From: Pseudomonadota bacterium
Lineage (GTDB): Bacteria; Tectomicrobia; Entotheonellia; Entotheonellales; Entotheonellaceae
DNA length: 64,000 nucleotides
Assembly: GCA_005777235.1 (NCBI GenBank)
Contig: SXND01000083.1
Coordinates: 16,304-80,303 of the forward strand
Direction: 5' to 3'
Shown: positions 1 through 64,000 of the stretch, piece after piece
Layout of the letters: each line of letters begins with the position of its first letter
Position numbering within the stretch: the stretch's first letter is position 1
Notes under the pieces: generated by a model
Databases searched by the model: none
Seen by the model: only the letters and a program-made list of their open reading frames with translations
What the model was told of the DNA's origin: nothing
Position numbers and translations under genes: made by a program

Positions 1-2
1 AT

Positions 3-224
3 GGGAAGGCCACAAGCCTGAGGGGGCTCCTGGAAGTCCACACGGGTGCCGCCACGCAGCAGTTTGACTTACAGCTGTGTGGCGGCCAAGTGATTGTGCC
101 CCTCCCCGACGGGGGGTGTTGGATTCAACGTCATCCTGGAACATGCGGCGTAACCCTAGCCGTGTTCAGCGCGCTGCCGTCCGCGCAGGCCGGCACCATA
201 GCGACAGGGCTCTGCAAGCCGTAG
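3..224 (+). CDS. Possible 3' end of an upstream gene (partial, unidentified)
   Basis: Frame 3 is open from the first bases of the window to a TAG, giving about 73 codons. The peptide contains LCGGQVIVPLPDGG and ends GTIATGLCKP. It belongs to no family that I recognise. It could be the C-terminus of a gene that begins outside the window, or chance openness in GC-rich DNA. The next gene starts about 57 bases later on the same strand. Confidence 0.3.
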   Translation, partial: GKATSLRGLLEVHTGAATQQFDLQLCGGQVIVPLPDGGCWIQRHPGTCGVTLAVFSALPSAQAGTIATGLCKP

Positions 225-281
225 TATGATGGGCCGATACTATCAGATTCCCCCATTGACCTCTCACATGATGAGGTGATT

Positions 282-863
282 ATGGTCGTACGCTTAGCCG
301 CAGGCCCGTTGCACACACAGTTTGGCACCTTTCTTGAGGTGCTCTATTACGACGGCCATCATGAATGTCTGGCCATCGTGATGGGCGAGGTCCAGGGGCG
401 TGAGGATGTGCTGTGCCGGGTGCACTCGCACTGCGTCACCGGACATTTTTTCAATAGCATTGAATGCGACTGCAGGGAGCAGATGGCCATGGCGCAGGCC
501 ATGGTGGCGCAGGCCGGGGCCGGGGTGATTATCTGGCTCGACCAGGAAGGGCGGGGCCACGGGCACTTGGCGCTGATGCGCAGTCGGGCCCTACGTGACC
601 AGGAAGGGCTGTCGCAGACCGAAGCCTATATGCGCCTAGGCTACGCCGCCGATGGACGCGAGTACAGCAGCGCCGCCGCGATACTGCGCGACCTCGGGCT
701 GGCTTCTGTGGTGCTGATGACCAATAGTCCACATAAGATCCGCAGCTTGCAGGACGCCGGTATCCACGTCAGTGGGACGCGTCCACTGGCCCTGGACGTG
801 GCGGGCCACGCTGAGTTGCAGCGTCTGTATGCCGACAAAATTGCCCAGGGCCATCGCCTGTAG
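282..863 (+). CDS. ribA: GTP cyclohydrolase II family protein (RibA-like)
   Basis: This 193-residue protein has the length of stand-alone RibA, the zinc enzyme that opens GTP in the first step of riboflavin synthesis. The zinc-ligand segment is visible as HSHCVTG followed by ECDCR. It is followed by DQEGRGHG, matching the RQEGRGIG region, and by LGYAADGREY, matching the LGFAADERDF catalytic loop. TNSPHKI near the C-terminus corresponds to TNNPKKV. The ORF track begins at a GTG two codons earlier, but ATG 282 is preceded by a GAGG and is preferred. Several normally strict positions differ (RGHGHLAL for RGIGLxNK), so a diverged paralog is possible. No other riboflavin gene is nearby. Confidence 0.82.
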   Translation: MVVRLAAGPLHTQFGTFLEVLYYDGHHECLAIVMGEVQGREDVLCRVHSHCVTGHFFNSIECDCREQMAMAQAMVAQAGAGVIIWLDQEGRGHGHLALMRSRALRDQEGLSQTEAYMRLGYAADGREYSSAAAILRDLGLASVVLMTNSPHKIRSLQDAGIHVSGTRPLALDVAGHAELQRLYADKIAQGHRL

Positions 864-1048
864 TCCGACGTTCCCAGACCCCCAGGCGCCCGGCGGGCGA
901 TGCCCAGGGAGGTGTCGGGGCCCTTGCTGGCAGGGCCGGGGCATTGCGTCGGCCTCTGGACTCGCGTTATCATGCCCGCCCCTGCTATGCCTGCCACGTG
1001 TACCCTGGCAGGATGATGGTACGGCCCTACACTGAGAGAGGACACACC

Positions 1049-1822
1049 ATGGCACGCTTCGAGGACTATGCCCAGGCGTACGAGACCGTCCGCATGGAAC
1101 GGCGCAACGGCATCTTGCAAATCACCTTGCATACGAACGGCGGTGTCTTGCAGTGGGGCGAAGTCCCACATCGCGAATTACCGCAAGTGTTTCGGGATAT
1201 TGGCAGCGACCCGGAGACCAAAGTGGTGATTCTGACCGGCACGGGTGAGATGTTTTCGGGGCCACGCGCCACCCCGGACCGCAAACTGTCCCGTACAGCC
1301 AGCGAGTGGGATAAGACGTATTGGGAAGGCAAGCATCTACTCTCGAACCTGTTGGACATCGAAGTGCCGATGATCAGCGCCATCAATGGTCCGGCCTGGC
1401 GCCATTCGGAAATTCCCCTGTTGTCGGACATCGTCTTGGCCTCCGACGATACGGCGTTTCAAGACTCGGCCCATTTTCCCAACGGCCTGGTGCCAGGTGA
1501 TGGCATGCACATTATCTATCCGCTCTTGCTCGGGTTGAATCGCGGGCGCTACTTCCTGCTCACCGGGCAGACACTCGATGCCCAGCAGGCCAAGGACCTC
1601 GGCCTCGTCAGCGAAGTCCTGCCCCGCGCGCAACTCCTGCCCCGCGCCTGGGAACTGGCGGAACAGCTGGCCCAACGGCCGCGTCTGGTGCTGCGCTATA
1701 GTCGGGTGCTGCTGACCCAGCATGTCAAACGGCTGTTGCATGACCTGCTGGGCTACGGCTTGGCTCTGGAAGGCATGGGGGTGGCGGCAGACACCCCCAA
1801 TGTCGGGAGTGCAGGAGACTGA
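1049..1822 (+). CDS. Crotonase-fold hydrolase resembling 6-oxocamphor hydrolase
   Basis: This 257-residue crotonase-superfamily protein resembles the beta-diketone (retro-Claisen) hydrolase branch typified by Rhodococcus 6-oxocamphor hydrolase more than CoA hydratases. From memory of that enzyme, matching blocks are FEDYAQAYETVRMER near the N-terminus, KVVILTGTG, a WRHSEIP segment (active-site His), FQDSAHFPNG (second His), LVPGDG (Asp), and NRGRYFLLTGQ-LDA. The glutamates of hydratases (GGGxE and PExxxGxxPG) are absent. The ORF track extends 35 codons upstream, but ATG 1049 has GAGAGGA at good spacing and begins with the family's N-terminus. It probably cleaves a cyclic 1,3-diketone. The substrate is unknown. 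Confidence 0.8.
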   Translation: MARFEDYAQAYETVRMERRNGILQITLHTNGGVLQWGEVPHRELPQVFRDIGSDPETKVVILTGTGEMFSGPRATPDRKLSRTASEWDKTYWEGKHLLSNLLDIEVPMISAINGPAWRHSEIPLLSDIVLASDDTAFQDSAHFPNGLVPGDGMHIIYPLLLGLNRGRYFLLTGQTLDAQQAKDLGLVSEVLPRAQLLPRAWELAEQLAQRPRLVLRYSRVLLTQHVKRLLHDLLGYGLALEGMGVAADTPNVGSAGD

Positions 1823-1843
1823 GCGCCGGCGCGTCGCGGCCCT

Positions 1844-3415
1844 TTATGGCTGCGGCGTGCCGTAGCCGCCCCCACCAGGCGTGGCAATGCGCAGCCGGTC
1901 CCCAGCCTCGACCCGCATATTAAACTTCGAGGGTAGCCGACGGCGGCGCGTGCCATGCTGCAGCGTGTTTTCGCCGCTGCGTGCTGGAGCGCCTCCCGCC
2001 AGCCCGTAGGGTTGCCGTATGCGCCGATCGGAGAGCATGGTCACCTGGGCGTCGCCGAGAAATTCGATCTCGCGGATGATGCCATCCCCACCGGCAAACT
2101 CCCCTGGGCCACCCGAGCCGTGACGCATGGCATACTGCGCAATACGGAACGGGAAGGCGTGTTCTAGCGCTTCGATGGGGGTGTTGAGCGTGTTGGTCAT
2201 ATGGGAATGCGTGGCGTGCATGCCTGGAAGGCCAGGGCGTCCGCCCGTGCCTCCGGCGATGGTTTCATAATAGGTATAATGCTCGCCGCGTCGTGGATCA
2301 AAACCTCCCACTGTGACGTTATTCATGGTGCCGCTACAGGCTGCAGCCACTCGATCCGGACGGGCCTGGTGTAAGGCGCCAAGGACAATATCGACAATGC
2401 GCTGCGAGGTCTCGACGTTGCCCCCGGCGACGGCGCTGGGGAAGACACAGTTGACCACGCTCCCAGCGTCGGCAATGATGTTGACGGGTGCCATGCAGCC
2501 GTAGTTAAAGGGAAATTGCGTCGTGGCTAGCGTACGAATGCAGTAATACACCGCCGACATGGTGACGGCCAGGTTGGCATTGACGCTGCCGCGCACTTGC
2601 GGATCAGAGCCGCGAAAGTCAATGTCAATGTCCTGCCCGCGTACCCGCACCGTGACGCAGAGTTTGACCGGCGTGTTGCTGATGCCATCGTCGTCCATGT
2701 AATCTTCGCAGGAGTAATCACCGTCGGGGATGTCGGCAATGACCTGGCGGGTCATACGCTCGGCATAGCGTTGCAGGGCGTCGCTGTAGCGCACCACCTC
2801 AACCATGCCATATTTGGCGATGACGTCTCGCAGACGGCGTTCGCCGGTACGATTGGCGGCAATCTGGGCGGTGAGATCGCCCTCGCGTTCGCGTGGGGTA
2901 CGCACGTTGGCCAGGATCAGGCGCAGCAGATCGTGGTGAATCCGGCCATCGACGAGAATTTTCACAGGCGGAATGCGAATACCTTCCTGAAAAACCTCGG
3001 TGGACAGCGGCATGGAGCCCGGCGTCATGCCCCCGACATCAGAGTGATGCGCCCGGTTGGCGGCAAAGAAGGCCGGGCGACTGAGGCCATCGACAAAGAT
3101 CGGCGTCACCAGGGTAATATCGGGCAGATGCGTACCACCGCCGTAGGGGTCGTTGACCAGCACGCCATCGCCTGGTTGCATGTCTACCTGCTCAATGGCA
3201 TGCAGGACGGACATGGGCATAGCGCCGAGGTGCACCGGAATGTGCTCGGCCTGGGCGATCATGTGGCCAGCGCTATCAAACAGGGCACAGGAAAAATCCT
3301 TGCGCTCCTTAATGTTGGGGGAAAAGGCGGTGCGACACAGCGTCACGCCCATTTCTTCGGCAATACCACTGAGCAGATTTTTGAACACTTCGAGGCGTAT
3401 GGGATCGTAGTCCAT
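1844..3415 (-). CDS. hyuB: Hydantoinase B / 5-oxoprolinase beta-type subunit
   Basis: This is the HyuB-type subunit (about 523 residues) of an ATP-dependent amide/lactam hydrolase or carboxylase of the N-methylhydantoinase, oxoprolinase and acetone/acetophenone carboxylase group. Family features are LEVFKNLLSGIAEEMG at the start, RKDFSCALFD, HIPVHLGAMP, GDGVLVNDPYGGGTHLPD, NRAHHSDVGGMTPGSM, and the glycine-rich C-terminal TPGGGGYG. The start is set at the methionine of MDYDPIRLE, which has AGGA about nine bases upstream; the track's longer ORF reads into a repeat. It lies downstream of hyuA on the same strand, separated by a 132-bp MITE-like insertion. The substrate cannot be read from the sequence. 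Confidence 0.88.
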   Translation of the reverse strand: MDYDPIRLEVFKNLLSGIAEEMGVTLCRTAFSPNIKERKDFSCALFDSAGHMIAQAEHIPVHLGAMPMSVLHAIEQVDMQPGDGVLVNDPYGGGTHLPDITLVTPIFVDGLSRPAFFAANRAHHSDVGGMTPGSMPLSTEVFQEGIRIPPVKILVDGRIHHDLLRLILANVRTPREREGDLTAQIAANRTGERRLRDVIAKYGMVEVVRYSDALQRYAERMTRQVIADIPDGDYSCEDYMDDDGISNTPVKLCVTVRVRGQDIDIDFRGSDPQVRGSVNANLAVTMSAVYYCIRTLATTQFPFNYGCMAPVNIIADAGSVVNCVFPSAVAGGNVETSQRIVDIVLGALHQARPDRVAAACSGTMNNVTVGGFDPRRGEHYTYYETIAGGTGGRPGLPGMHATHSHMTNTLNTPIEALEHAFPFRIAQYAMRHGSGGPGEFAGGDGIIREIEFLGDAQVTMLSDRRIRQPYGLAGGAPARSGENTLQHGTRRRRLPSKFNMRVEAGDRLRIATPGGGGYGTPQP

Positions 3416-3468
3416 GGCATACATTCCTGACCAGATTGGGGGTGTGCCAGCCCTGCTGCCTGGCATCG

Positions 3469-3600
3469 CTAGTGCCTCAACCGAGCGCATGTGCGACGTC
3501 TCCTGGGAGCGCCACGCTCCAGCGTGGCTTTGGGAGCCGGGCTAGAGCCCGGCGATCCCAGGGGGCCGCACCTGGCACAACAGCTCGGTGAAGGCACTAG
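3469..3600. mobile_element. 132-bp MITE-like element, copy A
   Basis: The element has imperfect terminal inverted repeats: CTAGTGCCTCAACCGAGC on the left, and on the right the reverse complement of CTAGTGCCTTCACCGAGC. Inside are palindromic arms around GCCACGCTCCAGCGTGGC and a GCCGGGC/GCCCGGC pair. A second copy of exactly 132 bp and roughly 92% identity (by eye) lies at 8253-8384. Each end is CTAG, and the TAG on the minus strand at 3599-3597 is the stop codon of hyuA. It encodes nothing, so any mobility would depend on a transposase elsewhere. Confidence 0.75.
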
Positions 3601-5579
3601 GCGCTCGCAAGGCGTAACACAAGATTGTGCTGCGGATCGACGTGCACCACAGCGGTGGCCGGTACAACCGTCGTGGCACTGTATTCCGTAATGAGGGCCG
3701 GGCCCGGAACCCGGTACCCAGGCGACAAACGCTGCCGCGCATACACGGGGGCCTGCCGCCAGGCGCCCTCGACGTACATCCGCAGCGTGTCCACCTGCGC
3801 TGCCTGCGGATCGGCGCCCTGCGTCTGGGCGGATGGCATATGATAGGCCGCGCCCGAACCGCCGACCACCCGCATGCGGACGTTCACCACCTGCGTTGGG
3901 CGGCTACTATCGGCATAGCCGTAGCGCCGCTCATGACGCTCGTGGAAGTCGTCAATATACCGTGGCGTGTACGGCACCTGCAGTTCAAACGATTGCCCCA
4001 CGTAGCACATGTCCAGCAGACGGCTGATCTGCACATCCTGCGGTGCCACCCCCTCATCCCGCATGGTTTGGAGTCCACGCGTCTCCAGTTCACGAAAGGC
4101 CTGTGTCGCCCGCTCGGTGGGAAACTCGGCAGATGGCACCAGGACCGTCTGGGCATACTCCTGCACATAGTCGGTAATCAGCATGCCAAAGGCCGACAAA
4201 ATCCCCGGATGGGCTGGGACGAGCACCGTCGGGATCGATAAACGGCGTGCCAGGTCTGCCGCGTGCATACTGCCAGCCCCGCCAAAGGCTACCAGGGCAA
4301 ACTCCCGCGGGTCGTGACCACGCTCGACAGAAATGACGCGGATGGCGCCTTCCATGTTGGCATTTACCACTTCTAAAATCCCTTCACAGGTGGCCTCGGG
4401 CGTCAGGCGCAGCTGGCGGGCAAAGTCCTCCACCGCCTCCTGCGTGCGGGCCACGTCCAGGCGCATCTCGCCGCCCAGGAACCACTCAGGATGGAGACGT
4501 CCGAGGTAGAGGTTGGCATCTGTCACGGTCATGCCGGTGCCTGTGCCATAGCATGCCGGTCCAGGGTCGGCCCCGGCGCTCTGCGGCCCAACGCGCAAGG
4601 CCCCGCCAGCGTCCAGATAGGCCAGCGAGCCACCCCCGGCGCCGACGGTATGGATGTCCAGCACCGGCACTTTGACCGGGCAGCCCGCGACAATGGTCTC
4701 GCTGGTGGTGCGCAGCTGCTCGTCACACAGCGCCACATCCGTGGACGTGCCTCCCATATCGAAGGTGATTGCCCGCTTGTAGCCCGCGGCACAGGCGACG
4801 TGAAACGCCCCGACCACGCCACCGGCGGGGCCGGAGAGCACCGTGTGCACGGCTTCCTGATGCGCCCGGGCTGCCGACATGACGCCGCCATTGGAACGCA
4901 TGACGCTCAAACGCGCCCCACGCAGTTCGGTGGCGAGCGTCGCCAGATAGCGCTGCATGATGGGACGCAAGTAGGCGTTGACCACCGTGGTGCTGCAACG
5001 TTCGTATTCGCGGAATTCCGGCAGAATCTGGTGGGAAGCGGAGATGGGGATACCCAACTGCGTCGCAGCGTCCAGCAGCATGATTTCGTGTTGCGGATTG
5101 GCATAGGCGTGCAGTAAGCAAATCGCCAGCGATTGCGCCCCGGAGCGCCGGACACGGGCCAGCACCCGCTCGATCTCCGCCATGCTCAGGGGCGTGAGCA
5201 CCTCGCCGTTGTACGCCAGGCGTTCCACCACGCCAAAGCGCCAGCGCGCTGGCACGAGCGGTGGCGGTTTCTGCACAAACGGGTCATACAGATGCGGACG
5301 TGTCTGACGGCCAATCTCCAAAATATCCTCAAAACCGTGGGTCGTAATGAGCGCGGTGGGTGCCCCTTTGCGTTCGAGTAAGGCGTTGGTGGCCACGGTG
5401 GAGCCATGCACGACCTCCGCGCCGGCGAGGTCGGACTGCAGATGCCGCAAGCCCTGCAGCACGGCTCGTGCCGGGTTGTCGGGCGTGGAGAGGACTTTGT
5501 GAATGACCAGCCTATCGCCATCCATGCGCATGAAATCGCTAAACGTGCCGCCGGTATCGACCCCGATTTTGATGGCCAT
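3597..5579 (-). CDS. hyuA: Hydantoinase A / 5-oxoprolinase alpha-type subunit
   Basis: This HyuA-type subunit (about 660 residues) pairs with the HyuB downstream. The ASKHA-type ATPase phosphate loop is MAIKIGVDTGGTFSDF at the start. It is followed by VVHGSTVATNALLERKG, GPAGGVVGA, FDMGGTSTDVAL, the DIHTVGAGGGS block, and GHDPREFALVAFGGAG. The start is placed at MAIKIGVD (5579); the 24 upstream residues in the track look non-native. The stop codon is the TAG inside the terminal CTAG of the MITE copy A, so the native 3' end may have been that CTAG. It diverges from the enoyl-CoA hydratase at 5769. Confidence 0.88.
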   Translation of the reverse strand: MAIKIGVDTGGTFSDFMRMDGDRLVIHKVLSTPDNPARAVLQGLRHLQSDLAGAEVVHGSTVATNALLERKGAPTALITTHGFEDILEIGRQTRPHLYDPFVQKPPPLVPARWRFGVVERLAYNGEVLTPLSMAEIERVLARVRRSGAQSLAICLLHAYANPQHEIMLLDAATQLGIPISASHQILPEFREYERCSTTVVNAYLRPIMQRYLATLATELRGARLSVMRSNGGVMSAARAHQEAVHTVLSGPAGGVVGAFHVACAAGYKRAITFDMGGTSTDVALCDEQLRTTSETIVAGCPVKVPVLDIHTVGAGGGSLAYLDAGGALRVGPQSAGADPGPACYGTGTGMTVTDANLYLGRLHPEWFLGGEMRLDVARTQEAVEDFARQLRLTPEATCEGILEVVNANMEGAIRVISVERGHDPREFALVAFGGAGSMHAADLARRLSIPTVLVPAHPGILSAFGMLITDYVQEYAQTVLVPSAEFPTERATQAFRELETRGLQTMRDEGVAPQDVQISRLLDMCYVGQSFELQVPYTPRYIDDFHERHERRYGYADSSRPTQVVNVRMRVVGGSGAAYHMPSAQTQGADPQAAQVDTLRMYVEGAWRQAPVYARQRLSPGYRVPGPALITEYSATTVVPATAVVHVDPQHNLVLRLASA

Positions 5580-5687
5580 AACTGGTATGTTGTCGCCTCC
5601 ATGGCGCGCGTGCCACACGACCGCAAGCCTCTGGCAATACCGGGCGCTCACCCGACGCTCCCAGCACTAATAAACCACCACGGCTGA

Positions 5688-5716
5688 TTGTAACACAGCA
5701 CCGCCTCGGCTAGAAT
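5688..5716 (+). promoter_or_regulatory. Candidate sigma70-type promoter for the enoyl-CoA hydratase
   Basis: TTGTAA (5688-5693) and TAGAAT (5711-5716) are separated by 17 bases in the divergent hyuA/hydratase intergenic region. They lie about 50 bases upstream of the hydratase start. Judged by eye only. Confidence 0.45.
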
Positions 5717-5768
5717 CTCTGCAAGCCAGTCTTGCCCATCCTTCCCTCACACCTGCGGAGGCCGTCAC

Positions 5769-6557
5769 ATGAGTACCACACTGGTGGAGTACCGTGTCGA
5801 ACACGGCATCGCCATCATGGCGTTGCATAATCCCCCCGCTAATACCTATACCTATGAGATGATGCGGGCGCTCGACGAGTGCATTTTGCAGGCGCGTTTC
5901 GATCCCACCGTCTCCGTCTTAGTGCTGCGTGGCCACGGCGAGCGCTTTTTTTCTGCCGGGGCGGATATCTCGATGCTACGTACCGTCGATCCCGCCTTCA
6001 AATATTACTTTTGCCTGCATGCCAACGAAACGTTGCTGCGTCTGGAACAGACGCCGAAACTGGTGATCGCGGCCCTCAATGGCGCCACGGTGGGCGGTGG
6101 TCTGGAGATTGCCATGGCCTGCGACTTACGTATTGCCAAACGCGATGCTGGCCGCATTGGTCTCCCCGAAGTGGCGTTAGGGGTGCTCCCAGGCACCGGC
6201 GGCACGCAGCGCTTGCCGCGTTTGGTCGGCCGCGCCCGCGCCATTGAGCTGATGGCCACGGGACGGGTGTTTGCCTTTGAAGAAGCGCTCGAGATTGGGC
6301 TCATTGACCACATTTTTGAGGCCGAGGATTTTTTTGAGGCGGTGCTGGACTACGCGCGGCAATTTACGCCACCCAATAAAGCCAGCAAGGCCGTGGGCCG
6401 GATCAAGCGGGCGGTGTGCTCGGGTCTGGAGTTGCCACTGCCCGCGGGTTTGGCACTCGAGCGTGAGTTCCAACAACAGTTGTTTGAGAGTGCCGATGCG
6501 GCGGAAGGTTTGGGGGCCTACGTCGAGAAACGCATGCCGCGCTTTCAAGGGGCATAA
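5769..6557 (+). CDS. Enoyl-CoA hydratase/isomerase
   Basis: This 262-residue crotonase has a complete hydratase active site: the oxyanion-hole segment FFSAGADISML, the glutamate in GGGLEIAMACD and the second glutamate in GLPEVALGVLPGTGGTQ. It should hydrate a 2-enoyl-CoA thioester in the cytoplasm. A GCGGAGG lies eight bases before the ATG. The diiron oxygenase-like gene follows 21 bases later, so the two probably form an operon that oxygenates and then hydrates a CoA thioester. The exact substrate is unknown. Confidence 0.9.
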   Translation: MSTTLVEYRVEHGIAIMALHNPPANTYTYEMMRALDECILQARFDPTVSVLVLRGHGERFFSAGADISMLRTVDPAFKYYFCLHANETLLRLEQTPKLVIAALNGATVGGGLEIAMACDLRIAKRDAGRIGLPEVALGVLPGTGGTQRLPRLVGRARAIELMATGRVFAFEEALEIGLIDHIFEAEDFFEAVLDYARQFTPPNKASKAVGRIKRAVCSGLELPLPAGLALEREFQQQLFESADAAEGLGAYVEKRMPRFQGA

Positions 6558-6578
6558 CGCGCGCCCGGGAGACACATC

Positions 6579-7691
6579 ATGAGTACACACCTTGCCACGT
6601 TTGATGACTGGGTGGCGGCGTTTCGGTCCTGGCAGGAGGATATTGGCCTCGACCGCCGCCATCTGGAGCGCTTCACTTTTGACACGAAGTATGGCGACCT
6701 GGCGAGTGACGAAATCGCCTTTGGGGATTTTACGGGAGCGCGGCGCTGGGAGTCGGTGCGGCAGATCCCGGACCAGCGCATGCGCGATGCCGTGCTCAAT
6801 TACATCGTCTATCAAGGCGATACCGAGTTCGCCTCGGTGGAGCAACAGCACCACCTGTACGACATCGCACCTAGCACGTACGACTTCCAATGTCTGACAC
6901 GGGTCATGGCGGAAGAAATGCGCCACGGCTATCAGATGTGCCATCTGCTGGTGACACATTTTGGCCATGCCGGGCGCTTAGAGGCGGACAAGCTCCTGCA
7001 GCGACGAGCCTATCATCACCAGCGGCTGCTGGGCTCCTTTAACGAGGACATCACCACTTGGCTGGACTTTTTTACCTTTACGCAATTTGTCGATCGTGAC
7101 GGCAAATACCAGCTGCGTATGCTCAGCCACTCGGCCTTTGCCCCGCTGGCGCGCAGTATGGGGCCGATGCTCAAGGAAGAGTCGTTCCATCTGGGGGTGG
7201 GCTACGATGGCCTCCGTCGTGTGATCCAGGCGGGGCGGGTGCCTATAGCGCTGATGCAAAAGTTTTTCAACAAATGGGTGCCAACGGCCTACGATTTATT
7301 TGGCTCTGATCACTCCGGCTCGGCGCATTGGGGGTATGTGTGGGGTTTGAAGGGACGCTATGATGAGGAGACCTGCGCCGCGCCAGCGGATCGCGAGCGG
7401 CTCAATGAAACAGCCCGTGAGCTGTACATGGTAGAAATTCGCGCCTTGACCGCACGTTTGAATCGCCTCATCCCCGCAGAGCAACCCAGGTTGTATCTGC
7501 CGGATATGACGTTCCATCGTCGGATTGGCGCCTATGCTGGGGAACCCTATAGTGTCACGGGTGAACGGTTACAGCCGGAGGCGTATGCCGCCTACTTGAC
7601 CGACGTCCTGCCACAGCCGGCGGATCTGGCCTGCCTAGCGGCCCTGACGCAAACCCCAGATTGGCTTACCCCCAAGCAAGCGATGGCCTGA
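6579..7691 (+). CDS. PaaA/PaaC-family diiron protein (phenylacetyl-CoA oxygenase-like)
   Basis: This 370-residue all-helical protein is of the phenylacetate-catabolism ferritin-like family. Candidate diiron ligands are spaced as expected: FASVEQQHH, AEEMRHGYQ, EDITTW and KEESFHLG. The family comprises aromatic acyl-CoA epoxidase subunits and relatives. BoxB (benzoyl-CoA epoxidase) is longer, about 470 residues, and PaaA works with PaaBCDE. No PaaB, PaaC, PaaD, reductase or ligase gene is seen here, so it either acts with distant partners or belongs to a one-component branch. GGGAGA precedes the ATG. The upstream hydratase suggests an epoxy- or enoyl-CoA intermediate. Confidence 0.75.
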   Translation: MSTHLATFDDWVAAFRSWQEDIGLDRRHLERFTFDTKYGDLASDEIAFGDFTGARRWESVRQIPDQRMRDAVLNYIVYQGDTEFASVEQQHHLYDIAPSTYDFQCLTRVMAEEMRHGYQMCHLLVTHFGHAGRLEADKLLQRRAYHHQRLLGSFNEDITTWLDFFTFTQFVDRDGKYQLRMLSHSAFAPLARSMGPMLKEESFHLGVGYDGLRRVIQAGRVPIALMQKFFNKWVPTAYDLFGSDHSGSAHWGYVWGLKGRYDEETCAAPADRERLNETARELYMVEIRALTARLNRLIPAEQPRLYLPDMTFHRRIGAYAGEPYSVTGERLQPEAYAAYLTDVLPQPADLACLAALTQTPDWLTPKQAMA

Positions 7692-7713
7692 TGCGTAACA
7701 AGAAGGTGCTCGT

Positions 7714-8169
7714 ATGCGGTATGTCTGTGCGCTCCTGGTGGTCATGCTCCTCAGTGAGTACAGTTGGAGTGCCCCCAAAGCAGGGCCAGAGTTACCCGCG
7801 CCGCCTGGGCAGGATGAGGTGGGCGAGGTTGCGCCACCACCGGGTATTGCCCCACTGCGCCCGGTGTTTGATTACCTGCGGTTTTATGAGTCGCAACCGG
7901 CGCGGGTGCTGCCCTATATCACCGAACACTTCCGCCATGGCCTGGAGCCGCGGGTCTGGGTAGACCAGATCCGCGCACTGCTGTCTGCCCAAGGTTACAC
8001 CCGGCTGTCGTGGCTGGTGTACCACCTAGAAGTGCACCCAACAGGCGGGTTGGTGCATGTGAAGACGCGGGCCCGCCTTGATGGCCAGGAACTCCTCCAG
8101 AAAGAGATTTTTGTGCTCGTGCGCACGCCCGAGGGGGAATGGCTGATTGATGATTGGCACCTCGAGTGA
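7714..8169 (+). CDS. Secreted small protein, NTF2/DUF4878-like by appearance
   Basis: The 151-residue product begins with a clear signal peptide (MRYVCALLVVMLL...SWSAP), followed by a proline-rich linker. A C-terminal alpha+beta domain ends RTPEGEWLIDDWHLE. That ending is typical of NTF2-like lipoprotein and exported domains, but no family can be named with certainty. It follows the diiron gene by 22 bases and may be co-transcribed. Confidence 0.6.
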   Translation: MRYVCALLVVMLLSEYSWSAPKAGPELPAPPGQDEVGEVAPPPGIAPLRPVFDYLRFYESQPARVLPYITEHFRHGLEPRVWVDQIRALLSAQGYTRLSWLVYHLEVHPTGGLVHVKTRARLDGQELLQKEIFVLVRTPEGEWLIDDWHLE

Positions 8170-8252
8170 GGGAGCCGCGGGCCATGGCCAGACCCTCGTA
8201 CAGACCACAGAGGACTCTGGCCATGCTCTCCTGACGAGAAACAGTTGGGCCT

Positions 8253-8384
8253 CTAGTGCCTCAACCGAGCGCCTGTGCGACGTCTCCTGGGAGCGCCACG
8301 CTCCAGCGTGGCTTTGGGAGCCGGGTGGGAGCCCGGCGATCCCACGGGGCAGCAACTAGCACAATAGCTCGGTGAAGGCACTAG
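8253..8384. mobile_element. 132-bp MITE-like element, copy B
   Basis: Same length, same CTAG ends and same terminal inverted repeats as the copy at 3469-3600. About ten substitutions separate them, clustered in the central loop and right third. Its right-hand CTAG supplies the TAG stop codon of the PspA gene on the minus strand (8383-8381). Confidence 0.75.
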
Positions 8385-9088
8385 GCCGTAATGCCAAGAC
8401 GGGCCTTCATGGCCTGCAACTGATCTTGGGTTTTCGAGATGGATGCTCCAGCCAGGGCTTTGTTAATCTCCGCATCAACCGACGTGTCCACCTGGCCGAC
8501 TTCGCCATAGGCTTGTGCCAGGGCTTCATCTTCCTCCACCTTCCGTTTCATGCGCTCCAACATGGCAATCGTGCTGGAGGAATCGACTTGCGCCAGGTGC
8601 TGGTTAATTTTCTTGGTGGATTCAGCCGTCTTGGCCCGCGCCCGTAGCGTCACCAGCTCATTTTCATACGTCGAGATGGCCGATTTGAGCTGCTGAACTT
8701 TGTCTTGCAGTTGTGAGGCCATGCGTTGTTGCTGTTCGGTATCCTGCGACAGTCTGGCCGCCCGTTGCGCCGCCAGTTCCTTCTGATTCAAGGCTTCAGT
8801 CGCCAGACGATCGGCCTGCGCTTGGTCAAGCTGACCCTCTTGAAAGCGTTGCAGGAGCAACACGGCCTTGCGCTCATACTCGTTGGCCTGGCGTTTGGCG
8901 TCGTCGGCTTCTTTACCCAAACGGATGGAGACGCCTTTGACTTCCGCCAAGCCGTTCATGGCGTTTTGCAGATCGCTTTTGAGATCACGGATGCCCTGTT
9001 CGGTGATCTTGATGGGATCTTCGAATTTGTCGACAATAGCATGGGCCTCGGCCTGCCCCACTTTGAACAGTCGTGTAAAAATACCCAT
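8381..9088 (-). CDS. pspA: PspA/IM30 family membrane-stress protein
   Basis: The 235-residue protein is predicted to be almost entirely coiled coil, the mark of PspA/Vipp1 proteins that polymerise on damaged inner membranes (ESCRT-III fold). The amphipathic N-terminal helix MGIFTRLFKVGQAEAHAIVDKFEDP and the downstream KSAISTYENELVTLRARAKTAES pattern fit the family. The start at 9088 has AGGAGG eight bases upstream; the track's longer version is rejected. The final TAG belongs to the MITE copy B. The ybjN-like gene lies 28 bases upstream, a common neighbour. Confidence 0.88.
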   Translation of the reverse strand: MGIFTRLFKVGQAEAHAIVDKFEDPIKITEQGIRDLKSDLQNAMNGLAEVKGVSIRLGKEADDAKRQANEYERKAVLLLQRFQEGQLDQAQADRLATEALNQKELAAQRAARLSQDTEQQQRMASQLQDKVQQLKSAISTYENELVTLRARAKTAESTKKINQHLAQVDSSSTIAMLERMKRKVEEDEALAQAYGEVGQVDTSVDAEINKALAGASISKTQDQLQAMKARLGITA

Positions 9089-9116
9089 GGACGATGCCTC
9101 CTTGCTAGCCAACCAC

Positions 9117-9509
9117 TTATGACTTATTGAACATGATGAATTCACCGGCGTATTCGGCAAGGGCCAGACTCAGTGCCTCAATAGTCCCTTGCAGCTCGTT
9201 GAGATCGAGATGCTCGATGCGTAAGGTATCACGGAACAACACGCGCTTGCCGTCGTCGGTCAGGACAAACGCCCCATGCACCAGCGTACGATTCATCTGT
9301 AATAAACGGCTGAACAGGTTGCCCGGCATGGCCGGAACCTCCATAATCACCTGTTCGAGTACGAGGATGGGATCCTCCACGTCGATCACTAGGCGGCTAA
9401 TCCCGCGTTCTTCATCATCGACCACGAGCAGCCCTTGGGCGGCATCTTCGTGTACGATGGCGAGTTGCAATTCCTGCACATAGCTTTTAACGGTCTGAAA
9501 ATCTGCCAT
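9117..9509 (-). CDS. YbjN / CesT-like small protein
   Basis: This 130-residue protein has the secretion-chaperone-like (YbjN) fold pattern: an N-terminal helix, the strand pair GLLVVDDEERGISRLVIDV, then LFSRLLQMNRTLVHGAFVLTDDGKRVLFRDTL and a long C-terminal helix. Such genes often sit directly upstream of pspA, as here, and are thought to act with it in the envelope-stress response. AGGAGA is six bases before the ATG. Confidence 0.7.
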   Translation of the reverse strand: MADFQTVKSYVQELQLAIVHEDAAQGLLVVDDEERGISRLVIDVEDPILVLEQVIMEVPAMPGNLFSRLLQMNRTLVHGAFVLTDDGKRVLFRDTLRIEHLDLNELQGTIEALSLALAEYAGEFIMFNKS

Positions 9510-9772
9510 GCAAGTCTCCTTCAGGCCGTGAGAGTCATGACGTCTTTGCTACCCGCTGGAAGGGCCGCCACCACAAGAATCTCTCCTCGGCGTGTATGCT
9601 GAGAAGAGTGTAGCAGAAAATGTCAGCGTCTGCTGCCGAGCGCTGGCCGGAAGGATAGCTGGTCACGCCTTGCTGCCATGTCCAGCGGATGGCATAATAA
9701 CCGGCGACGCCAGGAGAGCTACGGCATCCTGGCGTTTGTCTTCGGGGGATATCCCAGCGGAGGAGTGTCGCG

Positions 9773-10243
9773 ATGCCTAGCATCCCCATACACAATGAGA
9801 CCGATTACGCCTTGACGGACGATATTGCCAAACTGATCATCCGGGATGCTCAAGAGCATTTCGGGGAAGAGGTCAGCGCCATCCGGGTGCAATACGGCAT
9901 TCCGCGCCATGCTTTTAATGCCAGGACGCATGAGGTGCGTTATGCCTTTTCCCCTAATGACTTTGGCTTAGTGGATACGACGACGACTTTCCCCGACACC
10001 TACTATAGTGCCGCAGACATCCCAACCATTGACGACGACACCGAGGAAGGGGGCAGCTCGGCCACCTTTGGAGACACGGAGACCGACGAAGAGGATACGC
10101 GGCGCGAAACGTCTCTCGAAAGTCTGGAAGAAGAGACCGATGAGGAGGAAGAGGAGGAGGACGAATTCTCCGAGTTAGATGACCATTTTGAGGATCCCGA
10201 AGAGGCCGAAGGGTTCATGTACGACGAAGATGACTACAATTAA
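9773..10243 (+). CDS. Unknown protein with extremely acidic tail
   Basis: A 156-residue protein preceded by GGAGG. Residues 1-75 look like an ordered domain (TDDIAKLIIRDAQEHFGEEVSAIRVQYGIPRH). The last 70 residues are mostly Glu and Asp, including a run of six glutamates (TDEEEEEEDEF). I do not recognise the family. The tail resembles those of chaperone or nucleic-acid-mimic proteins, but no function is assigned. Confidence 0.65.
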   Translation: MPSIPIHNETDYALTDDIAKLIIRDAQEHFGEEVSAIRVQYGIPRHAFNARTHEVRYAFSPNDFGLVDTTTTFPDTYYSAADIPTIDDDTEEGGSSATFGDTETDEEDTRRETSLESLEEETDEEEEEEDEFSELDDHFEDPEEAEGFMYDEDDYN

Positions 10244-10302
10244 GCCTCGCCTGTGAGGCACGGCAGGGGGAGCGGCCTCCCCCTGGACGCCCGTCGAACA
10301 CG

Positions 10303-13197
10303 TTAGCGACGCCCCACCTGCTCGCGCTGCTGCGGCGCCACCGCGTCCCACAGCACTTCCACCAGATGGCGCGCCTGCCGCCCAGTCGCATGCTGAATCT
10401 GCTGCCGGCAGGAAATCCCATCCGCCACAATTTCGACCGTGCTTGCCGCCCCCTGCACCGCCGGGAAGAGACGCTGCTGGCCGATTTGCATGGAAATCTC
10501 GTAGTGCTCCGCTTCATAGCCGAACGAACCAGCCATGCCGCAGCATCCCGACGGAATCTCCTGCACGGTGTAGCCTGTAGGCAGGCGTAAGACCTCCAGC
10601 GTAGGGGAGATGCCTACCAGGGCTTTTTGATGACAGTGGCCGTGCACTAAGATCTGCTTCGGCGCGCTGGTAAACTCCAGATCCAGCTCGCCGCGCTGGT
10701 GTAATTGCTGCAAAAACTCGTCAATAGTGCACACCTGTTGCGCCACCAGCGTGGCATCGGCTCCAGGCACGAGATCGAGATAGTCTTCGCGCAGTGTCAG
10801 GATACAACTGGGCTCAATCCCGACAATCGGCACACTGCGGCGCGCATAGGGCAGCAGCGTCTGGATATTGTGCCGGGCAAAGGCGCGCCCTTGCTCGATC
10901 TGGCCCTTGGACACCGCCGGACGACCACAACACTGGCGATCCACCAGCACGACCTCAAAACCGGCGGCTTCGAGCAAGTGCGTCGCAGCCTGGCCAACTT
11001 CCGGGTAGTTGTACTCCAGGAACGTATCGTGAAACAGCACCACCTCCCCGCGTGTGGCGGGCTGCATGCGGCGTGGACGCTGGGTAAACCAGGCGCTAAA
11101 CGTCTGCCGGGCAAAGGCCGGCAAGGTGCGCTGCGGCGCAATGCCAAGGCGCGCCTGGGCCCATTTGCCGAGCGGGCTGCGCGCCAACCAGTTCGACAGC
11201 GGGGCGACCATCTGGCCAAAGCGACTCAGCGTGCCAATATGCGCAAACAGCTTGGCGCGCAGTGGTGTGCCGTGCTTGGCGTAATAATGGCTGAGAAATT
11301 CGTACTTGAGCTTGGCCATGTCCACATTGGAAGGACATTCGGTTTTACACGCCTTGCATTCGAGGCACAGGTCGAGCACATCGTGCAGGCCCTTGCCGGT
11401 GAACTCGTCCTCGGGTACGCGCCCGGCTAAAATGGCCCGCAGCGCATTCGCCCGACCACGCGTGGAATGCTGCTCATCGCGCGTCGCCATGTACGATGGA
11501 CACATGGTAGCGCCGGTGAGCTTGCGGCACTCGCCGTTGCCGTTACACATGTCGATGGCCGTCTCAAAACCACCCTCACGGCTGAAGTCGAGATGCGTAT
11601 GCACGTGAATCGGCTTATAGGTTGCCCCATGACGTAGATTTTCACGTGGTGAAGGGCCGTCTACCACTTTGCCGGGATTCATGCGGTTGTCGGGGTCAAA
11701 GGCGTGCTTCACGTCTTTGAAGGCTTTGTAGAGCACTGGGCCAAAGTGCTTTTCGTTGAGCCAACTGCGCGCTAAGCCATCACCGTGCTCGCCGCTCATA
11801 CAGCCGCCGTACTCGATGACCAGGTCACTGATCTCATGCATCATGGCCATCATCTTATCGACTTCGGCCGGTTCTTTGAGATTGATCCCGGGTCGGATAT
11901 GCATACAGCCAACGCTGGCATGGCCGTAATAGCCCGCGGTGGTATCATGCGAGGCAACAATCTCCCGAAAACGCCGCAGGAAGTCCGGGAGCTTGGCCGG
12001 ATCAACGGCGGTATCTTCGACAAAGGCAATGGGCTTGCGATCATCGCGGCGGCTCATGAGCAGGCCGAGGCCAGCCTTACGCACTTTCCAGACATTGGCT
12101 TGCGCCGCGGTGGTGAGCGCCTGGGTATAGGCATAGCCCCATTTTTCGCGGCGCAGTTGCGCTTCGAGCTTTTGCACCTTGTCGGCGGCTTCTTCGGCGG
12201 AGTCGCCGTAAAATTCTACCACCAGCAGCGCGTCCGGCTGTCCCTCGACAAAGGGCATACTCCCGGAAAATTCTTTGGAGGCGCGGGCTGCCTCAATAAT
12301 CTGGCGGTCGATCATTTCAATGGCTGACGGTTCCGAGGGCAGCATGGCGTTGGTGGCTTCGACGGCGGCAATCATGTCGTCAAAATGCACGGCGAGCACG
12401 GAGGTGGCTTTGGGCATGGGCATAATGCGCATCTTGGCTGCCACGACCGCGGCCAGGGTGCCCTCGGAGCCGACGATCATTTTGGCGATGTTGAACGGCC
12501 CCGCGCCGAGAAACTCGTCCAGGTTATAGCCGCTCACCCGCCGCAGGATTTTCGGATAACGCTCTGCGATGGCCTCTTTATTGTCACGCGCCAGGTGCAC
12601 CACCTCGCGGTAGATCTGCGCTTCCAGCGTTTGCCCGCGCATCTTCTGTTCCAGCATGCTGTGATCCACCGGCTTGAACAGCACCCGACTGCCGTCGGAG
12701 AGCACGGCGTCAACTTCCAGCACGTGATCGATGGTCTTGCCATAGATCACCGAGCGCGCCCCGGCGGAGTTGTTGCCGATCATGCCGCCAATAGTGGCGC
12801 GGCTGCTGGTCGAGGTGTCGGGACCAAATAAAAAGCCGTGCGGCCGCAGATAGGCGTTGAACTGATCCTGCACCACACCAGGCTGCACCCAGGCCCAGTG
12901 CTCTGCGGTGTTGAGATTGGAGATGTCGTGCATATAGTTCGACATATCCATGATGATGGCTTTGCCGATGGTCTGTCCAGCCAGCCCGGTGCCGCCGCCA
13001 CGTGGGAGGACGGGCACGCCGTGCTGGCGGGCCACTTCCAACGTAGCCACCACGTCATCGGCATGGCGCGGAATCACCACCCCGAGGGGCTCAATCTGAT
13101 AAATACTGGCATCTGTGCTGTACAGCATCCGACTAAAGGCGTCGAAGCGGACTTCACCGGCAATACGCTTCTGCAGACTTTGCAGCAGGCCATCCAT
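10303..13197 (-). CDS. FAD-linked oxidase fused to Fe-S/CCG domains (YdiJ/D-2-hydroxyacid dehydrogenase type)
   Basis: This 964-residue protein has a PCMH-type FAD-binding domain first (VLPRGGGTGLAGQTIG, then GMIGNNSAGARSVIYGKT), followed by the FAD-linked oxidase C-terminal domain with HASVGCMHIRP and GEHGDGLARS. Ferredoxin-type cysteines follow (GECRKLTGATMCPSY; CLECKACKTECPSNVDM). CCG motifs lie at the C-terminus (VDRQCCGRP, SGCCGMAGSFGYE). This is the architecture of YdiJ/GlcD-GlcF fusions that oxidise D-lactate or D-2-hydroxyglutarate and pass electrons to the respiratory chain. The upstream larC on the same strand makes lactate a plausible substrate, by inference. Confidence 0.88.
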   Translation of the reverse strand: MDGLLQSLQKRIAGEVRFDAFSRMLYSTDASIYQIEPLGVVIPRHADDVVATLEVARQHGVPVLPRGGGTGLAGQTIGKAIIMDMSNYMHDISNLNTAEHWAWVQPGVVQDQFNAYLRPHGFLFGPDTSTSSRATIGGMIGNNSAGARSVIYGKTIDHVLEVDAVLSDGSRVLFKPVDHSMLEQKMRGQTLEAQIYREVVHLARDNKEAIAERYPKILRRVSGYNLDEFLGAGPFNIAKMIVGSEGTLAAVVAAKMRIMPMPKATSVLAVHFDDMIAAVEATNAMLPSEPSAIEMIDRQIIEAARASKEFSGSMPFVEGQPDALLVVEFYGDSAEEAADKVQKLEAQLRREKWGYAYTQALTTAAQANVWKVRKAGLGLLMSRRDDRKPIAFVEDTAVDPAKLPDFLRRFREIVASHDTTAGYYGHASVGCMHIRPGINLKEPAEVDKMMAMMHEISDLVIEYGGCMSGEHGDGLARSWLNEKHFGPVLYKAFKDVKHAFDPDNRMNPGKVVDGPSPRENLRHGATYKPIHVHTHLDFSREGGFETAIDMCNGNGECRKLTGATMCPSYMATRDEQHSTRGRANALRAILAGRVPEDEFTGKGLHDVLDLCLECKACKTECPSNVDMAKLKYEFLSHYYAKHGTPLRAKLFAHIGTLSRFGQMVAPLSNWLARSPLGKWAQARLGIAPQRTLPAFARQTFSAWFTQRPRRMQPATRGEVVLFHDTFLEYNYPEVGQAATHLLEAAGFEVVLVDRQCCGRPAVSKGQIEQGRAFARHNIQTLLPYARRSVPIVGIEPSCILTLREDYLDLVPGADATLVAQQVCTIDEFLQQLHQRGELDLEFTSAPKQILVHGHCHQKALVGISPTLEVLRLPTGYTVQEIPSGCCGMAGSFGYEAEHYEISMQIGQQRLFPAVQGAASTVEIVADGISCRQQIQHATGRQARHLVEVLWDAVAPQQREQVGRR

Positions 13198-13339
13198 AGC
13201 TCAACTCCACACATTCCGCAACCATTGTTCACCCCCTCGCCACGTGGGAGAGGGCCTAGAGGGCGACTCCTGCTATCGCTTGCGAGAGAGTGCAGGGGGA
13301 GATGTCTGTTGCAGAGAAACCCCTCAACCCCCCCTCTGC

Positions 13340-13408
13340 GCGGGCACGGCCCGCTCCTACAGTATACAGAGCGTCTGCGGTCTCCCTGTAGGAGCGGGCC
13401 GTGCCCGC
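13340..13408. repeat. Perfect 22-bp inverted repeat (extragenic palindrome)
   Basis: Two perfectly complementary 22-base arms at 13340-13361 and 13387-13408 contain GGAGCGGGCCGTGCCCGC and flank a 25-base loop, in the gap between larC and the FAD dehydrogenase. It is a REP-like extragenic palindrome. It could also attenuate transcription between the two genes. Confidence 0.7.
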
Positions 13409-13491
13409 GAGGTCTCCGCTGGCGTAGAACTGACGCGACAGACATCGAGCCATATGCCGGGCATGATAGCGCCGTTGGCGCCGAGGGTCAA

Positions 13492-14700
13492 TCACCGCGG
13501 CTCTGCCGGGCCTGCCAACCAGGAGGCTGCCAGGCTGGCCGCAGCGGCGTAGACCAGGCGCACGGGCACGCCCTGCTCGCGGGCCAGACGTTTGCAGGCG
13601 TCGTACTCGGGCGCCGCCTGCACGATGCGGCCTTCTAACACGCCACATTTGACCGGGACGCTGCCATAGTGCGTCTCTACCGGTCGGTGGAAGCGGTCGA
13701 GCTTATGGCGCCAGACTTCATGCACGCGCACCCCAAAGGTTGAGGTCTCCTGGAGCATGGCCTGGGCCAGACGTGACACCGCTGGCAGCGGGGCGAGCAC
13801 CGTCAAGGTGGTAGCCGGGCGATTCTTTTTCATGTACAACGGGGTTAGCGTCACATCCAGCGCCCCGTGGGCAAACAGACGCTCGGCAATACTTTCATAG
13901 AACTCGGGATTCATGTCGTCGATGTTGGCTTCCATCACCGCAATGCGTTCTGCCGCTGCTGGACCAACGGTGTCGCCGAGCAGCACTTGCAGATGGCGCG
14001 GCGCTGTGGTAGGAGCACCGACCTCCTGCCCATAGCCCGCGCCCACCAGGGTCATGTCTGGCGGCGGTCCAAAGTGGCTGGCGAAGGCGGTGAGCAGCGC
14101 CGCCCCCGCTACCGTGGTACGTTCCTCATGTGGCGGCACGCCGGTGCTGTAAATGGGCACACCACGGCACAGGGCGGCGGTGTAAGGATGCGGCACTGGC
14201 CGCCGCCCTGCCGCGTCGTCGATCCAGCCAGTCCCCAGCGGCACGGGGGCCGCCACGAGCTGGTCGATGGCCAGTTCGTCGAGCGCACAGGCCACGGCGC
14301 TGCCCAGGTAGAGAATTTCCGGTAGCCACGGCGAAGACATGGCCTCGACGCTGGCAGGCTCTCTCCCATGCGCATAGGCCACAGCGTTGGTGAAGTGTTC
14401 CAACATGTGTAGGACGCGCTGTTGCAGCGATGTGGGTGCTGTGCTGGCCAGGAGGCGGCGGAAGAGGTCGTGCGCACCACCCTGGGACATTGTCCAAGCC
14501 CTCTCCGGGGGCGTCCAGGTGACCTGCGTTGCCGTCATCTCCTTGTCTGGGACCGGTGTGCCGTTCAGCTCCACTGGCGGCAGCTGCAAGAGCTGCCAGC
14601 TTGCCACGATCTTGGCGGGCGAGGCGCCCAGTGCGAGCAACGCCCCCAGGAACAACGGGGCGGTGATGCCGTCGTAGCCATGGACATACGCGATACGCAT
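13492..14700 (-). CDS. larC: LarC, nickel insertion protein of nickel-pincer cofactor synthesis
   Basis: This 402-residue protein of the LarC family is the CTP-dependent cyclometallase that inserts nickel into the lactate-racemase cofactor. The diagnostic C-terminal half is clear: MEANIDDMNPEFYESIAERL, GALDVTLTPLYMKKNRPATTL, LQETSTFGVRVHEVWRHKL and APEYDACKRLAREQGVPV. The N-terminal segment GYDGITAPLFLGALLALG departs from the usual DPFSGISGDMxLGAL, so one or two conserved acidic residues are changed. It is a single ORF, not the frameshifted larC1/larC2 form. The start at 14700 has GGAGAGG upstream. larB is 9 kb away; larA and larE are not in the window. Confidence 0.85.
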   Translation of the reverse strand: MRIAYVHGYDGITAPLFLGALLALGASPAKIVASWQLLQLPPVELNGTPVPDKEMTATQVTWTPPERAWTMSQGGAHDLFRRLLASTAPTSLQQRVLHMLEHFTNAVAYAHGREPASVEAMSSPWLPEILYLGSAVACALDELAIDQLVAAPVPLGTGWIDDAAGRRPVPHPYTAALCRGVPIYSTGVPPHEERTTVAGAALLTAFASHFGPPPDMTLVGAGYGQEVGAPTTAPRHLQVLLGDTVGPAAAERIAVMEANIDDMNPEFYESIAERLFAHGALDVTLTPLYMKKNRPATTLTVLAPLPAVSRLAQAMLQETSTFGVRVHEVWRHKLDRFHRPVETHYGSVPVKCGVLEGRIVQAAPEYDACKRLAREQGVPVRLVYAAAASLAASWLAGPAEPR

Positions 14701-14760
14701 CCTTGCCTCTCCTTCAGAGTCCACACGGCGCATGCTGCGGGCAGTTTGTCTTTTTGACAG

Positions 14761-14786
14761 ACTCCCCACCGTAAACGGCGGGGAGT
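14761..14786 (-). ncRNA. Right-end hairpin of the tnpB element (omega-RNA scaffold end)
   Basis: ACTCCCCACCG and CGGCGGGGAGT form a long stem just past the tnpB stop codon. In TnpB elements this region is the 3' part of the guide (omega) RNA and the right end of the transposon. The assignment rests on position and shape only. Confidence 0.45.
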
Positions 14787-14792
14787 CTGGGA

Positions 14793-15371
14793 TCAACAAT
14801 CAACGCCAGCCGAGGCTTGGCTAACATGATTTCCCCCATGAGCAGATGCCCCTTCTCGGAAAATGTTGACCGCAGCGTTGGGGTCTCGCTGATGGGTTAT
14901 CCCACAATCGGGGCATATCCACACGCGGTCTCGCAGAGTGATCGCCTGGTTGACGCAGCCGCAAGCCGAGCACAGCTTCGTGGACGGAAACCACTTCCCA
15001 ATGTGCTGGACAATCGTGCCTGTTGTGCTGGCGACAGAGTGCAACGTCTCAACAAACGTGGCAAAGCCCAGGGCAGACACCTTGCGTCCCCACAGGGCTT
15101 TCATGCCAGACAGGCTGAGCGTCTCCAGGGCGATGACGTCGTAGGTTTTACAGAGTGCGTGCGCCAATTCCCCATGAAACGCCTGCCGTTGATTGGCGAT
15201 GGGCGTATGCACACGGGCAAGGTTCGCCAACGCGGGCTTGCGGTTGTGAGCACCTTTCTTCTTGCCGGCAAGCCGACGATTGACCTGGGCGAGCGCGTTG
15301 AGACTGTGCTGGAGCGGCTGTGGCGCCTGGTGTGCTGTGCCATCGCTGCCGGTGAGATAGGTCGTCAACCC
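14793..15371 (-). pseudogene. tnpB: tnpB, 3' exon (RuvC-II, zinc finger, RuvC-III)
   Basis: This is the C-terminal part of a TnpB RNA-guided nuclease. It begins just after the intron at LTTYLTGSDG and contains the lysine-rich NRRLAGKKKGAHNRKPALANLAR helix. RuvC-II follows (VIALETLSLSGM, catalytic Glu), then the zinc finger (CSACG...CPDCG) and RuvC-III (HQRDPNAAVNIF, catalytic Asp). With the 5' exon at 17743-18320 it rebuilds a protein of about 385 residues. The ORF track's 245-residue version adds intron sequence at its N-terminus. Confidence 0.8.
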
Positions 15372-15411
15372 ACCGGGTAGCCGGAGGGTGTTACCACCCT
15401 CCAGCCCCCTA

Positions 15412-15446
15412 AGAACCGGACATGAGAGTTGCCCCTCATCCGGCTC
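15412..15446 (-). ncRNA. Group II intron domain V
   Basis: GAGCCGG and CCGGTTC pair, followed by ATGAGGG paired with CTCTCAT and closed by a GCAA tetraloop. A two-base bulge and the AGC catalytic triad lie at the base. The ribozyme core therefore looks intact although the encoded protein does not. Confidence 0.85.
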
Positions 15447-17208
15447 AAGCCCTTGGCCGTTGTTGCCCGTCCTTTTGATGGCGTTGCCGATGGCACCAGG
15501 GGTGTACAAGGCGTTTGTGACTGGGTTCATCTGTTCCGCCTTGGCTTGTGAGGATGATATGGTCCGTCTCTATGGCTTCTCCTGCTCTAAACTGGATGTG
15601 ACACAGGGCGCACCGATATTCCTGTTGCTGGAGCAGCCTCAGCCGCTGTTGCTCGTAGGTTGCCCTTCCCACGTGTCGCTTCTTGCGCTCTACCCAGTAC
15701 TGGCGCAGGGCTGGGTCCTAAGGCGAACTTTTTCCTTGGACCTTGATGACGCGGGTGAGTGGGGTTGCATCAGGCTGCACCACTGCCGCCTTTCCCTCGA
15801 AGAATGTCCAGGAGCCATCGTCCCGAACGTCGCGTGCTTTCCCCCAGTGTTTCCCTTGGTTCGGGTGTCGGCGTGTCGCCCAATTCCCGAGCATGTGCCC
15901 TTGTACATGTCGAGCTTTGTGGCAGCCGTGTTTGGCGACACTGTGCCGGTAAGAATGCGCCCAACCCCGGAGAACGGGATGGCGTTTTTTGATTACCTGC
16001 CCCGCAGGGGCCTGCTGATGTGCGTCCAGGGAGGATCGTCTACCCCTCACGTGTGTGAGGACCTTTGCCTTGTGTGGGACGGTCAGCCGTTTGCCCTGTT
16101 GCCCGCATTGCCTGAGGTGCAACCCAAGGAAGTTCAACCCGTCTTTGAGGTGCACTCTCCGGGTTTTGGCTTCGTTCCGTGCCAGTCCTCGTGCCTTGAG
16201 GAACGTTTCTCCCCGTGGTCTGGCCTAGGTTTCCCATACTGCCCGTGTAGGAGCCGTGATCACCAAGTCGTCGGCCTATCGCATACTGGCTCTGCCTGTG
16301 TTGAGTCCTCTGCGATGGACGGGGGATGTGGGTCGCCCCTCCGCGTATGCTGCGTCGAACACCCTTTCCATCCCCTCCAGTGCCCCATGCGCCAGCCCTG
16401 GGGACATGACCCCGCCTTGTGGCGTGCCCGTGTCCGTGGGCGAGACGAAGCCGACGTCGACTCCTCCTGCTTTGAGCCACTGGCGCAACGTGGTGGTGCA
16501 TACGGGCACATGGGCCACCAAAGGGTTATGGTCAATGTGGTCAAAGCCGCCGCTCATCTCCGCGTCGAGCACCCCTGGACGACCGTCCTGACGACTCGTC
16601 GCCTTGAACATGGCCTCCATCGCCTCCCTCGTGCCGCGCCCTGGTCGCAAGCCAGAGGAGTTTGCTGCACAGCGTGCCTCCCCTTCTGGCTCCAGAGCCG
16701 CCTTGCCGATGGCCTGCATGACCCGGTCCTTGCCGGTCGGTATGCCCAAGGGTCTGTGTTTCCCGTGGTCTTGCGGGATGTCCACCCGTCTGACAGGTTG
16801 GGGTGTATACCCTTGCAGGCTCAGGTCCTCTTGCAACACCTTCCCGCGGGCTTCGGGAGTGTCGTACACCCCTCCATCCATCCCTGCCGTGTGTCTGCCC
16901 TGGTTTTCCTGGGTCATACGTCGGATCGCCAGGAGTGTGTTGGACGGAGCTCGCACAAGCACCTGCTGGAGATTTTTCCCTTTTCTCCCTGCTTGGTTCC
17001 TCGTGGCGCGGTAGAGACGTTCTTGCACGCGTCGTACATTCCCTTCCCCCTTGTGCCATTGGATGTCCGCCCATGTGGTGTAGGGGTGTTCTTTGGTCCG
17101 TTCCGTGAACATCCCTGTCGAACATCTCCAAGGATGCGGACGTTGCTTGCGTGCTCTCTCGTAAGGCCCCAACGGCAGTCTGCACCCTTTCGGGTGGGGT
17201 ATCCCCAC
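15445..17208 (-). pseudogene. ltrA: Group II intron-encoded reverse transcriptase/maturase with three in-frame TAG codons
   Basis: One reading frame covers the whole maturase. RT blocks include AIRRMTQENQGRHTAGMDG, HRPLGIPTGKDRVMQAI, SGLRPGRGTREAM, VLDAEMSGGFDHIDH and GTPQGGVMSPGLAH. The catalytic YADD is read as TAG-ADD (16278-16276). The maturase segment includes DGLNFLGLHLRQ and VLRGWAHSYRHSVAKH. A C-terminal HNH endonuclease has CALC...ETDHI...GGTDE...HPWCH. Further in-frame TAGs lie at 16227-16225 and 15720-15718, and there is no frameshift. Several otherwise conserved residues are also changed (SGG for KGC in the FDHIDH block). It is best read as a recently decayed maturase needing help in trans. 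Confidence 0.8.
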
Positions 17209-17742
17209 CTGTGTGGCCCTATCCGTCCTGCTACCGAACGGCGTTCGCTTTTTCCGTCATCTTCTCCCCTCTGTTCCATCCCCCTTCCTTGCGGTCAGGC
17301 TCCCACGTCTGTGGGGAGCAGAGGGCTTACCCAGTTGTCGGTGCAGGAGCATGTGGCTCGGCTCGGTTGGCGTCTGTTCCCCGGTGAGCCTTCTTGGATG
17401 TCGTCGCCCCCGCTTTCGTTGAGACGATCCTGCTCACCCATCATGTTGGTTCTGGCCTGTCAGCCTCTTTGGCCCTGGAGGCTTCACGAGGTTTTCGCAT
17501 GACTCTTCCCTTGCGTTCACCCTTACCGTCCTTCCCTCGTCCCCCTCCGCGTCGAGGCTGGCAGAGGTCAGGCCCTTGTTCCCAGAGCTTCGTACCTCAG
17601 ATTACTCGTCAGCACGTCTGGGGAGGGACACCCGGACATCGCGGGGCTCGCAGTGGTTCCTCGCCTCCTTCTTCGATACTCCTTCATCGACCTTATGAGG
17701 CTTTACAAGGGTACGCTTGTTTCACCTCCTGGTCGCAAACAG

Positions 17743-18320
17743 GCAAAGCCTGCGCTGTGACCTGTCATGACTCGGTAGATGGGTTGTTGGTCATCAAGGA
17801 TGCACGAGAAATACACGTACACATCGCCAAGGGGATCACGCTTGATAGTGACCGTTTTGATGGTGCCGTCAATCTCCTGAGACTTGGCGAATCTGTAGAG
17901 GGTGGCGCCGATCTTCAGGCGATTACCGTCGCGCAGCTTCCAGCCCGCTTGCGACAGCGTGAAGGACTTGGCGTTGCGGACCTTGCGAAAGGTCGGCGGC
18001 CCGACACGGCGCGTGATCTTCCCCGCTTGGCGCGCTTTCACGTGCGCAAAGAACGCCTTGGAGCCCTTGTCGATGCGTGCGGCAATGCCTTGGATGGCGT
18101 GGGAGCCCAGCTGCGTCCACCAGGCGTATTTGGGCAGCTTCTTCAGCTTGGTGAGGTGATTGTTGAGCGTAAAACACGACAAAGACTTCTTGTACAAACG
18201 GTCGTAGCGTCGATGCAGCGCGATGCAGGGGTTGTGGATCGCACCGCCGACGTGGATCTGGCGATGCAGCTTCCCGTTGCGCTTCCTGCGATAGAGTTTG
18301 TACTTGAACGTCTTGGGCAT
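17743..18320 (-). pseudogene. tnpB: tnpB, 5' exon (N-terminal domain to RuvC-I)
   Basis: The N-terminal half of TnpB starts MPKTFKYKLYRRKRNGKLHRQI and includes the wedge/REC-type region with NNHLTKLKKLPKYAWWTQLGSHAIQGIAARIDKG and PPTFRKVRNAKSFTLSQ. It ends at GHSAGF, the point where RuvC-I (normally GIDxGL) is cut by the intron. The track's last 13 residues are intron sequence. The ATG is two bases after the stop of the small RHH-like ORF, suggesting translational coupling. Confidence 0.75.
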
Positions 18321-18322
18321 GG

Positions 18323-18469
18323 CTACTGCACACCCTCACGCTTGGCTTGTTCACGGATGATGGTTTCGAGCTTAGCAGACATGCCGATACCAGACTTGTC
18401 AGCAAGTGCCCATAGCAAGCGTTTGGCTTTACGGGTGAGTGTCATGCTGGTAGAGAGTTTCTTTTCCAT
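18323..18469 (-). CDS. 48-residue ribbon-helix-helix-like protein ahead of tnpB
   Basis: This small ORF is missing from the track because it is shorter than 60 codons. It reads MEKKLSTSMTLTRKAKRLLW and continues ALADKSGIGMSAKLETIIREQAK. A short strand, a basic helix and a second helix give the pattern of CopG/Arc-type DNA-binding proteins. It ends two bases before the tnpB ATG. A homologous segment (SMRLTVEAKRLVRALATQSG) is fused to the N-terminus of the other tnpB at 40482. It may autoregulate the element. Confidence 0.6.
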   Translation of the reverse strand: MEKKLSTSMTLTRKAKRLLWALADKSGIGMSAKLETIIREQAKREGVQ

Positions 18470-18575
18470 ACCGTTGTTCTACCATGAGATACGGTAGAAT
18501 GCAATGGTGCACGCTTTTATGCTGACTTATGCCAGCACTAGGAATTGCCCAGAAGACTGGGCAAGCGCCTTATAT

Positions 18576-18595
18576 CCCCGGCCTGAACGCCGGGG
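18576..18595 (+). repeat. Left-end hairpin of the tnpB element
   Basis: CCCCGGC-CTGAAC-GCCGGGG is followed by TTTTACGGC. The TATATCCCC...GGGGTTTTACGGC layout is that of IS200/IS605-group ends. It could also work as a terminator, but there is no plus-strand gene just upstream. Confidence 0.5.
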
Positions 18596-18670
18596 TTTTA
18601 CGGCGCCTTTGATAATAGCGGGGTCATACCGTTTGTCGTCTCTTAATCCGACTACCTGGGAGCAGTGCTG

Positions 18671-19900
18671 ATGCGTGTGCAGACGATGCGAACTGTCGAT
18701 TATTTTGTGGGTATCCCGTTGTGTTGGTGCGCGTCGCTGCTCCAGCGCGTGCTCAACCTGTTCCACAGTGTACACGACACGCCACCGCAGCACGTGTTAT
18801 TCATTGAGCTGTCGGAAATGGGCAGCACCATTTTAGCAGAGCCCGCCATGCAGAAACTGCAACACGCAACGGGAGCCACGCTGTATTTCTTAATTTTTGC
18901 CCGCTGTCAGGACAGTCTGAAACTTTTGCATACGATTCCCGAGCACCGGGTGTGCACCCTGCGCGACACCAACGTGTGGACACTGGCGGTGGATGTAGTG
19001 CGCTATGTGCTGTGGACGAGGCGACATGGGATCGATACGGTCATTGACTTGGAGCTGTTTTCGCGTTTTACGGCGTTGCTGACCTTTCTCGCCGGCGCGC
19101 CTCATCGGGTCGGGTTTTATGCCTATCATCACGAAGGCCTCTATCGGGGGACACTGCTCACGCATCAGGTGAGCTACAATCCCCACATCCACATCGCCAA
19201 GAACTTTCTGGCCCTGGTGGCGGCCCTCCTCTCAGCCACTCGGGAAGTACCGTACACCAAAATCTCGATCCGCGACGACGATATACGTATCCGTCAACGA
19301 CAGTTTACGTTGGCTGAACAACAGCACATGCACACCCGTCTACGGCATTATTACCCAGCCTATCATCCTGATGATCATGACCTGGTGTTGATCAACCCCA
19401 ACGCCAGCGAATTCCTGCCGCAGCGCCGCTGGATGCCAGACAACTACGTTGCCCTTATCCAGCAGATCCTGCGCCAACATCCCCGCGTGCTGATCGTGAT
19501 CACTGGCTCCCCGAGTGAACGGGATGAGGCGGAGGTGATGACCCAGCACGTGGCACATGAACGCTGCATCAATTTTGCCGGAGCCGTGCCTCTGATTGAA
19601 TTGCCCGTACTGTATAGCATTTCCCAGTGTATGATCACCAATGATTCGGGGCCAGCGCACTTCGCCAGCATCACCGCCATGCCAACGTTTGTATTTTTCG
19701 GTCCCGAGACGCCCGCCCTCTACGGTCCGCTTGGCCACACCACACCCATCTATGCTGGCCTGGCGTGCTCGCCGTGCGTCGCGGCGACGAACCACCGCAA
19801 GACGCCCTGCCGCGATAATGTCTGTCTCCAGGTCATTGACCCGGCACAGGTGTACGCACTCGTCAAACCGACCCTGGACCGCAGAGGGGTCCACGCCTGA
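18671..19900 (+). CDS. Glycosyltransferase family 9 (heptosyltransferase-like)
   Basis: This 409-residue GT9 protein has the two Rossmann-like halves of ADP-heptose:LPS heptosyltransferases. Visible features are the N-terminal VLFIELSEMGSTILAEPAM, NPNASEFLPQRRWMPDNY at the start of the second domain, VITGSPSERDEAE, and the nucleotide-sugar motif MITNDSGPAHFASITAMPTFVFFGPETPALYGP. The cysteine-rich LACSPCVAATNHRKTPCRDN insert near the C-terminus is common in the family. The start at ATG 18671 has GGGAG eight bases upstream. It probably adds a sugar to a surface glycan. Confidence 0.85.
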   Translation: MRVQTMRTVDYFVGIPLCWCASLLQRVLNLFHSVHDTPPQHVLFIELSEMGSTILAEPAMQKLQHATGATLYFLIFARCQDSLKLLHTIPEHRVCTLRDTNVWTLAVDVVRYVLWTRRHGIDTVIDLELFSRFTALLTFLAGAPHRVGFYAYHHEGLYRGTLLTHQVSYNPHIHIAKNFLALVAALLSATREVPYTKISIRDDDIRIRQRQFTLAEQQHMHTRLRHYYPAYHPDDHDLVLINPNASEFLPQRRWMPDNYVALIQQILRQHPRVLIVITGSPSERDEAEVMTQHVAHERCINFAGAVPLIELPVLYSISQCMITNDSGPAHFASITAMPTFVFFGPETPALYGPLGHTTPIYAGLACSPCVAATNHRKTPCRDNVCLQVIDPAQVYALVKPTLDRRGVHA

Positions 19901-20444
19901 CGTGTAGTGGTATACATGCGTGCTGGGTGCAGGCGTTCCGTACGCACAGCGGTGCAGGGTGTGCGAAGGCTCAGGTGCTGTGCCATGGCTATCGAGCACA
20001 TACAACGCATTACTGTTACTGTTACCAGTGGGCTCTACGTCTCGGGCACGCCGATGACAACGCGGGGTGGTGGGCGGGCATCCTCCACGGCATGCACCAG
20101 AGGCAGGAAACCTATGTGTCCCCGCAGACCATCCGCGCCCCGGGGTTTCTGGCATTCTCTGGCGCGTTGGCCTGCAAAAGCCTGCTGATGCTGGCGTCTA
20201 CAGGTCTGCGCGCAGGATCGAGGGACGGCTGCTCGGGGAACGCGTGAATAGACTGTGCCGCCCGCCACGGGCGGAAGCCTTCCGAGGCTGGAGCGCGAGG
20301 ACGGCGCCCTTCCTGCCGCACAGCGCTGCCCAGCGGGGGTGTATGTGGGGGCTCGGCCCCTGCATGAGCAAGCGGGGATCGCACGGCTGTTGCAGCCGTG
20401 GACGTCCTTACTCCATCGGCAGGGTCTATCTCCCGAGGGCCCTG
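19901..20444. other. Gap without a convincing gene
   Basis: About 540 bases between the glycosyltransferase and the phosphatase. Long overlapping ORFs on both strands have no recognisable motifs. There are several small GC-rich dyads but no clear terminator, RNA or repeat shared with other parts of the window. Confidence 0.5.
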
Positions 20445-20876
20445 CTAGCCGATCTCGGCGACCAATTGTTCCACCTGGCGTTGCACTTGGCGAAAGATGT
20501 CGTAGGCAAAAGCCTCTGTGCGGTCTGCGGCGTCTGGGATATCCCAAAACATCACCTTGCCATGTTCCTGCAGGTAGTGCGGCCACCGCTCCTTCTCTGC
20601 GATGACGATGACCAGATCCGCCGTATCGAGCATTGCAGGGTTGAGCTGTTGTCTTTCTTTCTCTGCGATGTCTATCCCGAGTTCTCGTCTGAGGTACGTC
20701 ACAGAGCGTTGGATGGGCAGGTCTTTGAGTTTTTTGCTGGGGAGTTTTTCCTGTGCGACCAGCGCATTGACGGCGATGCCAGCACTCGCAGAGTCATGCC
20801 GGGATAGGGTACTGAAATAGGTTTGTGCTACCTGACTTCTCCCGATATTGCCATAACACACAAAGAGCAATTGCAT
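20445..20876 (-). CDS. Low-molecular-weight protein tyrosine phosphatase family protein
   Basis: This 143-residue protein opens with the LMW-PTP P-loop FVCYGNIGRSQVA, which fits C-x5-R-S. The second cysteine of the usual GNICRS is glycine. The C-terminal acid loop appears as FWDIPDAAD. Members dephosphorylate protein tyrosines or act as arsenate reductases; the lack of extra redox cysteines favours the phosphatase role. ATG 20876 is chosen over an upstream in-frame methionine. Codon use is more AT-rich than in neighbouring genes. Confidence 0.75.
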   Translation of the reverse strand: MQLLFVCYGNIGRSQVAQTYFSTLSRHDSASAGIAVNALVAQEKLPSKKLKDLPIQRSVTYLRRELGIDIAEKERQQLNPAMLDTADLVIVIAEKERWPHYLQEHGKVMFWDIPDAADRTEAFAYDIFRQVQRQVEQLVAEIG

Positions 20877-20969
20877 AATAATATCACCCCATTGAGGCAC
20901 TTAGCTGTGCCTTCATGACGCCTAACCATAGGAAGACGGCTCGATTCCATGGCAGCCTTAGGGAATGTT

Positions 20970-21455
20970 CTAGACATATCGCAACAGTGATTGCATGATC
21001 TGTGCCGATTTTTTCTCTATAGAGATTTTGCTTTCCATCATCTTGAGAAGAAAATACTGATGTTTCTCACTGTATGCTTCTCGTACAGCGTGATCTACCG
21101 TACCATTGTGCGAGGCAGTCATGTGGCTTTCTCCTTCGCTTCTCCAGACATTGTAATGCTCTGCCGTCTTGACAAGATCCCTTACGGCATCCTGCATTTC
21201 TGGGAAATAGATTCGGATGATCGTATTGATGTGATTGACGGTACTTGGGCTTCCACTGGCACATGTTCTCGCCAGAGTCGCGCTGCGTTCCTTCGCCAAC
21301 CATTGCTCGAACTCATGCGTGAGCGCTGCAAGGTGTTCCAGCTTGTTGAGTCGTAGAGATTGTTTGCCATGCGACGTCGTGAGTTTATACGTGAGAAAGT
21401 TTCCTGCAAGGCCGCCCACAATGGCTATCAGACCACTAATACCCATGGCATGCAC
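20970..21455 (-). CDS. Unknown protein with one N-terminal membrane segment
   Basis: The 161-residue ORF begins MHAMGISGLIAIVGGLAGNFLTYKL, a single membrane anchor, followed by a mostly helical hydrophilic part (LEHLAALTHEFEQWLAKERS). Base composition is noticeably more AT-rich than in the flanking genes, suggesting transfer. I recognise no family. Confidence 0.5.
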   Translation of the reverse strand: MHAMGISGLIAIVGGLAGNFLTYKLTTSHGKQSLRLNKLEHLAALTHEFEQWLAKERSATLARTCASGSPSTVNHINTIIRIYFPEMQDAVRDLVKTAEHYNVWRSEGESHMTASHNGTVDHAVREAYSEKHQYFLLKMMESKISIEKKSAQIMQSLLRYV

Positions 21456-21764
21456 CTATGGTTTCTACTCCCTCCAGCGGGAGAGCCGAGCCCTTTCTCT
21501 CATACTCCAGATACGCTGTCTCTGGAGCACACCCAGAGCTGGGATGCAACTGCGCAGAGAGTAGCCTACACATTTGAGGCGAAGATGAATCGTACACGCA
21601 GACAGTATGAAGGCAGCCATCATGCTGTCTGCCAGCCTGCACAATGGAGGCTAGAGTTCCAGCGCTTGCCAGGAGCGCGCCGACACTTCAGTACAATAAG
21701 TATCCACAGGTGCCAGACAAGAGACGGTCCGGGCACGGCGCAACCGACACGGAGAATGGGACAC

Positions 21765-22034
21765 ATGGACTTTTACGCGGTGCTGGATCAGATTCTCGCG
21801 TTTCTGCGCCAGTGCAGTCGTGTCTCGTATCGCGCCCTCACACGCCAATTCGACCTGGATGACCTGGCAGTTGAAATCATTGACGTGCACCAGTGTGCGG
21901 TGGATGAGGGGGGCAGTATACTGGTGTGGACGGGCGCGGGCACCGTGACCGCCGTGCCCGAGCCCGTACCAGTGCAGACTCCGCTGACTCATATGGGCAG
22001 CTCCACCGTAATAACCCACGCTCCACAGGTCTGA
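21765..22034 (+). pseudogene. N-terminal remnant of a large class III adenylate-cyclase/ATPase protein
   Basis: From the ATG in GHMDFYAVLDQILAFL the frame reads RVSYRALTRQFDLDD...VDEGGSILVWTGAG. This is the short winged-helix-like opening of the long cyclase/AAA proteins (zinc-ribbon, cyclase, ATPase, TPR) common in such genomes. It ends after 89 residues with no cyclase domain, so it is a truncated relic. The identification is by memory of the family's N-terminus. Confidence 0.5.
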
Positions 22035-22140
22035 TAATCGGCCTCGATTCTTGGGAACCAAATCTCGGATTTGCCTCCAAAAATGAGCGAACCGTGCGGG
22101 CTCAATCTGAGATTTCCGCTTCTGAGGGTATTGTTGTAGT

Positions 22141-22365
22141 ATGAGAATTCTGAGTACAGAACCGACACAACAGGAAGATTTTGTGAGCCTTTACCGGCGC
22201 GCACTCAGAGACTTCGGGGCCGCGGCTTTGTGGAGCAGCTGCGCCGTGCCCGAACCGAGACATGAAGATGCCTTAGCCATTACGCACAGTCTGCGAGTTG
22301 AAGGCAACTTGGAGGCGCGTCGTCTGGCGGAGCAGATTGAGCAGGCGTGCTGTGCCGCTCTCTAA
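22141..22365 (+). CDS. Small partner protein of a nucleotidyltransferase
   Basis: This 74-residue protein (MRILSTEPTQQEDFVSLYRRALRDFG...DALAITHSLRVEGNLEARRLAEQIEQAC) has a predicted all-helical second half. It overlaps the start of the nucleotidyltransferase gene by 14 bases, so the pair is translationally coupled like a two-gene toxin-antitoxin or AbiE-like module. No DNA-binding motif is obvious. Confidence 0.5.
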   Translation: MRILSTEPTQQEDFVSLYRRALRDFGAAALWSSCAVPEPRHEDALAITHSLRVEGNLEARRLAEQIEQACCAAL

Positions 22366-23031
22366 AATTCAAACCGACATACTCCGGCTGCTCGCCGCGC
22401 ATCGTGACCCGGAAAGTTATGTCGCGAGGAATACGCCTTTGAACCGTGATGCCCCACAATATTCGAGGGACATTGACGTGTTCCACGACCGCGAGGAACG
22501 TGTGGCACAGGCGGCTGAACAGGATAGCACGGTCTTGCAACAGCATGGGTATGCGCTACAATGGCTGCGGCGTGAGTCAACCTTTTATGCGGTGCTTGCC
22601 CAGCACGACGGCGAAACCACGAAACTGGAATGGGTGCTGGACAGCGACTGCCGGTTTTTCCGACGATACGGGATGAAGCCTTTGGCTATATCCTCCATCC
22701 GATTGACCTTGCCATCAACAAAATCATGGCCGCCGCGGGGCGGCGGGAGCCGCGCGACGTGGTGGATCTGTTGACGATCCACGACCGGATTCTTCCACTT
22801 GGCGCTGTGATGTGGGCTGCTGTCGGCAAGTCGATTGGTTTCACGCCAGAAGGACTCATTAATGAAGTGCGTCGCCTTGCTCGTTACACGGAAGCGGATT
22901 TCCGGTGCGTGGCGAGCGAGCCGCCGGTAAACCCTGCCGCGGTTATGACGTATCTGAGGCAGCTCCTTGACGAGGCGGAAGCCTTTGTTCTACGGATGCC
23001 GACCGACAAGGTTGGACTGCTGTTTCTGTAG
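22352..23031 (+). pseudogene. AbiEii-type nucleotidyltransferase, broken by a single-base frameshift
   Basis: Two overlapping frames together encode one protein. The first (from GTG 22352) has the nucleotidyltransferase core SRDIDVFHDREE and runs to DSDCRF. The second carries on with FPTIRDEAFGYILHPIDLAINKIMAAAGRREPRDVVDL, the conserved second half of the family. The switch lies in a run of five T at 22655-22659, where six would restore the frame. It may be a real mutation, an assembly error or slippage. Confidence 0.65.
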
Positions 23032-23224
23032 GGCGGAAATATAGTATAACATGATCTATACAACCTGGAGGCGTACACGACCCATGCCGGGCAACGGCTC
23101 GGCCAATGGCTCGGCCAATGGCCCACCAGCCCCGACATCGCGGCTGCGATGTTTGAGTATTACCAGCAGTCGCCCAACCCTGCCTAACGTCGCACACCCC
23201 GTTTCTTGCGACGTGCGTCACAAT

Positions 23225-23998
23225 TTACGACCCCTGCGGTGCTGATTCACCTAAGAGATTAATGGTGTGCGCCATGTACCCCGCCCCGAAGCCATTATCG
23301 ATATTCACTACGGCAATCCCCGAGGCACAACTATTGAGCATGGCCAGCAGTGGCGCCAGGCCGTGAAAATGCGCCCCATACCCCACGCTGGTTGGCACGG
23401 CAATAATCGGCTTGTCCACCAGTCCGCCGACCACGCTGGGGAGCGCGCCTTCCATCCCAGCCACCACCACAATGACACGGGCGGCGGTGAACACGGCATG
23501 CTGGTCCAGCAGGCGGTGCAACCCGGCCACCCCCACGTCGTACACGGTCTGCACCGTACTGCCCAAGGCCCGGGCTGTGACCACCGCTTCTTCCGCCACG
23601 GGCAGGTCAGACGTACCCGCCGCTGCCACCAAGACGATACCCTGCGTCCCGGCCTGCTGCGGGTGCTGGCGTACCGCCACCGTACGCGCTATGGCGTTGT
23701 ATTCCGCCTGCGGGGCCAGGGTGAGCAGAGCTTCTGCCGCCTGCGGGGCGAGACGAGTCGCCAAAAGATCGCTGCCATGCTGTAACATGCGCTCGCCGAT
23801 GGCCCGTATCTGGTCCACCGTTTTGCCCTCACCGTAGATCACTTCCGGCACGCCCTGGCGGAGACTGCGGTGATGGTCGATGCGGGCGAACCCCAGGTCT
23901 TCGTAGGGCATAAAGCGTAAGTGCTCGAGCCCAGCCTCGGGGGACACCGTGCCGTCAGCAATATGCTGTAATAGTTGAGCGACTTGTGTGCGATTCAT
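23225..23998 (-). CDS. larB: LarB, nickel-pincer cofactor biosynthesis carboxylase/hydrolase
   Basis: This 257-residue LarB carboxylates and cleaves nicotinic acid adenine dinucleotide to start the lactate-racemase cofactor. Motifs include GFARIDHHRSLRQGVPEVIYGEGK, ARTVAVRQHPQ, VLVAAAGTSDLPVAEEAV, VVVAGMEGALPSVVGGLVDKPIIAVPTSVGYGA and NIDNGFGAGYMA, resembling the PurE-like fold of the family. The ORF track's 279-residue N-terminal extension is out-of-frame gpsA and is rejected. The ATG overlaps the gpsA stop (ATGA), so the two are co-translated. Confidence 0.9.
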   Translation of the reverse strand: MNRTQVAQLLQHIADGTVSPEAGLEHLRFMPYEDLGFARIDHHRSLRQGVPEVIYGEGKTVDQIRAIGERMLQHGSDLLATRLAPQAAEALLTLAPQAEYNAIARTVAVRQHPQQAGTQGIVLVAAAGTSDLPVAEEAVVTARALGSTVQTVYDVGVAGLHRLLDQHAVFTAARVIVVVAGMEGALPSVVGGLVDKPIIAVPTSVGYGAHFHGLAPLLAMLNSCASGIAVVNIDNGFGAGYMAHTINLLGESAPQGS

Positions 23999-25032
23999 CC
24001 TCTGGCCTCTTGCTGATCTTCGTGCTTTAAGGTGCGCTGCATCAGTGCTGTGACCGCTTCTCGTGGTCTCACCTGTCCCTGGAGGACGGCATAGACTTGC
24101 TCGGCAATTGGCATCTCCACTTGCCAACGCTGCCCCAGGGCCACCGCGGCACTGGTGGTGGTCACCCCTTCGGCCACCATCTGCATGTGTGACAAAATAT
24201 CCGCCAAGGTCTGCCCCTGGCCCAGTTGTTTCCCGACGGCGTAATTGCGGCTGAGATGCCCGGTGCAGGTCAGCACCAGGTCCCCCATGCCCGAGAGTCC
24301 GGCAAAGGTCTGCGCCTGCGCGCCCATAGCGACCCCAAGCTGGGTCATCTCGGCTAAACCGCGTGTAATCAGGGCGGCGCGGGTATTGTAGCCCAGCCGT
24401 AAACCGTCGCAGACGCCGGCGGCAAGCGCCATGACATTTTTGAGGGCGCCACCAAGCTCCACCCCCAGCACATCGGTGTTGGTATACACGCGAAAAGTCG
24501 CCGTGCTGTACAGCTGCTGCACGCTTTCCGCAACCGCGCGCTGTTGGGACGCGACAACGGCTACGGCTGGCAAGCCCTGACTCACTTCTTGGGCGAAAGT
24601 GGGGCCCGACAACACCGCCAGGCGTAAGCCTGGGCATGACGCGAGTGTCGCCTGCAAGACCTGCGACATGGTGCACAGCGAGCCGGCTTCGATACCTTTG
24701 GTGGCGCTGATCAGCAGCGCGTTCTGGGGCACGTGTGGTGCCAGCATGGCCCACACGGTGCGGACCGCATGGGAAGGCACGACGGAGACAAACGTCTCGG
24801 TCCCCGCGGTGACTGCGCGCATGTCTGCGGTGCACGTCAAGCGTGGATGGAACAGCACGCCGGGTAAATACACGGCATTCTCGCGCTCACGTGTGAGACG
24901 CTGGGCCAGATGCGGGGATCGGACCCAGAGCCTGACTTCGTGCCCTTGTGTCGCCAGGAGTTGGGCCAAGGCCGTGCCCCATGACCCCGCGCCAATGACG
25001 GCGACCCGTGTGGTGTGTCTCTGCTCTGCCAT
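23995..25032 (-). CDS. gpsA: Glycerol-3-phosphate dehydrogenase [NAD(P)+]
   Basis: This 345-residue GpsA makes sn-glycerol-3-phosphate for phospholipids. The dinucleotide-binding VAVIGAGSWGTALAQLLA is followed by VSVVPSHAVR, LISATKGIE, LAVLSGPTFAQEVSQGLPAV, the catalytic-lysine block LGGALKNVMALAAGVCDGLRLGYNTRAALITRGL, and FAGLSGMGDLVLTCTGHLSRN. Start 25032 has GGAGGTGA eight bases ahead. It is coupled to larB, an unusual partner. Confidence 0.93.
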   Translation of the reverse strand: MAEQRHTTRVAVIGAGSWGTALAQLLATQGHEVRLWVRSPHLAQRLTRERENAVYLPGVLFHPRLTCTADMRAVTAGTETFVSVVPSHAVRTVWAMLAPHVPQNALLISATKGIEAGSLCTMSQVLQATLASCPGLRLAVLSGPTFAQEVSQGLPAVAVVASQQRAVAESVQQLYSTATFRVYTNTDVLGVELGGALKNVMALAAGVCDGLRLGYNTRAALITRGLAEMTQLGVAMGAQAQTFAGLSGMGDLVLTCTGHLSRNYAVGKQLGQGQTLADILSHMQMVAEGVTTTSAAVALGQRWQVEMPIAEQVYAVLQGQVRPREAVTALMQRTLKHEDQQEARG

Positions 25033-25211
25033 CTCGGCCCTCACCTCCAGCACGGCACCGTGTGCCCAGTCGAGACCACGCCTCTCTGCTCACAACGGCC
25101 CACGCGCCTCCATGCCCCTTGGCTGCCGTTCGGGGCTCCTCACGTACTTTGGGTGGATAGTGTACAGCATTATATGCGCCACAGCAGTCTGCCACGCCAT
25201 AGGCGCCTCAA

Positions 25212-26816
25212 CTAGGAAATAGACGCATAGATACGGATGCTCAGTTCTTGATCCGGCATGTCATGGGGGAACGGCGTATACGGGGCGGCCCGACGCACGG
25301 CCTTGATAAGGGCCTGATCCACAGCCGGATAACCTGACGAGCGCAGGAGCACGGCTTCGGCTAATTCGCCACTGCGGCGGACCGTAAAACCGACAATCGG
25401 CACACCGAGAGCCCCATGATCCTGCTGCATGGCGGGCACGCTGAAGACGAGCTCAATTTTTCGCTGCATGCCGAGTAAATAGGACGCGTGTTTTAAGCCA
25501 AACGAGGCGATGGAACGATACTTACCGCCTTGGCCGTCACCTCGCCCTTCCCCAGCGCGTTCCGGGCCACGTTGGAATGTCCCTGGGGTATTGGCTGTCG
25601 GCAAGGGCAGACGCTTCTCCAGGCGTGCGAAATGCTCATCCAGGCTTTGCGTGCCACTGCCCGAGCCCTTCCCCGCTCCGGCGCGCTCTTGGGGACTGCG
25701 CTGCATCATGGCCAGTTCTTCTGCCGCACTTAAGCGCCGTCGCCGCTGTTCCTCTGCTGGAGAGGAGCGTGGTGCTGGGGAGGACGGCGCGGCTGGAGCA
25801 GCCTCACTCGGGGGCAGCGTTGCCCGCCGCCTGCTCTCCAGTGGAGGTGGAGAGGCGGCAGGTGGTGTGGGGGTCGACCGTGCCGGTGGCACACGCACAC
25901 TGGGAGGCACGGCGGCCTGGCGCGACTCTTCAGCCGGAGGCTGGGGTGGCGCCAGCGGCCGCGGGGGGACTGGTGCCTGGGCCACCGGGGGACTGGGCGG
26001 CGTGTCAGGGCGCCGCTTCGTTTCGACAGGCGCTCGTGGCGGCGTCGGTGGCACCAGACGCGGTGGCGGCGCGGGCTTTGATCGTGGGACGGGTACCGGC
26101 GGTGTCGGCGGCGACGGGGCTTCATACCGAGCCACCGGGGGCGCGGGCTTTGGTGGTGCGGTGTCCGCCGCTGCTGGCGGTAGGCTCGCCTGCGGCGGCG
26201 CAGCGGGTGTCGCCTGAGCCGGTGCCGCAGGCTCGGAGGCCTCCGGGGCTGGCATGGCGGCGGTCTCCTCGGCCTCAGGTGACGGCGGTTGACGCACGCT
26301 GTAGCGTTCTGGGACCGGAATGTCCAGCGGCATGGCGCGTGGCTGTTCCCCAGACGGCTTGTGTGTCCCACCGTCGCCAGGGCCGATGTCCTGGGCTTTA
26401 CTGTTATAGCGCGAGAGTAGTTGCGCATCGTCAGGAGACTCTTCACGCACAGGCTTCGGCAAATCGACAATCGTGCCGCCCCTGGCCGGTGGCTTGGTCA
26501 GCTTGGGCGTGGTGGATTCAGGCACCCGTGGGGCTGGCGGTGGCTTGGGCGCTTCCGGCACGCTCTGCCGTGGCGGGGCCTCTGGAAGCCTCGCCACGGA
26601 TTCCGGTCGTTGGGTGACCTGTGGGCGAGGCTGCGCTGGCTCCTGAGCTGGGAGGCTCGGTGGCACTTCGAGCATGCGCACCGCAATAGGCGTCTCCGGC
26701 ATGACAGGCGTTGGGCGTGTCGCTCCAGTCGGCGGGTGCAAACGCCACACGCTGAGCACGACAAAGTGCACGAGCACGGAGAGCACGAGAGAGCGCCGGA
26801 GGTGAGAGCGATTCAT
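25212..26816 (-). CDS. TonB-family protein with a very long proline-rich linker
   Basis: A 534-residue protein starting at MNRSHLRRSLVLSVLVHFVVL, one inner-membrane anchor. About 350 residues of proline-rich low-complexity sequence then span the periplasm. A C-terminal TonB-like domain follows (GVPIVGFTVRRSGELAEAVLLRSSGYPAVDQALIKAVRRAAPYTPFP). TonB proteins carry proton-motive energy to outer-membrane transporters. The linker is longer than in typical TonB (about 240 residues in total). No ExbB/ExbD is in the window. Confidence 0.82.
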   Translation of the reverse strand: MNRSHLRRSLVLSVLVHFVVLSVWRLHPPTGATRPTPVMPETPIAVRMLEVPPSLPAQEPAQPRPQVTQRPESVARLPEAPPRQSVPEAPKPPPAPRVPESTTPKLTKPPARGGTIVDLPKPVREESPDDAQLLSRYNSKAQDIGPGDGGTHKPSGEQPRAMPLDIPVPERYSVRQPPSPEAEETAAMPAPEASEPAAPAQATPAAPPQASLPPAAADTAPPKPAPPVARYEAPSPPTPPVPVPRSKPAPPPRLVPPTPPRAPVETKRRPDTPPSPPVAQAPVPPRPLAPPQPPAEESRQAAVPPSVRVPPARSTPTPPAASPPPLESRRRATLPPSEAAPAAPSSPAPRSSPAEEQRRRRLSAAEELAMMQRSPQERAGAGKGSGSGTQSLDEHFARLEKRLPLPTANTPGTFQRGPERAGEGRGDGQGGKYRSIASFGLKHASYLLGMQRKIELVFSVPAMQQDHGALGVPIVGFTVRRSGELAEAVLLRSSGYPAVDQALIKAVRRAAPYTPFPHDMPDQELSIRIYASIS

Positions 26817-26893
26817 GCGTATCTCAGCAGTCAAAGGGCCGGTCTATGCGACAGAGACGCAGGCTAGACAACGTTGGGGGAAGTCCAGAAGGC

Positions 26894-27271
<378 letters not shown>

Positions 27272-28552
27272 TCATGCTGAGACGCGTTGTAGAGCCCGAT
27301 ACCCAATGTCACGTCGGTAATGCACACCTGGCCACCGCAGGGACGCCGCCGCTTCGTAGGCCCGCGCAATCGCCGTGCCTAACGTCGCGGCGCGTGTCGT
27401 CACCCCAAGCACCCGGCCACCGTTGGTGACCAGCTGCCCGGCCCGCGCCGCTGTCCCGGCGTGGAAGACCCAGGTGTCTTCCAGATGCGCCGCCTCTTCC
27501 AGACCGGTGATGGAGGCGCCGGTGGCATAGGACGCAGGGTAGCCCTCGGTAGCCATGACGACGCACACGGCCGCATCGTCACGGTACTCGGCCTGCAAGT
27601 TGCCTAACGTGCCACGGGCCGCCCCGACGAGCAAAGGCAAGAGATCGTTGTGAAGCCGCACGAGGAGCGGCTGTGTCTCTGGGTCGCCAAAGCGCACGTT
27701 AAATTCGATCACGTACGGACGCCCGTCCACAATCATCAATCCAGCATAGAGTAGCCCGCGATAGGGCGTGCCACGCGCCGCCATGCCACGGACTGTCGGC
27801 GTCATAATTTCCGTCATGATCCGCTGATGCAAGGCCGCCGTGATCACTGGCGCTGGTGAGTACGCCCCCATACCCCCAGTATTCGGCCCGCGATCACCAT
27901 CATAGAGGCGTTTGTGATCTTGCGCTGGAGCCAGCGGTAGAATCGTCTCCCCATCGACCAACACCTGGAAGGAGGCTTCCTCACCCTCCAAAAACTCTTC
28001 TAACACGACCCGACAACCGGCCTCGCCAAAGATGCGCAGGTGCATCGCCTCGTACACCGCCTGGAGGGCTTCCGCCTGCGTCTGACAGACGGTCACCCCT
28101 TTGCCGGCGGCGAGACCATCGGCCTTCACCACCAACGGGGCCTCATGGGCACGAATATAGGCCTGCGCTGGCGCCAGGTCGTCAAAAATCGCCGCCTCCG
28201 AGGTCGGGATACCCTCGGCCCACATAAAGCGTTTGGCAAAGGATTTACTGGCTTCGAGTTGCGCCGCCGCCTGGGTCGGGCCAAAGACATGGAGGTGATG
28301 CGCCGCCAAGGCGTCGGTGAGCCCCAGGGCGAGCGGCAGTTCTGGACCAACGACGGTGAGATCAATGCCCTCCGCCACGGCAAAACGTTGCAGGCCCGCG
28401 ATATCGTCCACGGCCAGTGGGATATTTTCGGCCTGCTGACCCGTGCCGGCATTGCCCGGAGCGCAGTAGAGTTGCTGGACGTGCGGGCTCTGGGCCAATT
28501 TCCACACCAGGGCATGCTCACGGCCCCCGCTACCGACCACCAGTACTTTCAC
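27272..28552 (-). CDS. purD: Phosphoribosylamine-glycine ligase
   Basis: This 426-residue PurD (GAR synthetase) catalyses the second step of purine synthesis. Evidence is the N-terminal MKVLVVGSGGREHALVWKLAQS, VVGPELPLALGLTDAL, the ATP-grasp stretches LVVKADGLAAGKGVTVC and DHKRLYDGDRGPNTGGMGAYSPAP, then VIEFNVRFGDPETQPLL. It starts at GTG 28552, overlapping the rsmE stop codon (GTGA). Confidence 0.94.
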   Translation of the reverse strand: MKVLVVGSGGREHALVWKLAQSPHVQQLYCAPGNAGTGQQAENIPLAVDDIAGLQRFAVAEGIDLTVVGPELPLALGLTDALAAHHLHVFGPTQAAAQLEASKSFAKRFMWAEGIPTSEAAIFDDLAPAQAYIRAHEAPLVVKADGLAAGKGVTVCQTQAEALQAVYEAMHLRIFGEAGCRVVLEEFLEGEEASFQVLVDGETILPLAPAQDHKRLYDGDRGPNTGGMGAYSPAPVITAALHQRIMTEIMTPTVRGMAARGTPYRGLLYAGLMIVDGRPYVIEFNVRFGDPETQPLLVRLHNDLLPLLVGAARGTLGNLQAEYRDDAAVCVVMATEGYPASYATGASITGLEEAAHLEDTWVFHAGTAARAGQLVTNGGRVLGVTTRAATLGTAIARAYEAAASLRWPGVHYRRDIGYRALQRVSA

Positions 28553-29331
28553 CGGCTCCCCTCCCTTGCCGTAGCGTCCTCGACGGGCTCAAGCGCGCCT
28601 AGACTGTAACGGATAATGCCCGTGAGCACAATTGCCGCTGTTTCGGTGCGGAGCCGCTGCGCTCCCAGGCTAACGGTCGTAAAACCGTGTACCCGCGCCA
28701 CTGCCACTTCTTGACTCGTCAGGCCACCTTCCGGCCCGACGACGACCACCACAGGACTCTGCCCGGCATGATGCGTCAACACGTCTCGTAAGCCGGTACG
28801 TTGCTCTTCCTCCCAGCAGACGATTTTGACGGGCGCACTGGTGTAGCGTTGACAGAAGTCCGCCAACGTCATGGGTGCCTGCACGCCGAGGAGCGTGCGC
28901 CGCCCACATTGCCGGGCTGCTGCCGCCGCGATCCGTTGCCAGCGCCCCATCTTGCCGCCGAGGCGCTCTGGGGCTTCACGCACGACCGTGCGGTCGGTAT
29001 AGAGTGGCACCAGAGTCGTCAAGCCCACTTCGGAGCATTTTTCGACAATGAGATCCATCTTGGAGCCCTTGGGGAAGCCTTGTCCGAGGATCACGGGCGG
29101 TGCGGCCTGATGGGATGCGCCGAGGAAGGCGAGCCGTTCCCCCTGGACGTGTGTGGCCGAGAGGGTCGTCAAACGGAGGAGGCATTCTTGCCCGCTGCCG
29201 TCAAAGGCCGTCAACGTATCCCCGACCCGCAGCCGCAGGACATGCGTCACATAGTGGGCCACAGCGTCAGGGAAGATGAGTGTGGTCTGGTTGAGCGCCC
29301 CCGGCGGCACGCAGACACGATGCACCTCCAT
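28549..29331 (-). CDS. rsmE: 16S rRNA m3U1498 methyltransferase
   Basis: The 260-residue RsmE begins MEVHRVCVPPGAL with an N-terminal PUA-like domain (HYVTHVLRLRVGDTLTAFDGSG). The SPOUT domain follows: GFPKGSKMDLIVEKCSEVG, the AAARQCGRR block, VVVGPEGGLTSQEV and the C-terminal knot SLGAQRLRTETAAI. The start is set five bases after the prmA stop codon; the track's longer N-terminus comes from the prmA region in another frame. Confidence 0.92.
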   Translation of the reverse strand: MEVHRVCVPPGALNQTTLIFPDAVAHYVTHVLRLRVGDTLTAFDGSGQECLLRLTTLSATHVQGERLAFLGASHQAAPPVILGQGFPKGSKMDLIVEKCSEVGLTTLVPLYTDRTVVREAPERLGGKMGRWQRIAAAAARQCGRRTLLGVQAPMTLADFCQRYTSAPVKIVCWEEEQRTGLRDVLTHHAGQSPVVVVVGPEGGLTSQEVAVARVHGFTTVSLGAQRLRTETAAIVLTGIIRYSLGALEPVEDATAREGSR

Positions 29332-29336
29332 AGGGT

Positions 29337-30278
29337 TCACGTCAGAGGGGTGGGGGGCACGCCGTCTCCAGCACGCCGTAACGCCAAGGCGACCCAGCCG
29401 TCTTCCTCCACGCGGTGCTGCACGGCAAAGCCTGCCTGCTCCACCGCTAGGAGCATGGTCGGCTCTTGGGCGGTGATGATGCCCGAGAGCAACAGCAGGC
29501 CACCGGGCGTCAGCATGGGCGCCAACGATGGCAGCATCTCGACCAGTGGCCCCAGGTAGATATTCGCCACAATGCACGGAAACTGGCCCGTGACCTGCGG
29601 CCAGGAGCCCTGGAGAAACCGCACGCGCTCTTGCAAGCCATTCAGCGCCGCGTTTTCCAGCGCCACCGGCAGGGCCTGGCTATCCATATCCACGCCGACA
29701 GCCTGGGACCAACCAAGTTGCAACGCCGCCAGACTCAAAATCCCGGAGCCACAGCCGACATCGAGCACGGTGCTCCCCTGATACGCCGCCGCGTAGGCAA
29801 TCAGTAGCAGGAGACAGAGATGCGTACTGGGATGCGTCCCTGTGCCAAACGCTGGGCCCGGATTCAGCGTCAGACAGGTGAGATGCGCGGGGACGGGTGC
29901 GGTCTCCCAGGGTGGGCGGATGAGCAGACGTTCTCCGAGGCACAGCGGCTGGAAGAACTGTTGCCAGCGCGTGAGATAATCGTCGTTGGGGACTGGGCGG
30001 GTGTGGAGCTGCGCCCCCACGCCATCCTCCCCCAGGCCCGTGAGCCAGTCCTGGAGGGCGGTGAGATGCTGCGGCAGGAGCGCATCACACGGGAGCGCCC
30101 CGTGCACGACCGTCCATATGGCCGCGGAGGGGTCAGTGACGAGACAGGGGTCGCGCTGGGGATCGAGCCTTGTCTGCTCATAGAAGACCACCGCCGTGGA
30201 GCCCAGTTCCTGCAGAGAGGCGCTGGCAGCATCACTCACGCTCTCAGGTACTTGCAGATAAATATCCCACCATTGCAT
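29337..30278 (-). CDS. prmA: Ribosomal protein L11 methyltransferase
   Basis: The 313-residue PrmA has an N-terminal L11-binding domain (MQWWDIYLQVP) and a C-terminal SAM methyltransferase. PAFGTGTHPSTHLCL and TVLDVGCGSGILSLAA are the SAM loop, and VANIYLGPLVEMLP stands where NILANPL is usual. It lies between hrcA and rsmE, an order seen in many bacterial heat-shock clusters. Confidence 0.9.
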   Translation of the reverse strand: MQWWDIYLQVPESVSDAASASLQELGSTAVVFYEQTRLDPQRDPCLVTDPSAAIWTVVHGALPCDALLPQHLTALQDWLTGLGEDGVGAQLHTRPVPNDDYLTRWQQFFQPLCLGERLLIRPPWETAPVPAHLTCLTLNPGPAFGTGTHPSTHLCLLLLIAYAAAYQGSTVLDVGCGSGILSLAALQLGWSQAVGVDMDSQALPVALENAALNGLQERVRFLQGSWPQVTGQFPCIVANIYLGPLVEMLPSLAPMLTPGGLLLLSGIITAQEPTMLLAVEQAGFAVQHRVEEDGWVALALRRAGDGVPPTPLT

Positions 30279-30312
30279 ATATTGCCATACGCTGCACTAC
30301 CGTGGGCAGCCC

Positions 30313-31368
30313 TTAGCCTTGTGAGAGTATTTGACTGACGATCGTGGCGGTGTGATCGACGAGGGCCATGATCCGTGGGTAGACCATGCGTTTGGGGCCC
30401 ACCACCCCCAGGACACCGAGCGTATGATTGTCGTAGCTATAGGTATGCGTGACAAAGCTACACTCACGCATATCTTTGAACGGTGTCTCAGAGCCGAGAA
30501 TGACATGCACGCCCGAGGCATCCAAACATTTATCGAGGAGGCTGATGAGACGATTCTTCTCTTCAAACGCTTTGAACAGCTCTTTCATCTGCTCAAGATT
30601 CGCGACGAATTCTGGCTGATCCATAATGTTCGCCGTCCCGCCCAGGTAAATATCACTTTCCCCTTCGGCAGTCTCGGCAAAGGTTTTGGCACCCACGCTC
30701 AGGGCTTGTTGCTCCAGATGCGCGTACTGGGCTTTTTCCTCGGTGATACGGTCTAGGACATACTGCCGGATCGTGTGCAACGGTTGCCCAGAGAATTCTT
30801 GATTTAGATAATTGGCAATTTGATGCAACTCATCCTGTGATATCTCTTCCTCAAGCATGATCAGCTTATTATGTACCATGCCAGATTCCATCACGAAAAT
30901 CGCCAGTACCTGTCGACCACGAATGATCACAAATTCAACGCGCTTGAACAGCGTGATAGAAAAAATATATAAGACAATGCCTGCATAGCGTGAAATCTCC
31001 GACAGCAGCCGGGAGGTCGCGGCCATCACCTCATCCACTTCGCCATGATAGGGGGCGTAATGCTGCGAGATGCGGAGAAAGTCTTCCTGGCTGAGCGCAT
31101 CAATCTCGCGGAGATTATCGACATAAAAACGATAGCCCTGATCCGTCGGCATCCGTCCCGCTGAGGTGTGCGGATGTTCGAGAAACCCCAGCTCTTCCAA
31201 GTCCGACATGATATTGCGAATGGTGGCCGGACTCAGACCAAAATCAAAGCGTTTCGAGATCGTACGTGAACCGACCGGCTCTCCGGTATGGATAAAGCTA
31301 TGAATGACAGCCATCAAGATCTTTCGCGTACGCTCATCCAGTTCTTCAGGAGCTAGACGTTCTCGCAT
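30313..31368 (-). CDS. hrcA: Heat-inducible transcription repressor HrcA
   Basis: This 351-residue HrcA is the repressor of CIRCE-controlled chaperone genes. The winged helix is VGSRTISKRFDFGLSPATIRNIMSDLEELGFLEHPHTSAGRMPTDQGYRFYVD. The dimerisation/GAF-like part contains VEFVIIRGRQVLAIFVMESG and HVILGSETPFKDMRECSFVTHTY. The start at the second methionine (31368) has GGAAGG at nine bases. No CIRCE sequence was seen upstream, and grpE, dnaK and dnaJ are not between it and prmA. Confidence 0.92.
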   Translation of the reverse strand: MRERLAPEELDERTRKILMAVIHSFIHTGEPVGSRTISKRFDFGLSPATIRNIMSDLEELGFLEHPHTSAGRMPTDQGYRFYVDNLREIDALSQEDFLRISQHYAPYHGEVDEVMAATSRLLSEISRYAGIVLYIFSITLFKRVEFVIIRGRQVLAIFVMESGMVHNKLIMLEEEISQDELHQIANYLNQEFSGQPLHTIRQYVLDRITEEKAQYAHLEQQALSVGAKTFAETAEGESDIYLGGTANIMDQPEFVANLEQMKELFKAFEEKNRLISLLDKCLDASGVHVILGSETPFKDMRECSFVTHTYSYDNHTLGVLGVVGPKRMVYPRIMALVDHTATIVSQILSQG

Positions 31369-31377
31369 ACACGCCAT

Positions 31378-32427
31378 CCTTCCGCGCGTCCAGCGCTCAA
31401 CGTATCGACCGCTTTATCAGTATTCCCACAGAAAGCCGGGCAAGGGGGCTGCCGTCTTTAGGCGGCAGGAGAATGGCCCGTGGGCCGGTAGGCCCAGGGC
31501 TTTTTCTTGCCCGTGCAATGTTGGTCCATGGTTACTGGCCCTCTGTCCACCGTGTGTGCAGGGTCTCTACTAGGCATGCTATGCGATACTTACCCCGCCT
31601 GATATTCCAGCCGAGCGTACGGAGCCTGCCCCCGCAGGATTCCTCTGACGTCGGGGCGTCCTCTCGCGGTACAGAGCCAGCCCCAGGCTGACGGACCGGC
31701 ATGCACGGTCGGTACAGTGCGCAGCAATACGCCCAGCCTGCAACTGCGGATGGGCTGTCTGGCTCGCAGCGGGTCGCAGACACACCTATGCTGCACAGGC
31801 AGCCAACCGGCCCTCGGTGGGAATGCGCTACGAGGAGACAGGCTGCACGAGAGGTCGTTTTGGAAAGTTCGGCGGTTCGGAAGTGAGTCGCTCCGCCTGT
31901 ACGATGATGCCTCCGCACGAACAAGCCGCCTGCTTGAGCTAGCGGCTTGTTGACCCTCACAGGACTATTCTTCCTGCGTTGCTCAGTGTAGCATTTGAAC
32001 CTCCCCATGCCTCAAGGCAGGGGATTCCAGACGCCGGATCACTCCGGATTTCGTGGGCTATTCCAGCCCCATGGGGGACAGATCTCGCCACCACACTCGT
32101 GGCACCCACCCCCCACTTACCAGCCCGCTTCCCTCGCGACCTCGCCTGTCAAAGCACCAGGATGCGGTGCCGTTCGGCGTGTTGACCGCGAGTATACCCG
32201 TTCTTGCTCCGCTCGCCAAGGGTCGCGGGGGCTTGCCGCCCCACGCAGCCTTGGTGCGGTGCCCCAACGACCGCTTGACCCCATGTCTCAAGCCAGGAGG
32301 TTGCGCGGTCGCTTTGCTCATCCCTGACAATACGACTAGTTTCTGAGTCGTAGGCGCGGTATGCTCAAGGCTCTGCCCTGGGGGATACCCCGACTATGCA
32401 CGCTGATGTTCATTCCAAGGAGCCTCC
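31378..32427. other. 1-kb gene-free stretch with remnants of tnpB-type ends
   Basis: No convincing gene on either strand. Two hairpins resemble the ends of the tnpB elements elsewhere in the window: CTGCCGTC-TTT-AGGCGGCAG near 31450, and CTCCCCATGCCT-CAAGGCAGGGG near 32005. The second is followed on the minus strand by a frame ending like the downstream flank of such elements. The stretch is best read as decayed insertion-sequence DNA. Confidence 0.4.
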
Positions 32428-33414
32428 GTGGCTTTCTGCACCATTCTTGGCCAAGAACACGCCATCGCGTTGTTGCAGCAGGTGTTGCAGAGCACTCGTC
32501 TCGGCCATGCCTACCTCTTCTACGGTCCCAGCGGGGTGGGGAAACGACTGACCGCCTTGGAGTTTGCCAAAGCGCTCACGTGCCCGACACCGCTCCCCGA
32601 TGCCTGTGATGCCTGCCCCGCTTGCCATAAAATCACGGCCGGCAATCATCCCGATGTCGTCTGCGTCGGCCCGGAGGGCACGTCCCTGCGTATCGAACAC
32701 ATTCGCGCCGTGCAGCATCGTCTGAGCTACCAACCCTACGAGAGTCAACGCACGATCATCGTCCTCGATGGGTGTGAGAGCTTAACACCCCCGGCGGCCA
32801 ATGCGCTGCTCAAAACCTTAGAGGAGCCACCCGAGAGCGCCCTCCTGCTACTGGTCACGGGGAAGAAAGACGCGCTCCCCTTAACGATACTCTCACGCTG
32901 CCAGCCCATTGCGTTTCGCCCCCTGGCGCCCGCCCATATGCGCACCATCTTACGCCAGCAAGGCGTGGAGCCGCACACGGCCGACCTCGCGGCCACGCTG
33001 GCGGAAGGCCGCCTCGACACCTGGCTCCAGGCGGATATGGCGCAGAGGCTGGCGCGGCGACAGGACGCCTACCTCTTGCTCCGTGATCACGGGCATCCCA
33101 ACGAGACCCCGCTCTTTCTCCTCGCCCGCCAATGGGCCGGCTCACGGGAACAATGCGAAGCCATGCTCCATTGGCTCGTGCTCTTTTGCCGTGATCTCGT
33201 GCTGCTGCAAGTCACCCCGACCCCGGCGCTCTACAATGCCGATCTCCGCGACGAACTCGTCACCTTAGCCCACACGCTTACCGTCGAACCGCTCCTCAGC
33301 TTCTTTACCCTGCTGAGCCAGCTCCAACAGTATCTGGCGCAAAATGTCAACCCGCAGTTGATCTTTGAACAACTGGTCTTACACCTCCAGCAGTTGTTCC
33401 CCCCACGGGTCTGA
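32428..33414 (+). CDS. holB: DNA polymerase III subunit delta'
   Basis: This 328-residue clamp-loader subunit has the Walker A GPSGVGKRLTALEFA, a zinc-binding module CDACPACHKITAGNHPDV, and Walker-B/sensor region RTIIVLDGCESLTPPAANALLKTLEEPPESALLLLVT with the SRCQ arginine-finger-like motif. It starts with GTG 32428 behind AAGGAG. It is convergent with rny, nine bases apart. Confidence 0.9.
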   Translation: MAFCTILGQEHAIALLQQVLQSTRLGHAYLFYGPSGVGKRLTALEFAKALTCPTPLPDACDACPACHKITAGNHPDVVCVGPEGTSLRIEHIRAVQHRLSYQPYESQRTIIVLDGCESLTPPAANALLKTLEEPPESALLLLVTGKKDALPLTILSRCQPIAFRPLAPAHMRTILRQQGVEPHTADLAATLAEGRLDTWLQADMAQRLARRQDAYLLLRDHGHPNETPLFLLARQWAGSREQCEAMLHWLVLFCRDLVLLQVTPTPALYNADLRDELVTLAHTLTVEPLLSFFTLLSQLQQYLAQNVNPQLIFEQLVLHLQQLFPPRV

Positions 33415-33422
33415 ATGGTGTC

Positions 33423-34988
33423 TTAGCGTGCATAATCGGTCGCCCGGGTCTCACGCAGTACTGTCACCCGAATTTGTCCCGGATACACCATGTCTTGCTC
33501 AATCCGTTTCGCCACATCACGGGCCAGCAACAGGGCCTCCGCGTCGTTCACCTGCTCGGGCTGTACTATGATGCGGATTTCCCGTCCGGCCTGGATGGCA
33601 TACGTTTTTTCCACACCAGCAAAGGAGTCGCCAATCTCTTCGAGCTTCCGCAGGCGTTTGACATAGCCTTCCAGCATTTCCCGTCGTGCGCCGGGACGCG
33701 CTGCCGACAAGGCATCCGCCGCCGCCACCAGGATGGCCTCGACATAGCGCGGTTCCTCATCTTCATGGTGGCAGCCAATCGCGTTGAGGACGATGTCAGG
33801 TTCGTTGTACTTCCGGGCAATGTCCTGGCCAATCTGCACATGCGTGCCCTGCGTCATGTGATCTGCGGCTTTCCCGATGTCATGCAGGAGCCCGGCCCGG
33901 CGGGCCATGCGCTCATCAGCGCCGAGCTCGGCCGCCATCATGCCGGCGAGAAAGGCCGTTTCCTTGACGTGTTGCAGGACATTTTGCGAGTAACTCGTCC
34001 GATATTTTAAACGTCCTAACATCGTGACAATGTCTGGGTGGAGGTCTTCCACGCCGACCTCGAAGGCTGCAGCCTCCCCGGCTTCCTTCAGGGTAGTGGC
34101 CATCTCGTGCTTCACCTTTTCCACCACGTCCTCAATCCGTCCAGGGTGGATGCGTCCGTCGGCCAGGAGGCGCTCCAGGGCAAGCCGGGCAACCTCGCGG
34201 CGAATGGGGTCAAAGCCCGAGATAACCACCGCTTCGGGGGTATCATCAATAATGAGATCGACCCCGGTGGCGGTTTCAAAGGCACGAATGTTGCGCCCTT
34301 CCCGCCCAATAATGCGCCCTTTCATCTCCTCGCTGGGCAGGGCCACGACCGACACGGAACTCTCCACCACGTGGTCAGCCGCAAAACGTTGGATCGCCAG
34401 ACTGGTATAAAAACTCGCCCGTTTGCGTGCCAGTTCCTTGGCTTCTTCGTCGGTGCGCCGCATCTTTTCGGCGGCCTCTGTCCGGGCTTCTGCCAGCATG
34501 CGATCGATGAGCTGTTGCTTGGCTTCCGCCGCGGTGAGTCGCGCAATCTGTTCCAGCGTGTGCTGCTGCGTCGCAAGCAAGGTCGCCAGTTCTTGCTCTT
34601 TGCGCTCATACAACGCCTCGCGTTCCACGCAGTGCTGCACACGGAGCTGGAGCGCCTGGTCTTGTGCCTCCAGGTGTGCGACTTGACGGTCGAGGTGCTC
34701 CGCACGGAGCTGCACGTCTTGCTGGAGCTGCTGGATGGCGAGCCGGGCGGCTGTGGCTTCCTGTTCTGCCTGCGCTTTGGCCTGAAACCACGAGGCCTGT
34801 GCCGCGAGCGCGGCTTCGCGTTTCTGGCCTTCCGCCTCTTTTTCGGCGTCATGTACAATCTGGCGCGCCTGGGCGTCGGCTTCACGACGCACCCGTTGCG
34901 CGATACGATATCCCTGGTACCCAAGACACAGTCCTATCCCCGTCGCCATGACGAGAATCACCACGCTGAGAACGATAGAAGCGGACAC
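33423..34988 (-). CDS. rny: Ribonuclease Y
   Basis: The 521-residue membrane-anchored endoribonuclease has an N-terminal membrane helix ([20 protein letters not shown]) and a long coiled coil ([20 protein letters not shown] onwards). The KH domain is [25 protein letters not shown]. The HD phosphohydrolase ([11 protein letters not shown]) and GCHHEDEEP follow. It initiates mRNA decay at the membrane. It is downstream of the 5-formyl-THF cyclo-ligase, a common neighbour. Confidence 0.94.
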
Positions 34989-35000
34989 GCCTGCTCTCCT

Positions 35001-35624
35001 CTATGTATTGACGCCACCACAGGCCTCTGGACGGCCTGCAGGTGGCGGAATGTCCACACAGGGGCGATACCCCTGTTCTGTGACCAGACCATGCATACGG
35101 ACATCGTGCGCCTCCTGCGGCAGGCAGGAGACCACTTGGATGCTGAAGGCCACACCACACCGATAGGTGGTGGTTGGCAGTTGCCCGAGGAAACGGTCGT
35201 AATACCCTTTGCCAAAGCCGAGACGGCCTCCAGCCAGGTCAAAAGCCACCCCGGGAACCAGGACACAGTCGAGTTCCTGGGGGGGAATGATGGTATACGG
35301 CGCCGCCGGCTCCAGCATCCCGAGCGGACTGCGCTGTAGCGCGGTGTGCTCCCCCAGCCACTCGACAGCGAGAAGGCGCGATCCGCACACCACGGGGACG
35401 GCGACTCGTTTCCGCAGTTGACGGGCTCGCCCCAGCAGCGGACGAGTCTGCACTTCTGTGGCCAGGGCGATATACATCATGACCGTTCGGCTGGCACAGA
35501 AAGCTGGTAGCGCACACACATGATCGAGAATACAGGCACTCTTGTGCGCAACCTCTGCTGGTGTGAGGCCCATCCTCTGGGTCAACAGACGCTGACGCCA
35601 CACCTGTTTGGTAGTCATAAGCAT
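35001..35624 (-). CDS. fau: 5-formyltetrahydrofolate cyclo-ligase
   Basis: The 207-residue enzyme converts 5-formyl-THF to 5,10-methenyl-THF with ATP. It has the N-terminal KQVWRQRLLTQRMGL, the substrate loop VMMYIALATEVQTRPLL, and the diagnostic LDCVLVPGVAFDLAGGRLGFGKGYYDRFL. It is 12 bases upstream of rny. In many bacteria this gene is next to 6S RNA, which makes the structured sequence just beyond its start worth noting. Confidence 0.9.
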   Translation of the reverse strand: MLMTTKQVWRQRLLTQRMGLTPAEVAHKSACILDHVCALPAFCASRTVMMYIALATEVQTRPLLGRARQLRKRVAVPVVCGSRLLAVEWLGEHTALQRSPLGMLEPAAPYTIIPPQELDCVLVPGVAFDLAGGRLGFGKGYYDRFLGQLPTTTYRCGVAFSIQVVSCLPQEAHDVRMHGLVTEQGYRPCVDIPPPAGRPEACGGVNT

Positions 35625-35639
35625 TAAATGGGTAGAGAG

Positions 35640-35816
35640 AACCCTACCATGAAGCGGTCATCGATGAGGAGGGGATACACTGCAGATATTGCGGCAAAGC
35701 CAGACGACACACAACGCGCGTTGAACACGCTCGACACGCTGGAGACGGACACGTTTGTCCTCAGTCAGTCTGCCGCTCAAAGGCCTCACGCCCTCATGCA
35801 GGGCGTGACGTTTTTT
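35640..35816 (+). ncRNA. Candidate structured small RNA divergent from fau
   Basis: About 180 bases with no convincing ORF end in a strong terminator. A long-range stem pairs TTGCGGCA (35687) with TGCCGCTCAA (35771). Inside are a self-complementary AACGCGCGTT and a GGAC-ACGTTT-GTCC hairpin. Position and size recall 6S RNA, but the T-run places it on the strand opposite to fau, and I cannot confirm the 6S consensus bulge. Confidence 0.35.
35786..35816 (+). terminator. Rho-independent terminator
   Basis: TCACGCCC-TCATGCA-GGGCGTGA is an eight-base stem followed two bases later by TTTTTT. It must end a plus-strand transcript, and the only candidate is the small RNA above. Confidence 0.8.
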
Positions 35817-36196
35817 CTATAAGTTTCACCATGCCGTGCCGATACATCAGACATTGGGTCATGAGACCGTATGCTCTTGCCATGGCGATGACTCACATGT
35901 GCGGTCTTCCCTCTGACTCGTCTTGGCTCGCGCCATTTCGTCATCAGTAAGCGTAAAGCTGATAGGGCCTTGTGCTCGCTAGTGCTCTCTCCCTCAGAGC
36001 TTAGTGTCGCTAAGTTCTCTGGTGTGCCTGCGTGCTACGGTACGTCTCTCTGCCCAGCTATGCAAAGCCGCCCTCTGCCCAACCCCAGTCTCCATGCCCT
36101 CATGCAGACCCTGCTAGCCCCCAGACTGCAGTCGGAGGAATCCGTCAACATCGAAAAAAAGTCCAATCGATACTTTACCAGATGTATGTCCTAGGT

Positions 36197-36223
36197 GCAA
36201 GGGACACACGCGGTGTCCCTTGC
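36197..36223. repeat. Perfect 11-bp inverted repeat downstream of the asparaginase gene
   Basis: GCAAGGGACAC-ACGCG-GTGTCCCTTGC lies 18 bases past the asparaginase stop codon. There is no T-run on the minus strand, so it is a hairpin that may protect or end the transcript rather than a classic terminator. Confidence 0.55.
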
Positions 36224-36240
36224 GAGAGTGCAGTCAGGGG

Positions 36241-37239
36241 TTAATACTCCGTAAACATGCGTGTAATCTCCGCCGGCTCTCGCGTCAGCGTGAGGCCCAG
36301 GGCGAGTAAGAGACGCGCCTTTTGTGGATTCAGGTTGTCGGCAATCAACACCCCATGACGCGCCAAACGGGTGTTTTGAAACGTGCGGCCACTGCCCGCG
36401 CGGGTCGATTGCACCACCAGAATGCCCTGGCGGACGGCCTCGGCCAGCGGTTCGAGGTCTCCAGGCCCACAAAAACCCGGCGCAAAGCCGGCGGACACGA
36501 TGCCTTGCGCGCCCGCGGCGATGAACGCGCGCACTGCCGTTCCATCCGAGCCGGCATAAGCATAGGCAATATCCACCCGCGGCAACACCTCCAGCGTGCG
36601 GATGTCAAATTCGGTATCGGGCGCCCTCCGGCGTATGGGCCGCCGGTAATAGGCGATGGCATCGCCGTCGGTATGGCCCAGCACGCCAAAATCTGGGGTG
36701 CGAAACGTGTGCAAACGATATGTCGATGTTTTTGTTACCTCTCGTGCCGCATGAATCTCATCGTTGAGTACCACTAGCACCCCCAGGCCCCGGGACGCTG
36801 GGGCAGCGGCAGTACGGACGGCATTGAACAGGTTCATCCCGGCATCCGTCGAGAGCGCACTGGCAGGACGCTGCGAGCCTACCAGCACCACGGGGAGGTC
36901 GACATGGAGGGTGAGATTGAGAAAATAGGCGGTTTCTTCCAGTGTGGCCGTCCCGTGTGTGACGACGATACCCGCGAGGGTGGGGTGGGCGTGGACCAGC
37001 GCTTCGATACGCAGGACTAAAGCTTTCCACTCGCGGAAAAACACGTTCGGGCTGGGAATCGCCTCAAAGCGCACTGGGAGAATCTCGGCGACGTCGTGCA
37101 CGGCCGGGAAACGCGCCACGAGCTCGTCCGCATGCATCATGGTCTCGTTGGCCCCGTAATCTTGGAGATCCAAGGGCCCGGTACCGAGGGACGCGATGGT
37201 CCCTCCCGTGCCAATGATGGCGACATGGGGTTTGGACAT
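36241..37239 (-). CDS. L-asparaginase/glutaminase family protein
   Basis: This 332-residue asparaginase has the first catalytic threonine in IIGTGGTIASLG, the second in IVVTHGTATLEETAYFLN, and VVLVGSQRPASALSTDAGMNLFNAV. It lacks a signal peptide, so it is likely cytoplasmic. The start at MSKPHVAI has AAGGAG six bases ahead; the track's 54 extra residues are rejected. SQRP in place of AMRP is a small departure from the type enzymes. It hydrolyses asparagine to aspartate and ammonia. Confidence 0.88.
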   Translation of the reverse strand: MSKPHVAIIGTGGTIASLGTGPLDLQDYGANETMMHADELVARFPAVHDVAEILPVRFEAIPSPNVFFREWKALVLRIEALVHAHPTLAGIVVTHGTATLEETAYFLNLTLHVDLPVVLVGSQRPASALSTDAGMNLFNAVRTAAAPASRGLGVLVVLNDEIHAAREVTKTSTYRLHTFRTPDFGVLGHTDGDAIAYYRRPIRRRAPDTEFDIRTLEVLPRVDIAYAYAGSDGTAVRAFIAAGAQGIVSAGFAPGFCGPGDLEPLAEAVRQGILVVQSTRAGSGRTFQNTRLARHGVLIADNLNPQKARLLLALGLTLTREPAEITRMFTEY

Positions 37240-37347
37240 GTTACACTCCTTCACCAAAATGATGCTGGATACCCCGCGCTGCAGCGGGGATGGGAGATAA
37301 CGCCGTGCCTTGGCAGCGCACCAGGGGTGCAATATGCGGCCCCGTGG

Positions 37348-37362
37348 TATACACTGTGTATA
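37348..37362. promoter_or_regulatory. Candidate operator palindrome upstream of the asparaginase gene
   Basis: TATACACTGTGTATA is a perfect 15-base palindrome about 110 bases before the asparaginase start. Its size suits a GntR- or TetR-type dimer. No regulator gene is adjacent. Confidence 0.35.
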
Positions 37363-37646
37363 GGTATCGACACACGACCCGCACGCGCACGATGTTATCA
37401 CTAACGTAGCACACCCTCACTGCCTATGCGCCGTCGTAGACGTGAGACGCCTGCGGCAATTCCCTGACTGCAGTGAGGGGATGACGGCAATGATGCAGGA
37501 TCTAGGGATACGTCACAGAAACAGGGCTTTAGCCCGTGCAAGCCTCGGGGATTCATCCCCAGAGGAGGACACGCTTTGCAGGCTTGAGCCGACTTTTCTT
37601 CATGGCGTGCTTGTACATGAGATGCGGTTATGTGAATATCTCTCCC

Positions 37647-38826
37647 ATGGAACTGACCTTGCAACTCAAACTGCTGCCCACAGCAGACCAAGCCATGGCC
37701 TTGCATGCCGTGATGACGCGCTTTAATGAGGCGTAACTGGCTGGCAGCGCGGGCTTTTGCCCAACAATGCACGAACAAATTGACGTTGCAACGGCTGTAT
37801 TACCATGAGCTGCGTACACACTTCGCTTTGCCGTCTCAGATGGTGGTCCGCTGTCTGGCGCGCGTGGCAGGGACGTACCGGAGAGACAAGACGATCTGTC
37901 CTACCTTTCGCCCAGACGCGGCCATGCCCTACGACCAACGCCTTATGCGCTTCGCTGGGTTGGACCATGTCAGCCTGACCACCCAGCAAGGCCGGGTGCT
38001 GGTCGCGTTCCTCATCGGCCCCTACCATCGACAGCGCTTTGATGACTATGAGCCACGACAGTGCCACCTGGTGGTACGCGCAGATGGCCAGTGGTATCTG
38101 CTGGTGGTGGTCCAGGTGCCGGACGGCACGCCCATGCCCCCAACAGACTTTCTTGGTGTGGATCTCGGCGTGGTCAATCTGGCAACCGCCTCGGATGGCA
38201 CGCCCCACAGTGGCGAGCAGATTGAAGCCTGCCGTGCACGGTATCTGCAATACCGTAGGCGGCTCCAACGGGCGGCCACGGTGGCCCAGATGGATGGCAA
38301 GCGGCCGAAGAACATCCGGCGTGCCCTGAAGCGGACTGCCAAGAGAGAAGCGGGCTTCAGGCGCGATACGAACCACTGTATCAGCAAGACACTCGTTGCG
38401 GCGGCCACAGGCAACGAGACGGGTATCGCCCTCGAAGATTTGACGCATATCCGTACTCGGACTCGGTTCAGGAAGCCGCAACGTGCCCGCATGGCAGGAT
38501 GGGCGTTTACCCAACTGCGTGACTTTGTCGAGTACAAGGCACGGCTCGCTGGCGTCCGTGTGGTGCTCGTCGACCCTCGGTACACCAGTCAAGAGTGTAG
38601 TGCCTGTGGGCATATCGCGAAAGCCAACCGACAGAGTCAAGCGCGGTTCTCCTGTCAGCACTGTGGCTATACCGCCAATGCCGACTTCAATGCGGCGGTG
38701 AACATTCGCTCAAGGGCGCACGTCAATGCGCCTCTGGTTGCGGGTCGCGTCCCCCAGCAGCTCTGGCTGCTGGCTGGCGTCGGCGCCAGCGACAAGCTGC
38801 GGCACTTCAGTGCCAGCAGTCATTGA
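37647..38826 (+). pseudogene. tnpB: tnpB of another subtype, frameshifted near the N-terminus
   Basis: The protein starts MELTLQLKLLPTADQAMALHAVMTRFNEA, then hits TAA at 37734. The matching sequence resumes one frame over as NWLAARAFAQQCTNKLTLQ (track ORF 37726-38826). RuvC-I (FLGVDLGVVNLATASDG), RuvC-II (TGIALEDLTHIRTRTRF), zinc finger (CSACG...CQHCG) and RuvC-III (NADFNAAVNI) are all intact. Loss of two bases in GCGT(xx)AACTGG would explain the break. Possible end hairpins are CGGGGATTCATCCCC near 37546 upstream and the GC-rich tail of the gene. Confidence 0.78.
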
Positions 38827-38904
38827 CACCTTCCCGGTATAATGTCCCTGTAGCTTCCGAGACCCTGGCGATGTGCCACGGACTTCCTAGCCGAGAGGAC
38901 GCCC

Positions 38905-40257
38905 ATGCGTATTAGCGCTTCTGGACAGACGGACGTCGGTTGCGAGCGTGATCACAACGAAGACACCTGCCTCATGGATGCCGAACTGGGGCTCTATATT
39001 GTCTGTGATGGCATGGGTGGCCATGCCGCCGGCGAGATCGCCAGCCAAGAAACGGCACGCTTGGTACAAGCCAAGATCCGTGAGCAACGCGCGCTCCTGG
39101 CGGCTTATGATACGACCCCGACCTTTGAACAGCGTGCGCAGGTGGTACGCATGGTCTCAGAGGCCATCCAGGAAGCCTGTGCGCATATTTATGCGATGGG
39201 ACAGCGCGATATTACCAAGCGCGGGATGGGGACGACCATTGTCTTGTTGCTGACCCTGGGCGAAGGCGCGATTGTGGCCCATGTCGGCGATTCACGAGTG
39301 TATCTCATTCGTGACCGTCAGGCGCATCAGCTCACGGAAGATCACAGCATGGCCTGGTACATGGTGAAATCGGGGAAGCTCAGCAAGGCCGATGTCGCCA
39401 CGTGGCCGTATAGTAATGTCATCACAAGAAGTATCGGCACCAAGGCCACAGTCGAGGTCGATACCCTGTTCGTCGAATGTCTCACCCATGATCGCTTCTT
39501 GCTGTGTTCCGATGGTTTCCACAACTACCTAGAAGACGACGCTGAGCTAGTGCACATGAGTACAAAGTTCCCTTTGGAGGCACTTGTACCAGCCTGTATT
39601 GACCGAGCCCATACTGGTGGGGCCAGTGACAATGTGACGGTCGTGGTGGTGCAAGTGGACTCCGTGCCGCGCACGGGCGGAGAGTCGGGCGTCTCCGCGA
39701 TGCGTAAAGTCGAAGCCCTCAAGCGTATTCGCCTGTTCAGCACGTGCGAAACGCACGAACTGGTACGCATCCTGAATATCGTGCATGTGCGTTCCCATGA
39801 GCCTGGAGAGGTGATCATCGCCGAGGACACGGTGGGCGATGATTTTTTCATCGTGGTGAGCGGACGCGTGGAAGTGCTCACCAAAGGGCAGCACTTGCAC
39901 ACCCTAGGCCCTGGGGCGCCTTTTGGCGAGACCGCGCTTTTGGATCACGTCACCCGTGCGGCCACCGTGCGAGCGCTGGAGGCCACGAAGACCATGTTCC
40001 TCCACGGCAAGGACTTCTATGCCATGCTCGAACAAGAACCCACCATGGCCGTGAAACTATTTCGGAGTTTCGTGGCCACCCTCCACCAGCGCCTGCGGAC
40101 TTCCACTACGGATCTCCTCGCGGCGCGTGGGGCCCTCGCCTCATTCGCCCAGCAAGTGCACGCCCCCAGGCGCCATGACCATACAACGGTTCTTGATGGT
40201 TCTGCCTTGCCACAAGGGAACGAGCTGCCCCCAAAAGCTCCCGAGGAGCCCGGGTAA
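38905..40257 (+). CDS. PP2C-type Ser/Thr phosphatase fused to a cyclic-nucleotide-binding domain
   Basis: The 450-residue protein has an N-terminal PP2C domain (about 1-250) with metal-binding DVGCERDHNEDTCL, YIVCDGMGGHAAGE, MGTTIVLLL, AHVGDSRVYLIR, LTEDHS, LLCSDGFHNYL and GGASDNVTVVVV. Residues 270-390 form a cNMP-binding domain with FIVVSGRVEVLTKG and the phosphate cassette PFGETALLDHVTRAATV. cAMP or cGMP probably controls the phosphatase. A TATAAT at 38838 may be its -10 element. Confidence 0.92.
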   Translation: MRISASGQTDVGCERDHNEDTCLMDAELGLYIVCDGMGGHAAGEIASQETARLVQAKIREQRALLAAYDTTPTFEQRAQVVRMVSEAIQEACAHIYAMGQRDITKRGMGTTIVLLLTLGEGAIVAHVGDSRVYLIRDRQAHQLTEDHSMAWYMVKSGKLSKADVATWPYSNVITRSIGTKATVEVDTLFVECLTHDRFLLCSDGFHNYLEDDAELVHMSTKFPLEALVPACIDRAHTGGASDNVTVVVVQVDSVPRTGGESGVSAMRKVEALKRIRLFSTCETHELVRILNIVHVRSHEPGEVIIAEDTVGDDFFIVVSGRVEVLTKGQHLHTLGPGAPFGETALLDHVTRAATVRALEATKTMFLHGKDFYAMLEQEPTMAVKLFRSFVATLHQRLRTSTTDLLAARGALASFAQQVHAPRRHDHTTVLDGSALPQGNELPPKAPEEPG

Positions 40258-40380
40258 GCGCTGCCTGTCTGCGTCCTGCTGGATGCCCCAGCCTCCCTCA
40301 CGCGCTGCGCCTCCGTCCTGCTTCCATGGTGTCGTGTCTTTCCTCGCGGCCTGCTCACGGCCTGCCACCACCAAGATTGT

Positions 40381-40424
40381 GCGGACTTTCCTCTCCGTCC
40401 TTCAGGGCGGAGAGGAAAGTCCGC
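40381..40424. repeat. Perfect 17-bp inverted repeat, probable left end of the tnpB element at 40.5 kb
   Basis: GCGGACTTTCCTCTCCG and its exact complement CGGAGAGGAAAGTCCGC flank a 10-base loop. The core CCGTCCT..AGGGCGG matches the right-end hairpin at 41669-41688. It lies between the phosphatase gene and tnpB. Confidence 0.6.
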
Positions 40425-40481
40425 TTGCTCCCTAGGAGTAACAGGGTTGCCTTGTGACGCAAGATCATGTACCGTTGCCTC

Positions 40482-41681
40482 ATGGAAACTCAACAGGCGA
40501 GCAGCATGCGTCTGACCGTAGAAGCCAAGCGCCTCGTGCGAGCCCTAGCGACGCAGTCCGGTATGAGCATGACAGCGGTCCTCGCAATCATTGATCCGCG
40601 AGCAAGCTCAGCGGAAAGGCGTCCCAGAGTGTCCATCCTGACGTATCGCTACCGCATCAAAGACGCGACCTCCGGGACGCACCTGCGGCAAATGGCCGGG
40701 GCGATTAACTATGCCTGGAACTATTGCAACGAAGTGAGCCTGTTGGCGTTCCGTCGCGACAAGACCTTTCTGTCTGCCTACGACTTGCATAAACTCACCG
40801 CAGGGACATCGAAAGACTTGCGCTTGTCGGCGGATACGATTCAGCAAGTGTGCACCGAATATGTCACCAGACGGCGCCAGTTCAAGAAGGTCAAGCTGGC
40901 GTGGCGCAGTCGCAAGCGCTCGCTGGGGTGGATACCCTTCAAGGCGGCGTATATCAGGCTCCAAGGCGACACCGTCACGTACTGTGGCCAGCGGTTCCGC
41001 CTGTGGCTGTCTCGCCCTGTGGAAGGCGTTGTCAAAACCGGCAGCTTCACGCAAGACGCACGGGGCCGCTGGTCTGTCAACTTCCAGTGCGAGGTGTTGG
41101 ACGCGACCGAGCCGCTTGGCCGTCTCGATCTCGGCATTGACCTGGGGCTGAAAAGCCAAATCGCTTGTTCCGATGGCGTCATCTATCGTCGTGAGAATCT
41201 GACACGTCAGCATGCCATGGCCCTCGCCATGGCCCAACGGGCGCACAAGACACGGCGCGTCAAGGCCATCCAGGCCAAGATAGCCAACGTCCGTAGCGAC
41301 TGGACACACAAGGCGACGACGGCCATTGCCCGTCGAGGCAAGCTGATCGTTATCGGGGATGTGTCAAGCGCCCAGCTCATCCACACACCCTTCGCCACAT
41401 CAACCTATGATGCGGCCTGGCACCGCGTGAGAACCCAGTTGGCCTACAAAGCCATCAGGCTTGCTGGGGTCTGTGTGTCAGGACGTGAAACCTTCTCCAG
41501 TGTGACTTGCTCGGACTGTGGCGCCCGCTCCGGTCCGCGTGGACTGAGTGGCCTGGGGGTAAGAGCGTGGGGATGCCCTTGCTGCGGAGTCATGCACGAA
41601 CGTGATGTCAACGCGGCACGCAACATTCTCGCTTTCCGTAGCGGACGTGCTACGCCAATCAAGGGAATCCCCGTCCTGTAG
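40482..41681 (+). CDS. tnpB: TnpB nuclease with an N-terminal ribbon-helix-helix-like segment
   Basis: Residues 1-45 (SMRLTVEAKRLVRALATQSG) match the separate small ORF of the element at 18.3 kb. A typical TnpB start then follows at GTG 40629 (VSILTYRYRIKDATSGTHL), so translation could begin at either point. The TnpB part has IDLGLKSQIACSDG (RuvC-I), LIVIGDVSSAQL where RuvC-II normally has Glu, the zinc finger CSDCG...CPCCG, and HERDVNAARNIL (RuvC-III). It ends GIPVL, within the right-end hairpin. It lies just upstream of the SpoIIIAA-like gene. Confidence 0.82.
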   Translation: METQQASSMRLTVEAKRLVRALATQSGMSMTAVLAIIDPRASSAERRPRVSILTYRYRIKDATSGTHLRQMAGAINYAWNYCNEVSLLAFRRDKTFLSAYDLHKLTAGTSKDLRLSADTIQQVCTEYVTRRRQFKKVKLAWRSRKRSLGWIPFKAAYIRLQGDTVTYCGQRFRLWLSRPVEGVVKTGSFTQDARGRWSVNFQCEVLDATEPLGRLDLGIDLGLKSQIACSDGVIYRRENLTRQHAMALAMAQRAHKTRRVKAIQAKIANVRSDWTHKATTAIARRGKLIVIGDVSSAQLIHTPFATSTYDAAWHRVRTQLAYKAIRLAGVCVSGRETFSSVTCSDCGARSGPRGLSGLGVRAWGCPCCGVMHERDVNAARNILAFRSGRATPIKGIPVL

Positions 41682-41688
41682 GGCGGGG
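41669..41688 (+). ncRNA. Right-end/omega-RNA hairpin overlapping the tnpB stop codon
   Basis: CCCCGTCC-TGTA-GGGCGGGG contains the TAG stop codon of tnpB in its loop and 3' arm. TnpB guide RNAs characteristically overlap the 3' end of the gene and end at the transposon right end, so the guide would begin just after this hairpin. Confidence 0.5.
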
Positions 41689-41787
41689 AGGACGTCAAAT
41701 TTTGCTTGCCTGTGGCAAGCCGAGAGGTACAATCCGCCAGTAGAAGAACTCTCACCCCCTGTCTGTCCAGCGTGCGGAGGTGCAAGG

Positions 41788-43329
41788 TTGATTGGGAAAC
41801 AGGTAAGCGTCACCGATGATCTGGCTTTACTACTCGACGTGCTGCCCCCCACGATACGGGGCATGCTGGAGGCGAACCCCCAATGTGAGGCGCTGCTTGA
41901 AGTGGTGCTAGACCTCGGGCGACTGCCGCAGGCGCGGTTTTTCACGCAGACGGAGGATTTGCCCGCCACGCCGGTGTCGCGTGCGGACATTGACTACGTG
42001 GTGGCGCATGTCAGCGTGTTCGGCAAGGACAACCGCGCGGGGATCGAGCGCACGTTACATCGCATTTCCGCCATCCGCAATCGTGCCGGCAGTGTCATCG
42101 GCCTGACCTGCCGTGTGGGGCGGGCGCTCTTTGGCACGGTGGACATCCTCCGCGATGTCATCGAGCAAGGCAAATCGTTGCTGTTACTCGGGCGTCCCGG
42201 GGTGGGTAAAACCACCTTGTTACGCGAAGCGGCCCGTCTGCTGGCCGACGCGATGCACAAACGCGTGGTCATTGTCGACACCTCGAACGAAATCGCCGGC
42301 GATGGCGATATTCCCCACCCTGGCATTGGCGGTGCGCGGCGTATGCAAGTGCCCACGCCCAGCGAGCAGCATGCCGTGATGATCGAGGCTGTGGAAAACC
42401 ACATGCCCGAAGTGATTGTCATTGACGAGATTGGCACCGAGGCAGAAGCCCTCGCCGCCCGGACCATTGCCGAGCGCGGTGTCCAGTTGATCGCCACGGC
42501 GCACGGCAATACGCTCGATAATCTGCTGCGCAATCCCATCCTGTCGGACCTGGTCGGCGGCATCCAAACGGTGACCCTGTCCGACGAAGAAGCCCGGCGC
42601 CGCCGCACGCAGAAGACCGTCCTGGAACGCAAGGCGCCGCCGACGTTTGATGTGCTGATTGAGATCCAAGATCGCGTCAGCCTGGCGGTGCACCATAATG
42701 TGGCTCTCGTCGTGGACGGCCTGCTGCGTGGTCGCAGCCTCCGCCCCGAGGTGCGTGTGCGTACGGCAGATGGCGGGTTCGAGATCCAGCAGCCAGCCCT
42801 GGCAGAGCCCTCTATGGAGTCGGAGCCTGAGGGAGAATCGTACCGCGAGCGCCCCTCCCGCCGCTCACGTCGGGCCAGCGTGCGCATCTTTCCGTATGGG
42901 GTGGATCGTAGCCGGCTCGACCAGGCCATGCAGCATGGCCGCATCCCGGCGACGTTAGTGGACGATCTGGAAGCTGCCGACCTCATCTTGACGCTCAAAT
43001 CGCAGGAAAAACATCAGTCCCGTCGGCTCCGTGAGGCCCAGGCGCGTGGTGTGCCGGTGTATAGTATCCGCCACAACACCATTACGCAAATTGAGCAGAC
43101 CCTGCGGCAGATCTTTGAGCGCAGTGAGCGCCGCCCTGGCGATCATGAAGCCATCAGCGAAGCTGAGGAGGCTGCCCGTACGGTGATGGAGCAGTCGCAG
43201 CCCGTGGCCTTGGCGCCGCAAAACAACTATCTCCGGCGTCTCCAGCATCAGATTGCCGAACAGCACGGCTTGTCCACCGAGAGTACCGGCGTGGAGCCAC
43301 ACCGCCGGGTGGTGATTTACCCGGCGTAG
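41788..43329 (+). CDS. SpoIIIAA/Ycf45-like AAA ATPase
   Basis: This 513-residue RecA/AAA-fold ATPase belongs to the group called single-stranded nucleic acid binding R3H/stage III sporulation AA-like. It has Walker A LLLGRPGVGKTTLLREAARL, VVIVDTSNEIAGDGDIPHPGIGGARRM, Walker B VIVIDEIGTEAEALAARTIAERGV and TAHGNTLDNLLRNP. The C-terminal domain VRIFPYGVDRSRLDQAM...VYSIRHNTITQIEQTLR is typical. A TTG start at 41788 with GGAGGTG ahead is preferred, because the longer ORF overlaps tnpB and its hairpin. The function in non-sporulators is unknown. Confidence 0.85.
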   Translation: MIGKQVSVTDDLALLLDVLPPTIRGMLEANPQCEALLEVVLDLGRLPQARFFTQTEDLPATPVSRADIDYVVAHVSVFGKDNRAGIERTLHRISAIRNRAGSVIGLTCRVGRALFGTVDILRDVIEQGKSLLLLGRPGVGKTTLLREAARLLADAMHKRVVIVDTSNEIAGDGDIPHPGIGGARRMQVPTPSEQHAVMIEAVENHMPEVIVIDEIGTEAEALAARTIAERGVQLIATAHGNTLDNLLRNPILSDLVGGIQTVTLSDEEARRRRTQKTVLERKAPPTFDVLIEIQDRVSLAVHHNVALVVDGLLRGRSLRPEVRVRTADGGFEIQQPALAEPSMESEPEGESYRERPSRRSRRASVRIFPYGVDRSRLDQAMQHGRIPATLVDDLEAADLILTLKSQEKHQSRRLREAQARGVPVYSIRHNTITQIEQTLRQIFERSERRPGDHEAISEAEEAARTVMEQSQPVALAPQNNYLRRLQHQIAEQHGLSTESTGVEPHRRVVIYPA

Positions 43330-43401
43330 CCCTCTTGGCAGGCGCGGAGACCAGACCCTCCGCGCCCAGGCTGCTACGGCACCCGCTGGAGGCCCCCGAC
43401 C

Positions 43402-44418
43402 ATGGCATACAGCCTACGCTGGCTCGCCCGTACCGCCCGCTGGCTGGACCGCCAACCCCTGCCACTGGTGGTGGTTCTGGGCCTGACGCTCGGTCTGGGG
43501 CTGGGCCTGCCCGGCTTTTTCGCCCTGCACGCCCCAGCCTGGGCCCTGGCCTGGCTCTTGCTGTTCGGCCTCCTGTGGCGTCTCGGGCAGCGCGCTGAGC
43601 CGGTCTTTCCAGAGACACCGCCGGCCCGCACCACGCCCCGGCGCGTCCGTGACGGGCGGCTGGTGATGCTCGATCTCCCCGGTGGCAGCTTTTTGATGGG
43701 CTCACCGGCCAGCGATGACATGGCGTATGACGACGAGAGACCACAGCACCGGGTGACGCTGGCGGGATTGCGCATTGCGGTGACGCCGGTGACGGCTGGC
43801 CTGTACCACGCGGTGATGCAAGGGCAGGCGCCAACAGCAGGCCGTGAGCAGGTACCCGTGGTCAACGTGAGCTGGGAAGACGCCCTGCGGTTCTGTAACC
43901 GACTCTCTGAGCGGGAGGGCTATCGCCCCTGTTACCGTCAGCGCTTTGGACGCTGGCGCTGTGACTGGCGTGCCGATGGCTACCGTTTGCCCACCGAAGC
44001 GGAGTGGGAATACGCCTGCCGCGCCGGGACTATCACACGCTATGCTTTCGGGGATAACCCGGCCCGGCTGGAGCGCTATGCCTGGTATGGCGAGGGTTTC
44101 TCAAGGGGCGCCCATGAGGTGGCCCAGAAATTGCCCAATGCCTGGGGGCTGTACGACATGCACGGCAATGTCTGGGAATGGTGCTGGGACCTCTACGGAG
44201 CCTATGCAGCCAGAGCAGTCACAAATTCGCGCGGTCCGTCAAAATATAGATCTAAAAGTGCCTGGAGGCGGGTGATTCGTGGCGGCTCGTTCTTCAATCC
44301 GCCCGTGCACCTGCGCTCCGCGTACCGGGGCTTCGTCCCGCCCGTGGACCTGAGCGACGACCTCGGGTTCCGGTGTGTCCGTGTCCCGCCCCAGCATTTT
44401 GAGCCCTTGTCCCCTTGA
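43402..44418 (+). CDS. DGR target protein 1: membrane-anchored FGE/C-type-lectin-fold protein
   Basis: The 338-residue protein has two N-terminal hydrophobic segments (LPLVVVLGLTLGLGLGLPGF; WALAWLLLFGLLW) and then a formylglycine-generating-enzyme (SUMF1/EgtB) domain from about residue 90. Domain motifs are MLDLPGGSFLMGSPASDD, VPVVNVSWEDALRFCNRLSE, YRLPTEAEWEYACRAG and NAWGLYDMHGNVWEWCWD. The last 50 residues are the variable repeat VR1. The catalytic cysteines of true FGE (GGSxxCxxxxC) are absent (GGSFFNPPVHL), so it is probably a binding scaffold. GGAGG precedes the ATG. Confidence 0.9.
   Translation: MAYSLRWLARTARWLDRQPLPLVVVLGLTLGLGLGLPGFFALHAPAWALAWLLLFGLLWRLGQRAEPVFPETPPARTTPRRVRDGRLVMLDLPGGSFLMGSPASDDMAYDDERPQHRVTLAGLRIAVTPVTAGLYHAVMQGQAPTAGREQVPVVNVSWEDALRFCNRLSEREGYRPCYRQRFGRWRCDWRADGYRLPTEAEWEYACRAGTITRYAFGDNPARLERYAWYGEGFSRGAHEVAQKLPNAWGLYDMHGNVWEWCWDLYGAYAARAVTNSRGPSKYRSKSAWRRVIRGGSFFNPPVHLRSAYRGFVPPVDLSDDLGFRCVRVPPQHFEPLSP
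44259..44397 (+). repeat. DGR variable repeat VR1
   Basis: This 139-bp near-copy of the template repeat at 45720-45858 aligns without gaps. In the 31-codon core all 15 differences fall on adenines of the template: AAC to TTC twice, GAG to GTG twice, CAA to CCG, and others. The ends (GCCTGGAGGCGGGTGATTCG and CTCGGGTTCCGGTGTGTCCG) are identical. It encodes the C-terminus of target protein 1. Confidence 0.92.
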
Positions 44419-44431
44419 TTCTTTTGCCTTT

Positions 44432-44455
44432 ACCGGCGCGTTAGCGCCGGTTTTT
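44432..44455 (+). terminator. Rho-independent terminator after target gene 1
   Basis: ACCGGCGC-GTTA-GCGCCGGT is followed by a T-run, 14 bases past the stop codon. In DGRs a hairpin shortly after the VR can also help retrohoming, so it may have two roles. Confidence 0.8.
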
Positions 44456-44468
44456 GTTTGTCTGCACA

Positions 44469-44515
44469 CAGACAATATGTGCACAATAAACAATCATTTG
44501 TACGCATATTGTCTG
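44469..44515. repeat. AT-rich cruciform downstream of VR1
   Basis: CAGACAATATG and CATATTGTCTG are perfect 11-base complements around a 25-base loop that itself contains a partial dyad (GTGCACAAT / ATTTGTACGC). It lies about 70 bases past VR1 and stands out from the GC-rich surroundings. Confidence 0.55.
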
Positions 44516-44542
44516 TTTGTGTCCATACATCCGCCCGCCCGG

Positions 44543-45532
44543 TCACGGAAACACCAGTAGCCCTTGATATGACTTGATGGTGCGGGACAGTGCCTCCTCG
44601 CCTCGGCTCGCGGCACTCTGCAGCCGCTGCTGCAAACGGCGCCGTAGTTTGCGGCTCGGGCTGATCCCCGCTCGGCTGATGCGATAGCCCAGAAAGACGG
44701 CTGGGGTGGTCGCAGGCTCCACCGCCAGACGTTTGGGATTGAGGGAGAGCCCGCGTGCCTCAGCCAGCCAGGTCGTCAGGGCTGCACGGGCTTCCAGCAA
44801 CGGCGCTTTGGTATCGGCAAACAGCACGAAATCATCCATATAGCGCTGGTAGCCAGGGATGTGCAACTGACGTTTGACAAAGTGATCCAGGCCATCCAGA
44901 AAAAAGTTCCCGCACCACTGGCTGAACCATGAGCCCAGAGGCAGCCCATACCCGGCAGTTGGACAACGCTCGCCCAGTGTCGTCGCGGCCAGGGGGCTAC
45001 GGTACACCTCGTCGCTAGAGGTAATGATGGTGCGCACCAGGGCCAGCGTGTCTGCATCCACCACACGTGTGGGGAACAAAACCAGCAGGCGGGCGTGCTG
45101 AATGCTCAAAAAGTAGGCGTGAATGTCGAGGTGGAGACGCCAGGCATAGCGGCGCATACAGGCCAGGAAATACAGCACGGCCCGATGGGGACCGCGTTGG
45201 TGGCCAGCGGCAAACGATTGTTCCAGGTAGCGACGCTCAAACACCGGGCCGATTTCGTTGAGTACGGCGTGGTGCAACACCCGGTCGCGCACGGCTGGGG
45301 CCGCAATCAGGCGGGTTTTCGGATCGGCAATGCTGTGCAGCCGCCAGGGCGATGGCCGGTAGCGCTGCGCCAGCAACTCCTGGTGCAGCGCCAACAGGTG
45401 GTAATCGCAGTCGATCTCAAAGCGCGCCACGCTCGGATGACGGCGTTTGCCACGGCGACACGCCCGCCAGGCGCGCCAGAGTGCTTCCTGGCTGGCCAGG
45501 CGTTGGTAACTGCCGGCAGCAAGGGTGTACAT
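44543..45532 (-). CDS. DGR-type reverse transcriptase
   Basis: This 329-residue reverse transcriptase has no maturase or integrase domain. RT blocks include HSIADPKTRLIAAPAVRDRVLHHAV, WRLHLDIHAYFLSI, GLPLGSWFSQWCGNFFLDGLDHFVK and the catalytic RYMDDFVLFAD, followed by FLGYRISRAG. LGxxxSQ in place of the QG motif of other RTs is the signature of diversity-generating retroelement enzymes. The start at 45532 has GGAGA upstream. The template repeat lies about 190 bases upstream on the same strand. Confidence 0.92.
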   Translation of the reverse strand: MYTLAAGSYQRLASQEALWRAWRACRRGKRRHPSVARFEIDCDYHLLALHQELLAQRYRPSPWRLHSIADPKTRLIAAPAVRDRVLHHAVLNEIGPVFERRYLEQSFAAGHQRGPHRAVLYFLACMRRYAWRLHLDIHAYFLSIQHARLLVLFPTRVVDADTLALVRTIITSSDEVYRSPLAATTLGERCPTAGYGLPLGSWFSQWCGNFFLDGLDHFVKRQLHIPGYQRYMDDFVLFADTKAPLLEARAALTTWLAEARGLSLNPKRLAVEPATTPAVFLGYRISRAGISPSRKLRRRLQQRLQSAASRGEEALSRTIKSYQGLLVFP

Positions 45533-45719
45533 GGAGTCTCCAGCCATGTCGGGCTGAAGCCCGACCTACCGGGAAGCCCGACAACGCGACTGGCACCGGA
45601 CTTACGCAAGGGATATTGAGATGGCCCACCCGGACAGTCGCAGCGCTACTGGAACAGGCGGACCAGGAGAGAGGGCCGCTGGCCCTCGGCAGGCGCTGCA
45701 TGGCGTGTGCAAGAACGGC

Positions 45720-45858
45720 ATGTTGGGGCGGGACACGGACACACCGGAACCCGAGGTTGTCGTTCTGGTCCTCGGGTTGGTCGTTGTCCCGGTTCGCGGA
45801 GCGCAGGTTCTCGGGCGGATTGTTGAACGAGCCGCCACGAATCACCCGCCTCCAGGCA
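45720..45858 (-). ncRNA. DGR template repeat (TR)
   Basis: Read on the minus strand, the 139-bp TR is rich in AAC and GAC codons in the frame of the targets (FNNPPENLRSANRDN, then DQPEDQNDNLGFR). It lies between avd and the RT gene, the usual DGR position, and would be transcribed as the template RNA for adenine-mutagenic reverse transcription. It is not itself in a genuine protein. Confidence 0.9.
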
Positions 45859-45966
45859 TTACGCGCCTGCTTGAGGCGCAGTATGGCACATCCCGCCGCC
45901 AGCGCCAAGGGTGTGGTCCAGGGCCATGGAGTGTTCGGTTGTTGGCCTGCGTTACCCTGGGTGTGG

Positions 45967-46329
45967 TCAGGACGTTGGTTCCGCGCGGGCGGCGAGATGC
46001 TTGTGCCAGCCGCCAAGCTGGCGTCCAATGTCGTCGGCCAGGCGCAAGGCGTATTGCCCCTGGCGGTCGTCGAGGAAGGTCGTCTCCACCGCCAGGCGCA
46101 GCCGCAGGCGCAGGCGGATGAGCAGGAGATCTGCTTCCGCCAGAGCCGTGTCACGGTCGATGTTTTTTAACGCCAACGTCACCGTATCGAGGCGGTGTAA
46201 GATCTCGGCGGCAAGAGAACAGGCCAGCACATCGTGGGGCTGCGTGCGAGTCTTGTTGAGCAGCCACACGCAGAGATCCCAGGTCACGGTAAAAATTGGC
46301 GCCTGCAGGTCGCGTTGCGTCGGGCTCAT
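45967..46329 (-). CDS. avd: Avd-like four-helix accessory protein of the DGR
   Basis: The 120-residue, basic, all-helical protein (DLCVWLLNKTRTQPHDVLACSLAAEILHRLDTV...ADDIGRQLGGWHKHL) has the pattern of the Avd/S23-like four-helix bundle that binds the DGR reverse transcriptase and template RNA. It starts in an ATGA overlap with the upstream helix-turn-helix gene and ends about 110 bases before the TR. The assignment rests on fold pattern and position. Confidence 0.8.
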   Translation of the reverse strand: MSPTQRDLQAPIFTVTWDLCVWLLNKTRTQPHDVLACSLAAEILHRLDTVTLALKNIDRDTALAEADLLLIRLRLRLRLAVETTFLDDRQGQYALRLADDIGRQLGGWHKHLAARAEPTS

Positions 46330-46889
46330 GCGCTGCCCACACGGCGTTCACTGCGCCGCAGCAGCCCGGCAAAGGCGGGCATCACGTCCTGCTCCAGCGC
46401 GGCCAGCAGCGGCGTGGCCTGCTCCGCCGTGGCACAGAGCAGCAGTTCCATGGCGGCGAGGCTGGCCGCATCACGGGCGGCGCGATAGGACACGGTCTTT
46501 TCCTGACGGTCATAGCGATAACAGCCCACGGCCAGGTGATCGAGGCACTGACGCATGTGCGCCGTGGCTTTGTCCAACGCGCCGCCGCCCGCGGCAAGTT
46601 GCTGGTAGATGGACATGGCGAGCTGCACGGCTTTGAGATCGCGCAGGGTGTAGCGCCGCTCTTTACCTGGTAGCAGAGCCTCTTCGATGACGGCCTTGAA
46701 ACGCGCCTGTTGCTGGCTGGCGCGCTGCTGGATGTCAGCGTCAATGTGCAGGTCATCGCGCTCGATGACCCAGCGGCCACCGACTTTTTGGGCTGGCAGA
46801 CGCTTGTGTTCGATCATGTACAACACCTGACGGCGGGTTTTCCCCAGCAGAGCCGTCGCTTGTTCGAGTGAAAGTTGCATAATAGACAT
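46326..46889 (-). CDS. DGR-linked helix-turn-helix (excisionase-like) protein
   Basis: The 187-residue protein has an N-terminal MerR/excisionase-type helix-turn-helix (LSLEQATALLGKTRRQVLYMIEHKRLPAQKVGGRWVIERDDL). A helical C-terminal region of about 110 residues follows (YTLRDLKAVQLAMSIYQQLA...RYDRQEKTVSYRAARDAASLAAMELLL). The stop codon overlaps the avd start. It may regulate the cassette or act with Avd. Confidence 0.75.
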   Translation of the reverse strand: MSIMQLSLEQATALLGKTRRQVLYMIEHKRLPAQKVGGRWVIERDDLHIDADIQQRASQQQARFKAVIEEALLPGKERRYTLRDLKAVQLAMSIYQQLAAGGGALDKATAHMRQCLDHLAVGCYRYDRQEKTVSYRAARDAASLAAMELLLCATAEQATPLLAALEQDVMPAFAGLLRRSERRVGSA

Positions 46890-47257
46890 TCTCGGGCATA
46901 GAAGATGGGCTCATGCAGGAGCTTTCTCGGCCACGCTGCCCCCTCCTGGGAGCTGGCACCTCCCCCCAGCGGGGGGAGGCAGGAGGGGGGACACGACGGG
47001 GGGTGAGGAGACGGGGAACGCCTGGCCGCCCTGTGCCCCCCTCCCAACTTCCCCCCGCTGGGGGGAGGAGTGTCGGCAAGCATCACGTTTCTTATGCCCG
47101 ATAATGTCTAATGTGCAGCACCAATGGACACAAGGATAGACAAAAGGACAAAGAGACAGGCTTTGTAGCACAAAAGGACAGACAAATACACAAATAAACA
47201 ATTTGTACGGTCCGCGCTGCGCGCAGGAGAAAGCAAAGGATCAATAAAATCAATGGG
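46890..47257. other. Intergenic region between VR2 and the DGR cassette
   Basis: Contains two GC-rich palindromic blocks (CCTCCCCCCAGCGGGGGGAGG near 46958 and its near-complement near 47053). Next to VR2 is an AT-rich purine run with repeated GGACA and ACAAA words. A small hairpin (CCTGCGC-GCA-GCGCGG on the minus strand) follows VR2 by about 45 bases. No gene is seen. Confidence 0.5.
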
Positions 47258-50200
47258 TCAAGGCTGGGGCGGGACACGGACACACCGGAACCCGAGGAGG
47301 ACGTGCTGGAACTCGGGAGGGTCGTTGGCCCGGAACGCGGAGCGCAGGTTCACGGGCGGATTGAAGAACGAGCCGCCACGAATCACCCGACAAGAACGAT
47401 CCTTGAAGGCATAGCACGTCCCATCAGCAGGCCCCAAGGGATCAACCCACACCCCGGCACCATAGTCGTTATACCAGTCCCGCGTCCACTCCCAGACATT
47501 GCCGTGCATATCATACAGCCCGAGAGGGTTCGGCTGCTTCTGCCGCACCGCTTGCGCTCCTTTGGCGTTCTCCGCAAACCAGGCATAGTCGCCTAGGCGC
47601 GCAGCATCCGCGCCAAACGACCACGGGAAGCAACTACCCGCACGCGCCGCGTACTCCCACTGTGCTTCGGTCGGCAGATCACCGCCGAGTTGTTGACACA
47701 CCGCTCGCGCTTGTGCCCAGTCCACGTTGACTGCCGGCAGGTTCCCCCTCTGCCCCGCCTGCTGCTGCGTTGTTTCCGTCTGCGCCATCTGCAAGGCGGA
47801 GAGCACCACGATACGCGGCTTCTGCTCAGGCAGTATTTTATCATCATACGCCATAGCGTCTTCACCCTTGTCGATGGTCCCCATGGTGAACGTCCCAGGG
47901 CACACCTGCACCCACACCAGACCGTCCGGGCCGGGCTGCTGCTGCGGTCCGCCAGTGAGCCACACCTGGCCCTGCTGACGCTGCACCTGTAGGCGGGGCG
48001 ACACGGCCTCGACGCCCTTCTTCCCAGCAAAGGCCAGCTCCCGCGCCAGCCCGGCGACATCCGCGCTGGTGGCCACGGCCCACGGCCCGGTGTGGGTGGC
48101 CAGGCGGGCGGCGGCAGGCTCGGCCTCAGCGGCATCCGGCAGCAGCACCAGGATCTGCGTGTGGCGATTGAGCGTTGGACTGGGCCCGAGCCAGGCGTCC
48201 AGGTGCTGGGCCCAGTCCTCACCCAGCCACACCTGATCAGCGCTGCCCTTATCCAGCAGGTGCATGGCCAGTTGCCGCACAGCAGGTTGCTCCTCGGCTC
48301 CCGGCATGGCCAGGATCACCAGCGCACGCAGCGGCCAGTCCGCGCTACAGGCGCGGATGGGTTGCGCCAGACGCCCGGCGCGCAGCACCACACTACGGCT
48401 GCCTGGCAGGCTGATAGCATTGAACTCCTGGTGCCAGGTCCAGGTCACCGGGAGCTGCGCCCCGGCCGGCACCGCGGGCAGCCAGGTAATCTGGGAGTCG
48501 CGGGCGCTACCCAGCGTCACCTGATACGTGCCACGCGCTGTCTGTTGGCGCTGTTGCACGGTCTGCGCCAGCATGGCCGGGTGGGTGCACGGTGTGTCGG
48601 GGCACAGGAAACGCGGTGGGTCGGGGGCCAGCCAGCGCTGCACCGCGGCGGCGCCGGCGCTCAGAGCCAGGGCGAGCAAGATGGTACAGGCCAGCACCAG
48701 GCGCGGCGCGTCTTTTAACGGCGGGGGCGTAGGCTCGGGGTAGAGTGGGGTGGCAAAACCAAGCTGGCGCAGACGGTGCTGTGTCACCGGGGTAAGATCG
48801 CGCCAGTGCCAGGGGAGGTAGATCATGGGCGGGGTCTGCCGGCCAGCCTGTTGCCGCTGCGCCTCATCGGCGTACTCAGCCAGGCGTTGCTGGACGTCCG
48901 TGCGCAGTGTCTCGTCAGCCAGATGCGCCAGTTGCTGCGCGGCGCCCTCGGGGTCGCGATACAGCCGCAGCACGGCCAGCTCCATCTGCCAGCGCTGGTG
49001 CGCCAGGGAGTGCTCCCAGGGCAGGAGCGGGTTTTCCTGCGCCCGCAGGCGCTGCGCCGCCTCCAGGTAACGCTGCTGCCACCAGTCGAGGGCCTGCTGC
49101 GCCAGACTCTGCGGCTGTAGCTTCCCCCCATCGTCGAGCGGGTCGCGGTGCAGCAGCCAGGTGATCAGGCGTTGACGCTCCCCTGGCTGCTGCGCCAGGT
49201 CCAACACCTGATCCACGGCCCATGGGCTGACGTCGAGGTTGAGGGCCACGCGCAGACTCTGCGTACTGGCGGTGTCGGCCTGCGCCCCCCCGAGCGCCAC
49301 GGCGGCAGCCCAGAGCCGCGCGGCGCCATACAGCCCCGGGTCAGGCGCGCTGTCTTCCGGTGCCGGTCGCACCACGCCACCCAGCCAGGCGGGCAAGTCC
49401 TCCAGGGTAATGGTGTCCAGGCCATAGGGCTCCAGCACTGCGGCCAGGCGTCCCCCAGGCGTGCCACAATCCACAAAGCACAGCCGTGGCCAGCGTTGCA
49501 GGCTGCGCAAGAGGCGCTCGGTGTCCCGCCGGGAGCGCTGCAGTGTCAGGCGCTGCTCCAGCCCCACACCATCAGTGCAAATCACCACCAGGGCCTGGCG
49601 CCCGGCGCCCTCTTCGTGCCCTGGCTGGTAGCCCGGCTGCTCTGGCCAGTCCAGGCGGTCCGGCACATCGGTGAACAATCCCTGACGCGCTTGCAGACCT
49701 GCAGCCGCCAGGGTAGTCAGGAGTTGCTGTACGGCGGTGCGCGGCGTGGAGCGTTGTAGCTGGCGATCGAGCCAGAACCAGACGTCGCGTTCGTACACGG
49801 TAGGTTGGAAGTGCAAGTGTACAAAACCACCGGCACGGGCCGTGGCGTTGACCGTCTGCGGCAGATCGAGCCGATGGGTAGTCTCCTCCGCGACGAATTG
49901 CTCGATCTGCCACACCAGTTGGCGCCGTTCGCGTGCCGCCAGCAAAGCACTGTCGTCCCGCGCCGGTGGCGGTAGTGGCTGCCAGCGGGCCCCGACATAG
50001 CGCCGTGGTGGCGCGACAATGGGGCGATAGTCCCGGCGATAGCGCCACCAGAGCACCACGGCCAGGGTCAGACCAGCCAGCCCGAGCAGCGCCAGTGCCA
50101 GGGCCCCAAGGCGCCGGGGTACGTGGATGGGCTGGGGTTTGACCTCTGCACGCCAGAACCACACCTGCTCTACTGGCGTGGTGGCGTCTGCCGTGGCGGT

Positions 50201-50665
50201 GAAACGATGCGGCACCGGGCCATCCGGCGTCCTGGGTAGCCCCATCTCGCTCATGCTGCGCGGCCAGAGTAGCACAGCGCCCAGCAGGAGCAGCGCCCAG
50301 CCCGCGCCGCGGCGTGGCGTGGGAGGGTCGGAGGGCGGGGCTAGCACGTCAGGCGCCGGGGGGACAGGCAGTGTCTGCTGGACGGCGTGTGTTGGGGTAG
50401 TTGACACGCTCTCGGCGGGCCAGTCGGCCTCGTGGTCCGGGCACCAGTCGGCGAACAGGGCCGCAAAGACGTCGTGCTGGGCTGGGGTTTTCACGAGCAG
50501 GGCACTGAGCAGGTGGTGCAGATCCTGGCGTTGCAGGTGTGGCTGCCGGGCAAACAGGTGCTGCAGGCGGGCGAGCTCGCCTGGACCCACCGGCACGCCG
50601 CTCAGGCGTAGGGCGGCCAGAAAGTCGCTGAGTTCGGCCAGTTGATGTGATGTGGTGTTGGGCAT
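47258..50665 (-). CDS. DGR target protein 2: CoxE-like/membrane protein with C-terminal FGE fold
   Basis: This 1135-residue protein begins with a CoxE-like (MoxR-partner) helical domain (LSDFLAALRLSGVPVGPGELARLQHLF...SALLVKTPAQHDVFAALFADW). Two membrane segments follow (GWALLLLGAVLLWP; ALALALLGLAGLTLAVVLWW), then a central region with a vWA-like VVICTDGVG but no clear MIDAS. A third membrane segment follows (LVLACTILLALALSAG). An FGE domain takes up about the last 210 residues (QVCPGTFTMGTIDKGEDAMAYDD, LPTEAQWEYAARAG, LGLYDMHGNVWEWTRDW) and ends in VR2. The start at 50665 has GGGGAGG ahead. It is third in the TIR-MoxR operon. Confidence 0.88.
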   Translation of the reverse strand: MPNTTSHQLAELSDFLAALRLSGVPVGPGELARLQHLFARQPHLQRQDLHHLLSALLVKTPAQHDVFAALFADWCPDHEADWPAESVSTTPTHAVQQTLPVPPAPDVLAPPSDPPTPRRGAGWALLLLGAVLLWPRSMSEMGLPRTPDGPVPHRFTATADATTPVEQVWFWRAEVKPQPIHVPRRLGALALALLGLAGLTLAVVLWWRYRRDYRPIVAPPRRYVGARWQPLPPPARDDSALLAARERRQLVWQIEQFVAEETTHRLDLPQTVNATARAGGFVHLHFQPTVYERDVWFWLDRQLQRSTPRTAVQQLLTTLAAAGLQARQGLFTDVPDRLDWPEQPGYQPGHEEGAGRQALVVICTDGVGLEQRLTLQRSRRDTERLLRSLQRWPRLCFVDCGTPGGRLAAVLEPYGLDTITLEDLPAWLGGVVRPAPEDSAPDPGLYGAARLWAAAVALGGAQADTASTQSLRVALNLDVSPWAVDQVLDLAQQPGERQRLITWLLHRDPLDDGGKLQPQSLAQQALDWWQQRYLEAAQRLRAQENPLLPWEHSLAHQRWQMELAVLRLYRDPEGAAQQLAHLADETLRTDVQQRLAEYADEAQRQQAGRQTPPMIYLPWHWRDLTPVTQHRLRQLGFATPLYPEPTPPPLKDAPRLVLACTILLALALSAGAAAVQRWLAPDPPRFLCPDTPCTHPAMLAQTVQQRQQTARGTYQVTLGSARDSQITWLPAVPAGAQLPVTWTWHQEFNAISLPGSRSVVLRAGRLAQPIRACSADWPLRALVILAMPGAEEQPAVRQLAMHLLDKGSADQVWLGEDWAQHLDAWLGPSPTLNRHTQILVLLPDAAEAEPAAARLATHTGPWAVATSADVAGLARELAFAGKKGVEAVSPRLQVQRQQGQVWLTGGPQQQPGPDGLVWVQVCPGTFTMGTIDKGEDAMAYDDKILPEQKPRIVVLSALQMAQTETTQQQAGQRGNLPAVNVDWAQARAVCQQLGGDLPTEAQWEYAARAGSCFPWSFGADAARLGDYAWFAENAKGAQAVRQKQPNPLGLYDMHGNVWEWTRDWYNDYGAGVWVDPLGPADGTCYAFKDRSCRVIRGGSFFNPPVNLRSAFRANDPPEFQHVLLGFRCVRVPPQP
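47264..47389 (-). repeat. DGR variable repeat VR2
   Basis: A gapless 126-bp copy of the template repeat at the very 3' end of target gene 2, ending just before its TGA. In the 31-codon core 13 of 14 differences fall on TR adenines; the exception is a G to T in GAC to TTC. The invariant ends CGGGTGATTCGTGGCGGC and CTCGGGTTCCGGTGTGTCCG match TR and VR1. Confidence 0.92.
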
Positions 50666-50683
50666 GCCCCTCCCCTTGCCTTG

Positions 50684-50746
50684 CCCTGGGAGCGCCACGC
50701 TCCAGCGTGGCTTCCGGCGCCGGGCTGGAGCGTGGCGCCCCCAGGG
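50684..50746. repeat. REP-like extragenic palindrome
   Basis: CCCTGGGAGCGCCACGCTCC and the complementary right half (GGAGCGTGGCGCCCCCAGGG) form a 63-base near-perfect fold. It sits between the MoxR gene and target gene 2 and shares its arms with the MITE-like elements at 3.5 and 8.3 kb. It may tune expression between the two genes. Confidence 0.6.
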
Positions 50747-50758
50747 ATCACAGGACCT

Positions 50759-51778
50759 CTACCCCAGGCGCTGTAAGTCGCCGTAGTCCTTGATCAGCAC
50801 TGCGATGCCGGGTAACTCCCGCAGACTGCCCTGCATGAGCCGCTCCGCCGTGATACGCAGGGCACTGAGGACACACAGCCAGGTGAGCAGCTCGGCAGTT
50901 GAGGGTTTTTTATCAATGCCTGGGAGATCGCGGATTTCCCAGAAACGCGTCCGCGCGGCCTGTCGCGCCTCCGGGGTGAGGTTGGGAAAGGCCGCCTGGC
51001 CCGTCTCCCCGTCCCCAGTGCCAGCGCGCGCCATGCTCTCCACCGCGGCGGCGACCAGGTCTGCGGTGAGCTCAATGCGGTGGAAGATGCAGCGGCGTAA
51101 AAACGCGTCTGGTAAACGGCGCTCCTCGTTGCTGGTGATGATCACGATAGGAGGGCGACCGGAGCGCGGTCGTACCATCTGACGCGGCGCAAAGGGATGC
51201 GGGAAGCTGTGCTGGTCCAGCTCATGTAGCAGATCGTTCGGGAAATCGCGCGGTGCTTTATCGATCTCGTCGATCAGCACCACCGCATCGCCCGCCGTGC
51301 CGTAGGCTTCCCACAGGGCGCGCTTATGGAGAAAGCCCTGGCGCACGGCCTGCGTCTCCTCTGTGATCGCGTCAGGCGAGAGTGCCGGGGTAGATTGATG
51401 CCTGGCGGCCTGGGCCCAGTGCAGATAGCCCACAGCATCAAACTCGTATAGCAGATCCTGGGCCGTGGAGGTGGATTTCACCAGAAACTTGTAGACCGGA
51501 ATGCCAAAGTACGCCCCGACAAAATCCGCCGTCTGCGTCTTGCCGGTGCCGGACTCGCCGGTGAGCAGCAGGGGGCTTCCCGTGTGCAAAGCCATATTGA
51601 TGGCTAGCAGCAGCGCCTCCGAGGGCTGGTAACGCAGCGCGGCGTGCTGATGGCTGGCTAAAAACTCCGGCAGGCGGCGCTGCGCCAGCAGTTGCTGTGG
51701 TCCCAGGTGGCGATGTTGCGTTGGGTCCGCCGGCGGGCGTGCGATCAGCACAAATGGCAGGTCATCAGCGTCCATCAC
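50759..51778 (-). CDS. MoxR-type AAA+ ATPase
   Basis: This 339-residue AAA+ ATPase has Walker A LLTGESGTGKTQTADFVGAYFG, Walker B AVVLIDEIDKAPRDFPNDLLHELD, sensor 1 IVIITSNEERRLPDAFLRRCIF and a C-terminal lid. MoxR ATPases usually work with vWA/CoxE proteins, and the gene downstream has a CoxE-like start. Its ATG overlaps the end of the TIR gene by 14 bases, so the three genes form one operon. Confidence 0.9.
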   Translation of the reverse strand: MMDADDLPFVLIARPPADPTQHRHLGPQQLLAQRRLPEFLASHQHAALRYQPSEALLLAINMALHTGSPLLLTGESGTGKTQTADFVGAYFGIPVYKFLVKSTSTAQDLLYEFDAVGYLHWAQAARHQSTPALSPDAITEETQAVRQGFLHKRALWEAYGTAGDAVVLIDEIDKAPRDFPNDLLHELDQHSFPHPFAPRQMVRPRSGRPPIVIITSNEERRLPDAFLRRCIFHRIELTADLVAAAVESMARAGTGDGETGQAAFPNLTPEARQAARTRFWEIRDLPGIDKKPSTAELLTWLCVLSALRITAERLMQGSLRELPGIAVLIKDYGDLQRLG

Positions 51779-54140
51779 GCACCTCCCAGAAATCGGGCGT
51801 AGACGCCGTCGGTGGCCATTCTCCAGCGTCGCGCATGGTGCTCAACTCCACGAACAGATTCCCCCAGTTATCAGGCGTGCCGCGGCGCAGCGTGGCCACC
51901 GCTTCATCGAACGGCATGTCGCGGCGTCCAGCGAGCAGGAGCGCCGGGAACGTGCCCCGGTCGCGGTCATCGCAGTTGCAGAGTTCATGATCTTGGAAAT
52001 ACTTGACGAGATCCTGACGGTGCACCCCGGCGAGCTGTTCGAGATCCCCCCAATGAAACGTGGCGTCATCGTTGCACTCGTCCATGAGGTCAGCAATCGC
52101 CTCTACGAGGCCCATGGCGTCCTCCTCCGTAGGGGTTTCCACCGCCACCACTGACAGCACCCGCACGTTGACTTCCTGGCCCTTGCTGAGCAGCTCTTGG
52201 AGCAAGTGCGCGCGGCACCACTCGGCAATAATCCGCAGCAGTGTCACGGTGTCCGCCGTCGTGCGCCACGGCGTCTGGATGATCCAGCCCAGCACCAGGA
52301 ACCAGGCCTCATGGCCACTGCGGTACTCTGACGGTAGCAAGGCTTCGAGCACGGTCTGGCGCGGGCTGAGGCGTAGCTGCTGCCGGACCAAATCATCAAG
52401 CTGATGCAGCGGAGCGGGGATGGTGAACTTGTGATAGATGATGACCTCGCGCTCGCGCTGGGTGTGCCGGAGATGCTGGCTGGCCGTTTCCGGGAACTCG
52501 GCAACGCGGCAGCCTGCGGTGCCCAGCGCCACGGCGTGATAGATGCGGCGCGTTTTATAGGTCGCAAAATCCTCTTTGGCCTGTAAAACGGCGGCGCGCT
52601 GCTTCCAGCGATCCAGCAGCAGATTGATCAGATCCGGCATGTCCAGCCAGCGTGGTGCGATGGTCTGCCAGGACGAATAGGCAGTCCAGGCGGCCAGTTG
52701 CCCATATCCGTGCTGGTGTAGAGCCAGCACAGGATCGAGCCGCGTACTGGCCGCAAACACGTGCTGCAACCAGTCCCGCGCTGCCCGCGCCGCCTGGGGC
52801 GCATTGGCGCGCGGATTGTACTGCAGCAGCACGGCTTTTGCCCCGACCAGGAGCTGCTGTGCCGGCGCGATGGCCTCCAGGCTGGTTTCCCCCAGCAGAT
52901 TCAACAGGACCACGGAGACCGAACGGGCCCGCTGCAGCACATCCGCCAGTGCTGACCAGGGGACACAGCCCGTACTGCCATCCAACAGCAGGCCGTCCCG
53001 TGAGGCCGGGCCGTAATAATAGAACAGCCGGGGCGAGCCTGTGCCCAGGGCGCTGTGTAGCTCTTCCGGCGTGCGAGCCAGCACTGGCGCCTGGGACCGC
53101 GGCCAGGCACGCTGAAAAAAGCCCTGCAGATCACGGCTATGCGCTGCGGCTTGCGGCCCGGCATCGTGGGCGCTGCCGAGCACGACTTTGCCAGGGAAAA
53201 AACATATGTGCGGCGACAAAGCTGGGAACCCGCGCTCGTCCGCCGCGTGCAACTCCACGGTCCACCCACCCTCGGCCAGGCGCGTGCCCTTATAGGAGAT
53301 CTTGTTCCAAGGTAGGGCGCAGAGGCGCGCATCGTCGGTCCGCAGGTGCACCCGGAGCTTGTGGCTGGTAGGACCTGCACTGGGCCGCCCACCAAAGGTG
53401 GCACCCATGATGGCCTGGCTAGTCGGTACGTCACTGCCGAAGAGGAGATCGAAGAGGTCTTCGCCCTCGATCAGGTCTGGAGGAGAGCCAAACAGCAGCT
53501 CGGGGCTGGGACAGCGCAACGCTGGGCGGATAAAATCCGGGTCTTGTGGCAGAGAAAAGCGGTGCTCCCACTGCCCGCGCTGCTCCCGCAGGGTGATGGC
53601 CAGCTCAAAGCGTTCTCCCGCAGGACGGGACGGCGCCGCGGGGCGGGCCGCGCTGGCAGTGAGCTGCTGTCCGACCCAATCGGCAAGTTTGACATAGAAC
53701 GTACTCTGCTGGGCTGGCGTGCATCTATCCAAGGACTCGTTGGGGGCATTGATTGACGCGTAGCCACTCAGGTCAATGCAATGTTGCTGCGGACTGTCGC
53801 GGTCGATGGTGACCTGTAAGGCTTCGTGCGATACCGGGGTCAGATACAGGAGGCCCAGTTTGAGCGCGTGGTGCTCAGCCTGGCGTAGCAGATACGGCAG
53901 TTCATGCTGTTGGATATAGCGTGAGGTGAAGAAGTGGTTGCTGATGAGCACAATGCCGATACAGGTGGTGTCCAGAGCCGCCAGGATATCCGGGTGGAAC
54001 TTCTCGCCGATGTCGATGTCCTGGGTATCGTACCACAGACGTTCCCTGATGCGCGGGACGGCCTGGAGCGCCGGGAGCACCGCCTGCAGGCTCGCGGCAT
54101 CCTTGCGGCTGTAACTGATGAAGACCTTGCGTCGGGTCAT
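51765..54140 (-). CDS. TIR-domain protein with CHAT-like and helical C-terminal domains
   Basis: This 791-residue protein starts with a TIR domain (MTRRKVFISYSRKDAASLQA, WYDTQDIDIGEKFHPDI, TSRYIQQHELPYLL with the candidate catalytic Glu). Residues 250-480 resemble a CHAT peptidase fold (LCALPWNKISYKG...VNLNGE-like LLNLLGE). The His and Cys motifs (FSGHG, NACES) are replaced by YYGPAS and LLNLLGE, so it is probably inactive. A helical C-terminal half follows, perhaps an iSTAND-like oligomerisation part. TIR domains of bacterial immunity cleave NAD. The start at 54140 has GGAGG. Confidence 0.82.
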   Translation of the reverse strand: MTRRKVFISYSRKDAASLQAVLPALQAVPRIRERLWYDTQDIDIGEKFHPDILAALDTTCIGIVLISNHFFTSRYIQQHELPYLLRQAEHHALKLGLLYLTPVSHEALQVTIDRDSPQQHCIDLSGYASINAPNESLDRCTPAQQSTFYVKLADWVGQQLTASAARPAAPSRPAGERFELAITLREQRGQWEHRFSLPQDPDFIRPALRCPSPELLFGSPPDLIEGEDLFDLLFGSDVPTSQAIMGATFGGRPSAGPTSHKLRVHLRTDDARLCALPWNKISYKGTRLAEGGWTVELHAADERGFPALSPHICFFPGKVVLGSAHDAGPQAAAHSRDLQGFFQRAWPRSQAPVLARTPEELHSALGTGSPRLFYYYGPASRDGLLLDGSTGCVPWSALADVLQRARSVSVVLLNLLGETSLEAIAPAQQLLVGAKAVLLQYNPRANAPQAARAARDWLQHVFAASTRLDPVLALHQHGYGQLAAWTAYSSWQTIAPRWLDMPDLINLLLDRWKQRAAVLQAKEDFATYKTRRIYHAVALGTAGCRVAEFPETASQHLRHTQREREVIIYHKFTIPAPLHQLDDLVRQQLRLSPRQTVLEALLPSEYRSGHEAWFLVLGWIIQTPWRTTADTVTLLRIIAEWCRAHLLQELLSKGQEVNVRVLSVVAVETPTEEDAMGLVEAIADLMDECNDDATFHWGDLEQLAGVHRQDLVKYFQDHELCNCDDRDRGTFPALLLAGRRDMPFDEAVATLRRGTPDNWGNLFVELSTMRDAGEWPPTASTPDFWEVRDGR

Positions 54141-54331
54141 GCTTGCCTCCGTACCGAGCCCAGACGGATCGACTGTATGCGCTGCCTGAGACCTGTTTGC
54201 CCGATTGTCTAATGCCCACCGGGGTTTGTCAAGACAGGAGTACTCCACAGATGCCTGGCTCTTGCAACGTGCCGTGGGCCTGGTTATGCTCTGCCAGGCA
54301 CCCGTATGAACCGCCGTCTCGGAGAGGCACT

Positions 54332-54958
54332 ATGAGCGTTGTTGCAGCACCCGTCATACTGAAACTCACGCCAGAATTGGCTGGTATCCTGCTGTCGCCG
54401 GAGGAATTCGACGCCGTCGAGGCATGTGACGAGTTTTACAATTACGAACTTGTGCATGGAGTCCTTGTTGTCGCACCACCCCCTGACCCCGGAGAACGTC
54501 GACCAAACGATCGCTTAGGTTATCTGTTACAATCTTACCAAAACCATCATCCCCAGGGAGCAGCCCTCGACCTCACCTTGCCTGAACACCGCATCCTCGA
54601 TCTCGATAGTCGCCGCCGAGCTGATCGTGTGATCTGGACAGGATTCGGGGGCATCCCGAACACCCGCCGCGACCAACCCACTATCGTGATCGAGTTTGTG
54701 TCGGCCAGTAAGCGCGACTTTCAGCGCGATTATGTCACCAAGCGTGACGAATACTTGCAGGCTGGTGTTCTGGAATACTGGATTATTGACCGCTTTCGGC
54801 CTCGCATGACGGTCGTGCGGGGTGGGACGGAGCCGGTAACGGAGATCATCATCAACGAGCAGGACACCTACACCACGCCCCTGCTGCCCGGGTTTGTGCT
54901 GCCGCTGGCCCAACTCCTGGCCGTGGCCGATGCCGTCAAAGCCGCCGAGCACGCATAG
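54332..54958 (+). CDS. Uma2-family (DUF820) PD-(D/E)XK endonuclease-like protein
   Basis: This 208-residue Uma2 protein has LLSPEEFDAVEACDEFYNYELVHGVLVV, the nuclease core RRRADRVIWTG, PTIVIEFVSASKRDFQRDYVTKRDEYLQAGVLEYWIID, and LPGFVLPLAQLL. The D...ExV..S..(R)D pattern is the PD-(D/E)XK fold. The family is expanded in cyanobacteria and similar genomes; its role is unknown. GGAGAGG precedes the ATG. It is divergent from the TIR gene. Confidence 0.85.
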   Translation: MSVVAAPVILKLTPELAGILLSPEEFDAVEACDEFYNYELVHGVLVVAPPPDPGERRPNDRLGYLLQSYQNHHPQGAALDLTLPEHRILDLDSRRRADRVIWTGFGGIPNTRRDQPTIVIEFVSASKRDFQRDYVTKRDEYLQAGVLEYWIIDRFRPRMTVVRGGTEPVTEIIINEQDTYTTPLLPGFVLPLAQLLAVADAVKAAEHA

Positions 54959-54997
54959 CCGGGTAGTGGGCTATTGTGGCGCACCCCGCGCCCCATC

Positions 54998-55055
54998 CCT
55001 GGGAGCGCGGGCGTCTCGCCCGCTCGGGAAGCGGCCAAGATGGCCGCGCTCCCAG
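54998..55055. repeat. REP-like extragenic palindrome
   Basis: CCCTGGGAGCGCGGGCGTCT and its right half (GGCCGCGCTCCCAGG) fold back on themselves, with inner GGCGTCTCGCC-type and GGCCAAGATGGCC dyads. It shares the GGGAGCGC/GCGCTCCC outer arms with the element at 50.7 kb. Confidence 0.5.
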
Positions 55056-55204
55056 GCTCATGCCACCTCTAGCGTAAACATAGCCCACTCCCCATAGCCG
55101 CCCCGGCTTGACATCCCCACCGGGCTCCTGTAGAGAATAGAGCGCCTGCGGCACGTTGTAGACCCCGGCGCTGATGTCCACCAGCTACCACAGAGGAGCG
55201 CTCC

Positions 55205-56560
55205 ATGGCACTGCCAAACGCGGCAGAGAGAACGCAAGCAGATTTGGCTCATCTCATCCATCCCCTGTCTCATCCCACGGACCATCAAGAGCCCCGCATC
55301 TGGGTCGAAGGCCATGGGGCCATGCTCAAAGACCTCAACGGCGTCGAGGTCATTGACGGTCTCGGCGGCTTGTGGAACGTCAATATCGGCCATGGCCGGC
55401 GCGAACTCGGCGCCGCGGCCATGCAGCAGATGGATACCCTGGCGTATTGCTCCTCCTACATCGGCGCCTCCAACCTGCCGGCCATTGCGCTGGCGGAACG
55501 GTTGAGCGGTCTGGTCTACCCGTCCATCAACACCTTTTTCTTCACCAGCGGCGGGGCGGAATCCACCGAGAGCTCTTTTAAGACGGCCCGCTTCTACTGG
55601 AAAACGCAGGGCAAGCCGGACAAAATCAAGATCATCTCGCGCATGCTGGGGTATCACGGCGTCACCATGGCGGCCATGAGCGCCACGGGCATCCCCGAGT
55701 ACTGGAAGATGTTTGAGCCGCGTGTGCCCGGCTTTGTGCATATTGCCTCCCCGTATCCGTATCGCTTCAACGGCGGCGATGCGCACACCAGCCAGGGCGT
55801 GGCGGCGGCAAATTTGCTCGAAGAGGCCATTTTGCAAGAAGGCCCGGACACCGTGGCGGCGTTCATTGCCGAGCCGATACAGGGGGCTGGCGGCGTTATC
55901 GTACCGCAGGATGACTATTTTCCGCGTATCCGCGCGATCTGCGATCAATATGACGTGCTGTTCATCAGCGATGAGGTGATCACCGGCTTTGGGCGCACCG
56001 GCACCTGGTTTGGCCTCGAACACTGGGGCGTTGAGCCGGACATCATGCAGTTTGCCAAGGGCATTACCAGCGGCTATATCCCCATGGGCGGTATTGGCGT
56101 GTCCGACACGATCAAAGCGGCCATGGACAACACGCCGCCGGACCAGCGCTGGATGCATGCCTACACCTATTCCGGGCATCCCACCTGTTGTGCGGTGGCG
56201 CTGGCCAATCTCGACATTATTGAGGGCGAAGGGCTAGTGCAGCGGGCGGCGGAGATGGGTAATCGGCTGCTGGAGGGACTGCATACGCTGGATGATCTGC
56301 CGGCAGTGGGCGAAGTGCGCGGGCTCGGCATGATGGCGGCAGTGGAGCTGGTGGCAGATAAAGCCACCAAGCAAGCGTTTCCCACGACCGCCAAGATGGG
56401 GGCGCAGATCCAGCGCGAGATGAATGCCCGTGGGCTGTATACGCGGGCGCGCGGCGAGGTCATCTGTCTGGCGCCACCGCTGGTCACCACGGCAGAGCAG
56501 ATTGACCGCATTGTCGACATCCTGCGTGAGGCGATTCCGGCGGCCACACAGGGGGCGTAA
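55205..56560 (+). CDS. Class III PLP-dependent aminotransferase
   Basis: This 451-residue omega-aminotransferase has GLWNVNIGHGRREL, FFTSGGAESTESSFKTARFYW, MLGYHGVTMAAMS, AFIAEPIQGAGGVIVPQDDYFP, FISDEVITGFGRTGTWFGLEHWGVEPDIMQFAKGITSGYIPMGG (PLP lysine in FAKG) and YTYSGHPTCCAVALANLD. It moves an amino group from a terminal amine such as putrescine, taurine or beta-alanine to pyruvate or a similar acceptor; which one cannot be told. Confidence 0.9.
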   Translation: MALPNAAERTQADLAHLIHPLSHPTDHQEPRIWVEGHGAMLKDLNGVEVIDGLGGLWNVNIGHGRRELGAAAMQQMDTLAYCSSYIGASNLPAIALAERLSGLVYPSINTFFFTSGGAESTESSFKTARFYWKTQGKPDKIKIISRMLGYHGVTMAAMSATGIPEYWKMFEPRVPGFVHIASPYPYRFNGGDAHTSQGVAAANLLEEAILQEGPDTVAAFIAEPIQGAGGVIVPQDDYFPRIRAICDQYDVLFISDEVITGFGRTGTWFGLEHWGVEPDIMQFAKGITSGYIPMGGIGVSDTIKAAMDNTPPDQRWMHAYTYSGHPTCCAVALANLDIIEGEGLVQRAAEMGNRLLEGLHTLDDLPAVGEVRGLGMMAAVELVADKATKQAFPTTAKMGAQIQREMNARGLYTRARGEVICLAPPLVTTAEQIDRIVDILREAIPAATQGA

Positions 56561-56602
56561 TTGTGGCTAGATATCCATGTCGTAAGTCCTACGCCAGTGC
56601 CC

Positions 56603-56664
56603 CCCTGGGACCGCCGGGCTCCAGCCCGGCTCCGGAAGCCACGCTGGAGCGTGGCGGTCCCAGG
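56603..56664. repeat. REP-like extragenic palindrome
   Basis: CCCTGGGACCGCCGGGCTCC and its right half (GCGTGGCGGTCCCAGG) fold together. The inner GAAGCCACGCTGGAGCGTGG arm is shared with the palindromes at 50.7 kb and the MITE copies. It lies between convergent genes, where it may end both transcripts. Confidence 0.55.
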
Positions 56665-56706
56665 AAACACCCTGGAGAACTGGCAGCGTATTGATGAAAC
56701 AGACAT

Positions 56707-57447
56707 CTAGCTCCCCGATGCTTGGCCGTCTTGCACGTCGACATCCGTGATCCGAAACGTCAACGTATACGGCGTCAGGCCAGACTCGGTGAGCAGCGTC
56801 AAAATGAAGCGAAATTCTCGGCCCTTGTAGGCCTGCCCCAGCGTTGGAGTGTTGCCACTCGTGGGCAGGAGAGGTTGCGGAGCGGTCGAGGTCGCCACTT
56901 CCCCGCCGGTGGAGCGCGACACGGTCAACGGGTTGAGCGACACACGCTCTACTGGCCGTCCAGAAGGCTGATACGCCGGATCAGGGGGCAGTCGTATATC
57001 CGGCTGCCCGGCATACGGCGAGAGCCTCGGCTGGCGTGCGGTGCGGAAGCCACCGGGGCGGACGCGGCCCTGAAACGCTTCGCTGGGCACAATGCGGGTG
57101 CCTTCCGCCGGCCATTCCGGTGTGCTAAACCAACCCGTGGCACTGGCATCAAGCACCGGACGGGTCTGGCCTAGCGGATCAATATAGCGCGTGCGCGCCC
57201 AGACAATGGTCACCGGTTGGGTGCCGATATTCATGACCGAGAGCTGCAAGACGCCGACTTCACTCGTGGGGGTGACACGCATGCGCACCCGAGCATCCTC
57301 GATGCCGTCGCTGCTGCCCCCTGCGGTAGGCAGCATGGTGTACTGATAACGAAAGTGATAGGCTGTGCCACAGCCACACAGGCTCACGCTGAGGAGGACA
57401 CCCCAGAGCCAGCGGAGACGCAAGACACAACCTGGAGCGAGCAGCAT
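56707..57447 (-). CDS. Predicted lipoprotein of unknown function
   Basis: The 246-residue product has a lipoprotein signal peptide (LRWLWGVLLSVSLCGCGTAYHF; acylated Cys likely in LCGC). A beta-rich domain follows (VRMRVTPTSEVGVLQLSVMNIGTQPVTIVWARTRYIDPLGQTRPV) and a proline-rich stretch. The beginning resembles surface-exposed lipoproteins of FixG/Ig-like fold, but the family is not recognised. Confidence 0.6.
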   Translation of the reverse strand: MLLAPGCVLRLRWLWGVLLSVSLCGCGTAYHFRYQYTMLPTAGGSSDGIEDARVRMRVTPTSEVGVLQLSVMNIGTQPVTIVWARTRYIDPLGQTRPVLDASATGWFSTPEWPAEGTRIVPSEAFQGRVRPGGFRTARQPRLSPYAGQPDIRLPPDPAYQPSGRPVERVSLNPLTVSRSTGGEVATSTAPQPLLPTSGNTPTLGQAYKGREFRFILTLLTESGLTPYTLTFRITDVDVQDGQASGS

Positions 57448-57547
57448 AGCTTCCCTTTCATGCGCTAAAGGCGTGCGCAGATAGTAGCACACGGCGCCGG
57501 CCCGAGCCGTAGTACTGACATATTTTTCCCACAGGAGGACGTGACGT

Positions 57548-59224
57548 ATGAGCGATCCGCTAAAACGCGAGAGTTACCGCATCACCGACGGCCCTGACCG
57601 GGCGCCCGCCCGGGCCATGCTCAAAGCCGTCGGCTTTACCAACGAAGACCTGGCCCGACCCCTAGTCGGCGTGGCGCATTCCTGGATTGAAGTGATGCCC
57701 TGCACGCTCAGCGCCCGCGATCTGGCCCAGCATGTCAAGGCCGGCATCCGCGCCGCTGGCGGCACGCCGATTGAGTACAACACCATCGCGGTCTCCGATG
57801 GCGTGTCCATGGGCACCGAGGGCATGAAAGCCTCCTTGATTAGCCGCGAACTGATTGCCGATTCGATTGAGCTGGTGGCCCGCGGTCATCTCTTCGACGC
57901 CGTGGTGGCGATTTCCGGCTGCGATAAAACCATCCCGGCCTCGGTGATGGGCCTGGCGCGTCTTAACTTGCCCTCCCTAATGCTGTACGGCGGCTCGATT
58001 ATGCCCGGACGCTTTCAGGGTAAAGACGTCACCATCCAGGACGTGTTTGAGGGCGTGGGGGCTTTTGCAGCAGGCACCATGACCGCCGCGGAACTTGACG
58101 ATCTGGAGAGCCATGCCTGCCCTGGCGCCGGAGCCTGCGGTGGACAATTTACCGCCAATACGATGGCGATTGCCTTTGAAATGCTCGGTATTTCCCCCAT
58201 GGGTAGCGCCGGCGTGCCGGCCATTGATCCGAAGAAAAACGAGGTGGCGTACGAGTGCGGTCGCTTGGTGATGGACTTGCTGCGTCGCGACCTCCGCCCA
58301 CGCCAGATCATCACGCGCCAGTCCATGGAAAACGCCATTACCTCAGTGATGGCCACGGGCGGTTCAACCAACGCCGTGCTGCACCTGCTCGCCGTAGCGC
58401 GTGAGGCGGGGGTGCCACTCAGTATCGACGATTTTGACCACATCAGTGCCCATACGCCCCTGCTGGCCGACCTCAAACCGAGCGGACGGTTTATGGCCTA
58501 CGATATGTACAAAGCCGGTGGCACTGCCGTGGTGGCACAGCGTCTGTTGCAAGCTGGCTTGCTGCACGGTGACGCGCTGACCGTCACGGGTCGGACCATG
58601 GCCGTAGAGGCCAATGCGGCCCAGGAAACGCCGGCCCAGGAAGTGGTGCGGCCTCTGGCCAACCCGCTCAAAACCACCGGGGGCCTGGTGATCCTCCGCG
58701 GCAACCTGGCACCGGACGGCTGCGTGCTCAAAGTCTCGGGCTATGCCAAAACCTCGCACTGCGGGCCAGCGCGGGTGTTTGCTTGCGAAGAGGACGCCTT
58801 CGCCGCGGTCCAGCATGGCCAGATCAACAAGAACGACGTCATTGTCATCCGCTACGAAGGGCCACAGGGTGGGCCGGGCATGCGCGAGATGCTCGGGGTC
58901 ACGGGGGCTCTGGTGGGCGCTGGCCTGTCTGATACCGTGGCGCTGATTACCGATGGGCGCTTCTCCGGGGCGTCACACGGCTTCATCGTCGGGCACATGG
59001 CCCCGGAAGCCTTCGTGGGCGGCCCCATTGCCCTGGTGCACGAGGGCGATATGATCACACTCGATGTGCCGACCCGACGCATTGCGATGGACGTCACGGA
59101 GCAGGAGTTGCAGGCCCGTCGGCAGCAGTGGCAGCAGCCCGCGCCTCGGTATACCTGGGGGGTGATGGCCAAATACGCCCGGCTGGTGTCATCCGCCTCG
59201 GAGGGTGCGTGTACCGCTCCGTGA
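57548..59224 (+). CDS. ilvD: Dihydroxy-acid dehydratase
   Basis: This 558-residue IlvD catalyses the third step of valine/isoleucine synthesis. Iron-sulfur ligand segments are [17 protein letters not shown] and [20 protein letters not shown]. Further blocks are [40 protein letters not shown] and [16 protein letters not shown]. Length and motifs are complete. The downstream gene overlaps its 3' end by 16 bases. Confidence 0.94.
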
Positions 59225-61131
59225 TACTCATGGGCCTCCTGGCCCTGTGGCTCGCGGGTTTCCCTGGGCAGGCGCTGGCGCAGATCACGATGGAAGCCCG
59301 CCTCGGCCTCCAAGGAACGCTGCGGCTGGGCAAGTGGAATGTCGTCACCGTCCAGGTGCACAACACCGGGGCACCTGTGATGGGGACGCTGGGCATCCGC
59401 ACCTGGCTCGGCAGCGAGGCACGTGGCGATTTGCATAGCATGACCTTGTCCCGAGCCATTGACCTGCCGTCTGGGGCGCGCAAGCGCCTCACCTTCGCGG
59501 TGCCGATCACCAGCATCGCCGATCTAGTCGACGTCAGCCTCCATGCCGGGGCGCAGGTGTTAGCTACCCAACGTCTGGACTTGCGTGAGGCTCTCCATGC
59601 CGAACAGGTGATTGTCGGTCTCACGCAGGATGTCAGCCTCGATTTTCTGGCCACGGTCTTTCGCCAGACGGCCACCCGAGTTGTCTATCTCCCACCCGCA
59701 GATATGCCACCGCACTGGAGTGCCTACGACAGCATCACCACCGTCGTCGTCAAGGGGCTGTCGCTGCAAGCCCTGAGCGAGGCGCAGCACACTGCCCTGT
59801 GTGCCTGGCTGGCCAACGGCGGCACCCTACTCGTCGCCGCTGACGCGCAGTACACCCTCCTCATGGAACCCCGCATGCGGGCCTTGTTACCCGTCGAGGT
59901 CACGGGCGTGCAGCAGGTCGCAGGCTTACCAGCCCTCGCCGCGGCCTACGACGCCCCCTTCCCTGAGACGCCCATCAGCATGGCACGCGCGCGTCTGACC
60001 CACGGTGAGATCCTCCTTGGCACACCCGAGGCGCCCCTGCTAGCGCAACGACGTTTTGGCACCGGGCGTGTGCTGTTTCTAGGGGTTGATTATGCCACGC
60101 CCCCCTTTGCCGCCTGGCCAGGACGCGCGGCCCTCTGGCGGACAATCCTCAGCACCCCGGATGCGGTAGATTTTGGCCGCATGTTTGCCGAACTTGGCAT
60201 GCTCGACGACAGCCACCCGATTGTCAAGCTGCTCGGGCGTCCCGTACTGGCGTTGCCCTCGCACCTTAAGCTCGGCGGCTATGTCCTGGCCTACTGCAGC
60301 CTGCTTGCCCTGCTATTCTGGCGCATGAGTCGCCACCCGGCCCGCGTCTGGCGCTATTGGGGCGGCGTGGCGCTGCTCATTGTGGCCCTAAGCGTGTATG
60401 CCGTTGGTCCCTGGCTGGAACAGGGCCTACAGCAGGAGGCCTTGTTCTTTGACGGCACCATTCTGGAAGTCCTGCCGGAGACTGACTACACCCATATGTC
60501 CGGGCACCTCGGCGTGTTTTCCGTGCGCGGGGGACAATTCGCCTTGCCCATGCAGCCACCGGACACCATCCTGCGGCATACCTTTACCCGTGGTGTGGGC
60601 CAGGCGGGCCAGCACCTGGAGGCCCACCTGGCGCCGGGCTTCACCCTGGACAACATTGTCCTGGCGCCGTGGGCCCTGCGGGTGTTCAGCACTGAGAGTA
60701 TGGTGCCGACCCCGCTCCGCATCGCCGCCCAGCGCCATGCCGGCGGTCTCACCGTGCAGGTGAGCAACCGTGGTACCGCAGCACTACACGGCGCCATAGT
60801 GGTGTCGCAGGGCAAGCTTTTCACGCTGGGACTGATCGCGCCCGGTGAGGTACTGTCGGACGAGATCTACCCCGCCCTGCATCACGCCGACAGTGCCCAG
60901 GAGTTGGCCTGGCGTGTGCTCCTCAAACTCCGTCCCGCCGCGACGGGCACCCGTGTGGCCTCTCTCCAGGAAGTCCTCTTGCAGCACTACTTCGGCGACA
61001 AGCGCCTGGCAGAAGCAAGCGCCATGCCCTTTCTCGCCGGGTGGTTCCTGGGGCCGTCGACGGTAGCGCCAAGCCCCGCGGTGGCACCCATGCAAGGGGT
61101 CACGCTCGTCGTCAGCCGTCTGACTCCGTGA
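59209..61131 (+). CDS. Exported membrane protein with a GATase-like periplasmic domain
   Basis: A roughly 640-residue protein with signal peptide ([22 protein letters not shown]) and N-terminal beta-rich domain ([27 protein letters not shown]). A domain with [16 protein letters not shown] and [18 protein letters not shown] resembles a class I glutamine-amidotransferase-like fold. Two adjacent membrane helices follow near residues 355-410 and then a second beta domain. GTG 59209, overlapping ilvD, is preferred over ATG 59230. It resembles proteins found with DUF58/MoxR systems, but no such partner is next to it. Confidence 0.65.
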
Positions 61132-61230
61132 GCCAAGCTCCCACGGGTTGACACTATGGGCGCTGCGTTGTATGTTTTACTTCGTGTCTAAAGTACACAA
61201 ATGGGGACTCCGGCAGAAGGGGCAACGCCC

Positions 61231-63297
<2,067 letters not shown>

Positions 63298-63350
63298 AGG
63301 CGGGCAGAGCGATGGCCTGTGTGCCCAGTCGTTTTGCACCGTGCTGTAGG

Positions 63351-63791
63351 GCACTTGATGCCAATTAGTCGTCAAGCACGCCGTCTGGTAACTCTTGACG
63401 ACTACTCGTAGGGACAGTCGTCTCTAGCTGATGCTTGACGACATGATGTCAGAAAAACCCGCGGATAGACGTGCTCGACGACATACTATCACAAAGCATG
63501 GTGTTGAGTGGTACCTGACGACGGTCGGTCGTCATCGTGCCGCAAGAGCGATGCTCGACGACATACTGTCACAAAGCATAGGCGTTGAGTGATGCTTGAT
63601 GACAAGAGCAGGGAGATCCGCAGTGCGGCACGCCTGCACGGGTGTCGTCTAGCCTGGTAAAACATTGGGCTTGACAACCTCCTGTCGCATTCTGCATCAT
63701 AGGACAGTACTTCATGACTCCACAGCATAAAGCCAGGCCGTAGGTGGATGCTTGACGACTGGTGGACGTCGAGTGTCGGGATCCGAGGTGC
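63351..63791. repeat. Degenerate array with a motif every 40 bp
   Basis: The motif TGCTTGACGAC (variants TCGACGAC, CTGACGAC, TTGATGAC) recurs with TTGAC-type cores near 63355, 63395, 63435, 63475, 63515, 63555 and 63596, then in shifted phase near 63671, 63711 and 63752. Units at 63471 and 63551 are nearly identical over 38 bases (CGACGACATACTxTCACAAA). No gene is present. It could be a decayed tandem repeat or a series of protein-binding sites. Confidence 0.6.
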
Positions 63792-63890
63792 CCGACGTCT
63801 CCCGGTCGTAAAAGCCCGCTGCTGATGGTGCCGGATGATGCGGAGTCGTCGAATACAGAGTTCGGCGCCTGAAGGCGCGGGGGAGCACCC

Positions 63891-64000
63891 CCAAGACAGG
63901 AGGAGAGACCATCCCGCGACGCGCAGGCCAAGACCGGGGACCGCCAAGACCGGGAGATCCCCAAGACCGGGGCACCCCCAAGACCGGGGCACCCCCAAGA
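63891..64000. repeat. 17-bp tandem repeat running off the window
   Basis: CCAAGACCGGGGCACCC and close variants begin at 63928, 63944, 63961, 63978 and 63995, with a single related unit at 63891. The period is 16-17 bases, not a multiple of three, so it is not a coding repeat. It continues past the window edge. Confidence 0.7.

What the first reader, a model, noticed from the sequence alone, without database searches (positions are those of the whole stretch)
3469..8384. MITE-like elements inserted exactly on stop codons, keeping TAG
Both 132-bp copies begin and end with CTAG, and in each the terminal CTAG supplies the TAG stop of the neighbouring gene (hyuA, pspA; both ...GCC TAG). If CTAG is the duplicated target, as with IS5-type elements, insertion into a C-TAG stop codon duplicates the stop and leaves the protein unchanged. 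This would be a harmless way to enter gene-dense DNA.
Basis: partly seen in the sequence, partly recalled or inferred. Interest (0 to 1): 0.6.

Follow-up and report, generated by a model that had tools for sequence, protein, structure and literature searches.

The report
CTAG-targeting MITEs; stop-codon hits are chance
Two small mobile DNA pieces sit exactly on the stop codons of two genes, as reported, but this genome carries over 50 such pieces and they land on stop codons only as often as their favourite target word (CTAG, which contains the stop TAG) occurs there among sites outside genes, so this is ordinary behaviour of a known kind of element.

Summary
In detail: two 132-bp elements (3469-3600, 8253-8384) begin and end with CTAG, and the CTAG at each right end is the TAG stop of hyuA and pspA. 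They belong to a family of at least 52 near-full-length copies in this 6-Mb genome. A sister family (B, 22 copies sampled) also has CTAG ends. Remnant transposases carrying the same terminal repeat are IS630-type, not IS5-type. Two in-genome paralogous empty sites show one tetramer where the filled site has two, so the tetramer is duplicated on insertion. Insertion into a C-TAG stop therefore leaves the protein unchanged; one host gene, a ThiS-like carrier, still ends in its required Gly-Gly.

There is no preference for stop codons: 16 of 71 extragenic elements (22.5%) sit on stops, against 93 of 466 (20.0%) element-free extragenic CTAG sites in the same DNA (p = 0.64). Neighbour-gene context also matches background. 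Copies inside genes are strongly depleted (3/74 against 478/944), and all three keep the frame open.

CTAG preference plus purging of gene-breaking insertions explains the pattern. Unexplained: about a fifth of ends read CTCG or CGAG, and one copy is flanked by GTAC on both sides.

The parts
3469..3600 (+). family A MITE, copy 1 (132 bp, CTAG...CTAG)
   Evidence: direct reading; 52 near-full-length copies in the genome sample; RNA fold z = -8.4 on + and -8.9 on - strand
3597..3599 (-). TAG stop codon of hyuA, inside the right-hand CTAG of copy 1
3597..5579 (-). hyuA-like gene (660 aa), ends ...LVLRLASA*; orthologues in three genomes of the same family end within 0-2 codons
1844..3424 (-). hyuB-like gene, next in the presumed operon; the MITE lies in the hyuA-hyuB gap, which holds no MITE in G001 and G003
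8253..8384 (+). family A MITE, copy 2 (132 bp, CTAG...CTAG)
8381..8383 (-). TAG stop codon of pspA, inside the right-hand CTAG of copy 2
8381..9088 (-). pspA-like gene (235 aa), ends ...RLGITA*; orthologues run 3-10 residues further
56567..56710 (+). family B MITE (144 bp, CTAGATATCC...GACATCTAG) with the same hairpin core type; its right CTAG is the stop (56707-56709) of a 741-nt minus-strand gene
50685..50746 (+). solo copy of the shared hairpin core without either type of terminal repeat

Best explanation
The two elements are non-autonomous (MITE) members of an IS630-related family that inserts at CTAG-type sites and duplicates the target. CTAG contains TAG on both strands. When a target CTAG happens to be the last base of the final sense codon plus a TAG stop, both products of the duplication keep CTAG, so the gene still ends at the same codon and the 128 extra bases fall outside it. 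Insertions that break a reading frame are removed by selection. What survives is a near-random sample of CTAG sites outside genes, about one fifth of which are stop codons. Shown here: family, target, tetramer duplication at two paralogous sites, no stop enrichment, depletion inside genes. Inferred: mobilisation in trans by an IS630-type transposase, and purging of harmful insertions as the cause of the depletion.
For: 52 A and 22 B elements in a 1.19-Mb sample of the genome; 31/52 A and 11/22 B have CTAG at both ends. Stop coincidence is 16/71 extragenic elements against 93/466 extragenic background CTAGs in the same sequence, p = 0.64; A alone 11/49, B alone 5/22; the result holds at stricter gene-calling thresholds (both families together p = 0.51 and 0.72). 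Neighbour-gene context tandem/divergent/convergent is 33/17/17 against 216/107/100 for background. Copies inside genes: 3/74 against 478/944 of background CTAGs, p = 2e-17, and no called gene ends inside an element out of frame. Paralogous empty sites: in an FGE-sulfatase gene (C21:6098) the two tandem paralogues have one tetramer (CTTG, TTAG) where the filled gene has CTCG...CTAG; at C266:49491 a repeated sequence has one tetramer (CCGG, CCGT). No direct repeat extends beyond the tetramer. Decayed IS630 transposase C-termini lie just inside an A-type end at C15:38912 and C84:6552 (tblastn to an IS630 transposase of the same genome, E = 1.9e-23 and 5e-14). Six IS630 copies in this genome are themselves bounded by C-TA...TA-G. 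Published: ISY100 transposase duplicates TA (PMC2170065), and that paper's reference list cites IS630 preference for TA in CTAG (Tenzen and Ohtsubo 1991).
Against: No true orthologous empty site: no close relative is held, and the family was not found in 59 other genomes or, apart from one lone chance-like hit, in the GTDB r220 contigs. No intact autonomous partner was found. About a fifth of the ends read CTCG or CGAG instead of CTAG, a state not shared by the closest copies and not predicted by simple duplication of CTAG. One copy (C153) is flanked by GTAC on both sides, which suits a 4-bp duplication better than the TA duplication usual for IS630. Gene calls come from a simple codon-usage caller.
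Confidence: 0.85

Rival explanations
1. The elements prefer stop codons, through a target-choice mechanism or positive selection for 3' ends (for example as useful 3' hairpins), beyond the CTAG preference.
For: Both window A copies and the window B copy sit on stops; the elements fold into very stable hairpins on both strands (z about -6 to -9), which could act on transcripts when placed after a stop.
Against: Stop fraction equals background (22.5% against 20.0%) and the context of neighbouring genes equals background. No terminator-like site was found around copy 1 and no Rfam match at E <= 1.
Confidence: 0.05
2. The element brings its own TAG: insertion truncates genes and the terminal CTAG supplies a new stop, so the stops are not the original ones.
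For: One of 16 cases is a cut gene: the Alpha-E gene at C20:18213 ends at profile position 101 of 294 and the remainder, with further stops, lies across the element.
Against: The ThiS-like protein at C32:4524 ends exactly at GG*; aminotransferase, DUF4198 and DUF5335 genes have complete domains up to the stop; HyuA orthologues end within 0-2 codons and PspA orthologues 3-10 residues further. No called gene ends inside an element in another frame, as random truncation would give in two of three cases. Empty paralogues hold one tetramer.
Confidence: 0.06
3. The elements are IS5- or IS701-type MITEs with a 4-bp CTAG duplication, not IS630 relatives.
For: A 4-bp CTAG or YTAA duplication is reported for MITEPsy1, tentatively IS5 (PMC3189936). 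The copy at C153 is flanked by GTAC/GTAC, which fits a 4-bp duplication without extra mutations.
Against: The only coding remnants found with the same terminal repeat are IS630 transposases. TA and CTAG duplication give identical products at CTAG sites, so most copies do not discriminate.
Confidence: 0.12

Closest known systems
IS630 family / Tc1-mariner elements and their MITEs (e.g. RUP of pneumococcus with IS630-Spn1)
   Same: Short, non-autonomous, inverted terminal repeats, insertion at TA within CTAG, remnant transposases of IS630 type with the same ends; RUP is likewise an IS630-related 107-bp element inserted at TA (PMC2229807).
   Different: No intact partner found; one copy suggests a 4-bp duplication (GTAC/GTAC); about a fifth of ends read CTCG or CGAG.
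MITEPsy1 of Pseudomonas syringae (tentatively IS5)
   Same: About 100-bp MITE with an 18-nt inverted repeat and a reported CTAG or YTAA duplication (PMC3189936).
   Different: MITEPsy1 is linked by its repeats to ISPsy2; the family here is linked to IS630 remnants. No stop-codon analysis was seen in the passages read there.
Rickettsia palindromic elements (RPE)
   Same: Short palindromic elements found in frame within genes (review PMC10969869); here 3 copies sit in frame in genes.
   Different: Here in-gene copies are the exception (3/74), the element is a CTAG-bounded MITE, and homology to RPEs was not tested.

Membership tests
MITE | Short (under about 300 bp), no transposase gene, multiple copies | tested here: met
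   132 bp, at least 52 near-full-length copies
MITE | Terminal inverted repeats | tested here: met
   CTAGTGCCTCAACCGAGC / CTAGTGCCTTCACCGAGC
MITE | Target duplication on insertion | tested here: met
   two paralogous empty sites with a single tetramer; orthologous sites not available
IS630-derived | Terminal repeat shared with an IS630 transposase gene | tested here: met
   decayed IS630 transposase C-termini adjoining A-type ends at C15:38912 and C84:6552; Pfam DDE_3 alone is below its cut-off, E = 0.054; no intact partner
IS630-derived | TA dinucleotide duplication | tested here: inconclusive
   TA and CTAG duplication are indistinguishable at CTAG; C153 (GTAC/GTAC) favours 4 bp, C52 (CTAG/CTAA) is compatible with TA
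IS5-type | Ends shared with an IS5 transposase gene | not tested
   no IS5-specific search was run; the remnants found with these ends are IS630-type

The most novel reading that the evidence does not exclude
Targeting a palindrome that contains a stop codon on both strands gives an element two built-in ways to spare genes: on a C-TAG stop the duplication restores the stop, and in the CTA-G frame the length variants of 130 or 133 bp add 42-43 codons without a stop. The target choice may itself be kept because it lowers the cost of insertion.
Probability: 0.1. Interest if true: 0.55.

Novelty: new member of a known kind. Interest (0 to 1): 0.28.

Why it matters
It shows with a matched background that an eye-catching pattern (mobile elements sitting on stop codons) follows from a CTAG target plus selection against gene disruption, so no special stop-codon targeting is needed. 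The geometric point, that any element duplicating CTAG automatically preserves a TAG stop, should hold for other CTAG-targeting elements and can be checked in genomes with sister strains.

Tried and rejected
Empty sites in relatives: no copies in 59 other genomes; the exact-match pattern scan of GTDB r220 contigs gave one lone hit, in a Planctomycetota contig without a MITE visible around it. Idea that CTCG/CGAG ends are inherited subfamily marks: rejected, since nearest copies never share the state (0 against 1.8 expected). Idea that a family-wide A:T to C:G mutation bias explains them: suggested by all substitutions but not borne out by singletons. Idea that CTCG is the true target and the element brings the TAG: contradicted at C32, where the protein must end at GG; the C20 case is a degenerate gene and does not decide. 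Covariation test of the hairpin: not done, because the 38-copy alignment mixed orientations. Promoter/terminator scan and Rfam: nothing. Literature searches found no paper on CTAG elements sparing stop codons; the 2024 MITE review does not contain the phrase 'stop codon'.

Full report
OBSERVATION. Two 132-bp elements lie at 3469-3600 and 8253-8384. Each begins and ends with CTAG, and the right-hand CTAG of each holds the TAG stop of a minus-strand gene: hyuA (...GCG AGC GCC TAG) and pspA (...ACG GCC TAG). A related element of a second family at 56567-56710 also has CTAG at both ends, and its right end is likewise the stop of a minus-strand gene.

THE FAMILY. In the genome to which the window belongs (6.03 Mb, 284 contigs) a profile search over a 1.19-Mb sample found 52 near-full-length copies of family A. 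Family B (ends CTAGATGTCC... / ...GACATCTAG) gave 22 copies in the same sample and uses either the same hairpin core or other hairpin cores. The core also occurs alone (50685-50746). The sample was chosen because it holds copies, so the background below is taken from the same stretches.

STOP-CODON TEST. Genes were called with a codon-usage model; 1022 genes, 81% coding. Of 74 elements, 16 have a terminal CTAG that is the stop of the gene reading into it, 3 lie inside an open gene and 55 are elsewhere outside genes. Of 944 CTAGs not in elements, 93 are stops, 478 lie in genes and 373 are elsewhere outside genes. Among extragenic sites the stop share is 16/71 (22.5%) for elements and 93/466 (20.0%) for background: odds ratio 1.17, p = 0.64. 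Stricter gene calls, each family alone, or only copies with CTAG at both ends give the same answer. Tandem, divergent and convergent settings match background. Insertions inside genes are strongly depleted (p = 2e-17). So the elements behave as a random draw from CTAG sites outside genes.

IS THE TARGET DUPLICATED? No repeat extends beyond the tetramer. True orthologous empty sites were not available. Two paralogous ones were found inside the genome. The A copy at C21:6098 sits in an FGE-sulfatase gene with two tandem paralogues: these read GAG-CTTG-ATGCC and GAG-TTAG-ACGCC where the filled gene reads GAT-CTCG-[element]-CTAG-ACGCC. The copy at C266:49491 sits in a repeated sequence whose two other copies have one tetramer (CCGG, CCGT) at that place. 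Whether the enzyme duplicates TA or all four bases cannot be told at CTAG; one copy flanked by GTAC on both sides favours four, and one with CTAG/CTAA suits TA.

ARE THE STOPS ORIGINAL? If the target was CTAG, an in-frame TAG must have been there before insertion. Independent signs agree: the ThiS-like protein at C32:4524 ends exactly in Gly-Gly and matches PF02597 to its last position; aminotransferase, DUF4198 and DUF5335 proteins have complete domains; HyuA orthologues from three genomes of the same family stop within 0-2 codons of the same place; PspA orthologues run 3-10 residues further. In G001 and G003 hyuA and hyuB are adjacent with no element between them. One of the 16 is a degenerate, cut gene (Alpha-E, C20:18213).

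IN-GENE COPIES. All three add a multiple of three bases (14 of 52 copies family-wide do) and are read through the CTA-G (leucine) frame without a stop: a TPR-containing gene (C149), the FGE-sulfatase gene (C21) and a polyketide-synthase-like gene (C43). This is what selection for tolerated insertions would leave.

WHAT KIND OF ELEMENT. The same terminal repeat adjoins decayed IS630 transposase C-termini at C15:38912 and C84:6552 (52% identity over 71 residues, E = 1.9e-23, and E = 5e-14). Other IS630 copies in the genome are bounded by C-TA...TA-G. IS630-family transposition into TA with TA duplication is established for ISY100 (PMC2170065), whose reference list cites IS630 preference for TA within CTAG. 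The IS5 suggestion is therefore less likely, though MITEPsy1, tentatively IS5, is reported to duplicate CTAG or YTAA (PMC3189936).

UNEXPLAINED. About a fifth of the ends read CTCG or CGAG. In family A the change nearly always faces inward (left CTCG, right CGAG; two exceptions), while in family B both ends read CTCG. The state does not follow interior subfamily and exceeds what singleton mutations would give.

VERDICT. Observation confirmed; mechanism of harmless insertion at a C-TAG stop supported; special association with stop codons rejected. Ordinary MITE behaviour with a neat geometric consequence.

Noticed in passing
window 43402-50698: A diversity-generating retroelement: reverse-transcriptase-like gene 44543-45547 (-), template repeat about 45720-45858, variable repeats at 44259-44397 (in a formylglycine-enzyme-like gene) and 47260-47389 (in a 1146-aa gene). 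All 16 TR-VR1 differences and 15 of 16 TR-VR2 differences are at template adenines. The RT was not tested against Pfam.
   Followed up: partly
ends of family A and B copies, e.g. C244:21790, C274:43328, C161:26831: Roughly a fifth of element ends read CTCG or CGAG instead of CTAG, mostly inward-facing in family A and direct in family B; not inherited by subfamily and unexplained.
   Followed up: partly
C149:13850, C21:6098, C43:60360: Three family A copies lie in frame inside otherwise open genes and encode similar peptides (LVPQ...GSSPAPAATL...GAPR); net length is a multiple of three in all.
   Followed up: partly
window 3502-3563, 8286-8347, 50685-50746, 56604-56665: One hairpin core (CCTGGGAGCG...CGCTCCCAGG) is shared by two MITE families with different ends and also occurs alone; family B also carries unrelated cores, as if the middle were exchangeable.
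   Followed up: partly
C235:7238, C37:474, C15:38911: IS630 copies abut family A ends and share their CTAG, suggesting that MITE ends serve as insertion targets for later elements.
   Followed up: no
C84:7850-8950: Two different CRISPR-like repeat arrays lie next to the decayed IS630 remnant.
   Followed up: no
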